Assembly: GCA_963921195.1 (NCBI GenBank) | Contig: OY992540.1 | Location: 17,181,136 to 17,245,135 of the forward strand | DNA length: 64,000 nucleotides | Origin: Pegoplata infirma | Lineage: Eukaryota; Arthropoda; Insecta; Diptera; Anthomyiidae | Reading direction: 5' to 3' | Shown here: positions 1 to 64,000 of the stretch, in pieces | How positions within the stretch are numbered: position 1 is the stretch's first letter | How the letters are laid out: each line of letters begins with the position of its first letter | Notes under the pieces: generated by a model | The model's input: only the letters and a program-made list of their open reading frames with translations | What the model was told of the DNA's origin: nothing | Database searches by the model: none | Made by a program: the position numbers and the translations under genes

Positions 1-376
1 TGTTTAACAAAAAAAAAACAATTTTATTGAAAAATACTTTAAAAAAAAGTTGACAAAATTTTGAAAAATTTATTACGAGGCTTCTAGTTAATTTACAAAA
101 AAAAACAGTTATTTTACAAAAATGATTTTATTACGAGGATTTATTTTGTTTAACAAAAAATTTACCATTTTTTTTAAAACTTTTTACCATTTTTTCTTGT
201 AAGTTTATCATTTTTTTTTTTTTATTTTTTCCGGTTTTAAAACAACATCTATACCTATAAAATTGGTTATGGAAATCCTCGTAATTTTACGAGAATTTTA
301 CCTACCTCTTATTTTACGAGAACAGCCTCGTAAAACACGATATTTTTTGGTAACTTTACAAGTTTTTTTTTGAGTA
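1..376 (-). mobile_element. TTTACAAG-type MITE, partial
   Basis: Reading the minus strand, this begins with ACTCAAAAAAAAACTTGTAA and continues with alternating TTTACGAG, TTTACAAG and CTCGTAA words. The same layout occurs at 13391-13760, 56551-57048 and 62484-63014. It is non-coding, and the far end lies outside the window. Short ORFs here are chance readings of the repeat. Confidence 0.55.
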
Positions 377-531
377 TAAATGAAAAAAAAATGTTGGGCC
401 CCCTGCGAAATAAAATCCTGGATACGCCCCTGCTTTGAAAGGTTTAAAAAATGCCCAAACTTCCACCTTTCTCCGATCCTTGACCCCCAAGGAGGGTAAA
501 TAATTGCTTTTTAAGACATAAATGTGAGATG
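377..531. other. unassigned repeat-like spacer
   Basis: This is slightly GC-richer sequence leading into the 170-bp array. I see no gene in it. A 79-codon minus-strand reading frame across this stretch matches no pattern I know. Confidence 0.3.
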
Positions 532-960
532 ACGTTAAAAATAACACATCTTTACACAAACAAAATGCAATTTTTCGAACCTTAATAATTGTCAATTTGG
601 GTATTTTTAGCCGAAATTCGCTTCTCTTTTGGATATCGGGGGTATTCCCTGGATATCCGAAAGGGATTAAAATTGCATTTTGATGCCTTAAAGGGATTTA
701 ACGTCTAAAATAACATATTTGTACCAAAAAATTATGCCACTTTTTCGAACCACAATAATTATCAATTTGGGTATTTTTAGCCGAAATTCACATCCTTTTT
801 GGATATCGGGGGTATTCTCTGGAAATCCGGGAGGGGTTTAAACTGCATTTTGATGCCTAAAAGGGAGTTTACGTTTAAAATAACATATCTTTACCAAAAT
901 AAAATAACCGCTTTTTCGAGTCTCAATAATTGGCATTTTGGGATTTTTAGCCGAAATTTC
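532..960 (+). repeat. 170-bp tandem repeat, about 2.5 units
   Basis: Three successive blocks begin ACGTNNAAAATAACAYAT (532, 701, 871) and end TTTTTAGCCGAAATT (about 611, 781, 951). The period is therefore 169-170 bp. The spacers carry the repeated GGATATCGGGGGTATTC phrase. The reading frames that run through it are by-products of the repetition. Confidence 0.75.
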
Positions 961-1102
961 GAAACTTTGAGCCCATTCAGAGAGCAGAAGATATCAACCG
1001 ATTTCCAAAAAAATTCACATCTGTAATACCCATCTGGGTAGACATCTTTTGCCGGGTATAGCGTTTCGATCCGACAAAAAAGTGGCAAAACGACCCACCC
1101 TA
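961..1102 (-). mobile_element. terminus of a TAGGGTGGGTCG-type element
   Basis: On the minus strand this stretch starts TAGGGTGGGTCGTTTTGCC (1102 downward). It resembles the termini at 24003 (TAGGGTGGGCCG), 34424 (TAGGATGGGCCG) and the complete element at 44371. No matching opposite end was found, so the element is truncated. The 170-bp array may belong to it. Confidence 0.4.
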
Positions 1103-1138
1103 GTAGCTACCCCTATGCAATTAAAAGCTAAAAAGATT

Positions 1139-2040
1139 TGCCTACTGACGGTGTAACGCCGAGGAGCACAGCTTTAGCACCAGTGCTGGTACGCCATCGC
1201 ATTGTTCCTATCTCTGTTTACGAATGACCAAAAGCTCTTACTATCCCGAGGGACAGAAAGATTTTAGCACAAAGACGCTGTTGGTAGAGAAACTTTTCCT
1301 ATCTCAGTACATTTGGTTCTCGCCTGCTTGCGCAGCATATCAGAATTGTCGTTTTCTGAGTGCTTCATCCCGAAAGTCTGATTAAACCAACACTTATCAT
1401 TTGGCTTAAACGAAACCAGTATTGTAGGAATACATTTCTCAATTCCAAGCTAAATCACATTACCCCCCATTTTTGCAACTTCATCTACGTTACCGTCAAG
1501 GAAACGAAATTTCCAGTTAAAACTATAAAAAGGTCGAGATTATTTTGTTGTTGTCCTTTAACACACGCATTGTGTGTAGGTTCGTCCACCAGTTTCGCCA
1601 GATGGTTGTGCGAAATGTTCAACGTATTGGCCCTCGGGAGTGGTATGGCTGGAATGGCAAGGCTAAGAGGAATTGTGAACTTTAAAGACCAAAGCGATGA
1701 CCACTTCAGCACTCGGACAACTAGCATGGATATCGGTAATATTAGCAGGGTGTCAAAGCCATTGAAGGAATCCTCTCCTGCTGCATTTGGACTCCTGTAA
1801 AGGGATCCCAAATATAAAATTAGTGCCCTTATCCCAAACACAACCCATAGGCCGCTAAATTTGGGACCACTTCATTCACTATATAGTCGTTCCTGGCAAT
1901 ATTACACACCATAACTTCTAACATATACCCTATTAAGAATAAAAGGCGATTGGTGGTAACCAGGTAAGTGAAAGTCCTATGGAGCAGCATTCTCGCACAA
2001 CTAGGTCTCACATAAAGCAAAAATATTTGGCGATAGAAAC
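1139..2040 (-). pseudogene. non-LTR retrotransposon ORF2 remnant: endonuclease to start of reverse transcriptase
   Basis: Decayed minus-strand coding sequence of an APE-type non-LTR element (jockey/I-like groups). Conceptual translation across several frameshifts and stops gives, in order: an ARNDYI segment, LYRSPNAAGE (cf. the family's LYRSPN), FKVHNSS where the family has GDFNxHN, ISHNHLAKLVDEPTH, NNLDLF followed by SLTVT (cf. the family's PTH..NTLDLF), then KCWFNQTF (cf. KPWFNxxC), and DGVPALVLK near 1190-1160, which opens the reverse transcriptase. The 146-codon plus-strand frame here is a shadow. Stops and frame changes show that it is dead. Clade assignment is tentative. Order and orientation match the second copy at 5570-7260. 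Confidence 0.7.
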
Positions 2041-2190
2041 GGGTAGTGGGTTCGATCCCACACAAACCCTTGTCCGATTTCGCTACAACGAGACGTCGGT
2101 TATTGTTACCGGTTCTCGGTTAGGTTGAAATTATAAGAAAAATATTTGTAATTATGTTGTAAAACAATTAATAAAACACTTGATCATGGG
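2041..2190 (+). mobile_element. tRNA-derived SINE (copy a)
   Basis: It contains GGGTTCGATCCCA (from 2049), a near-perfect pol III B box (GGTTCGANTCC). A tail then follows with CGATTTCGCTACAACGAGA, GTTACCGGTTCTCGGTTAGG and the end ATAAAACACTTGATCATGGG. The same tail occurs at 7310-7400 and, reversed, at 17700-17880. The A-box half is not clear. Pol III transcription is inferred from family logic. Confidence 0.65.
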
Positions 2191-2304
2191 ATCAAAATTA
2201 TTATATATACTCCTAATAGTTTCTAATTTATCACTTGCCAAATACAAGAAGCAAGATGAACTGACTTCTTCTCTTCAAACAGCTCTTACAGGAATAAGAT
2301 CTCG
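2186..2304 (+). CDS. possible first coding exon, secreted or membrane protein
   Basis: ATG at 2186 opens 39 codons plus 2 bases that end at CG|GTAAAT, a good donor site (GT at 2305). Without splicing a stop follows at once. The N-terminus reads as a signal peptide: MGSKLLYILLIVSNLSLA, then a polar stretch starting KYKKQDELTSS. I do not recognise the family. Neither the acceptor nor exon 2 was found in the following kilobases. The ATG lies inside the ACTTGATCATGGG end shared with the SINE copy at 7310-7400, so the start may have been donated by the SINE. The alternative is a chance frame of about 40 codons in AT-rich DNA. The hydrophobic run directly after Met and the donor are the only reasons to list it. 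Confidence 0.33.
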
Positions 2305-2738
2305 GTAAATTGTTCAGCTTTCTATTAATACTCCTAAGGGATGCTGATTGTTCCCTTGCTTGTAAGATACAAAATAAACCCGATCACACTTCGTATTTAT
2401 GGTCTTAGAACCCAAGGCCTTGAGAGAAACAAGACTGTCTCGAAAATATTAGTGTTTAATGGGACTATAAACTCGTTACTCTTCTAAGACATTCTCGTAA
2501 ATTTTGGAAAAATTCATACTCAGATTTCTCGGAGACTTTTAGACTAATATTCACGTACACGTGCAACAAAGACAGTTTTTAAACGGCAAGCGTTAAAAAA
2601 GGCGTGAAAAAAATGCTTCATATTTTTTTTAGAAATAATAATAACATTTTAAGAATTAAAAACCAAGCGATCCAGGATCTTATAATATCTTAAAATTGTA
2701 CTCGGATTTCCGAAATATGATTTAAAGTACCGCAACTA
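2305..2738. other. AT-rich spacer or intron
   Basis: No repeat partner elsewhere in the window and no convincing reading frame. If 2186-2304 is an exon, this is intron. Confidence 0.3.
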
Positions 2739-3350
2739 ACACAGATAAAAATGAGTTGTTAGATCAAGCACGAAATACACCAGGTAGAGCATTATTTTAA
2801 TTAAAAGTCAGCTAATGAAGAAAAATGTTTAATCAAGCACGAAAGTTGTAGGTCAGTCATTGACAGTTGATGAAACCAATGCTTGATTTGAGTAATTTGT
2901 TAATTGTTATTTTTCTGTTATTTTTGATTAAACCAATCCTTGATTTGAGTGAGCGGTTAATCAATAATTTTTTGTTATTTTTGATTAATCCAATGTTTGA
3001 TCTGAGTGAATAGTTAATCAATATTTTACAGTTGTAGTGTTTTTTGTTAGTATCTTGTTTAAATTGTTTTTTTGTGTGCTTTATATTATTATTTTTCTTC
3101 GTCTTGTGTGCGTGCAAGTACTTTTCTATTTGGCGACTAACGAAAACTTAAACAAAAAACGCAACAGAGTTTATCGCATTGTTACTCAAAACCTACTATG
3201 ATGAGTTTTTTTTTTGTTTTTGTGAATTTTTTGTGAATTTTTCAGATTTAAGCAAATGGTAAATTGATTCAAGTAAAATTTAATTGAGTGTCAAATTTTA
3301 AGCTGAGCAAATATTTAATAGTTTTTTTCCATCGAATATTTTTTCTGTGT
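2739..3350. mobile_element. TIR element with ACACAGA ends
   Basis: The left end is ACACAGATAAAAATG and the right end is ATATTTTTTCTGTGT, which are inverted to each other. The length is about 610 bp and it is non-coding. The ACACAGAAAAAA terminus recurs at 4299, 15434 and 47695-49074. An 86-codon minus-strand frame inside is produced by the internal tandem repeat. Confidence 0.5.
2871..3031 (+). repeat. 57-bp tandem repeat, about 3 units
   Basis: Units start at about 2871, 2929 and 2986. Each carries GATTAAACCAATNCTTGAT, then TGAGTGA..GTTAATCAATA and a T-rich end. It lies inside the 2739-3350 element. Confidence 0.7.
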
Positions 3351-4298
3351 AAATAATAAACCATTTCTGGTGTAGACTATACTGCTCCAAGCATCAGGCT
3401 TTATCTAAAATGTCCTTACTGGCTGTTTGATATACCAATTCATTGCACTTAACTAATTTCTCCTAAGTATAAATATGCCACGCCGATGCATTTTTTTTCC
3501 TGTTTATTTTTGTTAAATTTAATGTTCATAAAGGGACTACTTCACTTCTGTGATTCAAACAGAAGTGCACCAAATACATATGAAAATCATAGACATTTTT
3601 CCATTCCATATACCATTAATTTGTGTTATTTTTTTCGATTTACGGCTAGAATTCCATGATTTTCCCCTAAATTACAGTACACGAAGAACGAAATTTCCTT
3701 TACCTCCCTTTTTGTTTATGTATATTTTTTTTAATTATTATTATTTTTGTAAATGAGACTCATTTGAGAAATGCCATAATTTCAACGCTAAAATAAAATC
3801 CTAAAAATAATTTTAATTTATAATGCTTTAAATTCTAACAACACTTTATGGATTATAATTGTTTTTATATCTTGAGTGCACTTAAAAAAATTAAGTCGGT
3901 AAAATTAACTTGCAATTTTTTGAGGAGAACATCATTTTCTAGAAAAATAGCTACAACTTATAGTAAAATTATAAACAAAATCAAAAAATAACTGCTAAAA
4001 TGACACAATTTTAAGTTTTTGCAGATCTTTATGTCAGTTGTTTTTACTGAAAATATATCTGGAAAAAATCTGATATATTTATATATATTCATATATGATC
4101 GTATCTCATTGCATATAATAACATATGAAATGTCAAAAATCAAGATCTAATTATATCTTGGATTTGGTTAACATTGCCCCAAATTTGATAATAAATTATA
4201 TTTGATCAGATAAAATTATATACAATCAGATGCAATCAAATATTATCAGTTCAAAGCAGATCTTATCAGAAAACATCGATTTTTAACCCAAAACACTA
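3351..4298. other. AT-rich non-coding stretch
   Basis: About 950 bp of low-complexity, T-rich sequence. Around 4080-4260 it has loosely repeated TATAAATTATAT and GATCAGAT words related to those at 43320-43515. No gene is supported. Confidence 0.4.
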
Positions 4299-4470
4299 AC
4301 ACAGAAAAAAATTGAAACAAATTTCAATCAACAAAAACGCGGATTCAATCAATTTGTTGATTGAAATTCCTCCAATCAACAAAACTGTTATACCAATCAT
4401 CAAATTGTAGGTGATTAATTGAATATTTTTTCAATCAAACACTTTTAAATTATTGTTTCTGTAAAGACAG
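4299..4470 (+). mobile_element. ACACAGAAAAAA-type repeat (left part)
   Basis: Starts ACACAGAAAAAAATTGAAAC, then has a short hairpin (TTCAATCAA..TTGATTGAA) and GTAGGTGATTAATTGAATA. The segment 15434-15607 follows the same order with substitutions, so these are two copies of one family. The right end here is unclear because a hairpin element follows. Confidence 0.5.
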
Positions 4471-4517
4471 TCGAGCTCAGGCTCTAATTATAATTATGTA
4501 TTATAATTTTTTGATTT

Positions 4518-5133
4518 GTTATATATGGTTTTGAATTGAGAAAAGTGTGAAAGAAAAATTTTAATTTTTCTAAAAATTTAAGACATCCTGGTTTGTTTCT
4601 TACTAGTTTCATATTAAAATGGCAACACCTAACATTTGTGTCTAAAATATAGACCATGTCTGGCAATGTTTGCAAAAATAAGTACTTAGATCAGAATTGA
4701 TGAAGGAGAGGAAGAAAATAATGATGACTAAAAATAAAAGTTTGTTTACACATAATTACAATAACAAGTCTTCTGTTAGAAAAAACAACAGCAACAACCA
4801 CACTCGAATTGAAAAAAATCAGATTTAGTTGATACTTGCTTAACAGCCTACTTGGCGTATCGGTCTAGAGTGATTGTACGTTACAAGCAGTTAATAGCAA
4901 AGTATTACAGATGATGATGAGTTCAATCCTTGTCGGCTGCGATCTGTAAATAATTTTCACATATAGAGTTCTATTGACTATTAACTAAATAAATTTGACA
5001 TTAAAAGTTTTTCTGAAGATTATTATAACTGGATAATATGAAACTAGTAAGAAACAAACCAGGATGTCTTAAATTTTTAGAAAAAATTAAAATTTTTCTT
5101 TCACACTTTTCTCAATTCAAAACCATTTATAAC
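4518..5133. mobile_element. hairpin element with tRNA-like core
   Basis: Arms of about 100 bp (4518-4616 and 5034-5133) are nearly perfect inverted copies. Both carry AAGACATCCTGGTTTGTTTC or its complement. The loop of about 415 bp holds the tRNA-like module at 4853-4945. I see no coding potential. Compare the same architecture at 27611-28606, 32581-33297 and 42474-42673. Confidence 0.75.
4853..4945 (+). ncRNA. tRNA-like module (pol III A and B boxes)
   Basis: TGGCGTATCGG (4853) matches the A-box consensus TGGCNNAGTGG at 9 of 11 positions. About 60 bp further, GAGTTCAATCC resembles a B box and T arm. The rest does not obviously fold into a full cloverleaf, so this is a tRNA-derived or SINE-head sequence, not a clear working tRNA gene. 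Confidence 0.5.
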
Positions 5134-5569
5134 ACTTTTTCGATTTTGATCACATATTTTGATCAATTTTTTATTTATAGTCAATCAAAATAATGATTGA
5201 TTTAACGAATGAATTGTAAGCTTGTGATAAAATTATGAAAAAATTCATCTTTTTTGCTTTCCAATATGTTGCCAACAATAAAAAGAGTACAGTAAGAGTA
5301 TGTACAAAAAAACGCAGTCAAAGGACCTAAAGTGCAGTCATTTTGGATATTGCGCAGATAGCAATTGAAATATTATTATGCCAAAATGACACAACATTTT
5401 TATTTTTATGTAAAAATTTTTAAATTTTTTTTTTTTTGAAATAATTTTTTTTTTTTTTGTAAAAATGTTGTTAAGTGACAGAAAAATATTTTGAATATAT
5501 ATTTTCAGCCAAATCGGTGTATAGCAGTTTGGAAACTTCCCTTGTAAGTGAAAAATATAAAAGTCATTC
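5134..5569. other. AT-rich spacer
   Basis: Low-complexity sequence with poly-T runs (5425-5460). No gene or repeat partner seen. Confidence 0.3.
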
Positions 5570-7260
5570 ATAGCACTGTCAAATTTCTTGGGGTAGATAA
5601 ACGCGGGAGCAAAAAAGCACAGCTATAATGGTGGTTATCAGTAACCGAGATTCTGATTCGGTTTTGAAAAATCCAAAAATTTGCTTTATAGATATTCAAA
5701 CAAATTGTTAGCAGAATAACACCCAAGCTTGAGTCCATATAGCAAAACATTCCCAGCAAAAATAAATCGAGATTTTGGCGACACAGCATCTTTTTATAGC
5801 ATACCGAAGCGCATCCAAAGACCGCTCTTGATGATGCAGTTGAGTTGCTATGGGATTTGAAGTTGCTGTGGGATTTGAAGTTTGACTTAGAACGTCGTTA
5901 AGAAAACTAACAAAAACGGTACGGAAAAGAACATAATCTTGATTGAAGCTAAAACTCAACCGATGGGAACCCATAACAACACGTATAGAGCGATCTCTGA
6001 GGTAACTCGAAATAAATGGAGAGAAATCGTAACCGACACCAAGGGAATTAAGCTTAGATGTGTGCGCACCGATCCACACACAATCAACACCTTGAAAATA
6101 TTCACAGCAACCAGCTTATTCTCACCAAAATGGTAAATCGAACGACTCCAACGTTCCGAAAGGAATGCCAACAGATCCCTAGTAGAACGAGTTTTCCAAA
6201 CCATACTCCCGATCGTTTAAAAGTATGTTGGCCTTACGATACCTTAGAAGTTGGAAATTTACCATGCTATGTATCACTTTCGAGAGCGCTACGCATATTG
6301 CAATTGGTTGGTAACTTTCAGAATTGTAAGCCGCGGTCTTTCAAGGGGTTGGCTGCACTTTGGCAATTTTAGAAGAAAAGGAAAAGACTCCCGCACGGGA
6401 AGACGAGATAAAAAGATTAGCCAGTGGATGCGCTAACGTTGCAGAATAATGTTTCAGCACTAGTGCTGGTATACCATCTGTCCCCGTCTGTCCCCGTCTG
6501 TCCCCGTCATCTGTCTGTCTGACAGATGGTATACCATCTGTCCCCATCTAGAACCCCAGTGACTTATTTACGTTAAGATTCGCAAGAACCCTTTTAAAAG
6601 CACGAGCTCGTAAAAATATTCTGGGCATAGCATGGGATACCATCTCGAGTTCACGCTTGATGGCTTTCCGTTAAGAAAGAATTTCTTGCAAGGAGACCAG
6701 CCAACAGGTTAGCTTTTTCAACCAGTTCCATGAACTCTTGATCGCCTTTTAAAAGATAATGTAGATGGAAGAACTAGCATTTTTCTTTACTCACTTAACA
6801 AACGATCAAAAGCTTTTACTGCCCGAGGAACTGAAAGAACTTTACCACGAAGTCGGTGTTCGTAAAGAAGCTTTTCACGACTAATTGTAAGTTATATAAA
6901 ACGCTCAGATATCGCCTGTTTACGTAGCAGATCAGCATTATCGTTTTTGTTGCTACGACAATTTCAGAATGCTTTCTCCCACGGTTTAGCCGAAATGAGC
7001 TTCAATGGAATGAATGACTTAATTCCAAGCACTATTATCTTTTCAACAATTTTCGCCGCGACGCTAACGTTGTAATCGCGTCGAGGAAATAGAGTTTCAT
7101 GTTAAAACACCGAAAAAGTCGTTGCCTCGACGCCTCGAGGAAATAGAGTTTCCAGTTGAAATGCCGGAAAAGTCGTTGACCTCTGCCCAACGAACCTTCG
7201 TTTTTATGAAAATTGACCGAATTGCCAAGAGGTTTACTTCATATTTGTCAGGATGTGAAG
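5570..7260 (-). pseudogene. non-LTR retrotransposon ORF2 remnant: linker and reverse transcriptase
   Basis: Decayed minus-strand ORF2. From high to low coordinates the translation shows: GIKSFIPL and AKPW (family KPW), KANLLAGLLARNSFL, NVNKSLGFDGIP and DGIPALVLKHYSATLA (the K..G.DGIP..vLK segment), FSSKIAKVQPTP, TRSTRDLLAFLSERW near 6190-6150, GENKLVAV, a frameshift in the place of the ALDISKAFDRVW block, then GVGYDFSPFISSYLRDRSI and FLNDVL. The catalytic FADD/YADD motif is not recoverable. Multiple stops and shifts show a dead copy. Microsatellite DNA interrupts it at 6462-6548, and a block of about 57 bp is duplicated at 7081-7172. It is the same kind of element as 1139-2040. Confidence 0.75.
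6462..6548. repeat. microsatellite expansion in the reverse transcriptase remnant
   Basis: GTCCCCGTCT units and GTCTGTCTGACAGATG are inserted between two copies of ACTAGTGCTGGTATACCATCTG-like sequence. Copy 1 (about 1185) shows the uninterrupted order, so the array and the duplicated DGIP codons are a later expansion. Confidence 0.7.
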
Positions 7261-7309
7261 TAAGATAAAGGATCGAGAGTATTCTGGTGTTTGTTCGTAC
7301 AACGGCACG

Positions 7310-7400
7310 ACAATCATTGTTACCAGTTCTCGATTAGGTTGAAATTATTAAAAATGATTTGTAATAAAATGGTTAACAATAAATTTAAACACTTGATCAT
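7310..7400 (+). mobile_element. SINE tail (copy b)
   Basis: CATTGTTACCAGTTCTCG, then TTAGGTTGAAATTATTA, then ACACTTGATCATGGG, matching the tail of the SINE at 2041-2190. The tRNA head is missing, so this is a 5'-truncated or eroded copy. Confidence 0.6.
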
Positions 7401-7454
7401 GGGGAGATCAGGGTTTTCAACAAGTTTTCACGATATGGATAAGACTTTTATCCT

Positions 7455-8200
7455 TTGAACTCTAGCATCTTCCAGGCCGAAATAGTTGTCATAAGCAAGG
7501 CTGATTTAAAATTCGTAGATGAGACAAACAGGGAATTAAACTTTTATGTTGACATCCAAGCTGCTCTAAAAGCTCTCAGAAGCTTTTGTAAAGTAGTTTT
7601 CGAATTCTTCGAGAACTTACAAAGTTTTGGGAATATGAACAAGTTAAAACTAATATGGGTACCAGGTCACATAGGTATTCAAGGGAACCAGAGAGCGGAC
7701 GAGCTAGCGAAACAAGGTGCTAATGATATTAGTATTTCTGTACACATCGATCCACCAATTCAGCACTTCAGATTGCTACGCGATAGTCTAAACACCGGAA
7801 TGGCTGACGGAAAGTGGAGAGGGCTAACAACGAGCACGATCAGTAGAAGATTGTGGTCATGCTACAATCTGAGGAAAACTATCTATTTACTCTCACTTAC
7901 CTGATGGAACTGTCGTACACTCACTAGAGTAATCACTAGGTACTGCCTTATATGTTATCATAGGAAGAAAATGGGACTTATTTCCGGTGCCAACTAAAGG
8001 AGGTGCGATGAACCTAACACTGAGGAAACTTATTCTTTACCACTGTCCCGCCTTGGCCTGAACCCGCCTGCACATATTGGCCAGACATGTCTTCGAGAAC
8101 TTGGAAACAGTTCCTAATATCGACTTAAGACAAATTATAAGGAATTATAGTGGTTTCGCTATGGACCATCCTTTCTGTGTGAGGAGTCTTTGACTCCGCC
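7455..8200 (+). pseudogene. non-LTR retrotransposon RNase H domain and 3' end
   Basis: The open frame 7455-7904 gives 149 residues of an RNase H domain as found at the C-terminus of ORF2 in I/R1/LOA-type elements. Visible landmarks are E9 in FQAEI, D33 in YVDIQAALKAL, WVPGHIGIQGN with H72, and D82 in QRADELAKQG. The N-terminal strand with the first catalytic Asp is lost. Downstream, in shifted frames, RRCDEPNTEET and YHCPAL recall the CR.C...ET..H.L..CPAL motif that ends such ORFs, then NIDLRQIIRN. It lies on the opposite strand to 5570-7260, so the two are separate fragments or a rearranged element. Confidence 0.75.
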
Positions 8201-9371
8201 CCTTCTAACCTTAGCTTAACCTAAATATAACAGAATTTTTAAACAAATGGCGCCCAAGCAAGGGCCCTGTTCTGAATCTTAAACAATAGTCATGGAAATT
8301 AAAAACGTTAAATAAACGTTAAATCGAGACACCAAACATAAAAAAGGCGCAAAACTTTAAATGAAATGAATAACAAGGGTAAAATCGGGCAAAATTTTAT
8401 ATGATTCGGAAATTAGTTTGAAATTCTTTAAGTTCAACTAACAATAAATCAAACTTAATCTCTCTCTCTTTATAGTGTTAAACCCAGATTTAACTTCACC
8501 CAAATTCTAGTGCGATTTAACAAATTCATTAAAATCCAAAACTTTCACATAAAAATGTCATCAATTTAACAAAATAAAAAAATCTTTGGAAAAATTCCTC
8601 AAAGTTTATTCGTCTTCAAAAATTAATTACAAAAAATATTTTCCCATAAAAATGTTGTTCGTATTATTTTATTTCAAAGAAAAAATGTTTTAATTAAACG
8701 ATATTCAAGTTAAAAGAAAACCCCCCAAGAGAATAGAGTGGGCGTTGAGGTTTTAAATTGTATATGGAAGTTTTAGAGCATGAAATAAAAAATTGAACTA
8801 TTGATCATTGTTTGAATGGGGAATACTTATTACAAGTAATAGACAATTTTATTTAAGTGACTTTAATTACAATAACAAAAATGTCAACAGTAGAATAAAA
8901 TTGTAACTTAAATTTGATGCGAAAAAAATATAGAAATTCCATTTAAACTACTGTAAATATTGAAACTGTAACAAAATGCTATAATAAATGATCTCAAGAC
9001 AAGTCAGAAACAATTTTACAGTGCATATTGAATTTTTAAGTGCAGTTTTTTTTAATTATTTGTATTAAAATGACTGATAAGGGTTTCAAGTACTTGTAAA
9101 CATAAAATTTTTATATGTGTGGCATTTCTTACTTATGAGTGCGATGGGAGTAAAGTATAAGTACTATGTGTTATACTTTTTTGTATAATAAAGGTTTGTT
9201 TGTCTTTCTTTTGCAGTTTAAAAGGCCAGATGTCATTTGTTTATATGAAAATATTTATTAGGATTGCACTTAATTAAATAAAAAAAATAAAAATTAAAAA
9301 GTTAAAATCGACTTGACCGAATGAATAACCAAAAAAAAAAATTGTAAAAAAAATGTAAAAAAAAAAATATT
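8201..9371. other. AT-rich non-coding stretch
   Basis: No recognisable gene and no clear repeat partner in the window. A polypyrimidine tract plus AG at about 9200-9217 looks like an acceptor, but the frames after it close quickly. Confidence 0.35.
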
Positions 9372-9935
9372 TTTTTTATTTGAGTAGGTTTATTCTAGCT
9401 CGAGGTCCTTTTCTTTTACCAAATAAAACTATGATAATCTATAGAATTATTTTCAAGTAAGTTATTTTTCTGATTTAAATTTATTTATGTTGGTCATTTT
9501 TGCAAAACTCAGCCGACACGTGTTTCGGAATTTGTCAGGTTCCATTGTCAAGGCTATTTAGCAAATATAAAAACACTATATGTTCTCCAAGTTGCAAACG
9601 AAGTTTAAATGGCAATATTCAAACAAAAATATTAATATGTATTCAACTCTACACTCATTGAGTAGGAGAAGAAGAAAATTGTGCATATTCTTAGTTTGAT
9701 CACATTTGTCAAACAACCAACAAAAAATTATTAAAACAGATTTACATATGATTACCCATTGGATAATACTGTATGCTATATGAAATACATTAAAATCATT
9801 TTATTCGACCTAGCTAGCTCGAGGTCATTTTTTCTTGACTTATTAAAACTATGATATTCTCATAGAATTATTTTCAAGGAAATTATTTTTCTGTTTAAAA
9901 TTTATTTATGTAAATATTATTTGGAGTAACACTTA
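9372..9935. mobile_element. CTCGAGGTC-type foldback MITE (rearranged copy)
   Basis: GAGTAGGTTTATTCTAGCTC and ACTATGAT..TCTATAGAATTATT open it at 9382. A second, same-direction copy of the arm lies at 9810-9910. The middle holds GACACGTGTTTCGGAATTTG and TGTCAAGGCTATTTAGCAAA, which appear in the opposite order at 53070-53120 and 21630-21690. This is a derivative of the simple foldback at 52951-53255. Confidence 0.55.
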
Positions 9936-9994
9936 TACTTATTTTTTTTAATGGAATTTTTATGTTAGCATTTTTATTAAAATCGGAAAATTTT

Positions 9995-10250
9995 AACGTG
10001 ACGTTGGAGGGTTAAAGTTTGGTCTTGAAAAAAAAAAATCATACAAACCAAAACATTTTTTTAGATTTTTATTTAATTATTATTTTGCTTGAGTAGCTTA
10101 TTAACGACGAAAAATTTCATATTGGTGAGATAAGGCTTTCAGATTCAAAATTGACTTGGAAAAACAGTTAAGGTCGTTGGGTTCTAACTCAAAATCTTTT
10201 TTTTTTTGTTTTTACAAGCAACGATAACACTGTGAGACAAATGTTAGGGG
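9995..10250 (+). repeat. diverged fragment of the 51.7-kb palindromic element
   Basis: ATACAAACCAAAACATTTTT, GCTTGAGTAGCTTATTAACG and GGTGAGATAAGGCTTTCAG are degenerate matches to the arm at 51860-51990. No ends are visible. Confidence 0.5.
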
Positions 10251-10304
10251 TCATTGATCAACGGGAGTTCTGCTTACTGGGAAAAGTTAAAATGAGGAAA
10301 AACA

Positions 10305-10813
10305 AGTAAAACAAGTGAGAGTGTTAAATTCGGCTGTGCCGAATCTTTTATACCCTCCAAAATGTAAAAAAAAATATAAAAAAAAAAATTGTCAGGTCCG
10401 TTTGTTTTTTTGGGAGGGGGTGAAGGGGGCAGTGGGGGGCGTTAAGAGCACCTTCCCATTCCGATAAATATAACAAATGTTTCATTTATTTAACAAAAAT
10501 ACATGTAAAAAAGTGTATTTTTTCAGAGGTTGGTTCAGTTCTTCAAGGGGGAACTTTTTTCCCCCTGAGCCGATTTTGCCCATTTACGAACTTAACCTGC
10601 CTAGGACCATAAGACATATTCATGCCAAATTGCTGGAGTCTAGCTCTTTTACTTTGAACTGTATCGTGCCATCTACAGACAGACGGACGGACATTCACAG
10701 AATGTCTTAGAATCGATCATGGCTCAATAATATATATGTATACTTTATGGGGTCCCCGACCGATATTTCGATGCGTTACAAACGGAATGACAAAGTGATA
10801 CTGTGGTTGGAGG
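10305..10813 (+). mobile_element. DINE-1-like element, split by a hAT-type MITE
   Basis: Begins AAACAAGTGAGAGTGTTAAA and TTTTATACCCTCCAAAATG, then a G-rich patch, GACAGACGGACGGACATTCA, GGGGTCCCCGACCGATATTT and CGATGCGTTACAAACGG, ending GTGGTTGGAGG. Its last bases (GTATAAAA) are displaced to 11371 by the inserted element. The order of blocks resembles DINE-1/INE-1 elements of flies; classification as a helentron is inferred. A 77-codon frame inside recurs in other copies and is not evidence of a gene. Confidence 0.65.
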
Positions 10814-11362
10814 TAGAGATGGGCACATGAGCAGATTAGAGCGTGATTCACGCGTGATCACGTGTAAGTGTGACTGAATTCAATTTTACTGACGTGATTG
10901 TGAGTGAGTGGGGAAAAATATTGCGTGAGTGAGTGTGTGTGAGTAAGATTTTTGCGTGAGTGAGTGTGCGTGAGTCGGTTTTTTTGCGTGAGTTTGCGTG
11001 ATTTATTTGCTCTTCATATTTCCTTCGTACCAAAAAAGCAACAAAAAATTGTAAAATTTGGCTTTAAAAAGCAAAAAAAAAATGTAAAATTTTGCTGAAC
11101 TTCAAATTTTGCTAAAAAATTTTAAAGTTTTTTGAAATTTTCGTTTTTGATTTTTTTTTTATAAATAAGAGTTTCGGGAGTGTGAGTCAACGTGAGTGGG
11201 AGTGAAGCTTGCGTGAGTGTGAGTTGTATTAAATTTACTCACGTGATTGTGAGCTAGTGTGAGTAGAAAAAATGTGGTCGTGAGTGAGTGTGCGTGATTC
11301 AAAAATTCCTGTCGTGAGCGTGAGTGATTGTGAGTCAAAAATCACTCACGCGCCCATCTCTA
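10814..11362. mobile_element. hAT-type MITE, TAGAGATGGGC ends
   Basis: The ends TAGAGATGGGC and GCCCATCTCTA are perfect inverted copies. An 8-bp target duplication GTTGGAGG flanks it (10806-10813 and 11363-11370). 549 bp, non-coding. The subterminal parts are arrays of GTGAGT and GCGTGAGT with ATCACG palindromes. An 8-bp duplication and this type of terminus fit a non-autonomous hAT element. Copies: 23564-23947 and a fragment at 58664. Confidence 0.9.
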
Positions 11363-11910
11363 GTTGGAGGGTATAAAAAGTTAAATTCGGAATTTCCGAA
11401 TGTAGTGATTTCTAAACGGTTATTGTAAAAACTTTATTTAAAAAGAAATTACTTTTGAAAAAAAAAAAAAATAAAAAATTCCGCGAAAAAAAAAATTGGT
11501 AAAAAAAAAATCGCGATTTTTTCCTTTTTTTGTCCAAAAATATGTATGTACTTGTTTAAATTCCATTTGGCTGTCGCGACAGCCGAATTAAAGCATTTTG
11601 TATTTTTAGGTTATGTTGAATGTACTAAAATTTTTGAGGTGCCCTTAAATTTTCGTTCATAACTTTTGAACCGCTGAACCGATATCGCATAAATGCAATA
11701 CCAAACTTCTCGGGAGAACTTCCAATAAACATGTTAAGTTTCAGTCATCTCCGTGTAATATTTTGGCCGTGATCACCATTTCCACAGACAGACAGACGGA
11801 CATCGCTAGAATGTCTTAAAATCGATCGGGGACTTTATGGGGTCCCAGACCGATATTTCGATGAGTTACAAACGGAATGACAAACTTGGCATTTCACTTG
11901 GTTAGCTTTA
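11363..11910 (+). mobile_element. DINE-1-like element (second variant)
   Basis: Starts with the tail GTTGGAGGGTATAAAA of the previous copy and runs into a variant that opens AGTTAAATTCGGAATTTCCG. It continues with GGTTATGTTGAATGTACT, TTTTGAACCGCTGAACCG, GACAGACGGACATCGCTAGA and CCGATATTTCGATGAG. The reversed equivalent is at 55490-55962. Confidence 0.6.
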
Positions 11911-12250
11911 CACTCAAAAAAAAAACATTGTAAACTGAAATTTTTTGCAAGACTCACAATAAATTCTCTGTTCTATCAGCAGAAAAATCTGCTGAAAATA
12001 CACCTATTTTGAGCCATATGAGAAATCTGCTGATGTTAACAGACACGGTTTGCTGAAAATCTGTCATGATTATCAGCAGATAAATCTGTCAAAACAGCAG
12101 AGAAATCTGCTATGATATTTTCTAGAAAATTGTTTACATGGAAACTTTAATAGTTTTTTTTTAATATAAACTTAAAAATAAAAAATAAAAAAAATGTTTC
12201 TGTAAATTCTGCAATACAATCTACTGATTTTTTTTTTAGTTTTGTTAATT

Positions 12251-12973
12251 ACACAGTGATACAAAATCGAACTTTCGGAATCGGAATGGGATGAAACCAA
12301 AAGCAAATGAAAGCTGACGTTTTCCATAACAAAACCCTCAAGGCCTTTTTTATAAGTCAGAGCTAGATTTTATTTTACACGCATTTAAAGTTGGTGATTT
12401 TAAAGCATTTAAAGTTTTTGTGTACTAAACATGTCCTACTTTAAAGGCCCCTGGTGGTGCCCTTATTGGACATGAAGTTGGTGATTTTAAAGCATTTAAA
12501 GTTTTTGTGTACTAAACATGTCCTACTTTAAAGGCCCCTGGTGGTGCCCTTATTGGACATGAAGGGTCCAGTTTCCAAACTTAAGCTCAAAATTACTTCA
12601 GCTATGACTGGTATGAATTTTGCTGCAATCGGTCCAGTACCTATTTGCTGAATAGCCAAATTATTAAAATAAACCTCTGTACACCGTTACGTATGATTGT
12701 TATTTAAAGGCACTTATTAATATAAATCACTGGACACCGATGCGTATGATTGTTATTTAAAGGCAATTACAATATTAATCATTCGCCACTAATACAGTTT
12801 TCAAGCATTTATTATTATAATTATAATAAAAGTGCACTAACAGTGCACAAATGCTTGTAAAACAAAATCTAGTTCTGAACTAGAAAAAAGCCTTGAGGGG
12901 TTTGTTATGGAATATGTCAACTTTCATTTGCTTTTGGTTTCATCTCATTCCGATTTTGGGTGTTGCACTGTGT
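12251..12973. mobile_element. TIR element (about 130-bp ends) with SINE-derived core
   Basis: ACACAGTG at the left pairs with CACTGTGT at the right. The inverted match continues through GGGATGAAACCAAAAGCAAA and CCATAACAAAACCCTCAAGG for about 130 bp. The core contains an 87-bp direct duplication and, at 12680-12800, TGATTGTTATTTAAAGGCA twice followed by ATCATTCGCCACTAATACAG, which matches the SINE tail at 57398-57460. It is nested in 11912-13389. Confidence 0.8.
12391..12564 (+). repeat. 87-bp perfect direct duplication
   Basis: 12391-12477 and 12478-12564 read identically, including GGCCCCTGGTGGTGCCCTTA. Identity implies a recent duplication or assembly duplication. Confidence 0.9.
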
Positions 12974-13390
12974 TATAAGTCTCAATTGCTTTAATTGTAT
13001 AAAAAACGAAAAAAATAGACACTTTGAAAAAAAAACTTAAGAAAGTTTTCTTGAAAAAAGGATGACAGCAAACTATTTCTGTAAAATCACAATAATTTGC
13101 TAAAAATATTTTAAAAAAGACTGAAAAAAAAAATTTTGAAAAAAGAGTGACAGCAAACTATTTCTGTAAAATTAAAAAGTAATCTGCTAAAATATGTTTA
13201 AAAATATTTTAAAATTCAGCAAACAGTATCAGTAAAAAACGCAGTAAAATTTCCGTTGTTTTGTAATACTGAATGACGGAGATTTTAGTAAAAATATATA
13301 TTTTAACAGAAAAATCTGCTGAAAGTTTGCTAAATCAAATTGAAAGTCGATTTACAGATTTTTGGCAGAGTTTTTCTTTTAAGTGTACCT

Positions 13391-13760
13391 CCTATTTGAT
13401 GAGAATTCCTTTTACAAGCTTTTTACCCATATTTTTTAATTTTAGAAGTTTTTCATCAATAAAATTGTAAATTTAAAATCTTTTTGACGCTATAAAATTT
13501 GCTAATTTGTTACCTCCTATTTTACGCGAATTCTTGGTAAAAATTACAATTTTTTTTGTAATTTTACAAGATTTTTATTAAAAAAAATTGTAAATTTATA
13601 ACTTATAACTACAAGGAATTCCACTGAATTTACTAAATTTTTTGTAAAATTATCTTGGAAATTTGTAAAATTACAAAAAAGAATTTAAATTTCGATCTAA
13701 ATTGTTTTGTTAAAAAACAAAGACAACTGTCAAATGTTAGTAAAATGGGATTACGATTGG
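13391..13760 (+). mobile_element. TTTACAAG-type MITE, left end missing
   Basis: TTTACAAGCTTTTTACCC, TTTTTGACGC, TACAAGGAATTCCACTGAAT, AAATTATCTTGGAAATTTG and AACTGTCAAATGTTAGTAAA appear in the same order as in the complete copy at 62484-63014. The left end is lost and the right end runs into other repeats. Confidence 0.65.
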
Positions 13761-14690
13761 TCCAGACCCCTTTAACTCGTCCTTTAAGAGTCGCCATAGG
13801 TTTTGATCCAAAAATTTTGTCTGTTTCGCTCTACCTTGCTTAGTTTTTAAGATACGGGAATTAGTGGCCAGATAGGGTCTTGAGAATCTTAAAAATTAAT
13901 AAACTCATAAGTTATTACTCGAATGGCTTTCGGTCAAAACTTTTTTTTTTGATTTTTGCAACTCTTGAAGCGGAATATGAATTTTTATGTTATAAAATAT
14001 TTTTGAGATTGTTTTCAGATTTTTGGAAGGTCGGGATCAACTTGCTCAAATCGATTTTATCAAAAAAATGAGGTTATGAAACTATTTTTTTTTTTTCTCT
14101 GGTGCCTTTTTTTACAAAACCGGATACATTACTTCTAAATGTTGCTAGCTTCCTAAAAAAAATATAAGCGGTCAAAATTATAAATTCAAGGATCACTAAG
14201 ATGATCTTAAAAATTCAGAATTTCCCGTGTTTTGTAAAAAAAGACACCAAAGAAAAAAAAAATATGTTTCATAATCTCATTTTTTTGATAAAATCGATTT
14301 GAGCAAGTTCATCCCGACCTTCCAAAAATCGAAAAAAAAAAAATCTAAAAAATCTTGTAGGCCATAACAATTCATATTCCGCTTCAAGAGTTGCAGTAAA
14401 TTTTAACTAAACTTGAACAAAATTGTGTGTGCACACATTTTTAATAAATATATCTTAAAAATAAAGATATGTTTCTTAGATTTGAGGAAAATTTCTTTAG
14501 CAGTAAGAATTCCTTTCCTTTATTAAAGAACTCCATTTAAAGAAAACTGTTTATAAGTAAATGAACCAATTTTTTCCCCTCAAAAGTTAAGAACATTTCT
14601 TATTTTTTAGTTAAATTTAACTAAATTTTAGAAAATTCATGAAACATTTTCAAAGAAATTTTTTCCTAAATTTTAGTCATGTCTTCTTTG
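13761..14690. mobile_element. foldback repeat cluster
   Basis: Arms at about 13955-14115 and 14224-14400 are inverted copies (GCAACTCTTGAAGCGG; GGAAGGTCGGGATCAACTTG). The preamble TGTCTGTTTCGCTCTACCTT and GGGTCTTGAGAATC repeats at 37400-37480. The tail with TAAATTTAACTAAATTTTAG repeats at 37780-38045. Short frames here are shadows. Confidence 0.6.
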
Positions 14691-15433
14691 TTAGTGTATA
14701 AGTGCCACATTAATAAACATTTTAATGAACTAGTTGCATGTTTATTTGTTGAAACATTCATACATATATGTACTATGTAGTTTATACATTTTACATTTAT
14801 ATTAATAAAGATTTTTTAGTGGTTTTATTTTGTTTTTTTTTTTACAAGAAATCCTATTAAAATGTGTATTTGAACTTTGTTCATGTGTTTTTTTATATTT
14901 TTTTACGTATGGATATTTCAAGGTTTTAATTACTCTTTGTTGTCACTTTTGTTTCGAGTTAAAAAATCTTCATCATCATCATCATATTTCCTTTTAGAAA
15001 TATTTTTACAATTTGTTGTTTAAAGCATGTTTTTGTTGTTTATGTCAACTTGAGAGAAACAAGTCCTTATTTTTCATCGTATTCTCGGTGTAATTGATTG
15101 TTTAATGTCTCAATGTCATGTTGGATGAGAAAAGAAAATAAGATGTCGTTAAAAACTCATAAAATTCAAGATAAATTGATATTTCATGTGTGATATTTTC
15201 AGACACTACTTATTTTTTTTAAAGAATTTTGAAATGATGGGTTTTCTTTAATGAACTAAGTAAGTCATTTAAGATAAATAAAAAAATATGTATAAAAATT
15301 ATAATTAATGACCACAAAAAAGTTATTGCAAAAATAACAAAATTTTTATGTTTTTGTGAAATCTGAATGAATCACAAAATAATTTATAGTTTTTGAAAAA
15401 TTTGTCAAAGAATAATAGCGTGTCCGCTTTGTG
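14691..15433. other. AT-rich spacer with (CAT)n
   Basis: Contains a CATCATCATCATCAT run at about 14967-14984. No gene supported. Confidence 0.4.
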
Positions 15434-15607
15434 CACAGAAAGAATTGAAAACTAATTTCAATTACAAAAAACGCAGTTTCAATAAATTTTTTAATTGAAA
15501 CTGCTCCAATTAAGAAAATTGTTATGTAAATCACCAAATTAATAGGTGATTAATTGAATATTTTTTCTATCAAACATTTTTAGATTTTGATCAAAACTCT
15601 TATCAAC
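15434..15607 (+). mobile_element. ACACAGAAAAAA-type repeat, second copy
   Basis: CACAGAAAGAATTGAAAAC through GTGATTAATTGAATATTTTT parallels 4299-4470 block by block. Confidence 0.5.
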
Positions 15608-15615
15608 ACGGTGAG

Positions 15616-17518
15616 TAGAGCACCCACAAAATGTATGGGATGTGCAAAATTGTATTTTTTATCGCTCCCCGCTCATTTTTGGTTGAGTTGGGATTAAAAA
15701 ACAATATCTATCCAGAAATTGGAATTCTAGGTTGCAAACAGGCCAAGCGGTTTGAACTTTTGACCTCAAAAATGGGCTAAAAAACCTTTATAGATTAATT
15801 TGGCTGTAACTCTTAAAATAAAAGTTTTTCGCAATTAACTTTCATAACAATTTTTTTGTAGAATCAAAATGCAAAGATTTTTCTCTCATACTGTTTTGAC
15901 CTAAATATATCCGATCGCGGTGTTTTAAGCGGTTAAAGTTGAAATTTGGGTCAGAACTTTTTTTAAAAAAATTCTAGTAAATTTTTAAATTGGGGAAAAT
16001 TTGAGCTCTTTGCACAATTCACTAGGGTATTGAATGTACTTTTCCAAAAAAATTTTTTTTGCAAAAATATATCGACTGTTCCATGAAAAAATCCCAAAGT
16101 TCTACTCTGAATCTCATTTTTTTACAATTCATCCTCAATATAGGCGAATACTCACTTTGTAATTCCGTGAGTTTCGCACCAAAACATCTGTGTAGATGTA
16201 TGGGGGTATTCATCTACCCCCTATGGGGTATTCAGTGCCAAACTGGACACTTTGAAAATTTTTTTTTTACATTTTTTAATTATTTTTACATTTTTTTAAA
16301 ACCCATTAAAACACCCATCCAAGTTTGTTTTCAAATTTTTTTAAATTACCCGTTTCAAAGATATGGAATTTTCAAAAAAAACTCGTTTTCCGTATTTTTA
16401 TCATAACAAATTCAAAAATGGTCAACATTTTTTTTTTTTTTTAATTTTTGTTTTTGTTTTTTTATTAAAAATTTCTTAAAGTGTTCTAATATGAAATTTT
16501 TAAATGATTGCTCTCTTTGTTTTTTTTTCAATCTTTTCTTAAATTTTTTTTTTGATTTTTTTTTTTTTTTTATTTTAATTTTTCGTGGAAAACTTAATTT
16601 TTTCCTAAAATTTTAAGCTTTAGTAGATCGTGGGATTATGGTAATTGATATATTCTGCGGTTTTTGATTTTTTTTTTGTTGTTTTCCAATCTTTATTAAA
16701 ACACTTTAAAGAAAATACTAAAATTTCAACAAATTATTTCGAATTTGGACCATTTTTAAAGAAGTGAAGACAGAAAAAATCGTGTTTTTTTTTTTAATTC
16801 GATATTTTTTGAACGGATTATCAAAAAAGATGTCAAAATTTACTAGGAATGGGTTTTTGAAGGGTACTAAAAAATTGAAAAAACATAAAATTAAAAATTT
16901 TCCAAGCGTCCGATTTGGCATGGAATACCCCATATATACTATGTAAAATCCTAGACTCATCTTTCGATGCGTAAAACATGCAATGACAAAGTGAGTACAC
17001 CCTCATAACGTGGTTGGAGGTAAAAAAATTGTGGTTCAGGGTAGGATTTTGGCAATTTTTCATGGAAGGGTCGATATATTTTTGGAAAAAAATTTTTTTT
17101 GGAAAACTGCATTCAATACCCTATTAAATTATGCAAAGAGCTCAAATTTTCCCCAATTTAAAAATTTACGAGAATTTTTTTAAAAAAAGTTCTGACCCAA
17201 ATTTCGACTTTAACCGCTTAAAACACCGCGATCGGACATATTTAGGTCAAAACAGTATGAGAGAAAAATCTTTGCATTTTGATTCTACAAAAAAATTGTT
17301 ATGAAAGTTAATTGCGAAAAACTGTTATTTTAAGAGTTACAGCCAAATTAATCTATAAAGGTTTTTTAGCTCATTTTTGAGGTCAAAAGTTCAAACCGCT
17401 TGGCCTGTTTGCAACCTAGAAGCCCAATTTCTGGATAGATATTATTTTTTACTCCCAACTCAACCGAAAATGAGCGGGGAGCGATAAAAAAAACAATTAT
17501 GCACATATGGGTGCTCTA
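15616..17518. mobile_element. 1.9-kb inverted-repeat element, TAGAGCACCC ends
   Basis: TAGAGCACCC at the left and GGGTGCTCTA at the right are perfect inverted ends. The arms run about 430 bp each (to about 16050 and from about 17080) and contain AAACAGGCCAAGCGGTTTGA and its complement. The 8-bp target duplication ACGGTGAG is at 15608-15615 and 17519-17526. The middle has a second inverted layer with DINE-like phrases. Frames such as 16059-16406 and 16718-16960 are shadows. hAT affinity is inferred only from the 8-bp duplication and TAG terminus. Confidence 0.85.
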
Positions 17519-17676
17519 ACGGTGAGCCTCAGCGTTGTTTAGGTTGAACTTTAGTGTCGACGAAAAGTGTAAGCGCAGTTCGATTTCTACAATATTAAAT
17601 GTAACAAAACTGTTAACAGCGAAATCGTAGCTGCTTGCATTTGCGAGATAACGCGAAATTAGTGTTTTTCTATACA
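17519..17676 (+). mobile_element. foldback element terminus (ACGGTGAGCC family), fragment
   Basis: ACGGTGAGCCTCAGCG, TTTAGTGTCGACGAAAAGTG and GTTAACAGCGAAATCGTAG match the ends of 30808-32542 and 38049-39450. Only one arm remains. Its first 8 bases are duplicated at 15608 by the insertion of 15616-17518. Confidence 0.85.
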
Positions 17677-17699
17677 GCTCATTCACTAAAATGCTCGTA

Positions 17700-17935
17700 A
17701 GTTTGCGTATTATAATATAATAATAGTTTTGATCACATGATCAATTATTTTTATTTATTCTTTCTATTTATTTACAACTCATTTTTAATAAATTCAACCT
17801 ATCTGAGAACTGGTAACAATGACCGTCTTCTCATTGTAGCAAAAAAAACCAAGGGTTCTGGTGGGAATCGAACCCACGACTCCCACGTTGAAAGGCTAGC
17901 AGGCTACCAACTAGCCTACGGGAGAGTATTAAAGC
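17700..17935 (-). mobile_element. tRNA-derived SINE (copy c, best preserved head)
   Basis: On the minus strand: TAGGCTAGTTGGTAGCC in the A-box position, then GTGGGTTCGATTCCCACC with a perfect B box (GGTTCGATTCC) in a paired T arm, then AACCCTTGG, ATTGTTACCAGTTCTCAG and a T-rich tail to TGATCATGTGATC. The head is clearly tRNA-like, with an 18-base T-arm hairpin. The plus-strand frame across it is a shadow. Confidence 0.8.
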
Positions 17936-18456
17936 CTTCTTCAATTTTATTTGATCTACTTAACTCTAAATACGAAAAACGTAAGAGTATTAGTGATTCT
18001 GCTAAAATATATGCTTGTATTAGGTAAATTTTGGAAAATTAATGAATTTATCAAAGCAAATGACAAAGAAGTTGTGCCGTTTGTTTTTATTTTCAGCGTT
18101 AATTCCCGTATGAAACGTCTTTTATAGTGTTTTTGTTTTGGAGTAAAGAACGTTTTTTGACAAATTTTGTAAAAGTTTTTAAGTCCAGAACATTTTTTGA
18201 AAAAAAAAAAAAATTAAATTGGAAAATTTCCAAGTACCGAAAATTGCTTTTAAATTTTCAAGGTACCGGAAAAAAATTTTTTGTTACATTTTGGAGCAAA
18301 AAAATTCATTAAAGTTTTAAGTTCCTAAAACGTTTTTGAAAGTTTTCTAAATTCCGGACACAATATTTTTGTGCGTTTTGGAGTAAAGATTTTTTTTTAA
18401 AAATGATTTAAAAAAAATGTTATGATTTCTTTTGCTTTTCCACCAAGTCTTTATAT
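17936..18456. other. AT-rich spacer
   Basis: No gene or clear repeat. Loosely repeated AAGTTTTTAAGTCC phrases at 18170-18350. Confidence 0.3.
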
Positions 18457-18624
18457 CAGTGATACGCATTTTTGTAATATCTATTCCCGCGGGAATAGGC
18501 GCTGCTTGTGCGCTGTCAACACACATACACTATAAAATTCTGTTGCTTGAGCAAATTTGTTGACTTTTCGCTTGCTACTACCCACACAAGCATAAATGTT
18601 ATAGTATGTGTCTGCGTATCGCTG
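18457..18624. mobile_element. 168-bp hAT-type MITE, CAGTGATACGCA ends
   Basis: The ends CAGTGATACGCA and TGCGTATCGCTG are inverted with one mismatch. The target duplication CTTTATAT (8 bp) is at 18449-18456 and 18625-18632. Inside, CATACACTATAAAATT pairs with ATGTTATAGTATGTG. Non-coding. Confidence 0.9.
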
Positions 18625-18789
18625 CTTTATATCATGAACTAGATCCCAAACTCGTTCTCAAACTCTTCTTTTGCATATTTTTCTGACGATGCCGGTTTGA
18701 GTGGACTTTTTTAAACAATTTAAATTTTTTTCTGGTAAAATATATTTTAAATTAAATTAAAATAAGCGGTTCTATGTAAAAAGGTTTAT

Positions 18790-18905
18790 TTTATAAAATT
18801 TCCGGATTTCCCGCGAAAAATAAAAAAATTTCCCGGGAATTCCCGAGAAAACTCTGACGGGAATTCCCGAGAATTTTTTCTTCCCGGGATTTCCCGGAAC
18901 CCAAA
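18790..18905. repeat. GGGAATTCCC-type palindromic repeats
   Basis: Runs of TTTCCCGGGAATTCCCGAG and related words form overlapping palindromes. They are reminiscent of the GGGATTTTTC arrays at 25360, 27310 and 57080. Confidence 0.65.
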
Positions 18906-18939
18906 CACTACGATCGAACGATTTTAAAAATTTTCTGAT

Positions 18940-19800
18940 ATTCGATTTTGAGATTCTGGAGTTTTTAGTTCAATAGTTACTAAAAAGTGACAACTTTCAC
19001 CTTGTACAGTCTTTTTGTCCCATTAGAAACAAAATTTCCTAAAACTTGTTCAGATTTTTTTTATGTTTGATCTTACAGGGAAGGTCTTTTACAGGGCATC
19101 CACCGATTCTCCTGAAACTTTTAAATGAAACTTTTAAATTTCATCACATTTCATCAAAAGAAACTATATGTACATTTTATACAGATCGTAAGGTTTTTTG
19201 AAGGCCTATTCAATGGTGTATAGGTCGTGTTCAAGTTCGTTAAGTCCTAATCTTCAAAAATTTAAAAACGTTGGGGTAGTTTATATTTAGAGGTATATGC
19301 GTACGACCGCCAAAATCATATATAATAATCTCTATTAAAATTAAGCTGACCCATATTTTTGCGTTTGGCGAAATTCCTGCTAGTTTATTTCGGATTTTCC
19401 CGAAAGACCTTATATAAATTTGAGATTGGGGCAGCTAAAAAAACAGGTAACTCTTATTTTTCTCCCCTTATTCCCATATGCAAGTTTCAGGACAATCGGT
19501 GGGTGTCCTCTAAAAGACCTTCCTTGTTATTTTCAAAATTTCAAGTTTATAAGACCATTATTTTAGAAAATCATTAAAGTACCAACGTGCAATTTGCCAT
19601 TTTCCACTACTTGTAAGCCAGCCATGAAAATATAAAAATTACTAAAGTACACTTTTTACCCTATTAGCATCGAAATTTTTTCATTTAACATTTCAAGTTT
19701 CCTTAACCAATATTTCGGTATTATAAAAATGTTTACCCTCCGAATTTTCAAAAATTACTTTTTAAAAACGATTTTTTTACTGACGGGGCATAGCGATTAG
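18940..19800. repeat. inverted repeat cluster
   Basis: GGAAGGTCTTTTACAGGGCA (19079) and its counterpart near 19501-19525 (GTGTCCTCTAAAAGACCTTC) are inverted. GAAACTTT and AAGTTTC segments extend the arms. The 72-codon frame at 19359 lies in the right arm and is not convincing. Confidence 0.45.
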
Positions 19801-19824
19801 TCATTTAATTCACTTTGCTACTTG

Positions 19825-21616
19825 TATCCAGCAAAAAATAAACGAAGTGGTTCAAAAAGAATTAGTAGTTTCACTACATACAAAGTAGCGATAGGTGCCG
19901 AACTTCATATTCCGTAGGAAGTACTTTTAAAATCACTTCCAAAAATGCTACAAAATAAAAATAAAAACATCTTTTAGCAGTTCTTTGCTTAAAGATTTTG
20001 AAATACCTCTTTCATATGTTCTTAGGAATTAAATCAAATTAAATCAAATCACCATAACATGAACTTCTTTTTCAACTGAAACACTTAGAATGGGGGTGAC
20101 ACACGAAGTAAGCAATTTTTTCTACGTCCAGCTTCGAATAGATTTAGGTTTTGCAAAAATGGTGACAAAATTTTGTAATGACATTTCATTTCTCTTTATT
20201 TAGATCTTAAAAAATCGAAAAGACGAAAATCGATTATTGATAAACTTTTCACATTTCATACAAGCAATTTGACGTTGAACTACCATTCTATCGAAAAAAG
20301 TTGGTCATAAATTAAATAAATACATTTACAAACTATTATTAAAGACTGTTTAAGCTTTTTAGAAAATTGAGGTCTAAGCTTGAGGTCAGAACAAACTGGT
20401 GAATCGATTCGCTGTGAATTTTTATAGTTTTGTGATGTTTATAATTACTCCTTTTTTAATTCGAAGAATATACGTTTGATTACACAGGGCAACACTTTTT
20501 TTAGCCCCAGGGCAACACTTTTTTTTTGCGATTTGCTCGCGAACGCGAGCTGATGCAAACAATTGGATAACAGATTCGGAATCAGCACACTAAAATCCAT
20601 ATAAATCAGTTGTCAAAGGTCAGGCAAATTGAAAAAGTTCAAATTTTGTGAACCTGTGTTATCAATGAAATTAATTTTTCTATCACGTAAGGTTTTAAGA
20701 TATTCGCGTTTGAATATTGAAATATTTGGGTCTCCTCTGTAACGTATTCTTAAGTTGCTCAAACACAAAAGTACTCGGTTTAGTTAAAATAAGACATCTT
20801 TATTCCAAATCTGGTATCCAAATTATTCTATCGCGTACTGTTTTTGAAATATTGGCGTTTGAAAAACTCAAACTCCACTGTTGCGCACTTTTATAGTCTT
20901 TATAAATCACACTAAAATTTTTAAACGCGAATATCTCAAAAACAGAACATGCTTGAAAAATTTGGATTGCAGTTTTGGAATCAGGAGGTCAATTTTGTAT
21001 GAAATCAAGTCCTATTTGGTGGAAGCAACGTAAGAATACGTAACAATGGACCCCTAAAAGTGCTTTTTTTACTTTTTAACAGCGAATATCTCAAAAACGG
21101 TACGTGCTAGAAAAATTTGGACGGTAGATTTGGAAGCAGGAGACCAAAATCTATAAGGACCAGTTAGAAATTTCACTGGAAGGTTTTTGCTGTCGAACAG
21201 TGTTTTTAGTGTAAATATTACAAAAAAAAAATACTCTTTCAATCAATCTTACAAAAATAAGTGAAAAAAGAACTTCTAATTTAGAAGTTCTAAATCACCA
21301 AATAAAAATGAAATAATCACACCCAAAATGCCAAGAAATATGTACTTCTAAAGAAGTGATGAAAAAAGTGCTTCCAAAAGGCCAAGATATATTAACATCC
21401 GGATCACTACTTTAGAAGTTGTGATAAAAACACTAGTGATATATGTTATACTTAAGTGTCAATCTTTCGCCACTGAAAAGTGGTGATAAAAAGAACAAAC
21501 TTTGTGTGTCACGCCCATATTAAATTCATCAATGTTTCAGTTGAAGAAGAAGTACATCTGGTTCATAAGTTGTGGTGAATTTTGTAGTGAATGGTAAGCT
21601 CTTTTTTTGCTGGGTA
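19825..21616. mobile_element. CCCAGCAAAAA-type TIR element, about 1.8 kb
   Basis: The left end TATCCAGCAAAAAATAAA and right end TTTTTTTGCTGGGTA are inverted. Further in, TTTCAACTGAAACACT (about 20070) pairs with AATGTTTCAGTTGAAG (about 21535), and ACACGAAGTAAG pairs with ACTTTGTGTGTCACG. The middle holds imperfect repeats of GCGAATATCTCAAAAACNG with AAAAATTTGGA (20920-21150). Same terminus as 36145-36637. Non-coding. Confidence 0.6.
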
Positions 21617-21760
21617 GTTTAGGCTTTTTATATTTGCTAATGGAATCTGACATATTCTGAAACACGTGTCGATTAAGTTTTGCAAAAATTACCAACAAAA
21701 ATACATTTAAAACAGAAAAATAATTTTCTTGAAAATTACACCGCTCAACAGTCATTTTCC
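21617..21760 (-). repeat. ACACGTGT-core fragment of the CTCGAGGTC MITE family
   Basis: GGAATCTGACATATTCTGAA, ACACGTGTCGATTAAG and CAGAAAAATAATTTTCTTGA match the core at 53075-53190. The terminal arms are missing. Confidence 0.55.
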
Positions 21761-21784
21761 GGTTTGAATTCTGGTGATCAATTT

Positions 21785-22520
21785 TAGTAGACTTTGATCT
21801 CCTGATTCCAAATCTGTACTCCAAATTTTTCCATCACGTCCAGATTTTTAGTTATTCACGGTTAAAAATGCGAAAAAATACGATTTTTGCATTATTTGAA
21901 AGCCTGCACAGCAGCCATTGAGTGGAATACAAATCTGGTATAAAGCGCAAAAGTATAATTTGTCTATGGTCTCCAACATAGAAAACAATTTTTTTCTAAT
22001 TATTGCGTTTGGTTGGGTTACAATTGCGTTTTAAAATGACTCTGTTAAAATTATCAATTTTGTAAAAAAGATAAACTAAAAAAATAAATATTTTACAAAT
22101 TAAAGTTTTCTGTGTTATTTTTCGTATAAACCGGAAGATATCTTTAATGGGTTTAAAAGTCTATAAGAAAGAATGAGATTTTGTCTAAATTTTGAGCTCA
22201 TCACACTAAAGATTGATCATCTGGTTTTTGTTTTTGAGCCTTTTAAAAATGGTGCTTTTTCTAATTTTTTTCACAGTGTTTTTTTAAAATACGTGTTTGG
22301 CCAATAATAGTGCAACAACTTCAAATTTTTTTGATCATATATTTGAGATCATAGTTCAATTCAACTCTAACGCTTTATATCAGATTTTTATTCCACCCAG
22401 TGGCTGCTGTGCAGGCTTTCAAAAATGGCAAAAACCGCGTTTTTTCGCATTTTCAACCGTGAATAATTAAAATTCTAGACGTGATGGAAAAATTTGGAGC
22501 ACAGATTTGGAATCATAAAA
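21785..22520. repeat. inverted repeat, about 230-bp arms
   Basis: Left arm: CTCCTGATTCCAAATCTG, then AAAGCCTGCACAGCAGCCAT. Right arm: TGGCTGCTGTGCAGGCTTTC, then the complement of the Cs-rich start near 22500. No TSD or defined terminus was found, so element limits are uncertain. The 95-codon frame at 21537-21824 is a shadow. Confidence 0.65.
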
Positions 22521-23092
22521 AATCATTTATCTAATGAAATTTGCTCGCTTCTAATGAATTTTTTATAGATTATATGATTTGTTGAAGTATTTAAGTTGAT
22601 CTCTGTTAATATAAGTAACAAAATATTTTAAATTTCTCTTGATATTTTTTCAAAAATTTATCAAAATATCTAACATTCTTACGCCTAACAAATGTGTGGA
22701 CTTTTATTATGATGATATTTCAAGAAAACCGAAGAATAAGATGATGTACGAAAAATTTATAAAAAAATTTAATTAAAATCTTAATTACGCGTACAAATGC
22801 CATAAATTCATTAAATGCAATTCACACATACTCTCACTCTTTTTTTTTTAATATGACCACAAAATTATCATCAACTACCGCAATGTACAAACAATGTTGT
22901 AAAAAAAATATCATCATCATCATGATGATGATACTCGTACTACCAAAATAATAAAGCAACACACATACTCAACTAATTCAATTCAAACCAAGCATTAATA
23001 ATACTTGAAGGACTAGAATGAACCGAAAAATGTGATTTTGAAACAGGAGCACTTACTTTAAGTTACAAATGGGTCGAAAAATATCTAATACT
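22521..23092. other. AT-rich spacer with ATC repeat
   Basis: Contains an ATCATCATCATCATGATGATG palindromic microsatellite near 22908-22931. No gene. Confidence 0.4.
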
Positions 23093-23387
23093 ACCCAGTT
23101 GGCAAAATAAAATCACTCCTGACATACTGCTGACTCTCTCTTTATGAAATCACTGACAAAGAAAAAAAAATCACCCCTGACATACTGCTGACTCTCCCTT
23201 TATGAAATCGCTGACATCTTTCATACAATTTTTCATAATGTCACTAGTATCGGTGGCCACCAACAATTCGTTTAAACAACTGCTGACATATCATTGGGGA
23301 CATTTTGAAAAATTGTATGAAGATGTCATTAATTTTATAAAGGGAGAGTCAGCAATATGTCAGGGGTGATTTTTTTGCCCACTGGTT
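23093..23387. mobile_element. ACCCAGTTGGC-type TIR MITE
   Basis: ACCCAGTTGGCAAAATAAAA at the left and TTTTTTTGCCCACTGGTT at the right are inverted. TCACCCCTGACATACTGCTG occurs twice on the left and once inverted on the right. It shares its terminus and the GACATGTC-like words with 32581-33297. Non-coding. Confidence 0.75.
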
Positions 23388-23563
23388 AAGCCATATCAAA
23401 GTTAAACAGATAAAAATAAGATTAATGTTTGATTATTTTTTTTAATTAATTCAAATAAAATGGTGATCAATATTAAAATTTTCAAAAATTAATCTTCTTT
23501 TAGAATAATTTTTCTATTGATTAATATTTTAATTGAGCCATTGAAAAATATAATTGTAAGATG

Positions 23564-23947
23564 TAAGATGGGCACATGAGCAGATTAGTGAGTGATTCAC
23601 GCTTGAGTGTGACTTAAACAAATTTTACTCACGTGATTGTGAGTGGGGAAAAAATATGTGAGTGAGAGTGCGTGAGTAAGATTGTTGCGTGAGTAAGTGT
23701 GCGTAAGTCTATTGCGAGAGTTCGCGTTATTTATTTTCGCTTCAAATTACCTTTCGTCATGAAAAAACCAAAAAAAAATCTAAAATTTGGATAAACATTT
23801 AATTTTGTTCCAAAAAAGAAAAAAAGTAAAATTTGGCTAAACTTAAAATTTTGTCAAATATTTTTTTAGATTTTCTAAATTTTATTTTTTTGTATACATA
23901 AGAGTTTCGTGAGTGTCAGTCAAAAATCACTCACGCACCCATCTCTA
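23564..23947. mobile_element. hAT-type MITE, TAGAGATGGGC family, second copy
   Basis: TAAGATGGGCACATGAGCAG at the left (terminus mutated) and CACCCATCTCTA at the right. The GTGAGTGTGCGTGAGT arrays are as in 10814-11362. The flanking 8-bp target duplication is no longer visible. Confidence 0.8.
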
Positions 23948-24470
23948 GTGCCTACCCTCTACAATTAAAGCTCTGCAACTTAAGAAAATACATTTTTCGG
24001 CCCACCCTAATAAACTCACACAATAAAAGACGTCTATTTGTTTAAAAAAGCATTACAATGGTACTTGCATGTTGTACAAACACAATCACAAAAGTTGAAA
24101 AAAAATATTCTTAAAAGTAGGAAGTTCAAAATTGTGCATTCTGGTGTTTTTTTTTATTCTTTGTTCGCTAAATTAAAAGGCATCGTTTTCTGTAAAAGCA
24201 ACTTAGGCTTAAATTAAATTGGGAAAAATAAGAGTAAAAGCAATAAGGGTATTCACAGGAATAAGTTTGAATATGATTTTTTACAAGAAAGTAATTCACC
24301 CTTCGTCTGAACCAGCTTTAATCTCAAGTTGCAAACACTGTAAATATCTTTTTTGATTATGAATCTGGGGTGCTCCACTGCTATATTTCGACGAAAATCA
24401 AAATTTTCGCTAGAGTCGTTTTTGAAAAAAAACGCGGTCAAAAGTCTAAATATTAACATTTTAAGCTTAT
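23948..24470. other. repeat debris including a TAGGGTGGGCCG terminus
   Basis: The minus strand shows TAGGGTGGGCCGAAAAATG (24012 downward). GTGCCTACCCTCTACAATTA also appears, mutated, at 1103-1125. The 68-codon minus frame at 24253 is unsupported. Confidence 0.35.
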
Positions 24471-25344
24471 CGCGAAAATGATGAGATATGAAAAAATAAC
24501 TAAAAAATTTATTTCCCGGAAAATATGCAAAGTATGTTCAATCAAATCGTTCAATCAAATTCTTAAATTGATTTGAAGCGAATATTAATCCTTACCCATT
24601 AAGCAATACAACACATAGGAAAGAACATGAAATTGCATATTTTTAGTTTGCTTGGTCATAAGTGTTGGGTCTGTTTAGTCTAAGGAATAAGAGTGTATTC
24701 AAGTAACACAACTTTTGGAACCAATGTCTTCCGATCAGGATGAAAGTGCCACCAAGGTTAGTCTCATTGGATAGTAGTTTAGACACAATTTTTCAACGAA
24801 CTCGGTCAGAGCTTAGCTCTTTTACTTTAAGAGTTTTGTGGTCGCTTAGTGCCATGCCAGTGGGATATCATCAAAAAAAAATGTTTTTAACTTTGTAATT
24901 AAAAAAAAAAAAACAATTTTTCAATTTTTATCAGATGCACTATTAGGGGTGAGATAGTGCATGAGTTATCGATTTTGATTCGCTACACCCTCTAAGTTGG
25001 TTAGATTACAAAAAACACATAAGCCACAAAACTAGGGATTTGGGATAAGGTTATATAGCCTCATAACGTGGTCAAAGTTAGAGGTAAATGGGTAAAAAGC
25101 ATCACAACTGCCCTTGAAATGCCCCTGGAGGAGTGCAATGTGAGACGGACCGCCATTAATTTACTGCCACAACATTTTTTAGGGTGTTATAATGTTCTTA
25201 CAAAATGTAGGGTCTCATATTTTACCATCCTAGAAGGTACCATAAAGGCGGTAAGAGCTGGTTTAATAAAAAAAATTGATAAAAAATAAAAAAAATAATG
25301 CGGACCCCTTTAAGGTTAAAGACACAGGGTAGGTATTAGGGATG
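24471..25344. other. degenerate repeat, no gene
   Basis: ATGGTGCC/GGGGACCGCC-type phrases are shared loosely with 27440-27600 and 61560-61770. A short ATG frame at 24724 runs into AAG|GTTAGT but is only 11 codons and lies in repeat-like context. The 73-codon frame at 25068 is not convincing. Confidence 0.3.
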
Positions 25345-25547
25345 ACAAACGGGATTGACATTTACAAAATCCCGGGATTAGGATTTTAAAATCCCGAATC
25401 CCGGGATCCCGAGATTTTTCGGAATTTTTCGGGATCCCGGGATTTTTCGGGATTTTGGGATTTTTCGGGATTTCGGGATTTATTAAAATAAAGCTTTTTT
25501 ACGTCATATTTTTAATATTTTTTTTTCATAAATAAATATTCAATTAA
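25345..25547 (+). mobile_element. left part of an element with GGGATTTTTC arrays
   Basis: TTAGGGATGACAAACGGGAT opens it, then AATCCCGGGA and GGGATTTTTCGGGATTTC units to 25480. A similar terminus stands at 57053. The TAGGG..GACAAACGGG style recalls hAT ends, but no matching right end or target duplication was confirmed. It is interrupted by 25556-26110. Confidence 0.5.
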
Positions 25548-25555
25548 TTCATAAC

Positions 25556-26110
25556 TAGGGATGAGATTTTCATGCACTAAAAAATAGAAAATATGCGCTT
25601 AAAATATGCGCTAAAAAATTCAAAATATGCACTAAAAAACCTTAAAATATGCGCTAAAAAATAAAATGTGTGTAATAAAAATCTTGTTTTCATAGGAAAA
25701 AGTTCTTAAAAAGCAAAAAAAGCGGCTGGTTTAAATAGTAACATTTAAAACTTTATGTAAACGAGATTTTTTTAGAAGTTAAGAAAATCTAAAAAAAAAA
25801 TTAAAAATCTAAAAAAAAAATCCAAATAAATTTTTAAAATTTTAAAATAGTTTTTGAAAAAAATAAATTTCAATTTGTGTTTTTGCTAATTTATGCAAAA
25901 ATATGCACTTTAAAGTCGGAAATATGCACAAAATATGCATTTAAAATCAAAATATGCAAAAATATGCATTTTCACCAAAATATGCAAAAATATGCAATAA
26001 CAAATCAATTCCATTTTAACGCAAATTTCTTGATTCGGAAAGATAATTGGTCGATATCGTTTTTAGACTATCGACAAAAAACATGCATTTGCATGGAAAT
26101 CTCATCCCTA
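25556..26110. mobile_element. hAT-type MITE with ATATGC arrays
   Basis: TAGGGATGAGATTTTCATGC at the left and GCATGGAAATCTCATCCCTA at the right are inverted with one mismatch. The target duplication TTCATAAC (8 bp) is at 25548-25555 and 26111-26118. 555 bp. Subterminal arrays of AAAATATGCGCT (left) and AAAATATGCAAAAATATGC (right). The 83-codon frame (25877-26128) is read out of the array and rejected. Confidence 0.92.
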
Positions 26111-27293
26111 TTCATAACCATTGAATAATTATCGTAAAGTTTTACATATTTAGCACAGAAAAACCGAAAATTTAGGAACAACTATGACCTCAAATCGAAC
26201 AAATATGACCTCAAATTTGAGCGATGTCCGTCTGTGAAAAACGCGATGCAGTAGAATTCAAAAGATTAGAAAATATTTTTTTTTCTGTCTACCTCTTTTG
26301 TAGACGTGGATATAAAATATTTGTTTAAATAATGATAAAATTGTATTAATAAATTTGTTACAACTTCTCGCGAGGGAATGGTGTCCCCCAATGTCCTCTG
26401 CCGATACAAAATTTTTATTAATTGGTAGGCGAATCGCATTTTAAGTTTCCTTCCCGTTGCGATAAATGTTTACCAATGCATTTAAATAGCTTAAGTAACA
26501 GAATTTTGTCGTTATTTATATGATTTTTTATATATACGCCCACAAAAAGGGGCGGGACGAGAAAAATTGCATTTTCTGGGTAGTTGCAACTTAAAAATGT
26601 GTCATTTATTATCAAAAGTATAAATTGGTAAAAAAATTTGGGTTTTCAGAGGCTGTTTTGGTTCTTAAAGGGGGAAATTTTCCCCTCATCCGCTTTTACT
26701 CATTTACGAACTAAAACTGTTAAAAAGAAACAGATGGATTACTTAATGATCCCTTAATTAAACTCTCGGCAAAATTTAACTGCTTCTTAAAAATGTTGGC
26801 ATATGCATAAATCGGCAGCTAACTGCATATTAGGGTGAAGAAAATTTTCCTTTGTTCGAATTTTAAAATCATCGTGGGCGGAATAGTTGCCTTTTAGGGT
26901 CAATATTTTTACAAAAAAACATTGGACCCTAGGATTCCTTTTTAGACATGAAAATCGGAAAGTTTCAAACAAAGTAAAAAAATGTTTCACTTTGTTCGGA
27001 ATTTTCCGATTTTCAAGTCAAAAAAGAAACCCAAAGACATTGTCCTGCAGGTTCCATATTGACCCTTAAAGTAATCAAGTCTGACTCCGACGATTTTTAA
27101 ATTCAAAAAAGGGAAAATTTGCTCCACCCTCCTGTATATTAAGTAATACGACCTAAAAACTAAATTATACTCTAAAAGAGTAAGAGAATTTAAGCCCAAC
27201 ATGCCTCATTTGAAAGATAATTAAAACACCTTTTAAACGATATACATTTTGTTACCATCGGACAACAAACACTGAAGAAATAGTCAATTTTTA
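26111..27293. other. interior of the interrupted GGGATTTTTC element and DINE-like debris
   Basis: Contains DINE-like words (CAGAGGCTGTTTTGGTTCTT, GGGGGAAATTTTCCCC near 26650-26690) and a local inverted repeat: GTTCGAATTTTAAAATC/GGACCCTAGGATTCC around 26850-26960 versus AGGTTCCATATTGACCC (27047). No gene supported. Confidence 0.35.
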
Positions 27294-27440
27294 TTACAAA
27301 ATTTGACAAAAAAAATCCCGAAATCCCGGGATTTTTCGGGACTTGTCAATCCCGGAAAATCCCGAAAAATCCCGGGATTGAAAAAATAAATCCCGGGATT
27401 CGGGATTTGTCAATCCCGAAATTTGTAATTTGTCAATTAC
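27294..27440 (-). repeat. GGGATTTTTC array
   Basis: AATCCCGGGATTTTTCGGGA, CTTGTCAATCCCGGAAAATC and related units. On the minus strand this mirrors 25360-25490 and may be the right side of that element. Confidence 0.6.
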
Positions 27441-27610
27441 AAAAAATAAAAAAAAAATGTATGGGGACCGCCTTAACAATTAGAGATAGAGGGTAGGTGT
27501 GTTCACAGAAAATGTTTGGACTAAAAAATGTTGTGGGTCGGTAATACATTTTGGTGATCTAAGGGCACTATTAGGGCAGTTAAAGCGGTTGGAGCAAATT
27601 TAAAAAAATT
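27441..27610 (+). repeat. GGGGACCGCCTTAACA repeat, left part
   Basis: GTATGGGGACCGCCTTAACA, GATAGAGGGTAGGTGTGT and GGGTCGGTAATACATTTTGG. The first two phrases recur at 61729-61770. The repeat is interrupted by 27611-28606 and continues at 28609. Confidence 0.6.
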
Positions 27611-27871
27611 ACACTCAAAGAAAAAGCTTCTTCATATTGATGAAAAGTAACATCAATATGATGAAATGTTACATCATTTTTCGTCCAATGTAACTTGTCA
27701 TCAATATGATGAAGCGGTGTCATCAATAACATTTTTTATTTGAAAAATAAGAAGAAAAATAAGAAAAAATTTTTTTTTGTTATTTGATTTTATTTAATTT
27801 ATTTTTATTAGCCTACATTTGTTTGTTTATTTTCTAATTTTTAAAAACTTACATCTTTTTTTCGTATCCAC

Positions 27872-27932
27872 CGAGATTAGAACGCCGTACCTCTTGTTTG
27901 TTGGGCTTAGCCTCTAGCCACTGACCTACAGC
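27872..27932 (-). ncRNA. tRNA-like module
   Basis: On the minus strand TAGGTCAGTGG matches the A box (TGGCNNAGTGG) at 9 of 11 positions, and CGTTCTAATCTC resembles a B box about 40 bp later. The sequence between (AACAAACAAGAGG) could be an anticodon-arm relic. Confidence 0.5.
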
Positions 27933-28223
27933 ATGACAATACATAATACCAATAAAAGCCGTTTTGTTTGTTGTGTGTTAATAATAACGCTAAAAGTTTG
28001 TGCGTAACTATGCTTTGCTAAAAGCAGTGAGAGGGAAAGAGAGGGATATTGTACATTCATAAAATGTTTGAGTCTTTACAAATTCCCATAAACAAACGTT
28101 TAAAAACATGTTTATATACATATTATACATTGTATATAACGAAAAATGTTGAGTCTTCACAATTACATATTAGAAAACGTTATCTAACTAAGTAGCGGTG
28201 CGAGAATTTTGTCTATAGTTGGC

Positions 28224-28295
28224 TGAACTAGCTAAGGCGTCGACAATAAACACTGCAACTTGGGGAACGTGGGTTCAAGTACCAGCCGGGCAGGA
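28224..28295 (+). ncRNA. tRNA-like module
   Basis: TAGTTGGCTGAACTAGCTAA in the A-box region and GTGGGTTCAAGTACCAGCC as a T-arm/B box with one extra base. It is followed by GGGCAGG and a long T run that could terminate pol III. Confidence 0.5.
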
Positions 28296-28606
28296 CTTTT
28301 TTTTTAATTTTTTTTTTTTTTTGTTTTTTTTTTATTTTTTAATATTTTTTTAATATATTTATTTATTATTTTTATTTATTTTAACATTAATTTAATTATT
28401 TACAAAAAAAAACATTTGAAAGGCATATTATGACACTTTTTGATGACATGATGAAATGTGTCATCACTTGTTTTTTCAATTTGGATGACATGTTTCATCA
28501 TATAGAAGAAACTCTTCGTCAATATGATGAAATTTGTCATCAAAATTGATGACAGCAAGTGATGAAACCGTATCATCAATATGATGAAGCATTTTTCTTT
28601 GAGTGT

Positions 28607-29333
28607 ACGTTTTGTGTGGGAGCCCCCTTAGAAATTGGAGATATGGTATTAGTTTGTTCCAAAGAAATGTTAAGACGTAAAAATTAATGGGGGTCGGTCT
28701 TATAAATGACCCCTCTATGACGCACCATTGGAGCAGTAGTAATGATTTTAAGATTGGAAAATTACAATAAATTTTTTTCAAAAAATTTTAAAAAAATAGT
28801 AATAATCGTTATCCCGCGATCCTCCAGGGCAAAAAATTTGTAGAAACGATAGAAGTTTTACACAAAAAAATTTCAAAAAAATCGAAGAGTACAAACGTTT
28901 TCAAAAATGAGATTTAAATTTTAAAACTTAAAAGTCGCATACTAGAGGACTTTTAAGAATTTTGTGGGTTTTTTTTTTAAAGTACGTAAAAAACAAAGAT
29001 TTTGGAAAAAAAATAATTTTGACCATTATAGAAGAAGTTATGATTAAAAGAAGTTTGAGTAAAGGATTAAACTACCAATTTTTCAAAATTCGATATCTTT
29101 TGAACGGGTCATCAAAAAGATCTGAAAATTTACCACGAAGGAGTTTTCGAAGGGTACTAAAAACTGTAAGCAAATTGGGAAAATCTAAAAAAAAAAATTT
29201 TTCAAAGTGTCCGATGTCTCATGGAATGCCCCATATATAGTTTATGGGGTTCCCAACCGATATTTCGATGCGTTATACAATGACAAGGTGATTAAAGCCC
29301 CATACTGTAGTTGGAGGGTATAAAAATAGAAAA
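28607..29333 (+). repeat. GTGGGAGCCCCC repeat, copy 1
   Basis: Nearly identical to 61771-62470: TTTGTGTGGGAGCCCCCTTA, ATTAATGGGGGTCGGTCTTA, GACGCACCATTGGAGCAGTA, TTGAACGGGTCATCAAAAAG and CATGGAATGCCCCATATATA. It ends as a DINE-like element does (GATATTTCGATGCGTTA, GTTGGAGGGTATAAAAA). The matching 92- and 82-codon frames in the two copies carry indels between them and look like shared repeat, not a gene. Confidence 0.75.
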
Positions 29334-30807
29334 TGCTAAATTCAAAAAAATTTTGAAAATATAAAAAAAAATCACTAATTTCCTAAAAAAAAAATCTGAA
29401 AATTTAGGAAAATTCTAAAATAAATCATGAAAATTTTGGAAAAATTTAGAAAAATTCAGATAAATTAAAAAAAAAATAGAGAAAGTCAGAAAAAATAAAA
29501 ATAAAATCAGGGAAAGTCACCGATGACGTCGATTTTGGTTAAGAATCAGTTGAGCCGTAATTAAAATTTTTATTAATACAATTAAAAATTAAATAAAATT
29601 ACATCAGTTGCTAAAACAGTGGTTAGTTACAAAGTTCAAGTTCAAACTAAATTTTATTCAATTAATTATTTCAACTAAAATTTTAATTAAAACGCGACTG
29701 AATAAAACATAATTGAATTTAAACAATGAATTCCCTTATTATTTATTTAGAAAATATTTCTTCTAACCATATAGTCTGGCCTGTGATTTTTATCAACAAA
29801 TTCATTCATATCATTAATAAAAAAAAATATATTAATGTACTCTTTTTGGTTTGGTATTACATTCATCCATATTTTGTTTTTAAGTACAAATTCTAGCTTT
29901 TGAAATCATTTCAATTGAATTTTTTTCTAATTTCAAAATTGCATCATAACGAAAGCATTTTTATTAGAAGTGTAGTTAGATGGCTTGATTCTAATAGACA
30001 TTCAAACAGTATTTCAAGATTCGAGTGCCACTGTCATTTAAAGTTTAATTTAAATTTATGACCATTTATTAGCTTTGGCTTTTGTATCTTTTTTAGTTTT
30101 AATTTTTTTTTTTTTAATATTAAAATGTATTTTTATATGGTTGTTTATTAGTTTTATATGATTCAAAATTGTTTCATTTGAAATGTTTATGAACAATTCT
30201 AATTAATGTTCGTTCTCTGATTATTAAGAAATCTTTTTTTTTCGAAAATAAAAATAAATGACAAATATTTTATTTTTTAAGATTTTCTTTCGTTCTTTCG
30301 AAATTAAATTGTTTTATGATTTCATTTAAAAGTTCAAATAATGTAATTTGTTACGCATGCTAATAATTTAATGAGTTAATTTAATTTTTAAATACTGAAA
30401 GTTTAAAGGAAGTTTTATGAATGAATCAATATAGAAATTTAATCTAATTTGAAAGAAAATCTACGTTTGGCAACTTATCAATTTAATGAATATTTTTACA
30501 ACTTTAACATATTTTTTTGTGTTGTTTTAATAAAAAATTTTCTATTTCATCTTAATAATTTTGTCTGGCACTTTTCTTAATTCAGTTGTATAATTTTTGT
30601 AATTAATTAAAAATTTTCGTAAGATCTACCGTCACCTAAAACAAATTTTTTGTGTACACATATTCTGCATTATTTTGTGGGTGTTGTGTTTTTTTTTTTT
30701 GTAAACCGTACACCAATTTATTTGTCATACCCAATTAAATTTATAGAATTACTCATTTTTAGTTTTTTTCAAAATGTAATTCTTTTATTTTCAATATATT
30801 TGTACAC
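29334..30807. other. AT-rich non-coding stretch
   Basis: About 1.5 kb. Around 29560-29710 AATTAAAATTTTTATTAA and ATTTTAATTAAAACGCG suggest an eroded ACACAG-type element. The rest shows no repeat partner or gene and looks like intron. Confidence 0.4.
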
Positions 30808-32542
30808 ACGGTGAGCCTCAGCAATGTTTAGGTTCAACTTTAGTGTCGACGAAAATTGTAAACGCAGTTCGATTTCTACTTGATTAGATGTCACAAAACT
30901 GTTAACAGCGAAATCGTAGCTGCTAGCATTCGCGAGATATCGCGAAATTAGTGTTTTTGTATTTTCTAAAATTTTGACAATGAAGTTTTTTAAATATCTT
31001 CAAAAACTGAGTATGCAGTTTTAATTGTATTTACATATTTAAAGGTCACAAAACATCGAAATCATATCTTCTCAATTTCGCGAGAAATCGCAAAATTCAA
31101 AAAAAAAATAAAAAATTGGAAAAAAATATTTTTTGCGTAAATTAGAAGTCAAGATATTGATTTGAGCAGTTTTACCACCTTTAACCATATAAAATTTAAA
31201 CTGCATATAATATATTTGTCGTTTCTTGGCTTTTTTTCTTTATTTTAGACACTAAAGAAAAAATAAATTAATTAATATAAAAGCTAATTTTGCAATTTCT
31301 CGGGAAATTGATCATCTATAATTTTTATATAAGGGTTCAAGTTAAAAAAATGCAGAAGAAAAATTGAATTTCTAAAAATTATAGACATTTCTGGTATTTC
31401 CCATACCGGTTTCAAACACCCCAGTTAGTGTCATCATCAGTAGGATTTTAAATGTCGGTTTGTCCTGTTAATGAAAACTGTTTTTTATATATGTGAATAT
31501 TTATAGTTTCTACAGAATAAAATTTGACAGTTTCCAACACTACAATTCTATTTCTAGCAATCTCAACCTCACTTCATACTTTCTTTCAACTTTTTTGTCT
31601 CTTACATTATTTTGCAAGTGTTTTTTTTTTTTAATTTTTATGCTTGCAGTTTTGTCAACTTTAATAACCTCGAATTCAAACTGCATACCACATTTTTGTC
31701 GTTAGTTGAAGTAAATGTTTTTACAGACCAAAAATAACACAAAGTAATGAATAAATTGTAGTTTAGCTAGTTTTTTAGCGATATCTCGAAGAATTGAGCA
31801 GTTAGAATTTAAATGTTAACATCCTTATCTCCTTTAATCAATAGCAAATCAAACTGCATTTCGTGTTTTTTTTTAACAATTTTAAAGAAACTTCTTTTTT
31901 TAATCAAAACAAGAAATACCCCCAAAAAGCTGTTTTTCGCTATTTCTCGCGAAAGCGAGCATTTATAATTTTTTTGTGGGCAGTTTAAATTTCTTCCAAC
32001 ATGCTCAAATCAAACTGCATACCACTTTTTTTATTATTTCTAAAGAACCGGTTGTAAAACATAAATAAATAATAAAAAAAAAAAATTGTATAATAACGCG
32101 ATATATCGCGAAATTTACCACCTACAATTTCGATGTCAACAGCTGTGTGACCTTTGATCAAGCACAAGTAAAACTGTATACCATGTTTTTACGAAATTGT
32201 AAACAAACTTATCTAAAGGTAAAAAACGAAAACAAAAACAGAAAAAAATTAATTTCGCGATTCTCGCGAACTAAAGAAGATAGGACTTTGATGTTTACTG
32301 TTTTGTGACCTTTAAATAAGTACAATTAAAACTGTATACTCAGTTTTCGAAAATATTTAAAAAACTTCAATGTCAAAATTTTAAAAAATGCAAAAACACT
32401 AATTTCGCTTCTTCTCGCTAATACGAGCAGCTACGATTTCGCTGTTAAAAGTTTTGTGACATTTAATCTTGTAGAAATCGAACTGCGCTTTCACTTTTCG
32501 TCGACACTAAAGTTCAACCTGAACATCGCTGAGGCTCACCGT
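30808..32542. mobile_element. foldback element, ACGGTGAGCC family, full length
   Basis: ACGGTGAGCCTCAGCAATG at the left and CATCGCTGAGGCTCACCGT at the right are inverted, with arms of at least 170 bp sharing TTTAGTGTCGACGAAAA and TGTTAACAGCGAAATCG. The interior is a series of about 150-bp units, each with a CGCGA..TCGCG near-palindrome (for example about 30931, 31078, 31938, 32093, 32257), a TGCAGTTT..AATT phrase and an ACTGTTAACA phrase. The units of the right half are inverted relative to the left half. No transposase. No target duplication could be defined. Confidence 0.85.
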
Positions 32543-32580
32543 TTACAATCATACCTATAATGTTTTATATTTTCATTATT

Positions 32581-33297
32581 ACCCAGTTGTAAAATGTGTC
32601 ACTGAGGAAATTTCCACAGTGATTCCTTGAGCAAATGTCTTCAGGTTCTGACAAATCATAGGCAATCCTTGATAACATGTCCTAACATTGTCAGCACTGA
32701 ATGTTTGCTTTAAGAGTGTGGATAATTCCCCTAAGACGTTTAAAAGGAAATGTCTTCAGAATAGCAGTATATAAAATTAGAATTTTAAATCTGGGCAACT
32801 CTACAATTTCCAAGAAAAAAATGGCAATATTATCGACTTAATTAAAATAAAATCAAAATCTAACAAGTAGAATAAAAGTAATAAATAGACAAACAATTTT
32901 TAAAATAAAGTTTGGAACAAGTGGTTAGGTGTGGGACTAATAAACTGGAGGTTCCAGGTTCAAATCCAGTTGGGACTTAAAAAGGCGAAAAGTTTTTTCT
33001 AAATATGAGAAAGATAATTTATAAAGGAAAATGGATAAAAGTAAAAACTAAAGGAAATACGAAAATTTTTTGTATTTTCGCATGACCTATGTCAGACATT
33101 TCCCCAAAGAAGTCTTAGGTGACATGTCCCCAGAAGGTCAGCCCTGACCACTGCTGACTTTGAGTGAGGACATTTTGAAAATTTGTATGAAACTGTCCTC
33201 AACCCAGTACATAGAGATGTCTTGTGGATGTCAGGTGTGACTCTGACATGTCATCGCTCCGTCACTGAGGATGGCTCGAGGACGTTGCCAACTGGGT
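32581..33297. mobile_element. ACCCAGTTG-type TIR element with tRNA-like core
   Basis: ACCCAGTTG at the left and CAACTGGGT at the right are perfect inverted ends. Inside, GTCACTGAGGA appears near both ends, and GACATTT, TGTCCCCA and AATGTCTTCAGAA words recur. The tRNA-like module lies centrally at 32911-32976. Same family terminus as 23093-23387, which lacks the module. Confidence 0.75.
32911..32976 (+). ncRNA. tRNA-like module, strong B box
   Basis: AGTGGTTAGGTGTGGGACTA in the A-box/D-arm position and CCAGGTTCAAATCCAGTTGG in the T-arm position. GGTTCAAATCC is a canonical tRNA B box. Spacing of about 33 bp between boxes is within tRNA range. Confidence 0.65.
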
Positions 33298-33639
33298 ATT
33301 AATTTAAAAAAAAACAACAACAGGGAATAAAGACTTTTTTTCACATCTTTTTTTGATAATTGGAAGTTAAAGTGCACAGAAAAGACAAATTTCAGTAATA
33401 TTCGAGAATTTATAAAAAAATTCAATTAAAAAAAATCAAACTGTTTTCTTTTTTCACATTTTTTCTTGTTATCAAGCATTTTTTCTTTTTTCCAACAATT
33501 TTAACATGATAATGTTTTTAGGGTGGTGTCTAATTTTAAAAAAGTTGCAGGACTCCACCTCAGTTTGACTATATAAGCTAACAATTAACAAAAAAGAAAA
33601 CAAGAATTACTATTTTCATTTTCCTACAACCAAAAATTT
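33298..33639. other. AT-rich spacer
   Basis: No gene or repeat recognised. Confidence 0.3.
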
Positions 33640-33960
33640 TAATAACTTGGGTTTGTAACTTGGATAATAATTCACCTCGTGGTGAATAAAACCTTTTTCA
33701 CCAGCTGGTGAATAAAAAGTAACATAATTATTTTTCAACAAAACAAAATTTTGTTTTTTCATCAAATTTTTTTTTTTTCATCAATTTTTTTTTTCAAATG
33801 TTTTGTTATCAATTTTTTTCTCACCAAAATTTTTTTTTCATATTTATTTTCATCATTTTTTTTTTTACATCAAAAAATTTTTCTTTTGATCAAAAAAATT
33901 CATCAAAAACTTTTTTTCATCAAAATTTTTTTTCATAATTTAACATAATTTTGTTTTTCG
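33640..33960 (+). repeat. CATCAAATTTTTTT imperfect minisatellite
   Basis: Twelve or so units of (T)CATCAAATTTTTTTT with variants, preceded by CACCTCGTGGTGAATAAA and CACCAGCTGGTGAATAAA, two short hairpins. The 65-codon frame is a reading of the repeat. Confidence 0.7.
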
Positions 33961-34045
33961 TGAAAAAAAAATATTTTTTTTTACCAAAACTACTTTTTCA
34001 CCAAGTCTAAGCTTTTCGCATAAAAATCTTCCATTTGTTTATCAA

Positions 34046-34230
34046 ATGTACATAAAACAAGTGAGAGTGTTATATTCTTTGGTGCCAAATCTTTAATACT
34101 CTCCAAAAAACACTTTTTTGCACTTATTTTTGCACTCACTTACGAAATGTACAGCTCTTTTGGTTTTTTAATGGGGTCCTCGACTGATACTTCAATTCGT
34201 TTTGCATGGAATAGCAAAGTAATATGACAT
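34046..34230 (+). repeat. degenerate DINE-1-like fragment
   Basis: AAACAAGTGAGAGTGTTATA, ATACTCTCCAAAA, AATGGGGTCCTCGACTGATA and TGCATGGAATAGCAAAG. Confidence 0.5.
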
Positions 34231-34765
34231 TATTTTTTCTAAAAAAAACTTTGCTTTGGCAAGTACACCCAAATCTTCCGCAAAACATTATCATGATTTA
34301 ATGTTTTGGGAAAAAGTACAAAATTCGCACGCATTTTTATTTCCAATTTTGAATTTAAAAGTCATATACGTATACTTTATGTAAAGTAAAATTTATATAT
34401 TATTCATCCGTCTGTTGTATAGTAGGATGGGCCGTTTTTACACATTTTTCTCTGATCTGAAACGGTTACCCAGGAAAAGGGCCCCACCGATACAAAAAAA
34501 ATCATGTTGGAATCGGTCATTATCTTTGGTTCGTTCTTTGAGGTTCATGTCTGGACTCAATAAAAATATTTTTCACACAATGAAAAAATGTTGTTTTTCG
34601 ATTTTATTTATTTTTTATTTCGTTATTATTTTGATTGATAAGCTTAAGTAAATCACAAAAGAATCATTTTAACCCATTTCGATCCACTGTTGGATTTTTC
34701 GAACAGTGGAGATCATATTTTTCCAAAAAATATTTATGTATGAAAAAGATAGAATTTCAGGTATA
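34231..34765. other. repeat debris with a TAGGATGGGCCG terminus at 34422
   Basis: TAGGATGGGCCGTTTTTACAC resembles the termini at 1102, 24012 and 44371. The 78-codon frame at 34415 starts inside it and has no recognisable domain. Confidence 0.35.
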
Positions 34766-35223
34766 CACTGCGAATCACATCAATAAGGAATCGAGTTTTT
34801 CACTTTTTAATCGAATATATCTTTGTAACGAATAAGCGGAAAAATATAAAAAAATGCACTGATAGAGACCATTATCTAGCTAATAATATCAAATAATAAC
34901 AATAATCAAAAGACTGAAAGAAGTCCTTTAAAAAAATATTTTTCGGCAACTTGTTGAAAAATTACCAGTTTTTTATGAATCACTTGAATAAGGAATTTTG
35001 TAATACAGACCAAGTAGGACCTGAATCCAATTGGTAATGAATAGCAATCCCTCAAACAACAAAAACAAAACACTTTTGTTTTGATTTTCAATAAAAATGG
35101 GACTTCCAAAGCTCTTAGCTCTTCCGAAAAGGAAAAAGTACTGACTTTAAAGTTCAAAGTGTCAACGGTCGTTGAAATCGCGGAAATAACAGAGAGGAAA
35201 AAAACTGTTGTATGCAATTATCT
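34766..35223 (+). mobile_element. Tc1-type transposon, 5' end with helix-turn-helix
   Basis: CACTGCGAATCACATCAATA (34766) has the look of a Tc1-type terminus with its CAGTG..TCA..T.A.TAAG layout, and TA precedes it. AATCACTTGAATAAGGAA (34977) repeats it internally, as in IR/DR-type Tc1 elements. At 35093-35220 the translation NGTSKALSSSEKEKVLTL, then VVEIAEITERKK and TVVCNYL, matches the N-terminal helix-turn-helix of Tc1-like transposases (SSxEKxxIxxL..G.S..EIA..I.RS..VVxNYL). The rest of the transposase is cut off by the repeat starting at 35224, and I did not find it further on. Confidence 0.7.
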
Positions 35224-35760
35224 ACACTCAAAAAAATACGTTAGTAGATTTACTTTTTTTTTTTTGCTAATGCTAGTTAGCTAACTTTTAGCAAATTTTT
35301 AGTTGAGATTAGCATGTTAGGAAAAAATTCTTGTAAACTTCATTTAACACATTAGCAATTTTAAACAAACGTTGAACTAATTTCTTTTGCTAAGATTTGA
35401 AATTGAGTTGACAACATTTTTACAAGATTTTTTGCTAACATTAGCAAAAATAAATGGTAAATTTTTTTTTATTTTCAGAAAACTTAAAATGGCTCTATCT
35501 CGGAAACTAAGCCAGATAGAGCAAAATGGAGGGCATTATTGGTTCTTAGAATCACCATACTTTCGCGGGTCCTCTTCACATGTGTGGACCCTAATGGGCC
35601 CTAACTTTGGATCCAAAAAAGTTAGCATTCCCGAAAATTTTAAAATGCTCATATCTCGGTAAATATTGCCGACACAACAAAAAGTCCAAAAGCATTTTTG
35701 TAGCTCTCTTAAAAACTTAATAAAAATTACGCAATTTTTAAGTTTTAGTAAAAACAAGTT
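35224..35760. mobile_element. ACACTCAAAAA-type element and left arm of a long inverted repeat
   Basis: ACACTCAAAAAAATACGTTA followed by GCTAAC/GTTAGC-type words (to 35450). Then an arm (35500-35690: TAAGCCAGATAGAGCAAAAT; AATGCTCATATCTCGG; AGTCCAAAAGCATTTTTGTA) repeated inverted at 37545-37735. Frames here are shadows of the arm. Confidence 0.6.
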
Positions 35761-35993
35761 AAATTTTAACAGTTTTAATTAACTAATTATTTTACTTCTT
35801 ATTGGTAATGGGTTTTTACTCCTTATTTGTAATCCGAGGCAGTAACTACTTATTTATCTCCATACTCTTCACTAGTTATTTTTGTCTCACGCCCTTGTTA
35901 AAACAATTAGTGTTTCATTCAATAAGTAACTACTTATTAACATCTGTTTCGGATTACAAAACCCATTACTAGTAATGCCAATTTTTGCTGGGC
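35761..35993 (-). mobile_element. CCCAGCAAAAA MITE, inverted partial copy
   Basis: On the minus strand, CCCAGCAAAAATTGGCATTA, then GTAATGGGTTTTGTAATCCG, through CTGCCTCGGATTACAAATAA. Near-identical to the left two thirds of 36145-36637 in opposite orientation. Confidence 0.85.
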
Positions 35994-36144
35994 ATTTATT
36001 TCAGAACACTTTTTTTAAATATATACGATTTTCCCAATTTTCAAGAGCGCATATTTCGGGAAGAAAAATATCCAGAAGTCCTACACCGTCCGACAAAAAT
36101 GAAAAAAGTCGTTAAACAGGAACAGGATAACATACGTTTGAAAC

Positions 36145-36637
36145 TACCCAGCAAAAATTGGCATTACTAGTAATGGGTTTTGTAATCCGAAACAGATGTT
36201 AATAAGTAGTTACTTATTGAATGAAACACTAATTATTTTAACAAGGGCGTGAGACAAAAATAACTAGTGAAGAGTATGGAGATAAATAAGTAGTTACTGC
36301 CTCGGATTACAAATAAGGAGTAAAAACCCATTACCAAGAAGCAGTAAAATAATTAGTTAATTAAAACTTTTAAAATTTTACTTGTTTTTACTAAAACTTA
36401 AAAATTGCGTAATTTTTATTAAGTTTTTAAGTACTTTTTAAGTTAAATGAATTGTAAAGGTTAAAAACTGCAAGTGCAAGAAGATATTATTACTTAGAGG
36501 TGCTTTTATATACTATATTACTAAGAAGTAGTTACTTTTCGGCTTAAAATAATGATGATGGTAATGAGTACCCATTATAAAAAATGTACTTGGTAATGAT
36601 TACTTTTCACAACTCATTACCATGTTTTTGCTGGGTA
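36145..36637 (+). mobile_element. CCCAGCAAAAA-type TIR MITE, complete
   Basis: TACCCAGCAAAAATTGGCAT at the left and ATGTTTTTGCTGGGTA at the right. ACTAGTAATGGG and AACTCATTACC words sit inside both ends. 493 bp, non-coding. With 35761-35993 it forms a nearly perfect hairpin of about 230-bp arms (extending to about 35700 and 36440). Confidence 0.8.
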
Positions 36638-37135
36638 GAGACTAAATGTAGTAAAACTGCATTTACAGTTTTTCATTTCGTGATCCTATTTCCTTTAAAA
36701 AGGACTTCTCAGTTTTAGAGAATAACTTTTTTTTTTAAATTTTTTATTAATATTTGTACTTGTTCTAGGATGCCACTATTGGTAGCAAATGAAAGAGGAG
36801 GATCGCCTCCCAATTTTTCTATTTCATTATTTTTGAATATAAAAAAAAAGTAGGTAAGTTACGTCCATTTAAAAATGAAAATAAGTATCACTCAAAATTT
36901 TCAACAAAATAATTTGATAAAATTTTCAAATGACTTTATTCACATCCTTTTATCCTGATATGGCAAAATATAAAAATTAGGGGAGATCCTCCTCTTTCAT
37001 CTGCAGTCACAAGTGTCCTCCTAGGACACTTACAAATATTTCAAAAATATTTTACAAAATGTATCCTTTAAAACTTTAAAGTCCTTTTAAAAGGAAACAG
37101 GATCACGAAATGAAAACTTGTACAAGTACAGTTTG
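36638..37135. repeat. inverted repeat with AAAAGGAAACAGGATCACGAAATG arms
   Basis: TCATTTCGTGATCCTATTTC (36673) and GAAACAGGATCACGAAATGA (37097) are inverted. GGATGCCAC..GAAAGAGGAGGATC pairs with GATCCTCCTCTTTC. The loop is of about 120 bp. No gene. Confidence 0.8.
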
Positions 37136-37780
37136 TACACTCAGAAAAAAAAATTAACTAAAAAATGGGAAAATTAACTATATTCAAGGAAAACTGATAA
37201 TGATTTAGCTCCATTGCCATGTTTTCCTTTTTTTAAGTTTATATTTTTCTTAAAAATTAGGAATGAAACAAATTTTTAATACTATGCGAATTTGAACTAA
37301 AAAATGGAAACAATTTTATTTCAATTTAGTTCATACACATTTGAGGACCCGATAGGGTGAAGAACCCATTGGGTTCGGACCCGATAGGTTCATACAAAAT
37401 TATGCCCGTTTCGCTCTTCCTTGCTTAGTTTTTGAGATACTTGAATTTAGGGGACCACTGGGGTCTTGAGAATTCTAAAAACTCGACAACTTTAAAACTA
37501 TTACTCGGAGAGCTTTTGGGTATTTGGCGGTCTTGTTCTACATGTTAAGAGCTACAAAAATGCTATTGAACTTTTTGTTGTGTTGGCAATTTTTACCGAG
37601 ATATGAGCATTTAAAAATTTTCGGGAATGCCAACTTTTTTAAATCCGAAATTTGACCGGCGATACTATGGAGACTCAAAGAACCAAAAATGGCCTCCATT
37701 TTGCTCTATCTGGATTAGTTTTCAAGATATCGAAAAAAAACTTCGCCGAGTTTTAAAAATTTTACTAAAATAGTGGAAAA
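37136..37780. mobile_element. foldback repeat: ACACTCAGAAA terminus and right arm
   Basis: ACACTCAGAAAAAAAAATTA (37138) starts a new repeat. 37395-37480 matches 13770-13900, and 37545-37735 is the inverted copy of 35500-35690. The order suggests a foldback of about 2.5 kb with other elements inserted in its loop. Confidence 0.55.
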
Positions 37781-38048
37781 AAACTTCCTCAAATCTAAGA
37801 AGATTAACTAATTGGTAGAAAGTTACTTCCTAAATCTAAAGAAGAGGAATATGTCTTAAAAATTATGATGTTTTTCATATATTTAGGGAAAATTTCTTTG
37901 ACGGTAAGAATTTTTTCCATGTATTAGGGAATTCCTTTTAAGGAAAATAATGGACTATTTAACAGAACATGAACTAAAATCTTTTCCTAATAGTTAAGAA
38001 AGTTTCCGAAATTTTAGTTAAACTAAACTAAATTGTGGGAAAATTCAC
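37781..38048 (+). repeat. AGTTAAACTAAACTAAATT tail repeat
   Basis: GGGAAAATTTCTTTGACGGT, AAGAATTTTTTCCATG and TTTTAGTTAAACTAAACTAA correspond block by block to 14460-14690. Confidence 0.6.
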
Positions 38049-39450
38049 ACGGTGAGCCTCAGCGATGTTCAGGTTGAACTTTAGTGTCAAAGAAAGTGTA
38101 AGCGCAGTTCGATTTCTACAAGATTAAATGTCACAAAACTGTTAACAGCGAAATCGAAGCTGCTCGCATTTGCGAGAGAACGCGAAATTAGTGTTTTTGT
38201 ATATTTTTAAATTTTGACATTGAAGTTTTTTTAAATATTTTCAAAAACTGAGTATACAGTTTTAATTGCTCTTATTTAAACTTATTTAAAGGTCAAAAAA
38301 CAGTAAACATCCTATCTTCGCGAGAAATCGCGAAATTAATTTTTTACTGTTTTTGTTTTCGTTTTTTATCTTTATAAAGGTTTCTTTCGTAAAAACATGG
38401 TATGCAGTTTTAATTGTGCTTGATCAAAGGTCACACAACTGTTGACATCAAAATTGTAGGTGTTAAGTTTCGCGAGATATCGCGTAATTATATCCATTTT
38501 TTTATTATTTATTTATATTTTAAAACCGGTTCTTTCGAATTAATAAAAAAAGTGGTGTGCAGTTTGATTTTAAAATGTTGGAAGAAATTACAACTGCCTA
38601 GGAAAAATTATAGCTGCTCACTTTCGCGAGAAATAGCGAAAAACAGCTTTTTGGGAGTATTTCTTGTTTTGATTAAAAAAAGAAGTTTCTTTAACATTGT
38701 TGAAAAACACGAATTGCAGTTCGATTTGCTATTGATTAAAGGTGATACGGCTGTTAACATTTAAATTCTAGCTGCTCAATTCTTCGAGTTATCGCTTAAA
38801 AACTCGCTAAACTACTATTTATTCATTACTTTGTGTTATTTTTGGTCTGTAAAAACATTTCCTTCAATTAACGACAAAAATGTGGTATGCAGTTTGAATT
38901 CGAGCTTATTTAAGTTGACAAAACTGCAAGCAGAAAAATTATAGATGATCAATTTCCCAAGAAATTGCAAAATTACTGTTCAAGCTTTTATATGAATTAA
39001 TTTATTTTTTCTTTAGTGTCTAAACTAAAGGGAAAAAATCAAGAAACGACAAATATATTGTATGCAGTTTAAATTTTATGTGGTTAAAGGTGGTAAAACT
39101 GCTCAAATCAATATCTTGACTGCTAATTTACGCGAAAAATTAAATTTTTTTTTTTAATTTTGCGATTTCTCGCGAAATTGAGAAGTTGTGATTTTGATGT
39201 TAACTGTTTTGTGACCTGTAAACAAATACAATTAAAACTGCGTACTCAGTTTTTGAAGATATTTAAAAAACTTCATTGTCAAAATTTCTCATTTCTCACA
39301 AAAAAACTCATTTCGCGATGTCACGCTAATGCAAGCAGCTACGATTTCGCTGTTAACAGTTTTGTGAGATTTAATCGACTAGAAATCAAACTGCGTTTAC
39401 ACTTTTCGTCGACACTAAAGTTGAACCTAAACATCGCTGGGGCTCACCGT
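38049..39450. mobile_element. foldback element, ACGGTGAGCC family, second complete copy
   Basis: ACGGTGAGCCTCAGCGATG at the left, GGGGCTCACCGT at the right. The internal 150-bp units are as in 30808-32542, with CGCGA..TCGCG cores near 38166, 38322, 38471 and 38625 and eroded ones near 38785, 38950 and 39170. Frames 38414-38764 and 39160-39468 are readings of these units and contain no known domain. Confidence 0.85.
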
Positions 39451-39610
39451 GCTCATAAACTATTTTGAAGAAAATTTTTCCAAAGCTTAAGTTAAGTCTT
39501 TTTTTTGAGTGTCGATTTTTTAAAAAATTTTGTAAATGTAAAATTTTATATTCAAATTTGTTTAATACTTGTATTAAAAAGTAACAGTAATAAATTTTAA
39601 AAAAACTTAC
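39451..39610 (-). other. start of intron after the 39.6-kb exon
   Basis: On the minus strand the intron opens GTAAGTTTTTTT at 39610 and runs into the foldback element. About 39 kb of mostly repetitive DNA lies downstream on that strand in this window. I did not find the next exon. Confidence 0.5.
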
Positions 39611-39728
39611 CGGACAACATTGGTGCCATTTGTATGGCACCATTTGTATCATGTTTATCCTCATTTTTTAAGGCGCCACTTTTGCCGGACACACAGCTGA
39701 TGGGTTTCTTTGTTTTCCACAGCTTCAT
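39611..39728 (-). CDS. first coding exon of an unidentified host gene
   Basis: Minus-strand ATG at 39728 opens 39 codons plus one base. It ends at CCG|GTAAGT, a perfect donor consensus (intron begins at 39610). The peptide starts MKLWKTKKPISCVSGKSG and ends AIQMAPMLS. It is polar, basic then acidic (KNEDKHDTNG), with no signal peptide or membrane segment, so it looks like a cytosolic N-terminal tail. Codon use and base composition are much less AT-biased than the surroundings. The context AAAT before ATG suits fly initiation. Upstream DNA looks like an A-rich 5' UTR. The protein family is not recognised and the gene cannot be named from 39 residues. The frame called at 39386-39664 is a shadow in another phase. 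Confidence 0.7.
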
Positions 39729-41200
39729 ATTTATTTTTTATATATTTTTTGTTGTTGTATTATGTATTTGTAATATTTATAAGTTGTTTTAATAAAATAA
39801 AATTTTTTTTTAACAAATATTTTTTTAAAAAATTGCAAACATTTTTAAGGCACTTTTTGTAATAACATTTTTGTAAATAAGAAATATTTGCTTTTTAAAT
39901 TTTTATATAAATTTTTTAAATTTATTTTTTTGAAAAACTTGGTATATTTTTAAAATTTTTTTCTCTTTTTCTTGTTGTAACACAAAAATTTTATTTTGTT
40001 TTCTTTTCTTAATATTATTTTTATTTTTGTTTTTGAAAATTTTTTTTTTTTATTTTTTTTTTTTGTAAAAACTGCAGTTATTTTTAAATATATATATTTT
40101 TTTCAACGACAAATCTAAGAAGAATCACTAAAAATTTTGTGTCTGCTATTATTTTGATGATGTTTTCTACGGTATGCGGAGTGTAAAGTGGGGAAGTTTT
40201 TCCCCCCTTTTAACAAAAAAAAAAAAAAAAACCATAAGCTATATAGCGAGCATAGCGACACGAAACACACTTACGCAGTCATTCATAGGAAAGCACTTTG
40301 GCGCACGCTTTTAGCAATTTAGATAAAATAAAATTATATAGAAAAACTGTTTCTTCGTTCTTTTTGATATTTTTGAAATTTTTTTTTTTTATATTTTGAA
40401 ATAAGTAGTAGAAGTAGAATTGCGTAGAGTATGATAAAAATATATTATAGATTTTGTTTTTTGCTTTTAAAATTTTTTATTCACGATTTCTTTAAAATTT
40501 TTATCTAGGGTTCAAAATCAAAAAAGAAAACAATCAAAAAATTTAACCAAAAATATAAAATTTATATCGTTTTATTGAATTTTTTTATAAATTCAAAATT
40601 TATTCTTTTTTCCTAAGATTTATTTTTATTATTATTGTATTCAGTTACGCTCGATTGATTAATTAAATACAATTTTGTAATTTTCAAATTTGTTATGACG
40701 TCTGTATTATTCCAATTAGATTTTTTTGTATTCAATTCACTCCACAATTTTTCTTCTTCACCTTATAAGTTTCACTTTTTATTTTAAAATTTTTATTTTC
40801 GTATCGTTCTTAACGGTAGCACTCAATATTTCACAATGATTTCGTTAGTATTCTTCACATAGCGGTTTACGCACACTTTAAATTTTTTAGTACCAATTTT
40901 CCTACTCATAAACACTCTTATTTTCTTTTTTTTTCACATACTCAAATTTTATCTTAAATTCTCCTTATATTTTTTTAATGGGATTTTCTTTAAAATTGTA
41001 CTCATTTTCTTTTGATTTTTGTTATTGTTGTTTATTTATTTATTATGTGCGTTTTTCCGCAACCACGTTGTTGCTTCATTCGCGGTTTGTGTACGAATGC
41101 CAGACACTATTTGTCATCATCATTGTTGCTTATACGTATGTTTGTTGCTTGCCGCCGTTCAATGTGTTCTATGCAGAGTTTTAAAAGAATAAATTCCATC
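39729..41200 (-). promoter_or_regulatory. probable 5' UTR and promoter region of the 39.6-kb gene
   Basis: Unlike its neighbours, this 1.5 kb shows no repeat partners. On the minus strand it is A-rich with words common in fly 5' UTRs (AAAAATTTTAAAATAAAAAG, AGTGAAACTTATAAGGTGAA, GTGAAATATTGAGTGCTACC). Toward 41200 it becomes more GC-rich (AACGGCGGCAAGCAACAAAC), which suits a promoter or transcription start near 41050-41200. No TATA box or initiator could be fixed. The two frames at 40978-41218 on the plus strand are not supported. An intron inside the UTR is possible. Confidence 0.45.
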
Positions 41201-41207
41201 CAGAATT

Positions 41208-41640
41208 CACTTTTATAAAAAGTACCTTTTATAAAAAATACCTTTTAAAAAAAGTACCTTTTATAAAAAGTACCTTTTATAAAAAGTACCTTTTAAAAAA
41301 AGTACCTTTTATAAAAAGTACCTTTTATAAAAAGTACCTTTTATAAAAAGTACCTTTTATAAAAAGTACCTTTTATGAAAAGTACCTTTAAAATTACCTT
41401 TTAAAAAAAATACCTTTTATAAAAATAACCTTTTATAAAAAGTACCTTTTAAAACAAGTACATTTTATAAAAAGTACCTTTATAAAAAGTATCTTTTATA
41501 AAAAGTACCTTTAATAAAAAATACCTTTTATAAAAAGTACCTTTCTTAAAAAGGACCTTTTATAAAAAGTGCTTTTTATAAAAGTACCTTTCAAAAAATG
41601 TACCCTTCATTAAAAGTTCCTTTTATAAAAATACACTTTT
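41208..41640 (+). repeat. 16-bp minisatellite ACCTTTTATAAAAAGT
   Basis: About 27 head-to-tail units of ACCTTTTATAAAAAGT. The early units are nearly identical and the later ones more degenerate. Each unit is close to palindromic (CTTTTTATAAAAAG), so single strands can pair with themselves. It lies directly upstream of the putative promoter of the minus-strand gene. Confidence 0.9.
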
Positions 41641-42190
41641 TGGTACTTTTTACATCCCGAAATAATAATTATAGAAACTTTTTACTTTTCCTGGAAAAAT
41701 GGTCCTGGAATCTTTAAATTTGTAATGTAGGAGAATTCGGTAAAAAACATTCAAGGAAAAATACGTTTTGGAAATTCCGCTTCTTAGTGGGGTAAAATGG
41801 CTAAAAAGGTGTATTATCTGTACTTTTGATATTTTCTGACGTAATGGTTCTAGAAACTTAAGATTAGGAATGTAAAATCATGTTGGTACTTTTAATATTT
41901 GGTGAAACAATGAACCTAGATAGTTGAAATATGGAATATAGAATCCTTCGGTGACGAAAAAAACATTCTGGAAGAGGTACTTTTTGGAAATTTCATTATC
42001 GGGGAAAGAAAGTGTACTTTTGGTGCTTTTTTTTGGTTCCGATAATAATGACCTTAGAAGCTTGAATTTTGGAATGTAGGGTCCTTCGGTGAAAAAGCCA
42101 TTCTGCTAATATATTTTTAAAAAATTCCGTTTCTAGAGGTGTAAAAAAGTGATTTTTAAAACTTTTTATATTTCATAAAGTACACTTAAA
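41641..42190 (+). repeat. diverged tandem repeats of about 180 bp
   Basis: Three or four old units contain GTACTTTTGGTRCTTTTT, AATRATGACCTTAGAA, TTGAATTTTGGAATGTAGG, TCCTTCGGTGAAAAA and CATTCTG (near 41640, 41820, 41893, 42020). A stray unit lies at 42970-43090. Likely an old satellite that gave rise to, or flanks, the 16-bp array. Confidence 0.6.
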
Positions 42191-42470
42191 AAATTATGTC
42201 CTTAACTGTTTGTAGTTTATTTTAAAAATTTAAAAGAAAAAACATTTGTTTGATGTTCAGTTTTTATTAATGACTACTTCTGTTCTTTGTTTCAAAAATA
42301 ACACACTAAAATATATAGACTTTCATTAACATTTGATTTTTAAAGTCATTTATTTTTGTTCTGTAAGTAAAAACTACTGAATATTCTTTAAATTTTTATG
42401 ATTTGTGTTAGTAATTTTTTTTTTAAATTGTTGGTATTTTTTAATGAGATATCATTAGTTTTTACCTACA
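42191..42470. other. AT-rich spacer
   Basis: No gene or repeat recognised. Confidence 0.3.
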
Positions 42471-42780
42471 CAAGTAGGTTATTTTTTTGTAGAAAAAAAG
42501 TTCAAAAATTTTTTTTTATAAAAATATAAAAACATGTTTGTATCAAGTGACTTTGGCACGATGGGTAGAGTGTCTGGCCAGAATATAGTTGATTGCGGGA
42601 TCGATTCCCCAAAATTTTATTAAAAATTATTAAAAAAAATATTTCAATAGAAAATTGCAAAAAATAACCTACGAAATCATTAATTTTTAATGTTTTCGTA
42701 GGTTATTTTTTTGGAATTTTTTGGTTAAAATTACAGAACTAACATTAATTTTTAATGTTTTCGTAGGTTATTTTTTTCAA
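42471..42780. mobile_element. small inverted-repeat element with tRNA-like core
   Basis: GTAGGTTATTTTTTTGTAG (42474) faces GCAAAAAATAACCTACG (42657). TTAATGTTTTCGTAGGTTAT then repeats twice in tandem (about 42688, 42750). The tRNA-like module sits between the arms. Confidence 0.55.
42553..42611 (+). ncRNA. tRNA-like module
   Basis: TTGGCACGATGGGTAGAGTG contains an A box (TGGCACGATGG; D-loop-like GGGTAGAG). GCGGGATCGATTCCCC is a T arm with B box GGATCGATTCC (9 of 10 defined positions). The spacing of about 35 bp suits a tRNA. The acceptor stem is not apparent. Confidence 0.65.
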
Positions 42781-43319
42781 ATTTGTTGGTAAAAAAGAAT
42801 GAAAAAAAACGTAATTTTTTAATATTTAATGTTATTTATTTTAGAAAATTTTGTCAACAATAAAAAATAAATATTGATGTTTGTTAAAACAAAAGAATAA
42901 TTACCGGGATGGTTTTCAATTGTTTATTCACTGGTTTTAAATGTGTTTTCATTTGTTTTTGCATACAAAATATTTTGAGTGTAATGATTCTAGGCACTAA
43001 CATTTTGAATGGTCGATCGTATAGTGAACAAATGTTGTGGAAAAAGTTATTTTTGGAAATTTTGTTTCTACGGAGAGTAATGAAACTTACATGGAACGGA
43101 AGGAGATAAATTGGAAACGAAATGGGGAAAAACGGGGAACGAAATGGAATAGAGCAGGGAACAATATGTAATGATACTTTTAACTAACATTTTTCGCATT
43201 TAACTTTTTTTACTCCATTTTTTTTTTAAATCGGTAGAGTAATCCTGATCCTTCTATTATCCGGTATTCAATACAACCGGTAACGAAGTACCGGGATGGT
43301 AAGCTGGTATAATTATATA
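42781..43319. other. AT-rich stretch with a stray satellite unit
   Basis: 42970-43090 resembles the repeats at 41641-42190. GGAACGAAATGGGGAAAAAC-type purine repeats occur at 43090-43160. No gene; the 66-codon frame at 42909 is not convincing. Confidence 0.35.
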
Positions 43320-43515
43320 TCGAATTATATATATTTATATAAAATTATATATAGAGGTAAACCTCTCCAAAAATTGTATAAAATTATATATAATTAGATA
43401 AAATTATATATAATTATATCCAGGATTTGGTGGATATACTTATATAAAATTATATCAAATTATATATAATTTTATATAATTATATCCACTAAATCATGGA
43501 TATAATTATATAAAA
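43320..43515. repeat. AAATTATATATAATT palindromic repeats
   Basis: ATAAAATTATATATAATTA units with an outer inverted pair CCAGGATTTGGTGGATATA and ATCCACTAAATCATGG. Prone to cruciforms. Similar words at 4080-4260. Confidence 0.65.
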
Positions 43516-43539
43516 AAACTTTTTTAATTGGGTACAAAA

Positions 43540-43870
43540 AAGTTTTCTTACAAAAAAACTTTCAGATTCTGAGACATTTTTCGTAAAGAAAAGGTCTCAG
43601 ACTCTGATACATTTGCCGTATGGAAAAACTTAGATCCTGTGACACTTTTCATATAAAAAAATGTGAAATTCTGAGACCTTTCCTATAGAAAAAGATTATT
43701 TAACCTTTTTCCCATAAAAAAAATCTCAGATTCTTAGGTCTTGTCTGGTTCAGGTTCTGAGACCTTTTTCTTATAGAAAAAGTCCCTTTTCCTATAGGAC
43801 ATTTTTTCCACAGAAAAATACCCAGATATTTTTCCTACAGAAAAATTCTCAGATTCTGAGACCTTATTTC
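43540..43870 (+). repeat. TTCTGAGACCTTTTTC repeats, about 50-60 bp units
   Basis: About six imperfect units of (T)CAGATTCTGAGACCTTTTTC followed by CTATAGAAAAA. Confidence 0.75.
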
Positions 43871-44330
43871 AATATTTTTTACAAATTAAATCTTTGAAAA
43901 AACTTAAAAAACTTTCTTGAAAATAGGATAACTAACTATTAGCAAAATAATCAGCTGATTTCTGTTATTTTTTAAAACTAAATGACAGAGAATTCAGTAA
44001 TAATATACATTTGCTTATTCAAACTGATAGTTGTTTTACAGATTATTCGACAGAGTTTTCCTTCTAAGAGTAGTGATTTCTGAATTTTTGTGAATTTTCA
44101 AATATTTTTTGAGTTGTTACTAAATTTTGTGAGTTTTTCTGAATTTTTTTAATAAATCTCTGATTTTTCTGAATTATCCAGAGTTTTTTTATTTCCTAGC
44201 ATATTCTGATTATTTCTTAATTTTGCTGTTTCAGTTAATATAAATTTTTCTTGACTTTTCCAAACTTTTATTAAATTTTCTAAATTTTTTCCTGAGATTT
44301 CTATAATGTTTTTAACATTTTCTATATATT
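43871..44330. other. AT-rich stretch with TTTTCTGAATTTTT words
   Basis: Loosely repeated (T)nCTGAATTTTT phrases, also seen at 47575-47690, 53300-53520 and 63120-63440. No gene. Confidence 0.35.
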
Positions 44331-45197
44331 TTTTTATACCCTCAACTCTAGTGATAGAGGGTATATACAATAGGGTGGGGCGATTTCAACATCTTAATGG
44401 GCGCTTCGCGTTTCTGATTCTTGGGATTGTACTGAGCAAAAAAGTCAACTAGACCATACGTCTACGGTGAAAATCGAGCCTCCCGATTTTGACTTGAAGT
44501 TTTTTCTCAGACTTTATTCTTTTGGAAAATTTGCAAATATTCTTGGGCTCATATTTCGTAAACTATTTGAAATTTTGACTTATTTTTAAAAGTAAAGTTG
44601 TAGCTATTGTCTCTGGCTACAATTTCTCTTAACATATTTCTTAGAAAAAACTTCGTTTTCATGGTCAAAAAGTCGAAAATGTAGAAAATTCACCACTTTT
44701 TGTAATATTTTTTTTGATATTTTGGCCTATAACAGCCAAACTGTTAAGATTTTCGATCCAATACTAAGACAAAAATTGTAGCCAAGACAATAGTTAAGAA
44801 CTCTCTAGTACATCGCAAAAGCATTAGAATGCTCCTTAAGGCAGTTTTGGTCTTGTGAAAGTGCAAATTTTTTGTGAAAATATTGATAAATTACCATTTT
44901 CAGTTGTCCATAGTGCAAAATCATAAAAATGTTCTATTTCTTATTTTTTCCACTTTTTTTATCCAAAAATATAATGTTTTTTCTTTGTTTTGTTCAATAT
45001 TTATTTTGAAAATTCATTTAAAGTACAAAGTAATTGTATTGGTAGAGACAAGGTATGAATCAAGAAGAATTCCAATTTAGTGTATTTTTCATTCAAAGAT
45101 TGCCTTCCAAATCTTTTCGAGATTCCATACGAGGCGCTTTCTTTCGGCCTTCAGATACAGATGCCATTATACCTTCACGGTTTTGTCGATTGAGCGC

Positions 45198-45740
45198 TTA
45201 GCGAAGCTCAGTTAAATCGCATACGTTGTCGCGAATATACAATATTTTTTTGAGTGCCAATGTACGAATTTCTTTACAATCATTGTATAACATGCTCAAC
45301 AAAACATTTTCACTGTGTGCGAAATCGGAATTATTCTGTGTTACGGGATTTATGATGTTACGTAAGTTGTCTGGTAAATATTGCGTCCACTGGATGAATT
45401 TTCCAAGCAGAGCACTACCGTATACAGCCGAATTGTAGTATTTGACATTGAAATACATGGGAACATACACTTTCATGATGTACCTTGCCAAAATTTGTAA
45501 ATTTTGTGATGGATTTTCTGTCGCAATATACACGCGGAGCAATCTACTAGCTTTTGTTATCCATCTCGAATGTCGTACTGTTCCAGGTTTGATGTTTGCA
45601 AGATTAATTGAGCAACTACCATTTGAAACGGCTTGGGCAATTTGGTATAGATATTTAACGTCCGTAGAAAGTTGATTTTCAGCATCTGTACTCATTGGAG
45701 GAATGTGTTCAAGTGGAATAAGTTGAAAATTTTCGATAAC
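45198..45740 (-). CDS. transposon-borne conserved-looking protein, 3' exon
   Basis: Minus-strand exon with acceptor TTTTTCAG before 45740 and stop at 45198-45200: 181 codons, phase 0. The internal ATG at 45695 would give 165 residues. The protein is mixed alpha-helical in look: VKYLYQIAQAVSNGSC, HSRWITKASRLLRVYI, NLQILARYIMKVYVPMYF, LPDNLRNIINPVTQNN, FAHSENVLLSMLYND and IRTLALKKILYIRD. I recall the pattern HSRWLTxANRxLRLYV..P..NL...FVVKVY as recurring in uncharacterised insect and cnidarian proteins; this is memory, not a search. No DDE/DDD motif, zinc finger or THAP domain is visible. It sits in the loop of an intact TIR element, so it is probably the C-terminal part of the element's own transposase or an accessory protein. 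Long and free of stops in AT-rich DNA, it was probably under selection recently. Confidence 0.75.
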   Translation of the reverse strand, partial: VIENFQLIPLEHIPPMSTDAENQLSTDVKYLYQIAQAVSNGSCSINLANIKPGTVRHSRWITKASRLLRVYIATENPSQNLQILARYIMKVYVPMYFNVKYYNSAVYGSALLGKFIQWTQYLPDNLRNIINPVTQNNSDFAHSENVLLSMLYNDCKEIRTLALKKILYIRDNVCDLTELR

Positions 45741-45829
45741 CTGAAAAATGTTTAGATTATTTAAATAAAAAAATTACAAAACTATATCGTATGCGAAGGC
45801 TTATGTTCTAGATTTGATGAAGACGCTGA

Positions 45830-45892
45830 TTATTCTGGCTGCATCTCCATCTCCACATTCTCTGTATTATCAGAATCCACTGGATTATCCAT
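45830..45892 (-). CDS. possible first exon of the transposon gene, broken
   Basis: ATG at 45892 starts MDNPVDSDNTENVEMEMQPE followed by a stop (45830-45832). Acidic start, plausible first exon, but no clear donor joins it to the acceptor at 45741. The central exons of a longer gene may be deleted here, leaving an internally deleted element. Confidence 0.3.
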   Translation of the reverse strand: MDNPVDSDNTENVEMEMQPE

Positions 45893-47783
45893 ATTTTTTA
45901 TATCTTAAATTTTTTAGTAGCACTGCACAGTTTATACACGAAACAATTATTTCTAAAACTTACATTAAAAAACTATAATAAGTAAAGACTAATTATGGGA
46001 CCGTTCCTTTTGACGTTTATAGGTGGGGTTAGTTGTTTATATGGTTTCTGGGAAAGCTGGATGTTTTGTTTACCTTCTATTTTTCGCTATGAACAACTGA
46101 AAATGTTAATTTATCAATATTTTCACAAAAAATTTACAAGGCCAAAACTGCCTGAAGGAGCCTTCCAATGCTTTTGCGATGTACTAGAGAGTTCTTAACT
46201 GTTGTCTTAGCTACAATTTTTGTCTTAGTATGGGATCGAAAATCTCAAGGGTTTGGCTGTTATAGGCCAAAATACCAAAAAAAATATTACAAAAAGTGGT
46301 GAATTTTCTACATTTTCGACTTTTTGACCATGAAACCGAAGTTTTTTCTAAGTAATATGTTCAGAGAAATTGTAGCCCGAGATAATAGCTACAACTTTAC
46401 TTTTGAAAATAAGTCAAAATTTCAAATAGTTTACGAAATATGAGCCCAAAAAAATTTGCAAATTTTCCAAAAAAAAATAAAGTCTGAGAAAAAACTTCAA
46501 GTCAAAATCGGAAGGCTCGGTTTTCACCGTAGACGTATGGTCTAGTTGACTTTTTTGCTCAGTACAATCCCAAGAATCAGAAACGCGATGCGCCCATTAA
46601 GATTTTTTTCCTTCCTTACTAATCGCCCCACCCTAATATACAAGTTTATCATTCCGTTTGTAACACATCGAAGTATTGGTCTAGGACCCCATAAAGTATA
46701 TATATTCATGATTCTTGATCGATTTTATGACGATCTAGCGATGGTCGTCCGTCTGTCTGTCTCTCCGTTGAAAACACGCTAACTTTTGAAAGACTTCACG
46801 GAGGCTCCTGAAGTTTGGCATATATGTTAACCATTTACCGGGTCAGGTTGGTATTGCAATCCAGCGAAATCGGTCCAGTGGTTCAAAAGTTATGAGCAAA
46901 AGAGTAAATTTCGTCAAGGGTTTTTCGAGATAAAAAACACGATAACTTTCGAAAAACAATAATGAGACTGTTGAAACTTGCCATGTATCTTTGCCTCCTC
47001 ATCTCTGTTTGGTATTGAATTTCAGCTCAATCGGTCAAGTGGTTCAAAAGTTATAAGCAAAACCCCGAATTTCAGATTTTGTTCATCTTAAATGCCACGT
47101 GGTAAACAAGTTTTAAAAGCATTGGTGGTAACTAAGCAATGCTTTTCAAACTTTTTTAGTTTTAAAGCAATGCTTTTTAAACTTGCTTAGTTTTAAAAGC
47201 ATTGGTAACTTAAAAATTACACTAGAAAAAAATTTTACACTCAAAAAAAATTTTACACTCAAAAAAAAATTTAGTTTTTTTACAAAAATGTCAATTGTTT
47301 GTGTACATACGTACGTGCAATCACTCAGAAATATTTTTACAGTAAAAAAAACATTACACCCGAAAAAAAGTTTTACACTTAAAAAAAAAACAAGTAATTT
47401 TTTTTTTTTTTTTTTTAAATGACAAAAAAAGAGTTTTTTACTCAAAATAAAATATTTCTAATCAAAATTGTTAATTTTTTCATGTTAAAAATGTTCTATT
47501 CGTTAAAAAAGGCATTGTGGAGGGTATTCATAGATTCGGCAAAGTCCACTTTAACTTTTCTACTTGTTTTAAATTCATGAATTTTTTTGCCAGAAATTTC
47601 TTAGTTCTTAATATTTCTGAATTCTTCAGCATATTCTATAAATATTTTTCATTTTTCTTTGATGTTCTTTTTTCAAAATTTTTTTGAATCAATGCACAGA
47701 AAAAATAAAAAAATATTTGAATAAATTTATAATACTATTGAGTAAAAAATTACTCAATTTTGCACCAGTAAACGATTTAATAG

Positions 47784-48607
47784 CAGCGATGCCAACTATT
47801 TCAAACCAAAAAGCGTCGGCTGAGCAGTTAAAAAGGGCTGAAAAGGGCTAAACTCAAAAATTTATCAGTTTTTGTGTTTTTCAGCAAATATTTTTTAATT
47901 TGTGTTTTTAAGAGATCGATCTTACGTTCTAATGTAAAAATGGGCTTCTTAAAAAAATGTATTGAAATATTTGACTTAAAAATGTAGAATTTAAAAGAAA
48001 TCGCTAAGATTTGCGTTTTCCAACAATATTAAATTTTTCTTCGGGCCATAAAAGTGCGCTTGTATAATAATTGGACTATTCCTAATATTGGTTTCATTTA
48101 ATTTTTGCAGAAAGACTTAAACAATTTGATGTATTTATTAACATGCAATTTTTATTTTTAAAGAAATTCATGACACTAAATGTCCTCTCCACTTCTGCAT
48201 TTGAATAAGGATTTCCAATTAAATCAGAACAAACGGTGGCAACTTCAAAAACGGATTTTCAACCATAAAATTTTTGAAACAGTGTATTCGATCAAAAATT
48301 AATCTATTTTATCTAAGATGTTCCTAGTCTTTGATTCATTTTCATGGTTTATAATTTCATGTATAAAAGATATGCAACTTTATTTTAGAAAACATTGTGG
48401 CCAAATAGCAAACATTGTGGCAAAATATTAACAAATAACTCCAAAAATTAACAAATGGTTAAAAAGGGGCTAAAAGGGCTAAAAAATATAGCAAAAAGAG
48501 CCATGTTAGCCCCTAAAAAAATAAAAGGGCTAAAAGAAAAAAATACGCGTTGAGAGCAACCAAAACGGGCTGAATATAGCCCCAAAAGGGCTAAGTTGGC
48601 ATCACTG
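47784..48607. mobile_element. non-autonomous hAT element, CAGYGATGCCAACT ends
   Basis: CAGCGATGCCAACTATTT at the left and AAGTTGGCATCACTG at the right are inverted with one mismatch. The target duplication TTTAATAG (8 bp) is at 47776-47783 and 48608-48615. Subterminal AAAAGGGCTAAA motifs occur on both sides, as usual for hAT transposase binding. 824 bp. It keeps the tail of a transposase gene, so it is an internal deletion of a coding hAT element. Confidence 0.95.
48094..48258 (-). pseudogene. hAT transposase C-terminal fragment (dimerisation domain)
   Basis: Minus-strand frame with stop at 48094-48096. It reads KSVFEVATVCSDLIG, then NPYSNAEVERTFSVMNFFKN, then a poorly conserved tail. The (P)SNAxVERxFS motif followed by a lysine-rich helix is the signature of the hAT C-terminal dimerisation region. 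A stop lies 5' of the fragment, and the catalytic part is gone. It agrees with the 8-bp duplication and CAG ends of the surrounding element. Confidence 0.9.
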
Positions 48608-49074
48608 TTTAATAGTATTGAGTAAATTTTTAATAAAAATTTATTAAATGTTTGAAAAAAAATTTGAGTAAATTTTTAATTGACACAATTAAAAATTTAC
48701 TCAAAATTGATCTATTTTTTTTTTTAAGTTTAAAAAAGTTTTAAATCTTTTTACAAAAGAAAACCAAAAATCTTGTTTTTTCAAACTTTACCAAACATAT
48801 TTATGTCTCGAAAACATAGGAAATTTTTATAAAGACGATTACAAACTTTCAAATACATGCACAAAAAACTATAAACTAAACGAGAATTCAAAAAACTATG
48901 AGAGTTTAAAAAAAAAATAAAAAACTATTAAATTTTATTAAATTATTTACTTAAATTGTTTTTAAAATTATTAAGTAAATTTTTAATTGTGTCAATTAAA
49001 AAATTACTCAATTTTTGTTATTAAATTTAAACAAGTGTTTAATCAAATTTGTTTCCTCCATATTTTTTCTGTGT

Positions 49075-49904
49075 GTGATCAAAATAGATAAAAGATTTCA
49101 TCATATTGAATAATGAAAAATTTACTGATTTTACAAATTTTTTTAGAATTATACAAAATTTGTTTTTCTAACGTTTCTGAACTGTCCGGCTTTTTCTTGC
49201 TGTTTTCCTAATACTTTGTAATATAATTTAGTTCATCTAAGTTTTTCTGATTCTTTTCCCTTATAAACACATAAGAGGTATTCAGAATTATTTTGTCAGA
49301 CCTGGCAATGTAGCAAAAGAGTACTTCTTTCAAAAACTATATGTATTTTAAAAGCTCATTTCAAAAAGTACTCTTTTACTGCTGGTATCAGGGCTGACAA
49401 GTAGGACTCTAAATAACCCCATTTTTTTTTTTTTTTTTTTTGAGAAGTTCAAAATTGTTTCTTATTTTTTTTTATGAAATAATTTTAATTCACAATTAGG
49501 AATGATATTTTTTAAAATCTGTAAAATTTATTTGAATTTTCATAAAGAATAATTCTTTTAAGCATCTGGTTCTGTGTGTGGTAGTAGTCTCTCGTGGGGA
49601 GTGTGTTCTCATATGCTATTTCCTTTGAGTGTTGTGTTGTTTTTTGTTTACATTTAGAAAAGTATCTGTTAGTTTGCTACTTTCGTTTTTTGTTTTGATT
49701 AAACAACAGGAAATACCAAACATATGGTAGCAGCAATGGTTGTGTGTATAAAGGTTTATGTCTAGGCTAAAATGTTGCTGCAACTCATTTAAGAATGCAA
49801 CATATTTAAGAATGTTGCGAATACACAGCGAGGGTTGACAAATACGATTTTTGTAATTTTATTTATTTTCTTAATAAATTCTGAATAATTTTTATTTAAA
49901 AACA
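49075..49904. other. unique-looking AT-rich stretch
   Basis: 49299-49387 forms a hairpin (GTAGCAAAAGAGTACTTCTT / AAAAAGTACTCTTTTACTGC) with CAGACCTGG and CAGGGCTG outside, perhaps a tiny MITE. 49560-49850 is GT-rich and has no repeat partner. No gene is supported. Confidence 0.4.
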
Positions 49905-50631
49905 AGTAGAAAAGTTAAATTCGACTTGGCCTAATCTATGAATACCCTCCACAATGCCGTTTTTAAGTGATAGTAAATTTTCTAACGTGAAAAAAATATC
50001 ATTTTTGATTAGAAATATTTTATTTTGTGTAAAAAACCTTTTTTACTAATTTTTGAAAAAAAAAAAAATAATAATTTACAAAATTTTTTTTTGAGTGTAA
50101 AATTTTTTTTGAGTGTAAAATTTTTTTCGAATGTATTTTTGCCAAAATTCAATCTTTTGCTCATAACTTTTGAACCAATGCACAGTGCCACATTTGGCCA
50201 ATCTAGGACGACAAAAATCCAATTTTAATTATATTGACTTGAAATTCGGTATAAATGTTCGTTTTGACTTTGAAAATAACATTATGAAAAATGTGGGAGG
50301 CAGGTTAAGGGCCACGCCCACTTTATTTTAAAATTTGTAATTTTGGTTATAATTTCTTTAAATTTGGTATATATACTCTCAATGACTGTAGAAATAATAT
50401 CACAAAAAAAGGGGGCGGTCAGACAATTGCCACGCCCACTTTTTTTAAATACGTTTAAAAAATATGTAAAAACAAGGTTTACATATCGCCCCACTGTAGT
50501 CGGCGTCGCAGACGGTCGCAAAAGTTAGCCGTCGAAATAAGTATTATGGATATTGGACAATATATCTGAAATAGTCCGGCGACCAATACGGACCAAACAC
50601 AAAAGTTCTATTCCATCAAAAGAAATAAATA

Positions 50632-51126
50632 CAGTCAAACCCGGTTATAACGAACTCCGAGGGACCAGTACAAATAGTTCGTTATAAGCGAAGTTCGCTA
50701 TAAGAGGGGTATATTTTATATCAACCTAGTTTATTTCCAAAAAAAAAGTTATAATTTTGTGTTATTTGACGTTTTTTGAAAGTAAACTACTTTTTGTAAA
50801 GAAAACATTAAAAATATTGTAAACAAATTTTATCAAAATTATAATATTAACCAAAAATTTCTAACCATTTGTGAGTTTGGTAAACATAATTGCCGCAAAT
50901 TTCAAAATATTTGTGGGAGTTCGTTATAAAAAGGTAAATATACATGAAATTGTGTTCGTGGGACCATAATAAGTAGTTCGTTTTAACCGAGGATTCGTTA
51001 TAACCGAGTTCGTTATAAAAGAAGTATTTTGTATGAAAATTGCGGCCAAAACGTCGGGACTTTAGAATTAGTTCGTTATAACCGAGAATTCGTTATAACC
51101 GAGTTCGTTATAACCGAGTTCGACTG
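50632..51126. mobile_element. Tigger/pogo-type MITE
   Basis: CAGTCAAACCCGGTTATAAC at the left and ATAACCGAGTTCGACTG at the right, flanked by TA (50630-50631, 51127-51128). Interior full of GTTCGTTATAACCGAG units. The CAGTNNAACCNCGGTTATAACGA terminus and TA target are typical of Tigger/pogo elements of the Tc1-mariner superfamily. 495 bp, non-coding. Confidence 0.92.
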
Positions 51127-51702
51127 TATATAGTTTTCTTTTCAAAAATTTGTATATTGTTAAAAATTTAATAAAAAATAGAAAAATTTGTTTTAAAAAA
51201 AGGAAAAGATATGACTTAAAGCATTTAAATATCCTTTAAAATTACCAAAAAAGAGTGGATAAATATCTATTTTTGTTCAAAAGTGACAACAGTTTAAACT
51301 CGACTTAATTTATGCGAAATAATGTACACTAGTTACAGGATTTTACAAGATGCAACTTTATGCACCCACCTGTTAGTAACGAACAGAATTATCGATCTTA
51401 TATGATTATTTCCGTGCTTTTAGGAATGTTCTATAATACATACAAACATATCATGAAAATCGGGGAACTTTTTTTTTTTATTTTTGTCGTGCTAGATTGG
51501 CCAAATGTGGCACTGTGCAATGGACCGATTTTGCTGGATTGCAATACAAACCTGACCAGGTAAATGCCCAACATATATGCCAAACTTCAGGAGCCTCCGT
51601 AAAGTCTTTCAAAAGTTAGCGTTTTCAACAGACAGACAGACGGACAGACAGACGGACGGACATCGCTAGATCGTCTTAGAATCGAACGAGGATGATGTAT
51701 AT

Positions 51703-52810
51703 TAGAGTGTCCCTTATTTTGGAAATGTTAGAAATCTTGAGACGGTACCCGCTCATTTTTTTCCTTTTGACTTAAAAATAACTCAGGAAAAATTTTACGC
51801 CCCTAGGACCACGCCTTCCCTACGCGACGGGGCCTTAAAAAGCGGGGCCTAAAAAATCATTTTTCCATACAAACCAAAAAATTTTTTTTTGATTTTTAAT
51901 TTTTTTGTTGTTAATTATTATATTACTTGCTTAGCTTATTTACGACAAAAAATTTGATTTTGGTGGGATAAGTCTTTCAGCGCTAAAAAAATTTTCGCAA
52001 AAAAAAATTTTGAGCCGCCGGGGTCCTACAGTAAAAAATTTTTAAAAAATATTTTTTTTTAGTTTTGACCAGCAACGGTTTTAGCTGCTATGTTGCTTTA
52101 AATGATATATATTCATAAAAAAATATTTTTTGTATCTGTGACATCTTTATCGTGTTCTAAAAAAGGGTACAAAATGCATTGTTGATTTTTTTCGATACAC
52201 GATAAAGATGTCACAAATATGAATAATATTTTTTTTGGAATATATATCATTAAAAACAACATAACAACTAAAACCGTTGCTTTTCAAAACTAAAAAAAAA
52301 TATTTTTTAAAAATTTTTTACCGTAGGATCCCTACGGCTAAAAATTTTTTTTTCGAAAAAGATAAAGATGTCACAGGTATGAATAATTTTTTTTTTGGAA
52401 TATATATCATTAAAAGCAACATAACAACTAAAACCGTTGCTGGTCAAAACTAAAAAAAAATATTTTTTAAAAATTTTTTACTGCAGGACCCCGGCGGCTC
52501 AAATTTTTTTTTTGCGAAAAATTTTTTAGCGCTGAAAGACTTATCCCACCAAAATCAAATTTTTTGTCGTGAATAAGCAAACCAAGTAATAAAATAAATA
52601 ATAACAAAAAAATTAAAAATCAAAAAAAAAAATTTTTGGTTTGTATGGAAAAATGATTTTTTAGGCCCCGCTCTTTAAGGCCCCGTCGCGTAGGGAAGGC
52701 GTGGTCCTAGGGGCGTAAAATTTTTCCTGAGTTATTTTTAAGTCAAAAGGAAAAAAATGAGCGGGTACCGTCTCAAGATTTCCAACATTTCCAAAATAAG
52801 GGACACTCTA
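51703..52810. mobile_element. 1.1-kb near-palindromic element, TAGAGTGTCCC ends
   Basis: TAGAGTGTCCCTTATTTTGG at the left and CCAAAATAAGGGACACTCTA at the right are perfect inverted ends. The target duplication ATGTATAT (8 bp) is at 51695-51702 and 52811-52818. Arms include CTACGCGACGGGGCC and its complement. The inner right side is duplicated (AAAGATGTCACAAATATGAA near 52208 and AAAGATGTCACAGGTATGAA near 52365), so one arm is present one and a half times. Non-coding. Confidence 0.92.
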
Positions 52811-52950
52811 ATGTATATATATACTTTATGGGGTCTTAGACCAATATTTCGAGGTGTTACACACGGAATGACAAACTTAGAGGGTATATCTCTATCACTA
52901 GAGTGGGGGGTATAATAAAAATTGTTCTATTCGACCTTTAAAATATTGCA

Positions 52951-53255
52951 TTTTGAGTAGGTTTATTCTAGCTCGAGGTCATTATTTCCTTTATAATTTG
53001 AAACTATGATATTCTCATAGAATAATTCTCAAGAAAATTATTTTTTTGTTTTAAATTTACTTATATTTGCTAAATAATCTTGACAATGGAATCTGACAAA
53101 TTTCGAAACACGTGTCAATTAAGTCATGCGAAAATGACCAACATAAATAAATTTGAAACAGAAAAATAAGGTTCTTGAAAATTATTCTATGAGAATATTA
53201 TAGTTTTAATTAGTAAAGAAAATAATGACCTCGAGCTAAAATAAACCTACTAAAA
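52951..53255. mobile_element. CTCGAGGTC-type foldback MITE, complete
   Basis: TTTTGAGTAGGTTTATTCTA and TAAAATAAACCTACTAAAA ends. GCTCGAGGTCATTATTTCC pairs with AAATAATGACCTCGAGC, and ATGATATTCTCATAGAAT with ATTCTATGAGAATATTAT. Core with CGAAACACGTGTCAATTAAG. About 305 bp, non-coding. Confidence 0.85.
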
Positions 53256-54525
53256 ATATTTTCTTAAGGTTTCAGCTTTTGATTTTTTTTGTTTTAAACA
53301 AAGAAAGCAAAGAAATTCAGGAAAAATCATTTGAAATTCAGATAAATTCAATTGAAATTCAGATATATTACATTGAATTTTAGAAAAGCACGATTTAAAA
53401 TCAGAAAACCAAAATTAAATTTCAGAAAATGCTAATAAAAATTCATAAAATCAAATCTGAGATTCAAGAAATCACAAATGACATTCAAAAAATTTAGAAA
53501 AGAACAATTAAAATTTCCAAAAGTCCAAAATTTATACTACAAATGTTTTTAATTTTCAACTAAATTAAAAAAAAATCTTGTCTATAAATTAAATAATTTT
53601 TAAAAGCTTTTAATAGCTTTTAAAGTGGTGGGGAGATCATCATTTACCAGCACCACCTTTATTTTCTATTCATCGTTTGTTCTTTTATTATAACTTAAGA
53701 ATTTATTTAATTCCAAAAGTGATAATCATCGGAAGTGATTGATTTTTTATTTTTAAACATTTTAAAGAAGGAAATGCCCCCATTTCATTGACATTTTATT
53801 AAAATAAAATAAATCTAAAAATAAAATGTCTTCATAAACTAACGAAATCACCTGAACCATTTAGTTTACTTCAAAAGATTATAATTATATTTATTAACAA
53901 AAAAAAACTACACAATTTATGATTTTTGGCAAAATTATGGCACATGTCCAAAATGAAGTTTTCATAATGATGTAAAATAAACATAAATTTATGAATACGA
54001 GGGAAAGACGTGCATTTACATTAAAAACAAAATTATATTTGAAAAAAGTTGGCATGATTTCGAAATGGCCACCCACCACAACTAGAAAACAAAACTGAAA
54101 TGGAGTTAATAAAAAACATAAATTTATTATTATTATTGAAATGGATAAAGAGAGCAGCATTTGCAGATCGTTTAATTTACAAGGAAATGAAAATTTTTAA
54201 ATTGTTGCTATATTAAAAATTTGTTAAAAAGAATTACAAAGAATTGGAGAAATTTTGATGTTAAAATAATATTAATAATAAGATAAAGTAGATGTAATAT
54301 TACTGTAATTAAAATTTTAAAGACAATTACCTACTTAATTCATTCAATTAAATGTTTAGTCAGTATAATAACTTTCAAACTGACAAAGGGAACCCACATA
54401 TGAGGCATTCAACACCAAATGGCCAACGAAAAAAGCATGAGTTCCTTGAATATCTGAATTGGTTGTGTTGGTAACCCTATATGAAACTATAAAACTGCGT
54501 TTTTGGATTTTCAATTTTTTCAAAA
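53256..54525. other. AT-rich non-coding stretch
   Basis: First part has AAAATTCAGAAAA words. From 53600 to 54520 there is no repeat partner. The 88-codon minus frame (53894-54160) is hydrophobic but has no splice context or homology I recognise. Probably intron or intergenic. Confidence 0.4.
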
Positions 54526-54533
54526 CCTGGGCC

Positions 54534-54730
54534 CATAGAGAAACATAGAGGCGAAGGTGAAAGAAAAAACAATATTGCTATCTTTTTCTAATTTCTCACA
54601 CGTACGTTGTCGATGTGAATTCACCACACAATACATGTTTACAAGTCGTACTTTGTCAACAAATACATGTATACAAGTTGTACTTTGACAACTCAATTTT
54701 TGACGCCTTCGCCTCTATGTATACTCTATG
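54534..54730. mobile_element. 197-bp hAT-type MITE, CATAGAG ends
   Basis: CATAGAGAAACATAGAGGCG at the left and CGCCTCTATGTATACTCTATG-type right end are inverted with mismatches. The target duplication CCTGGGCC (8 bp) is at 54526-54533 and 54731-54738. Inside, ATACATGTTTACAAGTCGTA and ATACATGTATACAAGTTGTA form a direct repeat. Confidence 0.85.
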
Positions 54731-54839
54731 CCTGGGCCTAGGAGGCGTAGCAAAATATTGGAGAAATGGTAAAATTTGTGTCGAGTTGCCTTGATTAAAT
54801 ATTTATCAAATTAAAACGGAATCACCATAATCTCAAAAA

Positions 54840-55110
54840 TGTGGATTCTTGTATATTTTTTTATGGGATATAGATTAAAAATGTTTATATTGAAAAATTT
54901 TTATAACCCGTTTTGAAATTTCACATTTTTTAAAAAAGTCAATTTATCAAAAATCCGGCCACTTTATCTTTTTTTAAAACAATCTCAAAAATTTACATTC
55001 TTGTACAGTTTTGTAAAAATGTTTTTTTTTGGAAAATTATCAGAACCCGTTCTGAAAGTTCCCATTTTTTAAAAAATTAAATTTATCAAAAATCCGGCCA
55101 CTTTTTTTTA
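54840..55110 (+). repeat. 139-bp tandem duplication
   Basis: ATCTCAAAAATGTGGATTCTTG to CAAAAATCCGGCCACTTT appears twice. The CCGGCC blocks are at 54955 and 55094. Confidence 0.75.
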
Positions 55111-55128
55111 AATTTTTTTTTAAGTTTA

Positions 55129-55376
55129 GATGTTTGTCTATCCACACGAAGCAATTCAGACAGTTGTTTATCGTTTTTTTTTCGAGAAAATCGCATTGAA
55201 TTTTAAAATTTTTTGAGTAAATTTTTTTGCAAATATTTAATAATCATTCGCTACATTGAAACAAGAAAATACAAGCAAATTACAAAATTGTTATGAAATT
55301 TAATATTCAAATGCGATTTTCTCGAAAAAAACGAAAAACACATGTCTGAATTTTTTGTGTGAATAGACAAACATCA
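55129..55376. repeat. hairpin, about 70-bp arms
   Basis: GATGTTTGTCTATCCACACG and CGTGTGAATAGACAAACATC-type arms, with TTTTTTTCGAGAAAATCGCA and TGCGATTTTCTCGAAAAAAA inside. The loop is about 100 bp of AT-rich DNA. No defined ends or target duplication. Confidence 0.7.
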
Positions 55377-55489
55377 AAACTTTTTTTTTTGGGGGGCAAA
55401 TTTCATCTCGAATATGTCTTTAAAAATTCATTCTTATGCTTTTTGCACTAAAGAAATGCAAGTTTATCATCATTTAAAAAAAAAAAAAT

Positions 55490-55962
55490 ATTCCACGCCC
55501 CTGTCTGTCTGTGGAAAATGCTCTCACGGACAAAATATTGCACAGAGATGACTGAAACTCAACATATTTATTGGAAGTTCTCCCGAGAAGTTTGGTATTG
55601 CATTTGAGCGATATCGGTTCAGCGGTTCAAAAGTTATGAACGAAAATGTAAGCACACCTCAAAAATTTCAGTACATTCAACATAACCTAAAAATACAAAA
55701 TGCCTTAATTCGGCTTCTGGTTGACATATGTGAACATAATTGAACACCAAATGGTATTAAAACAAGTACGAACATATTTTTTGACCAAAAAAGAAAAAAA
55801 TCGCGGATTTTTTTTTTACCAAAATTTTTTTTCGCGGAAATTTTTTTTTTTCAAAAGTAATTTCCTTTTAAATAAAGTTTTTTGCAATAATCTTTTTGAA
55901 ATTGTGGAGGGTATCACTACATTCGGCAAGGCCGAATTTAACTATTTTACTTGTTTATTTTG
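55490..55962 (-). mobile_element. DINE-1-like element, variant of 11363-11910
   Basis: On the minus strand: AAACAAGTAAAATAGTTAAA, TTCGGCCTTGCCGAATGTAG, GATACCCTCCAC, TTTTGAGGTGTGCTTACATT, TTTTGAACCGCTGAACCG, then GACAGACAGGGGCG at the low end. Frame 55721-56029 is a shadow. Confidence 0.65.
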
Positions 55963-56550
55963 GACTGTATCGCGTCCTCTACAGACGGACGGACGGACAT
56001 CGCTAGAAAGTCTTAGAATCGATCACTGATCAATAAAATATATACAGTATGTGGTCCTAGACCAATATTTCGATGCGTTACACACGGAATGACAAAGTGA
56101 GTATACCCTCATACTGTGGTTCGAGGGTATAAAAATCCAATAAAGGGGCGTTTTTTTTGGGGGGGGGTGGTTGTTGGTAGACGTTAGGTGGCATATTCCC
56201 CTTGCGATTTTGAACTTCTTCTGAGATAAAAATGTTGCAGTTGCTTAGCAAAAGTACAAAAAACCCTGCAAAAAATTCGGTTTTTCTTAGGTTGGTTTAG
56301 TTCTCCAAGGGGGAACTTTTTTACCCTTGGTCCGATTTTGCCCATTTTCGAACTTAACCTGCCTAGAAATATTAGACACATTCGTGCCAAACTTCGGAAG
56401 TCTTGCTCTTTTATTTTGTACTGTATCGTGCCCTCTACAGACGGACGGCCTTACGGACATCGCCAGAATGTCTAGACCAATATTTCGATGCGTTACACAC
56501 GGAATGACAAAGTGAGTATACCCCCATACTGTGGTTGGAGGGTATAAAAA
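55963..56550 (+). mobile_element. DINE-1-like elements, one 3' end and one partial copy
   Basis: 55963-56131 is a 3' end (CCTCTACAGACGGACGGACG; CAATATTTCGATGCGTTACA; GAGGGTATAAAA). 56132-56550 has GGGGGCGT-like G runs, GTTCTCCAAGGGGGAACTTT, CTACAGACGGACGGCCTTAC and TTGGAGGGTATAAAAA. Minus-strand frames 56184-56607 are shadows. Confidence 0.7.
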
Positions 56551-57048
56551 CGTTGTACAATTACAAGAAAAACTTGTAACTTTTTTTTGCAACCTCCTAT
56601 TTGACAAAAATTAATAGTAGTTTTACAAGCTTTTTTTTACTAATATTTTTGTAATTTTTACAAGGTTTTTACCAATAAAATTGTAAATTTAAAAATTTTT
56701 TGACACGATTTACAGGGAGGTTTCGTAACTTTACTAGATTTTATGAGAATTCCTAGTAATTTTACAAGCTTTTTACCAATAATTTTGTAATTTTACAAGC
56801 TTTTTACCAATAAAATTGTAAATTTACAGTCTTTTTGGCGCAATTAGAATTACAAGGAATTCTCGTGAATTTACTGGATTGTTTTTGTAAAATTATCTTG
56901 GAAATATGTAAAATTGTAAAATTGCAAAAGAAAATGTAAATTTCGATCCAAATTTGTTTCTTAAAAACCAAGAAAACTATCAAATATTGGTAAAATGGGA
57001 GTACGAGACTTTTCCTAGTAATTTGACACATTTTTTTCTTATGTGTAC
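56551..57048 (+). mobile_element. TTTACAAG-type MITE, near-complete
   Basis: GTACAATTACAAGAAAAACT, then AAGCTTTTTACCAATAAAAT, TTGACACGATTTACAGGG, TACAAGGAATTCTCGTGAAT, CTATCAAATATTGGTAAAAT and ACACATTTTTTTCTTATGTG in the order of 62484-63014. Confidence 0.75.
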
Positions 57049-57240
57049 AATAGGGCTGTCAAACGGGATCGGTTTTTTAAAATCCCGGGATTCAGGATTT
57101 GAAAATCAAAATCCCGGGATTCCGGGATTTTTCGGGATCACGGGATTTTTCGGTATCCAGGGATTTTTCGGGATTCTGGTATTTTTCGGGATTAAATTTC
57201 TTTGATTATAAAAGTAAAAAAATAGTAGACTTTTATGTTT
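57049..57240 (+). mobile_element. left end of an element with GGGATTTTTC array
   Basis: TAGGGCTGTCAAACGGGATC, then AAAATCCCGGGATTC and six or so GGGATTTTTCGGGAT units. Related to 25345-25547. No right end found, so a truncated copy. Frames 56954-57281 read the array. Confidence 0.55.
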
Positions 57241-57274
57241 CAACTTTATTGTGCATATTAAGGGGGACTAACCC

Positions 57275-57500
57275 ACAGTAGCCCCTTGGTAGCGTGCTAG
57301 CCTATTAAGCAGGGATTCGTGGGTTTGGTTCCTACGAAAACCCTTGGGTCGATTTCGCTACAACGAAATTATTAAGAAAATGATTTCTAATTATTCTGAT
57401 TGTTATTTAAAGGCAATTAAAAAATTAAGTATACGCCACTTATGCAGTTATTAAAAGAATGATTTTAATTATAATCCCTGTTGTTGAATTTATTTAAAAT
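57275..57500 (+). mobile_element. tRNA-derived SINE (copy d), different tail
   Basis: Head: TTGGTAGCGTGCTAGCC near the A-box position and GTGGGTTTGGTTCCTACG (degenerate B box GGTTTGGTTCC), then AACCCTTGGGTCGATTTCGC as in copies a and c. The tail then differs: TGATTGTTATTTAAAGGCAA and ACGCCACTTATGCAG match the core of 12251-12973. Confidence 0.7.
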
Positions 57501-58310
57501 ATGTTACAAATGAAACATTAAGTTAATCACACCCATTTTAATGAACTGCAAAGTATAATTAGTTTTTTTTCATTTTGTTAAATTAAATGTAGGCGTTTAG
57601 CCCTCCAGGCATGAAACATGCCTTCGCATACACCTTATAGTCCATAAATTTTAATAATAAATTTTCAAAATATATATATTTTTTGTTTGTTTCTGATCAC
57701 CAAATAGTCTCGCACAGTCTATATGATGTACTTTAAGAAAGTTCAATATAAAAATAAATTAAATTTATATGAAAACTTAATGTTTTGGTTTCGTAAAAAT
57801 GTCTTATTTAATTAGTTTAAAAATAATCTCAAGACATTTTATGTTAAATAAGAAAAACAAAATCTAAAACCAAAAATTTTCTTTGGTTTAAATATTTTCA
57901 AAAGTTATTTTTGACATAAAAATATGTTTAGTTTGGCATGTCATTAGTTGACATTAGTTCATATAATTCATAGTTGGACAAAATTGTTTTTGGGGCATTT
58001 TTTTTTTTTTTTTTTTCAAATAAATTGTGTGTCCGATTCTGGCAGATCTAAACATAATAGTCGATGAAGGTTATCAAAATAGTGGGTGAAATTTTTGAAA
58101 TCTTTATATATCTGACATAGTCTTTGTGTATTTAGTTAACAAGTATTTACATATAAATTTAATACATGAGTGTTGACTTTTGAACATGATGATTATTGGC
58201 TAATAATTTAGATCCTAAGGTCTATGTCAACACTTAATCATATAATGATTTATTTTGTATTTAAAAAAAAAATAATATTTTAGAAATTAAATTTAACTAA
58301 AAACAAGTAA
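57501..58310. other. AT-rich non-coding stretch
   Basis: No repeat partner and no gene recognised. Confidence 0.35.
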
Positions 58311-58663
58311 AACAAGTATGAAAGTTAAAGTCGGTCAAGACCCACCATATGATCGCTACACCAGCGTTTTCCGGGAATTGGGTCCCAAATCCAAACATGG
58401 ACTGATTGGATCTATCTTTTGTTAGATCTTTAATTAGTGTGGAGGAATTAACCCTGTGGCAAAAGAAGCTGAAATTTTAAATTTCAGCTAAATCGGTTGA
58501 TAATTGCGACCTGCATTGTGGATACAACGTTTTGACGGACGGACAGACGGACATCGCTAAGTCGACGAAAAGTTATTCTGAGTTGATTGGTATACTTGAA
58601 GGTAGGTCTAGGACCAATATTTCGGGTAGTTGCAAACATCAGCACAAACTCATTATACCCTGT
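58311..58663 (+). mobile_element. DINE-1-like element, divergent variant
   Basis: AAGTATGAAAGTTAAAGTCG, ATGATCGCTACACCAGCG, TTGACGGACGGACAGACGGA, ACCAATATTTCGGGTAGTTG and CTCATTATACCCTGTACTA. Overall plan like the others but with its own body. It runs directly into a TAGAGATG terminus. Confidence 0.6.
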
Positions 58664-58795
58664 ACTAGAGATGCACACCAATCACGTGATTATCGTGAAT
58701 CACGTGATTCGTGAGTAACAAAAATAAGTTCGTGCGTGATCGTGCTTGAGTAAAATTATTGCCCGCTCTAGCGACTCCTTTAGTGGTCGTAGATA
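58664..58795 (+). mobile_element. hAT-type MITE fragment (TAGAGATG family)
   Basis: TAGAGATGCACACCAATCAC then ATCACGTGATT twice and GTGCGTGATCGTG, recalling 10814-11362. The right end and target duplication are absent. Confidence 0.55.
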
Positions 58796-58851
58796 TAAAA
58801 AGTGAAAAAATTGTGTTATTTAAATGCAATTTTTTTTTACATTTAGGAGAG

Positions 58852-59407
58852 AAAAACAAGTGAGAGTGTTAAATTCGGCCGTGCCGAATCTTTTATACCC
58901 TCCAAAATGTAAAAAAAATATAAAAAAAAATCCAGGGGCGTCTTTTTTTTTTGGGGTGGGAGGGGGGGTTGGTGGGAGACGTTAGGGGGCACCTTGCCCT
59001 TGCGATGTTGAACTTCTTCTGAGGTAAGAATGTTGCATTTGCTTACCAAAAGTACAAAAAACTCTTCAAAAAATGCGGGTTTTCTTGGGTTGGTTTAGTT
59101 CTCTAAGGGGGAACTTTTTTCCCCTTGGTCCGATTTTGCCCATTTCCGAACTTAACCTGCCTAGGAATAAAAGACATATTCGTGCCAATCTTCGGAAGTC
59201 TAGCTCTTTTATTTTGGGCTGTATCGTGTCCTCTACAGACGGACAGACGGACAGACGGACGGACGGACGGACATAGCTAGAATGTCTTAGAATCGATCAC
59301 TGATCATTAAAATATATACTTTATGGGGTCCTAGACCGATATTTCGATGCGTTACACACGGAATGACAAAGTGAGTATACCCCCATACTGTGGTTGGAGG
59401 GTATAAA
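58852..59407 (+). mobile_element. DINE-1-like element, full copy
   Basis: AAAACAAGTGAGAGTGTTAA, TCGGCCGTGCCGAATC, TATACCCTCCAAAATG, a G-rich block, TTCTCTAAGGGGGAACTTTT, GACAGACGGACGGACGGACG, GATCACTGATCATTAAAATA, GGGGTCCTAGACCGATATTT and GGTTGGAGGGTATAAAAA. Confidence 0.8.
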
Positions 59408-59522
59408 AATCGTCAATGAGGAAATTAACACTCTCACTCTCACTTTTTTGTACTTTTGTTAAACAAATGAAACATTTTTATGCCAGAAGAAGTTCAGACT
59501 TGGTAAAAAAAGTAATTTTAGT
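59408..59522. repeat. short DINE-like 5' fragment, inverted
   Basis: TTAACACTCTCACTCTCACTT is a minus-strand copy of the AAGTGAGAGTGTTAA start. Confidence 0.5.
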
Positions 59523-60198
59523 GAAAACAAGTAAGAGTGTTAAATTCGGCTGTGCCGAATTTTTTATACCCTCCAACATGGAAAAAAATTAAAAATAAAA
59601 TTGCAGGGGCGTTTTCTTTTTTTTGGGGGGGGTAGGTCGGAAGTGTTAATTGGGGGGGGGGGCAATTTTCCTCTAGAATATGTGTTTAAAAATTCATTCT
59701 TATGCTTTTTGCACAAAAGAAATATACAAGTTTATCATTATTTAAAAAAAAATGCCACGCCCATAAAATCGGGGCGGACCGAAAAAAACGACATTATCTA
59801 ATTCTCTGGGTCCAAATGCAGCACTTTTAATTTCTTGTAGCATAAAAATGTTGCATTTGTTAAACAAAAACACAAGAAATCATGTCAAAAAGTGGCATTT
59901 TTCATAGGTTGGTTTAGTTCTTCAAGGGGGAACTTTTTCCCCCCTGGTCCGATATTGCTCATTTACGAACTTAACTTGCCTAGGAACATAAGACATATTC
60001 GTACCAAATGTCGAGAGTCTAGCTCCAGACGGACAGACGGACGGACTGACGGACGGACGGACATCGCTAGAATGTCTTAGAATCGATCACTAATCATAAA
60101 TAATTATACTTTATGGGGTCCTAGACCGTTATTTTGATGCGTTACACACGGAATGACAAAGTGAGTATACCCCAATACTGTAGTTGGAAGGTATAAGA
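59523..60198 (+). mobile_element. DINE-1-like element, full copy
   Basis: AAAACAAGTAAGAGTGTTAA, TCGGCTGTGCCGAATT, ATACCCTCCAACATGG, ATGCCACGCCCATAAAATCG, TTCTTCAAGGGGGAAC, GACGGACTGACGGACGGACG, GTTACACACGGAATGAC and TAGTTGGAAGGTATAAGAA. Confidence 0.8.
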
Positions 60199-60345
60199 AT
60201 TGGGAAGCAAGTAGAGAAGTTAAATTCGATTTGATCGAATCTATGAATACCCTCCCACAAAATTTAAAGGCTAGCAAATTTTCTAACGTGAAAAAATTAT
60301 TTTTTTTTTTGTTGTCATTTTTGTAAAAAAAAAGAAAAATTAAAA

Positions 60346-60628
60346 TATTTTGAGGATGTTTTATTGGGGCTCGAGGTCATTATTTTCTTTACTAATTAAA
60401 ACCATGATATTCTCATAGCATAATTTTGGGAATGGGAACTCTATCCATTGTGGATAGAGTCGAATATGTATTAATACTTTAGTTTGTGCACAAACGATTT
60501 GTCATTAGACTCGTTTATAACTTTGTAGTAAATCGTTTCTATTTTTGCTAAATAAGCTATGAGAATATCATGGTTTTAATTAGTAAAGAAAATAATGACT
60601 CGAGCCAGAATAAAACATCCTCAAAATA
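60346..60628. mobile_element. CTCGAGGTC-type foldback MITE with a different core
   Basis: TATTTTGAGGATGTTTTATT at the left, AATAAAACATCCTCAAAATA at the right. GGCTCGAGGTCATTATTTTC, CTAATTAAAACCATGATATT and complements inside. The core (GGGAACTCTATCCATTGTGG; CACAAACGATTTGTCATTAG) is unrelated to that of 52951-53255. Confidence 0.85.
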
Positions 60629-61770
60629 TAATATTTTAAAAGTGGAATAAAACAATTTTTATTTTTTAATAAAAATTAATCAGAATTTAAAAAATAAATT
60701 TTTTTTTTTGAGTGTACAATTTTTTTCGAGTGTAAATTTTTTTATTAGTGTAAAAATATTTTTGAGTGATAAAAATACTTTGTAATGTGATTTTGTGGCT
60801 TACCAATGTTTTTAAAGCTTTTTTTAAGGCTAGGTATTTTCAACACGTGAATCTGAGGCGAAACCAATCTTAAATTCACGGTTTCGCTTATAATTTTTGA
60901 AGTTAAATTCGTTAAATTCGATTTCATCGAATCTATGAATACTCCACAATGCCTTTGTTAAAGGATAGTAAATTTTCTAATGCGAAAAAATTATTTTTTT
61001 TTTTATTAGAAATATTTTATTTTAAGTACAAACTTGTAATTTTTGTAAAAAAAAAATTAAATTTTTTTTGAGTGTAAAATTTTTTTCGAGTGCAAATTTT
61101 TTTTTTAGTGCAAAAATATTTTTGAGTAACAAAAACACTTTGTAAAGTAATTTTGTGGCTTACCAATGTTTTTTAAGGCTAGGTTTTTTCAACACGTGAA
61201 TCTGAGGCAAAACCAATCAAAAATTCGCGGTTTCGCTAATAATTTTTAAACCACTGCAGTGGTGCACTGGAGTGATTTGGCTGAAATTCAATACGAACCA
61301 GATCAGGGAAACGACAAATATACATATTTTCACTCTTTTGCTTATAACTTTTGAACCACTGAACCGATTTTGCTGGGTTGCAATACCAACCTGACCAGAT
61401 AAATGACCAACATATTTATATGCCAAACTTTAGGAGCCTCCGTAAAGTCTTTCAAAAGTTAGCGTGTTTTTAACAGACAGACAGGCAGACAGACTTCGCT
61501 AGATCGTCTTACAATCAATCGAGGATCATGAATATAAAATTTGCTCCAACTGTTATTTGTATTGGAGCCTACTTAGGGAGTGAAGATAGGGCTTAGGTGT
61601 GTTTTGAAAAAATGTTGTAGGGTAAAAATAAATGGGGGTCGGTCTCACTAATGACCCCTCTCGGACGCACCATTGGACCGGTAGAAGCTGATTAAATAAA
61701 TCAAAATTACAAAAAATAAAAAAAATTGTATGGGGACCGCCTTAACAGTTAAAGATAGAGGGTAGGTGTG

Positions 61771-62470
61771 TCGTTTTGTGTGGGAGCCCCCTTAGAAATT
61801 GGAGATAGAGTATTAGTTTGTTCCAAAGAAATGTTAAGACGTAAAAATTAATGGGGGTCGGTCTTATAAAGGCCCCTCTATGACGCACCATTGGAGCAGT
61901 AGAAATGATTTTAAGATTGAAAAATTACAATAAAATTTTTTCAAAAAATTTTAAAAAATAGTAATAATCGTTATCCCACGATCTTCCTGGGCAAAAAATT
62001 TGTAGAATTGATAGAAGTTTTACACAAAAAAATTTCAAAAAAATCGAAGAGTACAAACATTTACAAAATTGAGATTAAAATTTTAAAACTTAAAAATCGC
62101 ATACTAGAGCGCTTTTAAGAATTTTTTGGGATTTTTTTTACAAAGTACGTAAAAAAACAAAAATTTTGAAAAAAAAAATTGAAATTCGGACCATTATTGA
62201 AGAAGTTATGATTAAAAGAAGTTTGAGTAAAGGAACAAACTACCAATTTTTAAAAATTCGATATCTTTTGAACGGGTCATCAAAAAAATCTGAAAATTTA
62301 CCACGAAGGGTACTAAAAACTGTAAACAAATTGAACAAATCTAAAAAAAAAGTTTTTCAAAGTGTCCGATTTCACATGGAATGCCCCATATATACTTACT
62401 TTATGGAGTCCTAGACTAATATTTCGAGGTGTTACAAAGGGAATGATTAACTTATATATACCCTCTATCA
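61771..62470 (+). repeat. GTGGGAGCCCCC repeat, copy 2
   Basis: See 28607-29333. This copy is uninterrupted on its left side, where GTATGGGGACCGCCTTAACA and GATAGAGGGTAGGTGTGT run straight into GTTTTGTGTGGGAGCC. It thus shows what the 27.4-29.3 kb locus looked like before the TIR insertion, apart from about 110 bp present only there. Confidence 0.75.
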
Positions 62471-62483
62471 CTATCTATATCTA

Positions 62484-63014
62484 CACTCAAAAAAAACCTT
62501 GTAAAATTACAAGAAAAATTTGAAACTTTTTTTTGCTACCTCCTTTTCGACAAAAATTCCTAGTAATTTTACAAGCTTTTTACCAATAATTTAACAAAGT
62601 TTTTACGAATCAAATTGTAAATTTTCAAAATTTTTTTGACACGATGAAATTTACAAACAGGTTTCGTAACTTTACTAGATTTTTTGCTAACTCCTATTTT
62701 ACGAGAATTCCTAGTAATTTTACAAGCTTTTCACCAATAATTTTGTAATTTTACAAGCTTTTTACCAATAAAATTGCAAATTTACAGTTTTGTTGTCACA
62801 ATAAAAATTACAAGGAATTCTCGTAAATTTACAAATTTTTTTTGTAAAATTATCTTGAAAATTTGTAAAATTACAAAAAAATTGTAAAATTACAAAAAAA
62901 AAATTTAAATTTCGATCCAAATTTGTTTTTTTTTTAAACACGGAAAACTGTCAAATATTGGTAAAATGGGATTACGAGACTTTTCCTAGTAATTTGACAA
63001 GGTTTTTTTGTGTG
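62484..63014 (+). mobile_element. TTTACAAG-type MITE, complete
   Basis: CACTCAAAAAAAACCTTGTA at the left and TTGACAAGGTTTTTTTGTGTG at the right are inverted. TATCTA stands on both sides (62478-62483, 63015-63020), a possible target duplication although the site is repetitive. Many TTTTACAAG and CTTGTAATTTT words inside. 531 bp, non-coding. Confidence 0.8.
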
Positions 63015-63020
63015 TATCTA

Positions 63021-63590
63021 TCATTTTTGATAAAAAAAAATTGTAGGTGAAAAAAAAATTTTTATGAAAAAAATTTTTACAAAAAAAATTTGTAAGAAAA
63101 AATTGTAAAAAATTTTTGTGAATTCCTGAATTTTTGTAAAGCTTTTCTAAATTTAATAAGGCTTCTGCGAATTTTAATTGCTAAACAATCTAAGCGGAGA
63201 TGACGAAAGCTTTCGGAACAAAATCCCGAACAAAATAAAAATTTTAAAATTAATTTTTTTTCACTAGGGCTTTTGTGAATTTCAATTACACATTTGTAAA
63301 TTTTAATTCAGCTTTTCCAAAGTTTATTAAGAATTTTCTGAATTTGAAAGGTTTAACTGGCCTTTTCTGATTAAAATTAGAACTTTTTAAATTTTTAAAA
63401 GGTTTTTCTGAATTTTATTTGGAATTTCTGAATTAAAGTAACTGATTAAGTTGTGATCTTTAAAACTTTATGTTTCGCTTTAAAATCCCAAAAATATGCT
63501 TTTTGTAAAAGCTCTTCAAAAAATATTTTTTCATATTTCCCCCTTTCAATCTATCTAAACACTTGAAAATCATTAATCGATTAGATAAAT
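63021..63590. other. AT-rich stretch
   Basis: Poly-A/T blocks and TTTTCTGAATTTT words as at 43871-44330. No gene. Confidence 0.35.
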
Positions 63591-64000
63591 AAATATGAAC
63601 TTTCAAAGTGTTAGTGATACATACAAAATGCACTCCCACTCTAGCTGTCAATTTCATTTTAAATCTCCGAAAGATAAATTACAATGCACTTTGATGACAA
63701 TGTTGGAACATATGTTTTCGTCTTCTTCAGCTTCTGTTTGCAGTTGTCGTTATTTTATACTTAAGTGCAGCACTTTTTCCATTGTTCGATGTATATGGAT
63801 GGATGGCGTTGGTTTGTAATTTTCAGATTCTATCGGCGAGATAAGTGCCAACAACACCACCACCACACAACTCTTTGTGTCACCCAATTTAGTCGTAAGT
63901 TTGCAACAGGTCACTTGTACAACATGATAGTTTTCCAATGTATGTTTGCATGTTTTACATGTAATCATGAACATATTTTTTTCTATTTTGATTCGTTATT
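63591..64000. other. more complex, non-repetitive DNA at the window edge
   Basis: Less AT-biased and without repeat partners; contains CAACAACACCACCACCACAC. A 74-codon plus-strand frame (63595-63819, starting MNFQSVSDTYKMHSHSS) and a 74-codon minus-strand frame (63750-63974) overlap here. Neither shows a domain or convincing splice sites. It could be edge of a gene or regulatory DNA. Confidence 0.25.

Follow-up and report, generated by a model that had tools for sequence, protein, structure and literature searches.

The locus examined here raised the question of what an apparently orphan gene represents inside a DNA transposon with long inverted arms, and whether such an element is of an undescribed kind. 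The element occupies positions 44371-46635 of the window (the whole 64,000-nucleotide stretch of the Pegoplata infirma genome that was analysed), is 2.27 kb long and carries its gene on the minus strand. Its 12-bp end TAGGGTGGGGCG was found at 44371-44382 on the plus strand and at 46624-46635 on the minus strand, and the identical stretch extends to a perfect 15-bp terminal repeat, TAGGGTGGGGCGATT, at 44371-44385 (plus strand, gene-downstream end) and 46621-46635 (minus strand, gene-upstream end). Beyond a short unlike spacer follow the long inverted arms, at 44388-44921 (plus strand, gene-downstream side) and 46079-46606 (minus strand, gene-upstream side), which are 92.9% identical over 536 columns. 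The element is flanked by an exact 8-bp target-site duplication (TSD), ATATACAA, at 44363-44370 and 46636-46643. Thus, the intact transposon, the exact duplication and the long arms reported in the first-pass annotation were all confirmed, the arms being about 536 bp rather than about 558 bp. On the basis of its terminal inverted repeats (TIRs) and TSD, we delimited the whole stretch 44371-46635 as a single non-autonomous deletion derivative, with the minus strand as its sense strand.

The gene had been described as spliced and unassigned, with a minus-strand exon of 181 codons behind a good acceptor and no visible DDE motif. The minus-strand frame at 45773-45201 is open over 191 codons and the acceptor is present (its G at 45741), but 180 codons follow it, not 181. 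When the 191-aa frame was used in a tblastn search of the genome (1,384,285,496 bases in 813 contigs), at least 152 matches were obtained (the best 150 of 664 candidates were scored); among the matches listed, one group was close to the window copy (next best rows at 98%) and a second was at 51-58%. In several copies the frame reaches 303 aa, beyond the stop of the window copy, and one longer copy, L055, retains upstream coding sequence (FSFDGRKND, CSDGEVANTG and WFICLLHFNELPFRHL). A protein query joined from L055, assembled by hand across a frame break and an intron, matched 131 proteins at E<=0.001, and the 120 listed included Musca autumnalis P0001 (677 aa, 85%), Rhagoletis zephyria LOC108374482 (55%), Bactrocera proteins (55%) and Contarinia LOC116339554 (54%). 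The Musca, Rhagoletis and Contarinia proteins belong to the same transposase family and are annotated only as uncharacterized. Another sequence, P0020, represents an apparently complete exon 1, which starts with MDNPVDSDNTENVEME and reads on into the intron. From position 45892 the window copy follows nearly the first codons of P0020 and then jumps to the end of the intron and exon 2; therefore, judged from sequence, the transposase gene is composed of two exons and one intron, and the window copy is a deleted form of it. The claim of a spliced gene was in this way supported, with intron and acceptor read in L055, P0020 and the window copy. The predicted junction of the exons is CAA^GTAAAT...TTTTTCAG^GTT.

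All remaining parts of the gene could be placed on the minus strand of the window. A remnant of exon 1, comprising the start codon and about 36 codons (MDNPVDSDNTENVEME...), lies at 45785-45892, as indicated by tblastn of P0020 (83% over 36 aa) and by the reading frame, and it has an in-frame TAA at codon 21. The 3' remnant of the single intron, read from L055 and the read-through end of P0020, lies at 45741-45784 and ends with the acceptor ...TTTTTCAG; its boundary with the exon-1 remnant (45784/45785) is approximate. The first 180 codons of exon 2, with an RW motif inside, follow at 45201-45740 and are closed by a premature stop (45198-45200), which blastn of the window copy against L055 places at a deletion of about 230 bp (L055 2072-2301). 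From 45197 to 45093, up to a TGA, the 3' part of exon 2 persists out of frame, as recognised against the ORFs of L025 and L055 (SIDK...DLEGNL in longer copies). The window copy is thus read as lacking most of exon 1 and, relative to L055, about 230 bp of exon 2, and the "unassigned gene" as the truncated second exon, or tail, of a two-exon DDE transposase. Exon 1 of P0020 combined with the second exon of the longer copies would give a parent transposase of about 750 aa. In the window copy, which retains about 36 codons of the first exon and 180 of the second, both catalytic aspartates have been lost, so the lack of a visible DDE is explained by deletion of the parts that bore it. The first-pass observation was accurate for the window copy and did not extend to the family, since longer relatives have a conserved D-D-E set. 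For the same reason the idea of a separate unassigned gene was abandoned: in longer copies and in relatives, the ORF and a D-D core belong to one gene.

Two further lineages were identified in the same genome; over the query piece, identity is about 50-59% for lineage 2 and about 34-37% for lineage 3. Lineage 2 is represented by L076 (element 1089-4582), with TAGGGTGGGTCA ends, arms of about 0.3 kb that are 80% identical, and two ORFs, 467 and 284 aa long; its TSD, GTGACCAT, was chosen among several chance 8-bp repeats in the AT-rich flanks because it abuts both ends. Lineage 3 is represented by L074 (element 709-4691, TSD ACCTCCAA) and L075 (element 686-4667, TSD ATACGTAC), both with TAGGGCGGATCG ends and with arms of about 706 bp that agree at about 97.5-98%; each has an open frame 744 codons long, which yields 732 aa when read from its first ATG. 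These copies bear on whether the element is a MITE or foldback carrying a captured host gene, a reading that the first-pass annotation had named as a possible refutation. The window copy taken alone, without a visible catalytic motif, would fit such a capture, whereas the union of ORF and D-D core in one gene in longer copies and the homologous genes between such ends in two other lineages argue against it. We regard a captured host gene, already contradicted by L074, L075 and L076, as exceedingly unlikely.

We then considered the distribution of the family across the genome. The exact 12-bp end occurred 687 times in forward and 685 times in reverse orientation, compared with 2 and 6 for the reversed pattern, so these ends are not due to chance and a family is indeed present in this genome, as had been claimed. 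Among the first 100 ends listed, 39 facing pairs (plus then minus) were spaced 0.5-6.4 kb apart, and two neighbouring ends less than 10 kb apart did not face each other. In 20 paired copies taken from C1, of which 18 were picked as the longest and two for a length near that of the window element, the 8-bp duplication was identical in 18, the exceptions, L018 and L023, matching at 6/8 and 2/8 bases. A wider set of 37 distinct copies, window copy included, took in just those loci that were bounded on either side by one perfect end and no more. This set was non-random, combining the length-picked copies with the 30 best protein matches to the 191-aa frame; 35 of the 37 had exact 8-bp duplications. 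The exact duplications revealed a target preference nTnnnnAn, with T at position 2 in 31/35 and A at position 7 in 33/35. One long copy, L014, has a 151-aa frame at element positions 1761-2213 (gene orientation) with a cysteine cluster at its end, which in our view resembles a piggyBac C-terminus. The interiors of other long copies are dissimilar and may represent nested insertions.

Within the window itself, nine matches to the element end were found with at most two mismatches (1.98 expected; nine were reached in 1 of 100 shuffles). The first-pass annotation had listed fragments with similar termini at 1102, 24012 and 34422. Single ends are present at 1091-1102 (minus strand, TAGGGTGGGTCG), 23998-24009 (minus strand, TAGGGTGGGCCG; not 24012) and 34423-34434 (plus strand, TAGGATGGGCCG); for each of them, no partner in facing orientation lies within 10 kb among the window matches with up to two mismatches. 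Since base 10 differs from the element end in all three, and base 5 also in TAGGATGGGCCG, these single ends are taken as belonging to related families and not as fragments of this element. Elsewhere in the window, an open frame of 153 aa at 7443-7901 (plus strand) contains LIWVPGHIGIQGNQRADELAK, a motif from which the frame presumably reads as the RNase H of a non-LTR retrotransposon.

The form of about 2.27 kb is a recurrent non-autonomous derivative: 15 of the 37 copies, including the window copy, are 2.2-2.5 kb long. The majority frame of derivative copies stops at codon 180. In exon 2 of 23 derivative copies (window included), 42 nonsynonymous, 8 synonymous and 3 stop changes were counted against the majority, that is, an N/S of 5.25 on just 8 synonymous changes, with a neutral expectation of 2.7-3.5. 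Divergence from the majority was 0.43% of sites in the coding part and 1.77% in an upstream stretch, a difference that by itself would hint at constraint. It was attributed to the way the copies were chosen: taking the best protein matches depresses divergence in coding sequence, above all at nonsynonymous sites. On balance, the sequences give no sign of purifying selection or maintenance of the truncated ORF, and a maintained, repressor-like function was not adopted. The codon-21 stop of the window copy was present in none of the 20 other copies read (21 of the 23 were read, window copy included), and every exon-1 remnant read among derivative copies has a stop by codon 37 at the latest.

To which class, then, does the transposase belong? 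Of 290 proteins of the family, 145 with lengths of 640-800 aa were aligned. D238, D314, C343, H346, R444 and W445 were present in 145/145 rows and E632 in 143/143, and the N-terminal C73, C75, C82 and C84 (C-x-C...C-x-C) were invariant in all 145. This cluster may be a zinc- and DNA-binding part. No Pfam family was reported for the members tested, and PF05699 (hATC) and zf-BED were absent from the reports for all 42 members in one scan and all 19 in another (10 shared, some of the 42 partial); as HMMER filters drop most matches above E 0.1 and some rows are partial, these scans measure Pfam sensitivity rather than showing that a diverged domain is lacking. Sequence searches against NCBIfam and PDB returned nothing or noise. 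In the same genome, PF05699 gave at least 150 matches (the best 150 of 946 candidates were scored), and among ten open hAT frames taken as controls, all four that were scanned matched PF05699, one of them also zf-BED. No hAT model of Pfam was reported for the protein, in line with the first-pass remark that a family other than a standard hAT was possible.

The ten control hATs share the invariant residues D177, D243, C263, H266, TRW325-327, E573, R574, F576 and R587, and the order D, D, C-x2-H, RW, E is common to them and to the 145-row alignment. By hhalign, the family profile matched the ten hATs at 89% over 74 columns and at 96% with the N-terminal catalytic pieces alone, compared with 0.4% and 0.1% for reversed profiles; with random draws of three hATs (12 draws, 11 distinct) the value ranged from 1.1 to 93.7%. 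About 75 columns carry this profile match, and the C-terminal part against hAT reached a non-significant 0.2-2%. VERcVKL of the family is in register with hAT VERiFS, which holds the catalytic E573. Structure prediction, one of the checks suggested by the first-pass annotation, placed the predicted fold nearest to the hAT transposase Hermes (PDB 4d1q/6dwz) by VIA-align, over about 340 residues including the insertion and C-terminus in two models, with 10-11% identity in the top structural alignments. Taken together, sequence and models suggest a layout with an N-terminal C-x-C...C-x-C region, and an RNase H-like core with D-D-E, C-x2-H and RW, in which a helical insertion like that of Hermes separates the second D from the final E.

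Other folds appeared in these comparisons as well. ISCth4, presumably an IS256-type transposase, came second among the structural matches of the first model and ranked first by Foldseek for the second; together with the long arms, this could point to a Mutator/IS256-like (MULE or foldback) transposon, which we consider extremely improbable. For the second model, ISCth4 and the P element were both above Hermes in Foldseek (Hermes E 2.2e-3), and P element 6p5a was among the Foldseek matches at 1e-4. Galileo has long inverted repeats in flies and a P-type duplication, so that a Galileo-like member of the P superfamily deserved attention. The P superfamily reached a lower VIA Z than Hermes against the present family and gave no profile match, and neither a THAP domain nor a GTP-binding insertion was found in L074 and L076. 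THAP and TNP-like RNase H Pfam domains were likewise found in none of the 42 and 19 scanned members and in neither L074 nor L076; two P-like proteins of the same genome, scanned as controls, carried them. It should be noted that hhalign of the family against three P-like proteins (0.1%) is a weak control, as the hAT profile failed to match the same three (also 0.1%). A P-superfamily transposon is very improbable on these grounds.

A fourth hAT family, hATm, has been proposed (PMC6004678). It is described as having ends 5'-TAGGGTG...CACCCTA-3', TSDs of 8-9 bp (28 members), TIRs that measure 417 and 575 bp (hATm-6_RP and hATm-6_CV), insect hosts, more than 74 Repbase entries and a PF05699 domain in hATm-6 (PMC6004678, Mob DNA 2018). 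The TAGGGTG/CACCCTA ends are exact in our lineages 1 and 2 and one base off in lineage 3 (TAGGGCG), and the family shares the 8-bp TSD and TIRs of hundreds of bp (about 536-550, about 0.3 kb and about 706 bp in lineages 1, 2 and 3, respectively). The target pattern nTnnnnAn is that described for hAT 8-bp sites, and Hermes has imperfect 17-bp TIRs and a BED finger (PMC10368747); our family, in contrast, has long TIRs, a C-x-C...C-x-C cluster and no BED reported. PF05699, reported for hATm-6, was not found in the members tested here, the comparison with hATm being one with a published description, and the assignment was therefore held at hAT-like, most probably hATm. Either a more sensitive method lay behind the domain call in hATm-6, or the present family is distinct from hATm-6. 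Accordingly, the window element is, with high probability, a non-autonomous copy with internal deletions, derived from a hAT-like cut-and-paste DNA transposon with long TIRs; hATm is the group to which this transposon most probably belongs. As far as the published description goes, long arms, TAGGGTG ends and 8-9-bp duplications have been reported as hATm (PMC6004678), so the element is probably not of an undescribed kind, contrary to the first-pass suggestion. Literature searches for new superfamilies and Novosib yielded nothing closer among the papers listed; of 12 papers listed in a further search, the hATm paper alone contained TAGGGTG and CACCCTA, and the protein motif letters of the family had no match in the literature text search.

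A separate hAT-allied superfamily, sharing merely TAGGG ends and the 8-bp stagger and having its own DNA-binding domain and C-terminal part, would account for the lack of a fitting Pfam family in the members tested, for the invariant C-x-C...C-x-C in place of BED and for a C-terminal part unmatched to hATC by profile. Lineage 3 may be read in the same direction: at least 484 protein relatives were found at E<=1e-3 (candidates limited to 7995), and none of the 120 listed had a Pfam domain. On the other hand, the insertion and C-terminus align with Hermes in both models, the motif order and a partial profile match point to hAT, and ends, TSD and TIR length agree with published hATm, which makes this reading improbable. 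It is likewise unlikely that the family constitutes its own transposase superfamily in the fuller sense, with a hAT-allied core and a distinct C-x-C...C-x-C N-terminus but lacking hATC, occurring in several insect orders, unrepresented in Pfam and distinct from the PF05699-bearing hATm-6, with one lineage having hundreds of long-arm copies here but no complete gene found in the assembly.

The lineage-3 relatives listed included proteins of Amyelois, Diatraea, Daktulosphaira and Diabrotica, which we take to represent Lepidoptera, Hemiptera and Coleoptera. Among viral contigs, 14 pattern matches contained no relative; among bacterial and archaeal genomes, 72 contained one, L082, on a 3.9-kb scaffold (JALONZ010000338.1) of an Anaerolineae MAG, and this is probably eukaryotic contamination. 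L074 and L075 are 99.4% identical, for which recent mobility is the natural reading, and recent activity of these copies is likely. No complete lineage-1 exon 1 was found in the assembly: among 100 matches of P0020 (the best 89 of 562 candidates were scored), none with at least 78% identity covers more than 267 of 481 residues. Lineage-1 copies may therefore owe their movement to another lineage, or to a complete copy that has since been lost, escaped assembly or resides in other individuals. The transposase would bind the TAGGGTG ends and, by analogy with Hermes, cut the element out; the element would then insert at staggered 8-bp nTnnnnAn sites, and the derivative may be mobilised in trans by a full-length sibling.

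Our results resolve an orphan gene as the tail of a transposase, and link to hAT-type transposition hundreds of proteins, those listed having no Pfam domain and several being named only as uncharacterized insect proteins. They also suggest that a large group escapes the customary search for hATC and BED, and a Pfam model of this transposase family would enable its masking by annotators. L074 and L075 are candidates for determining whether long-arm hAT-like elements still move.
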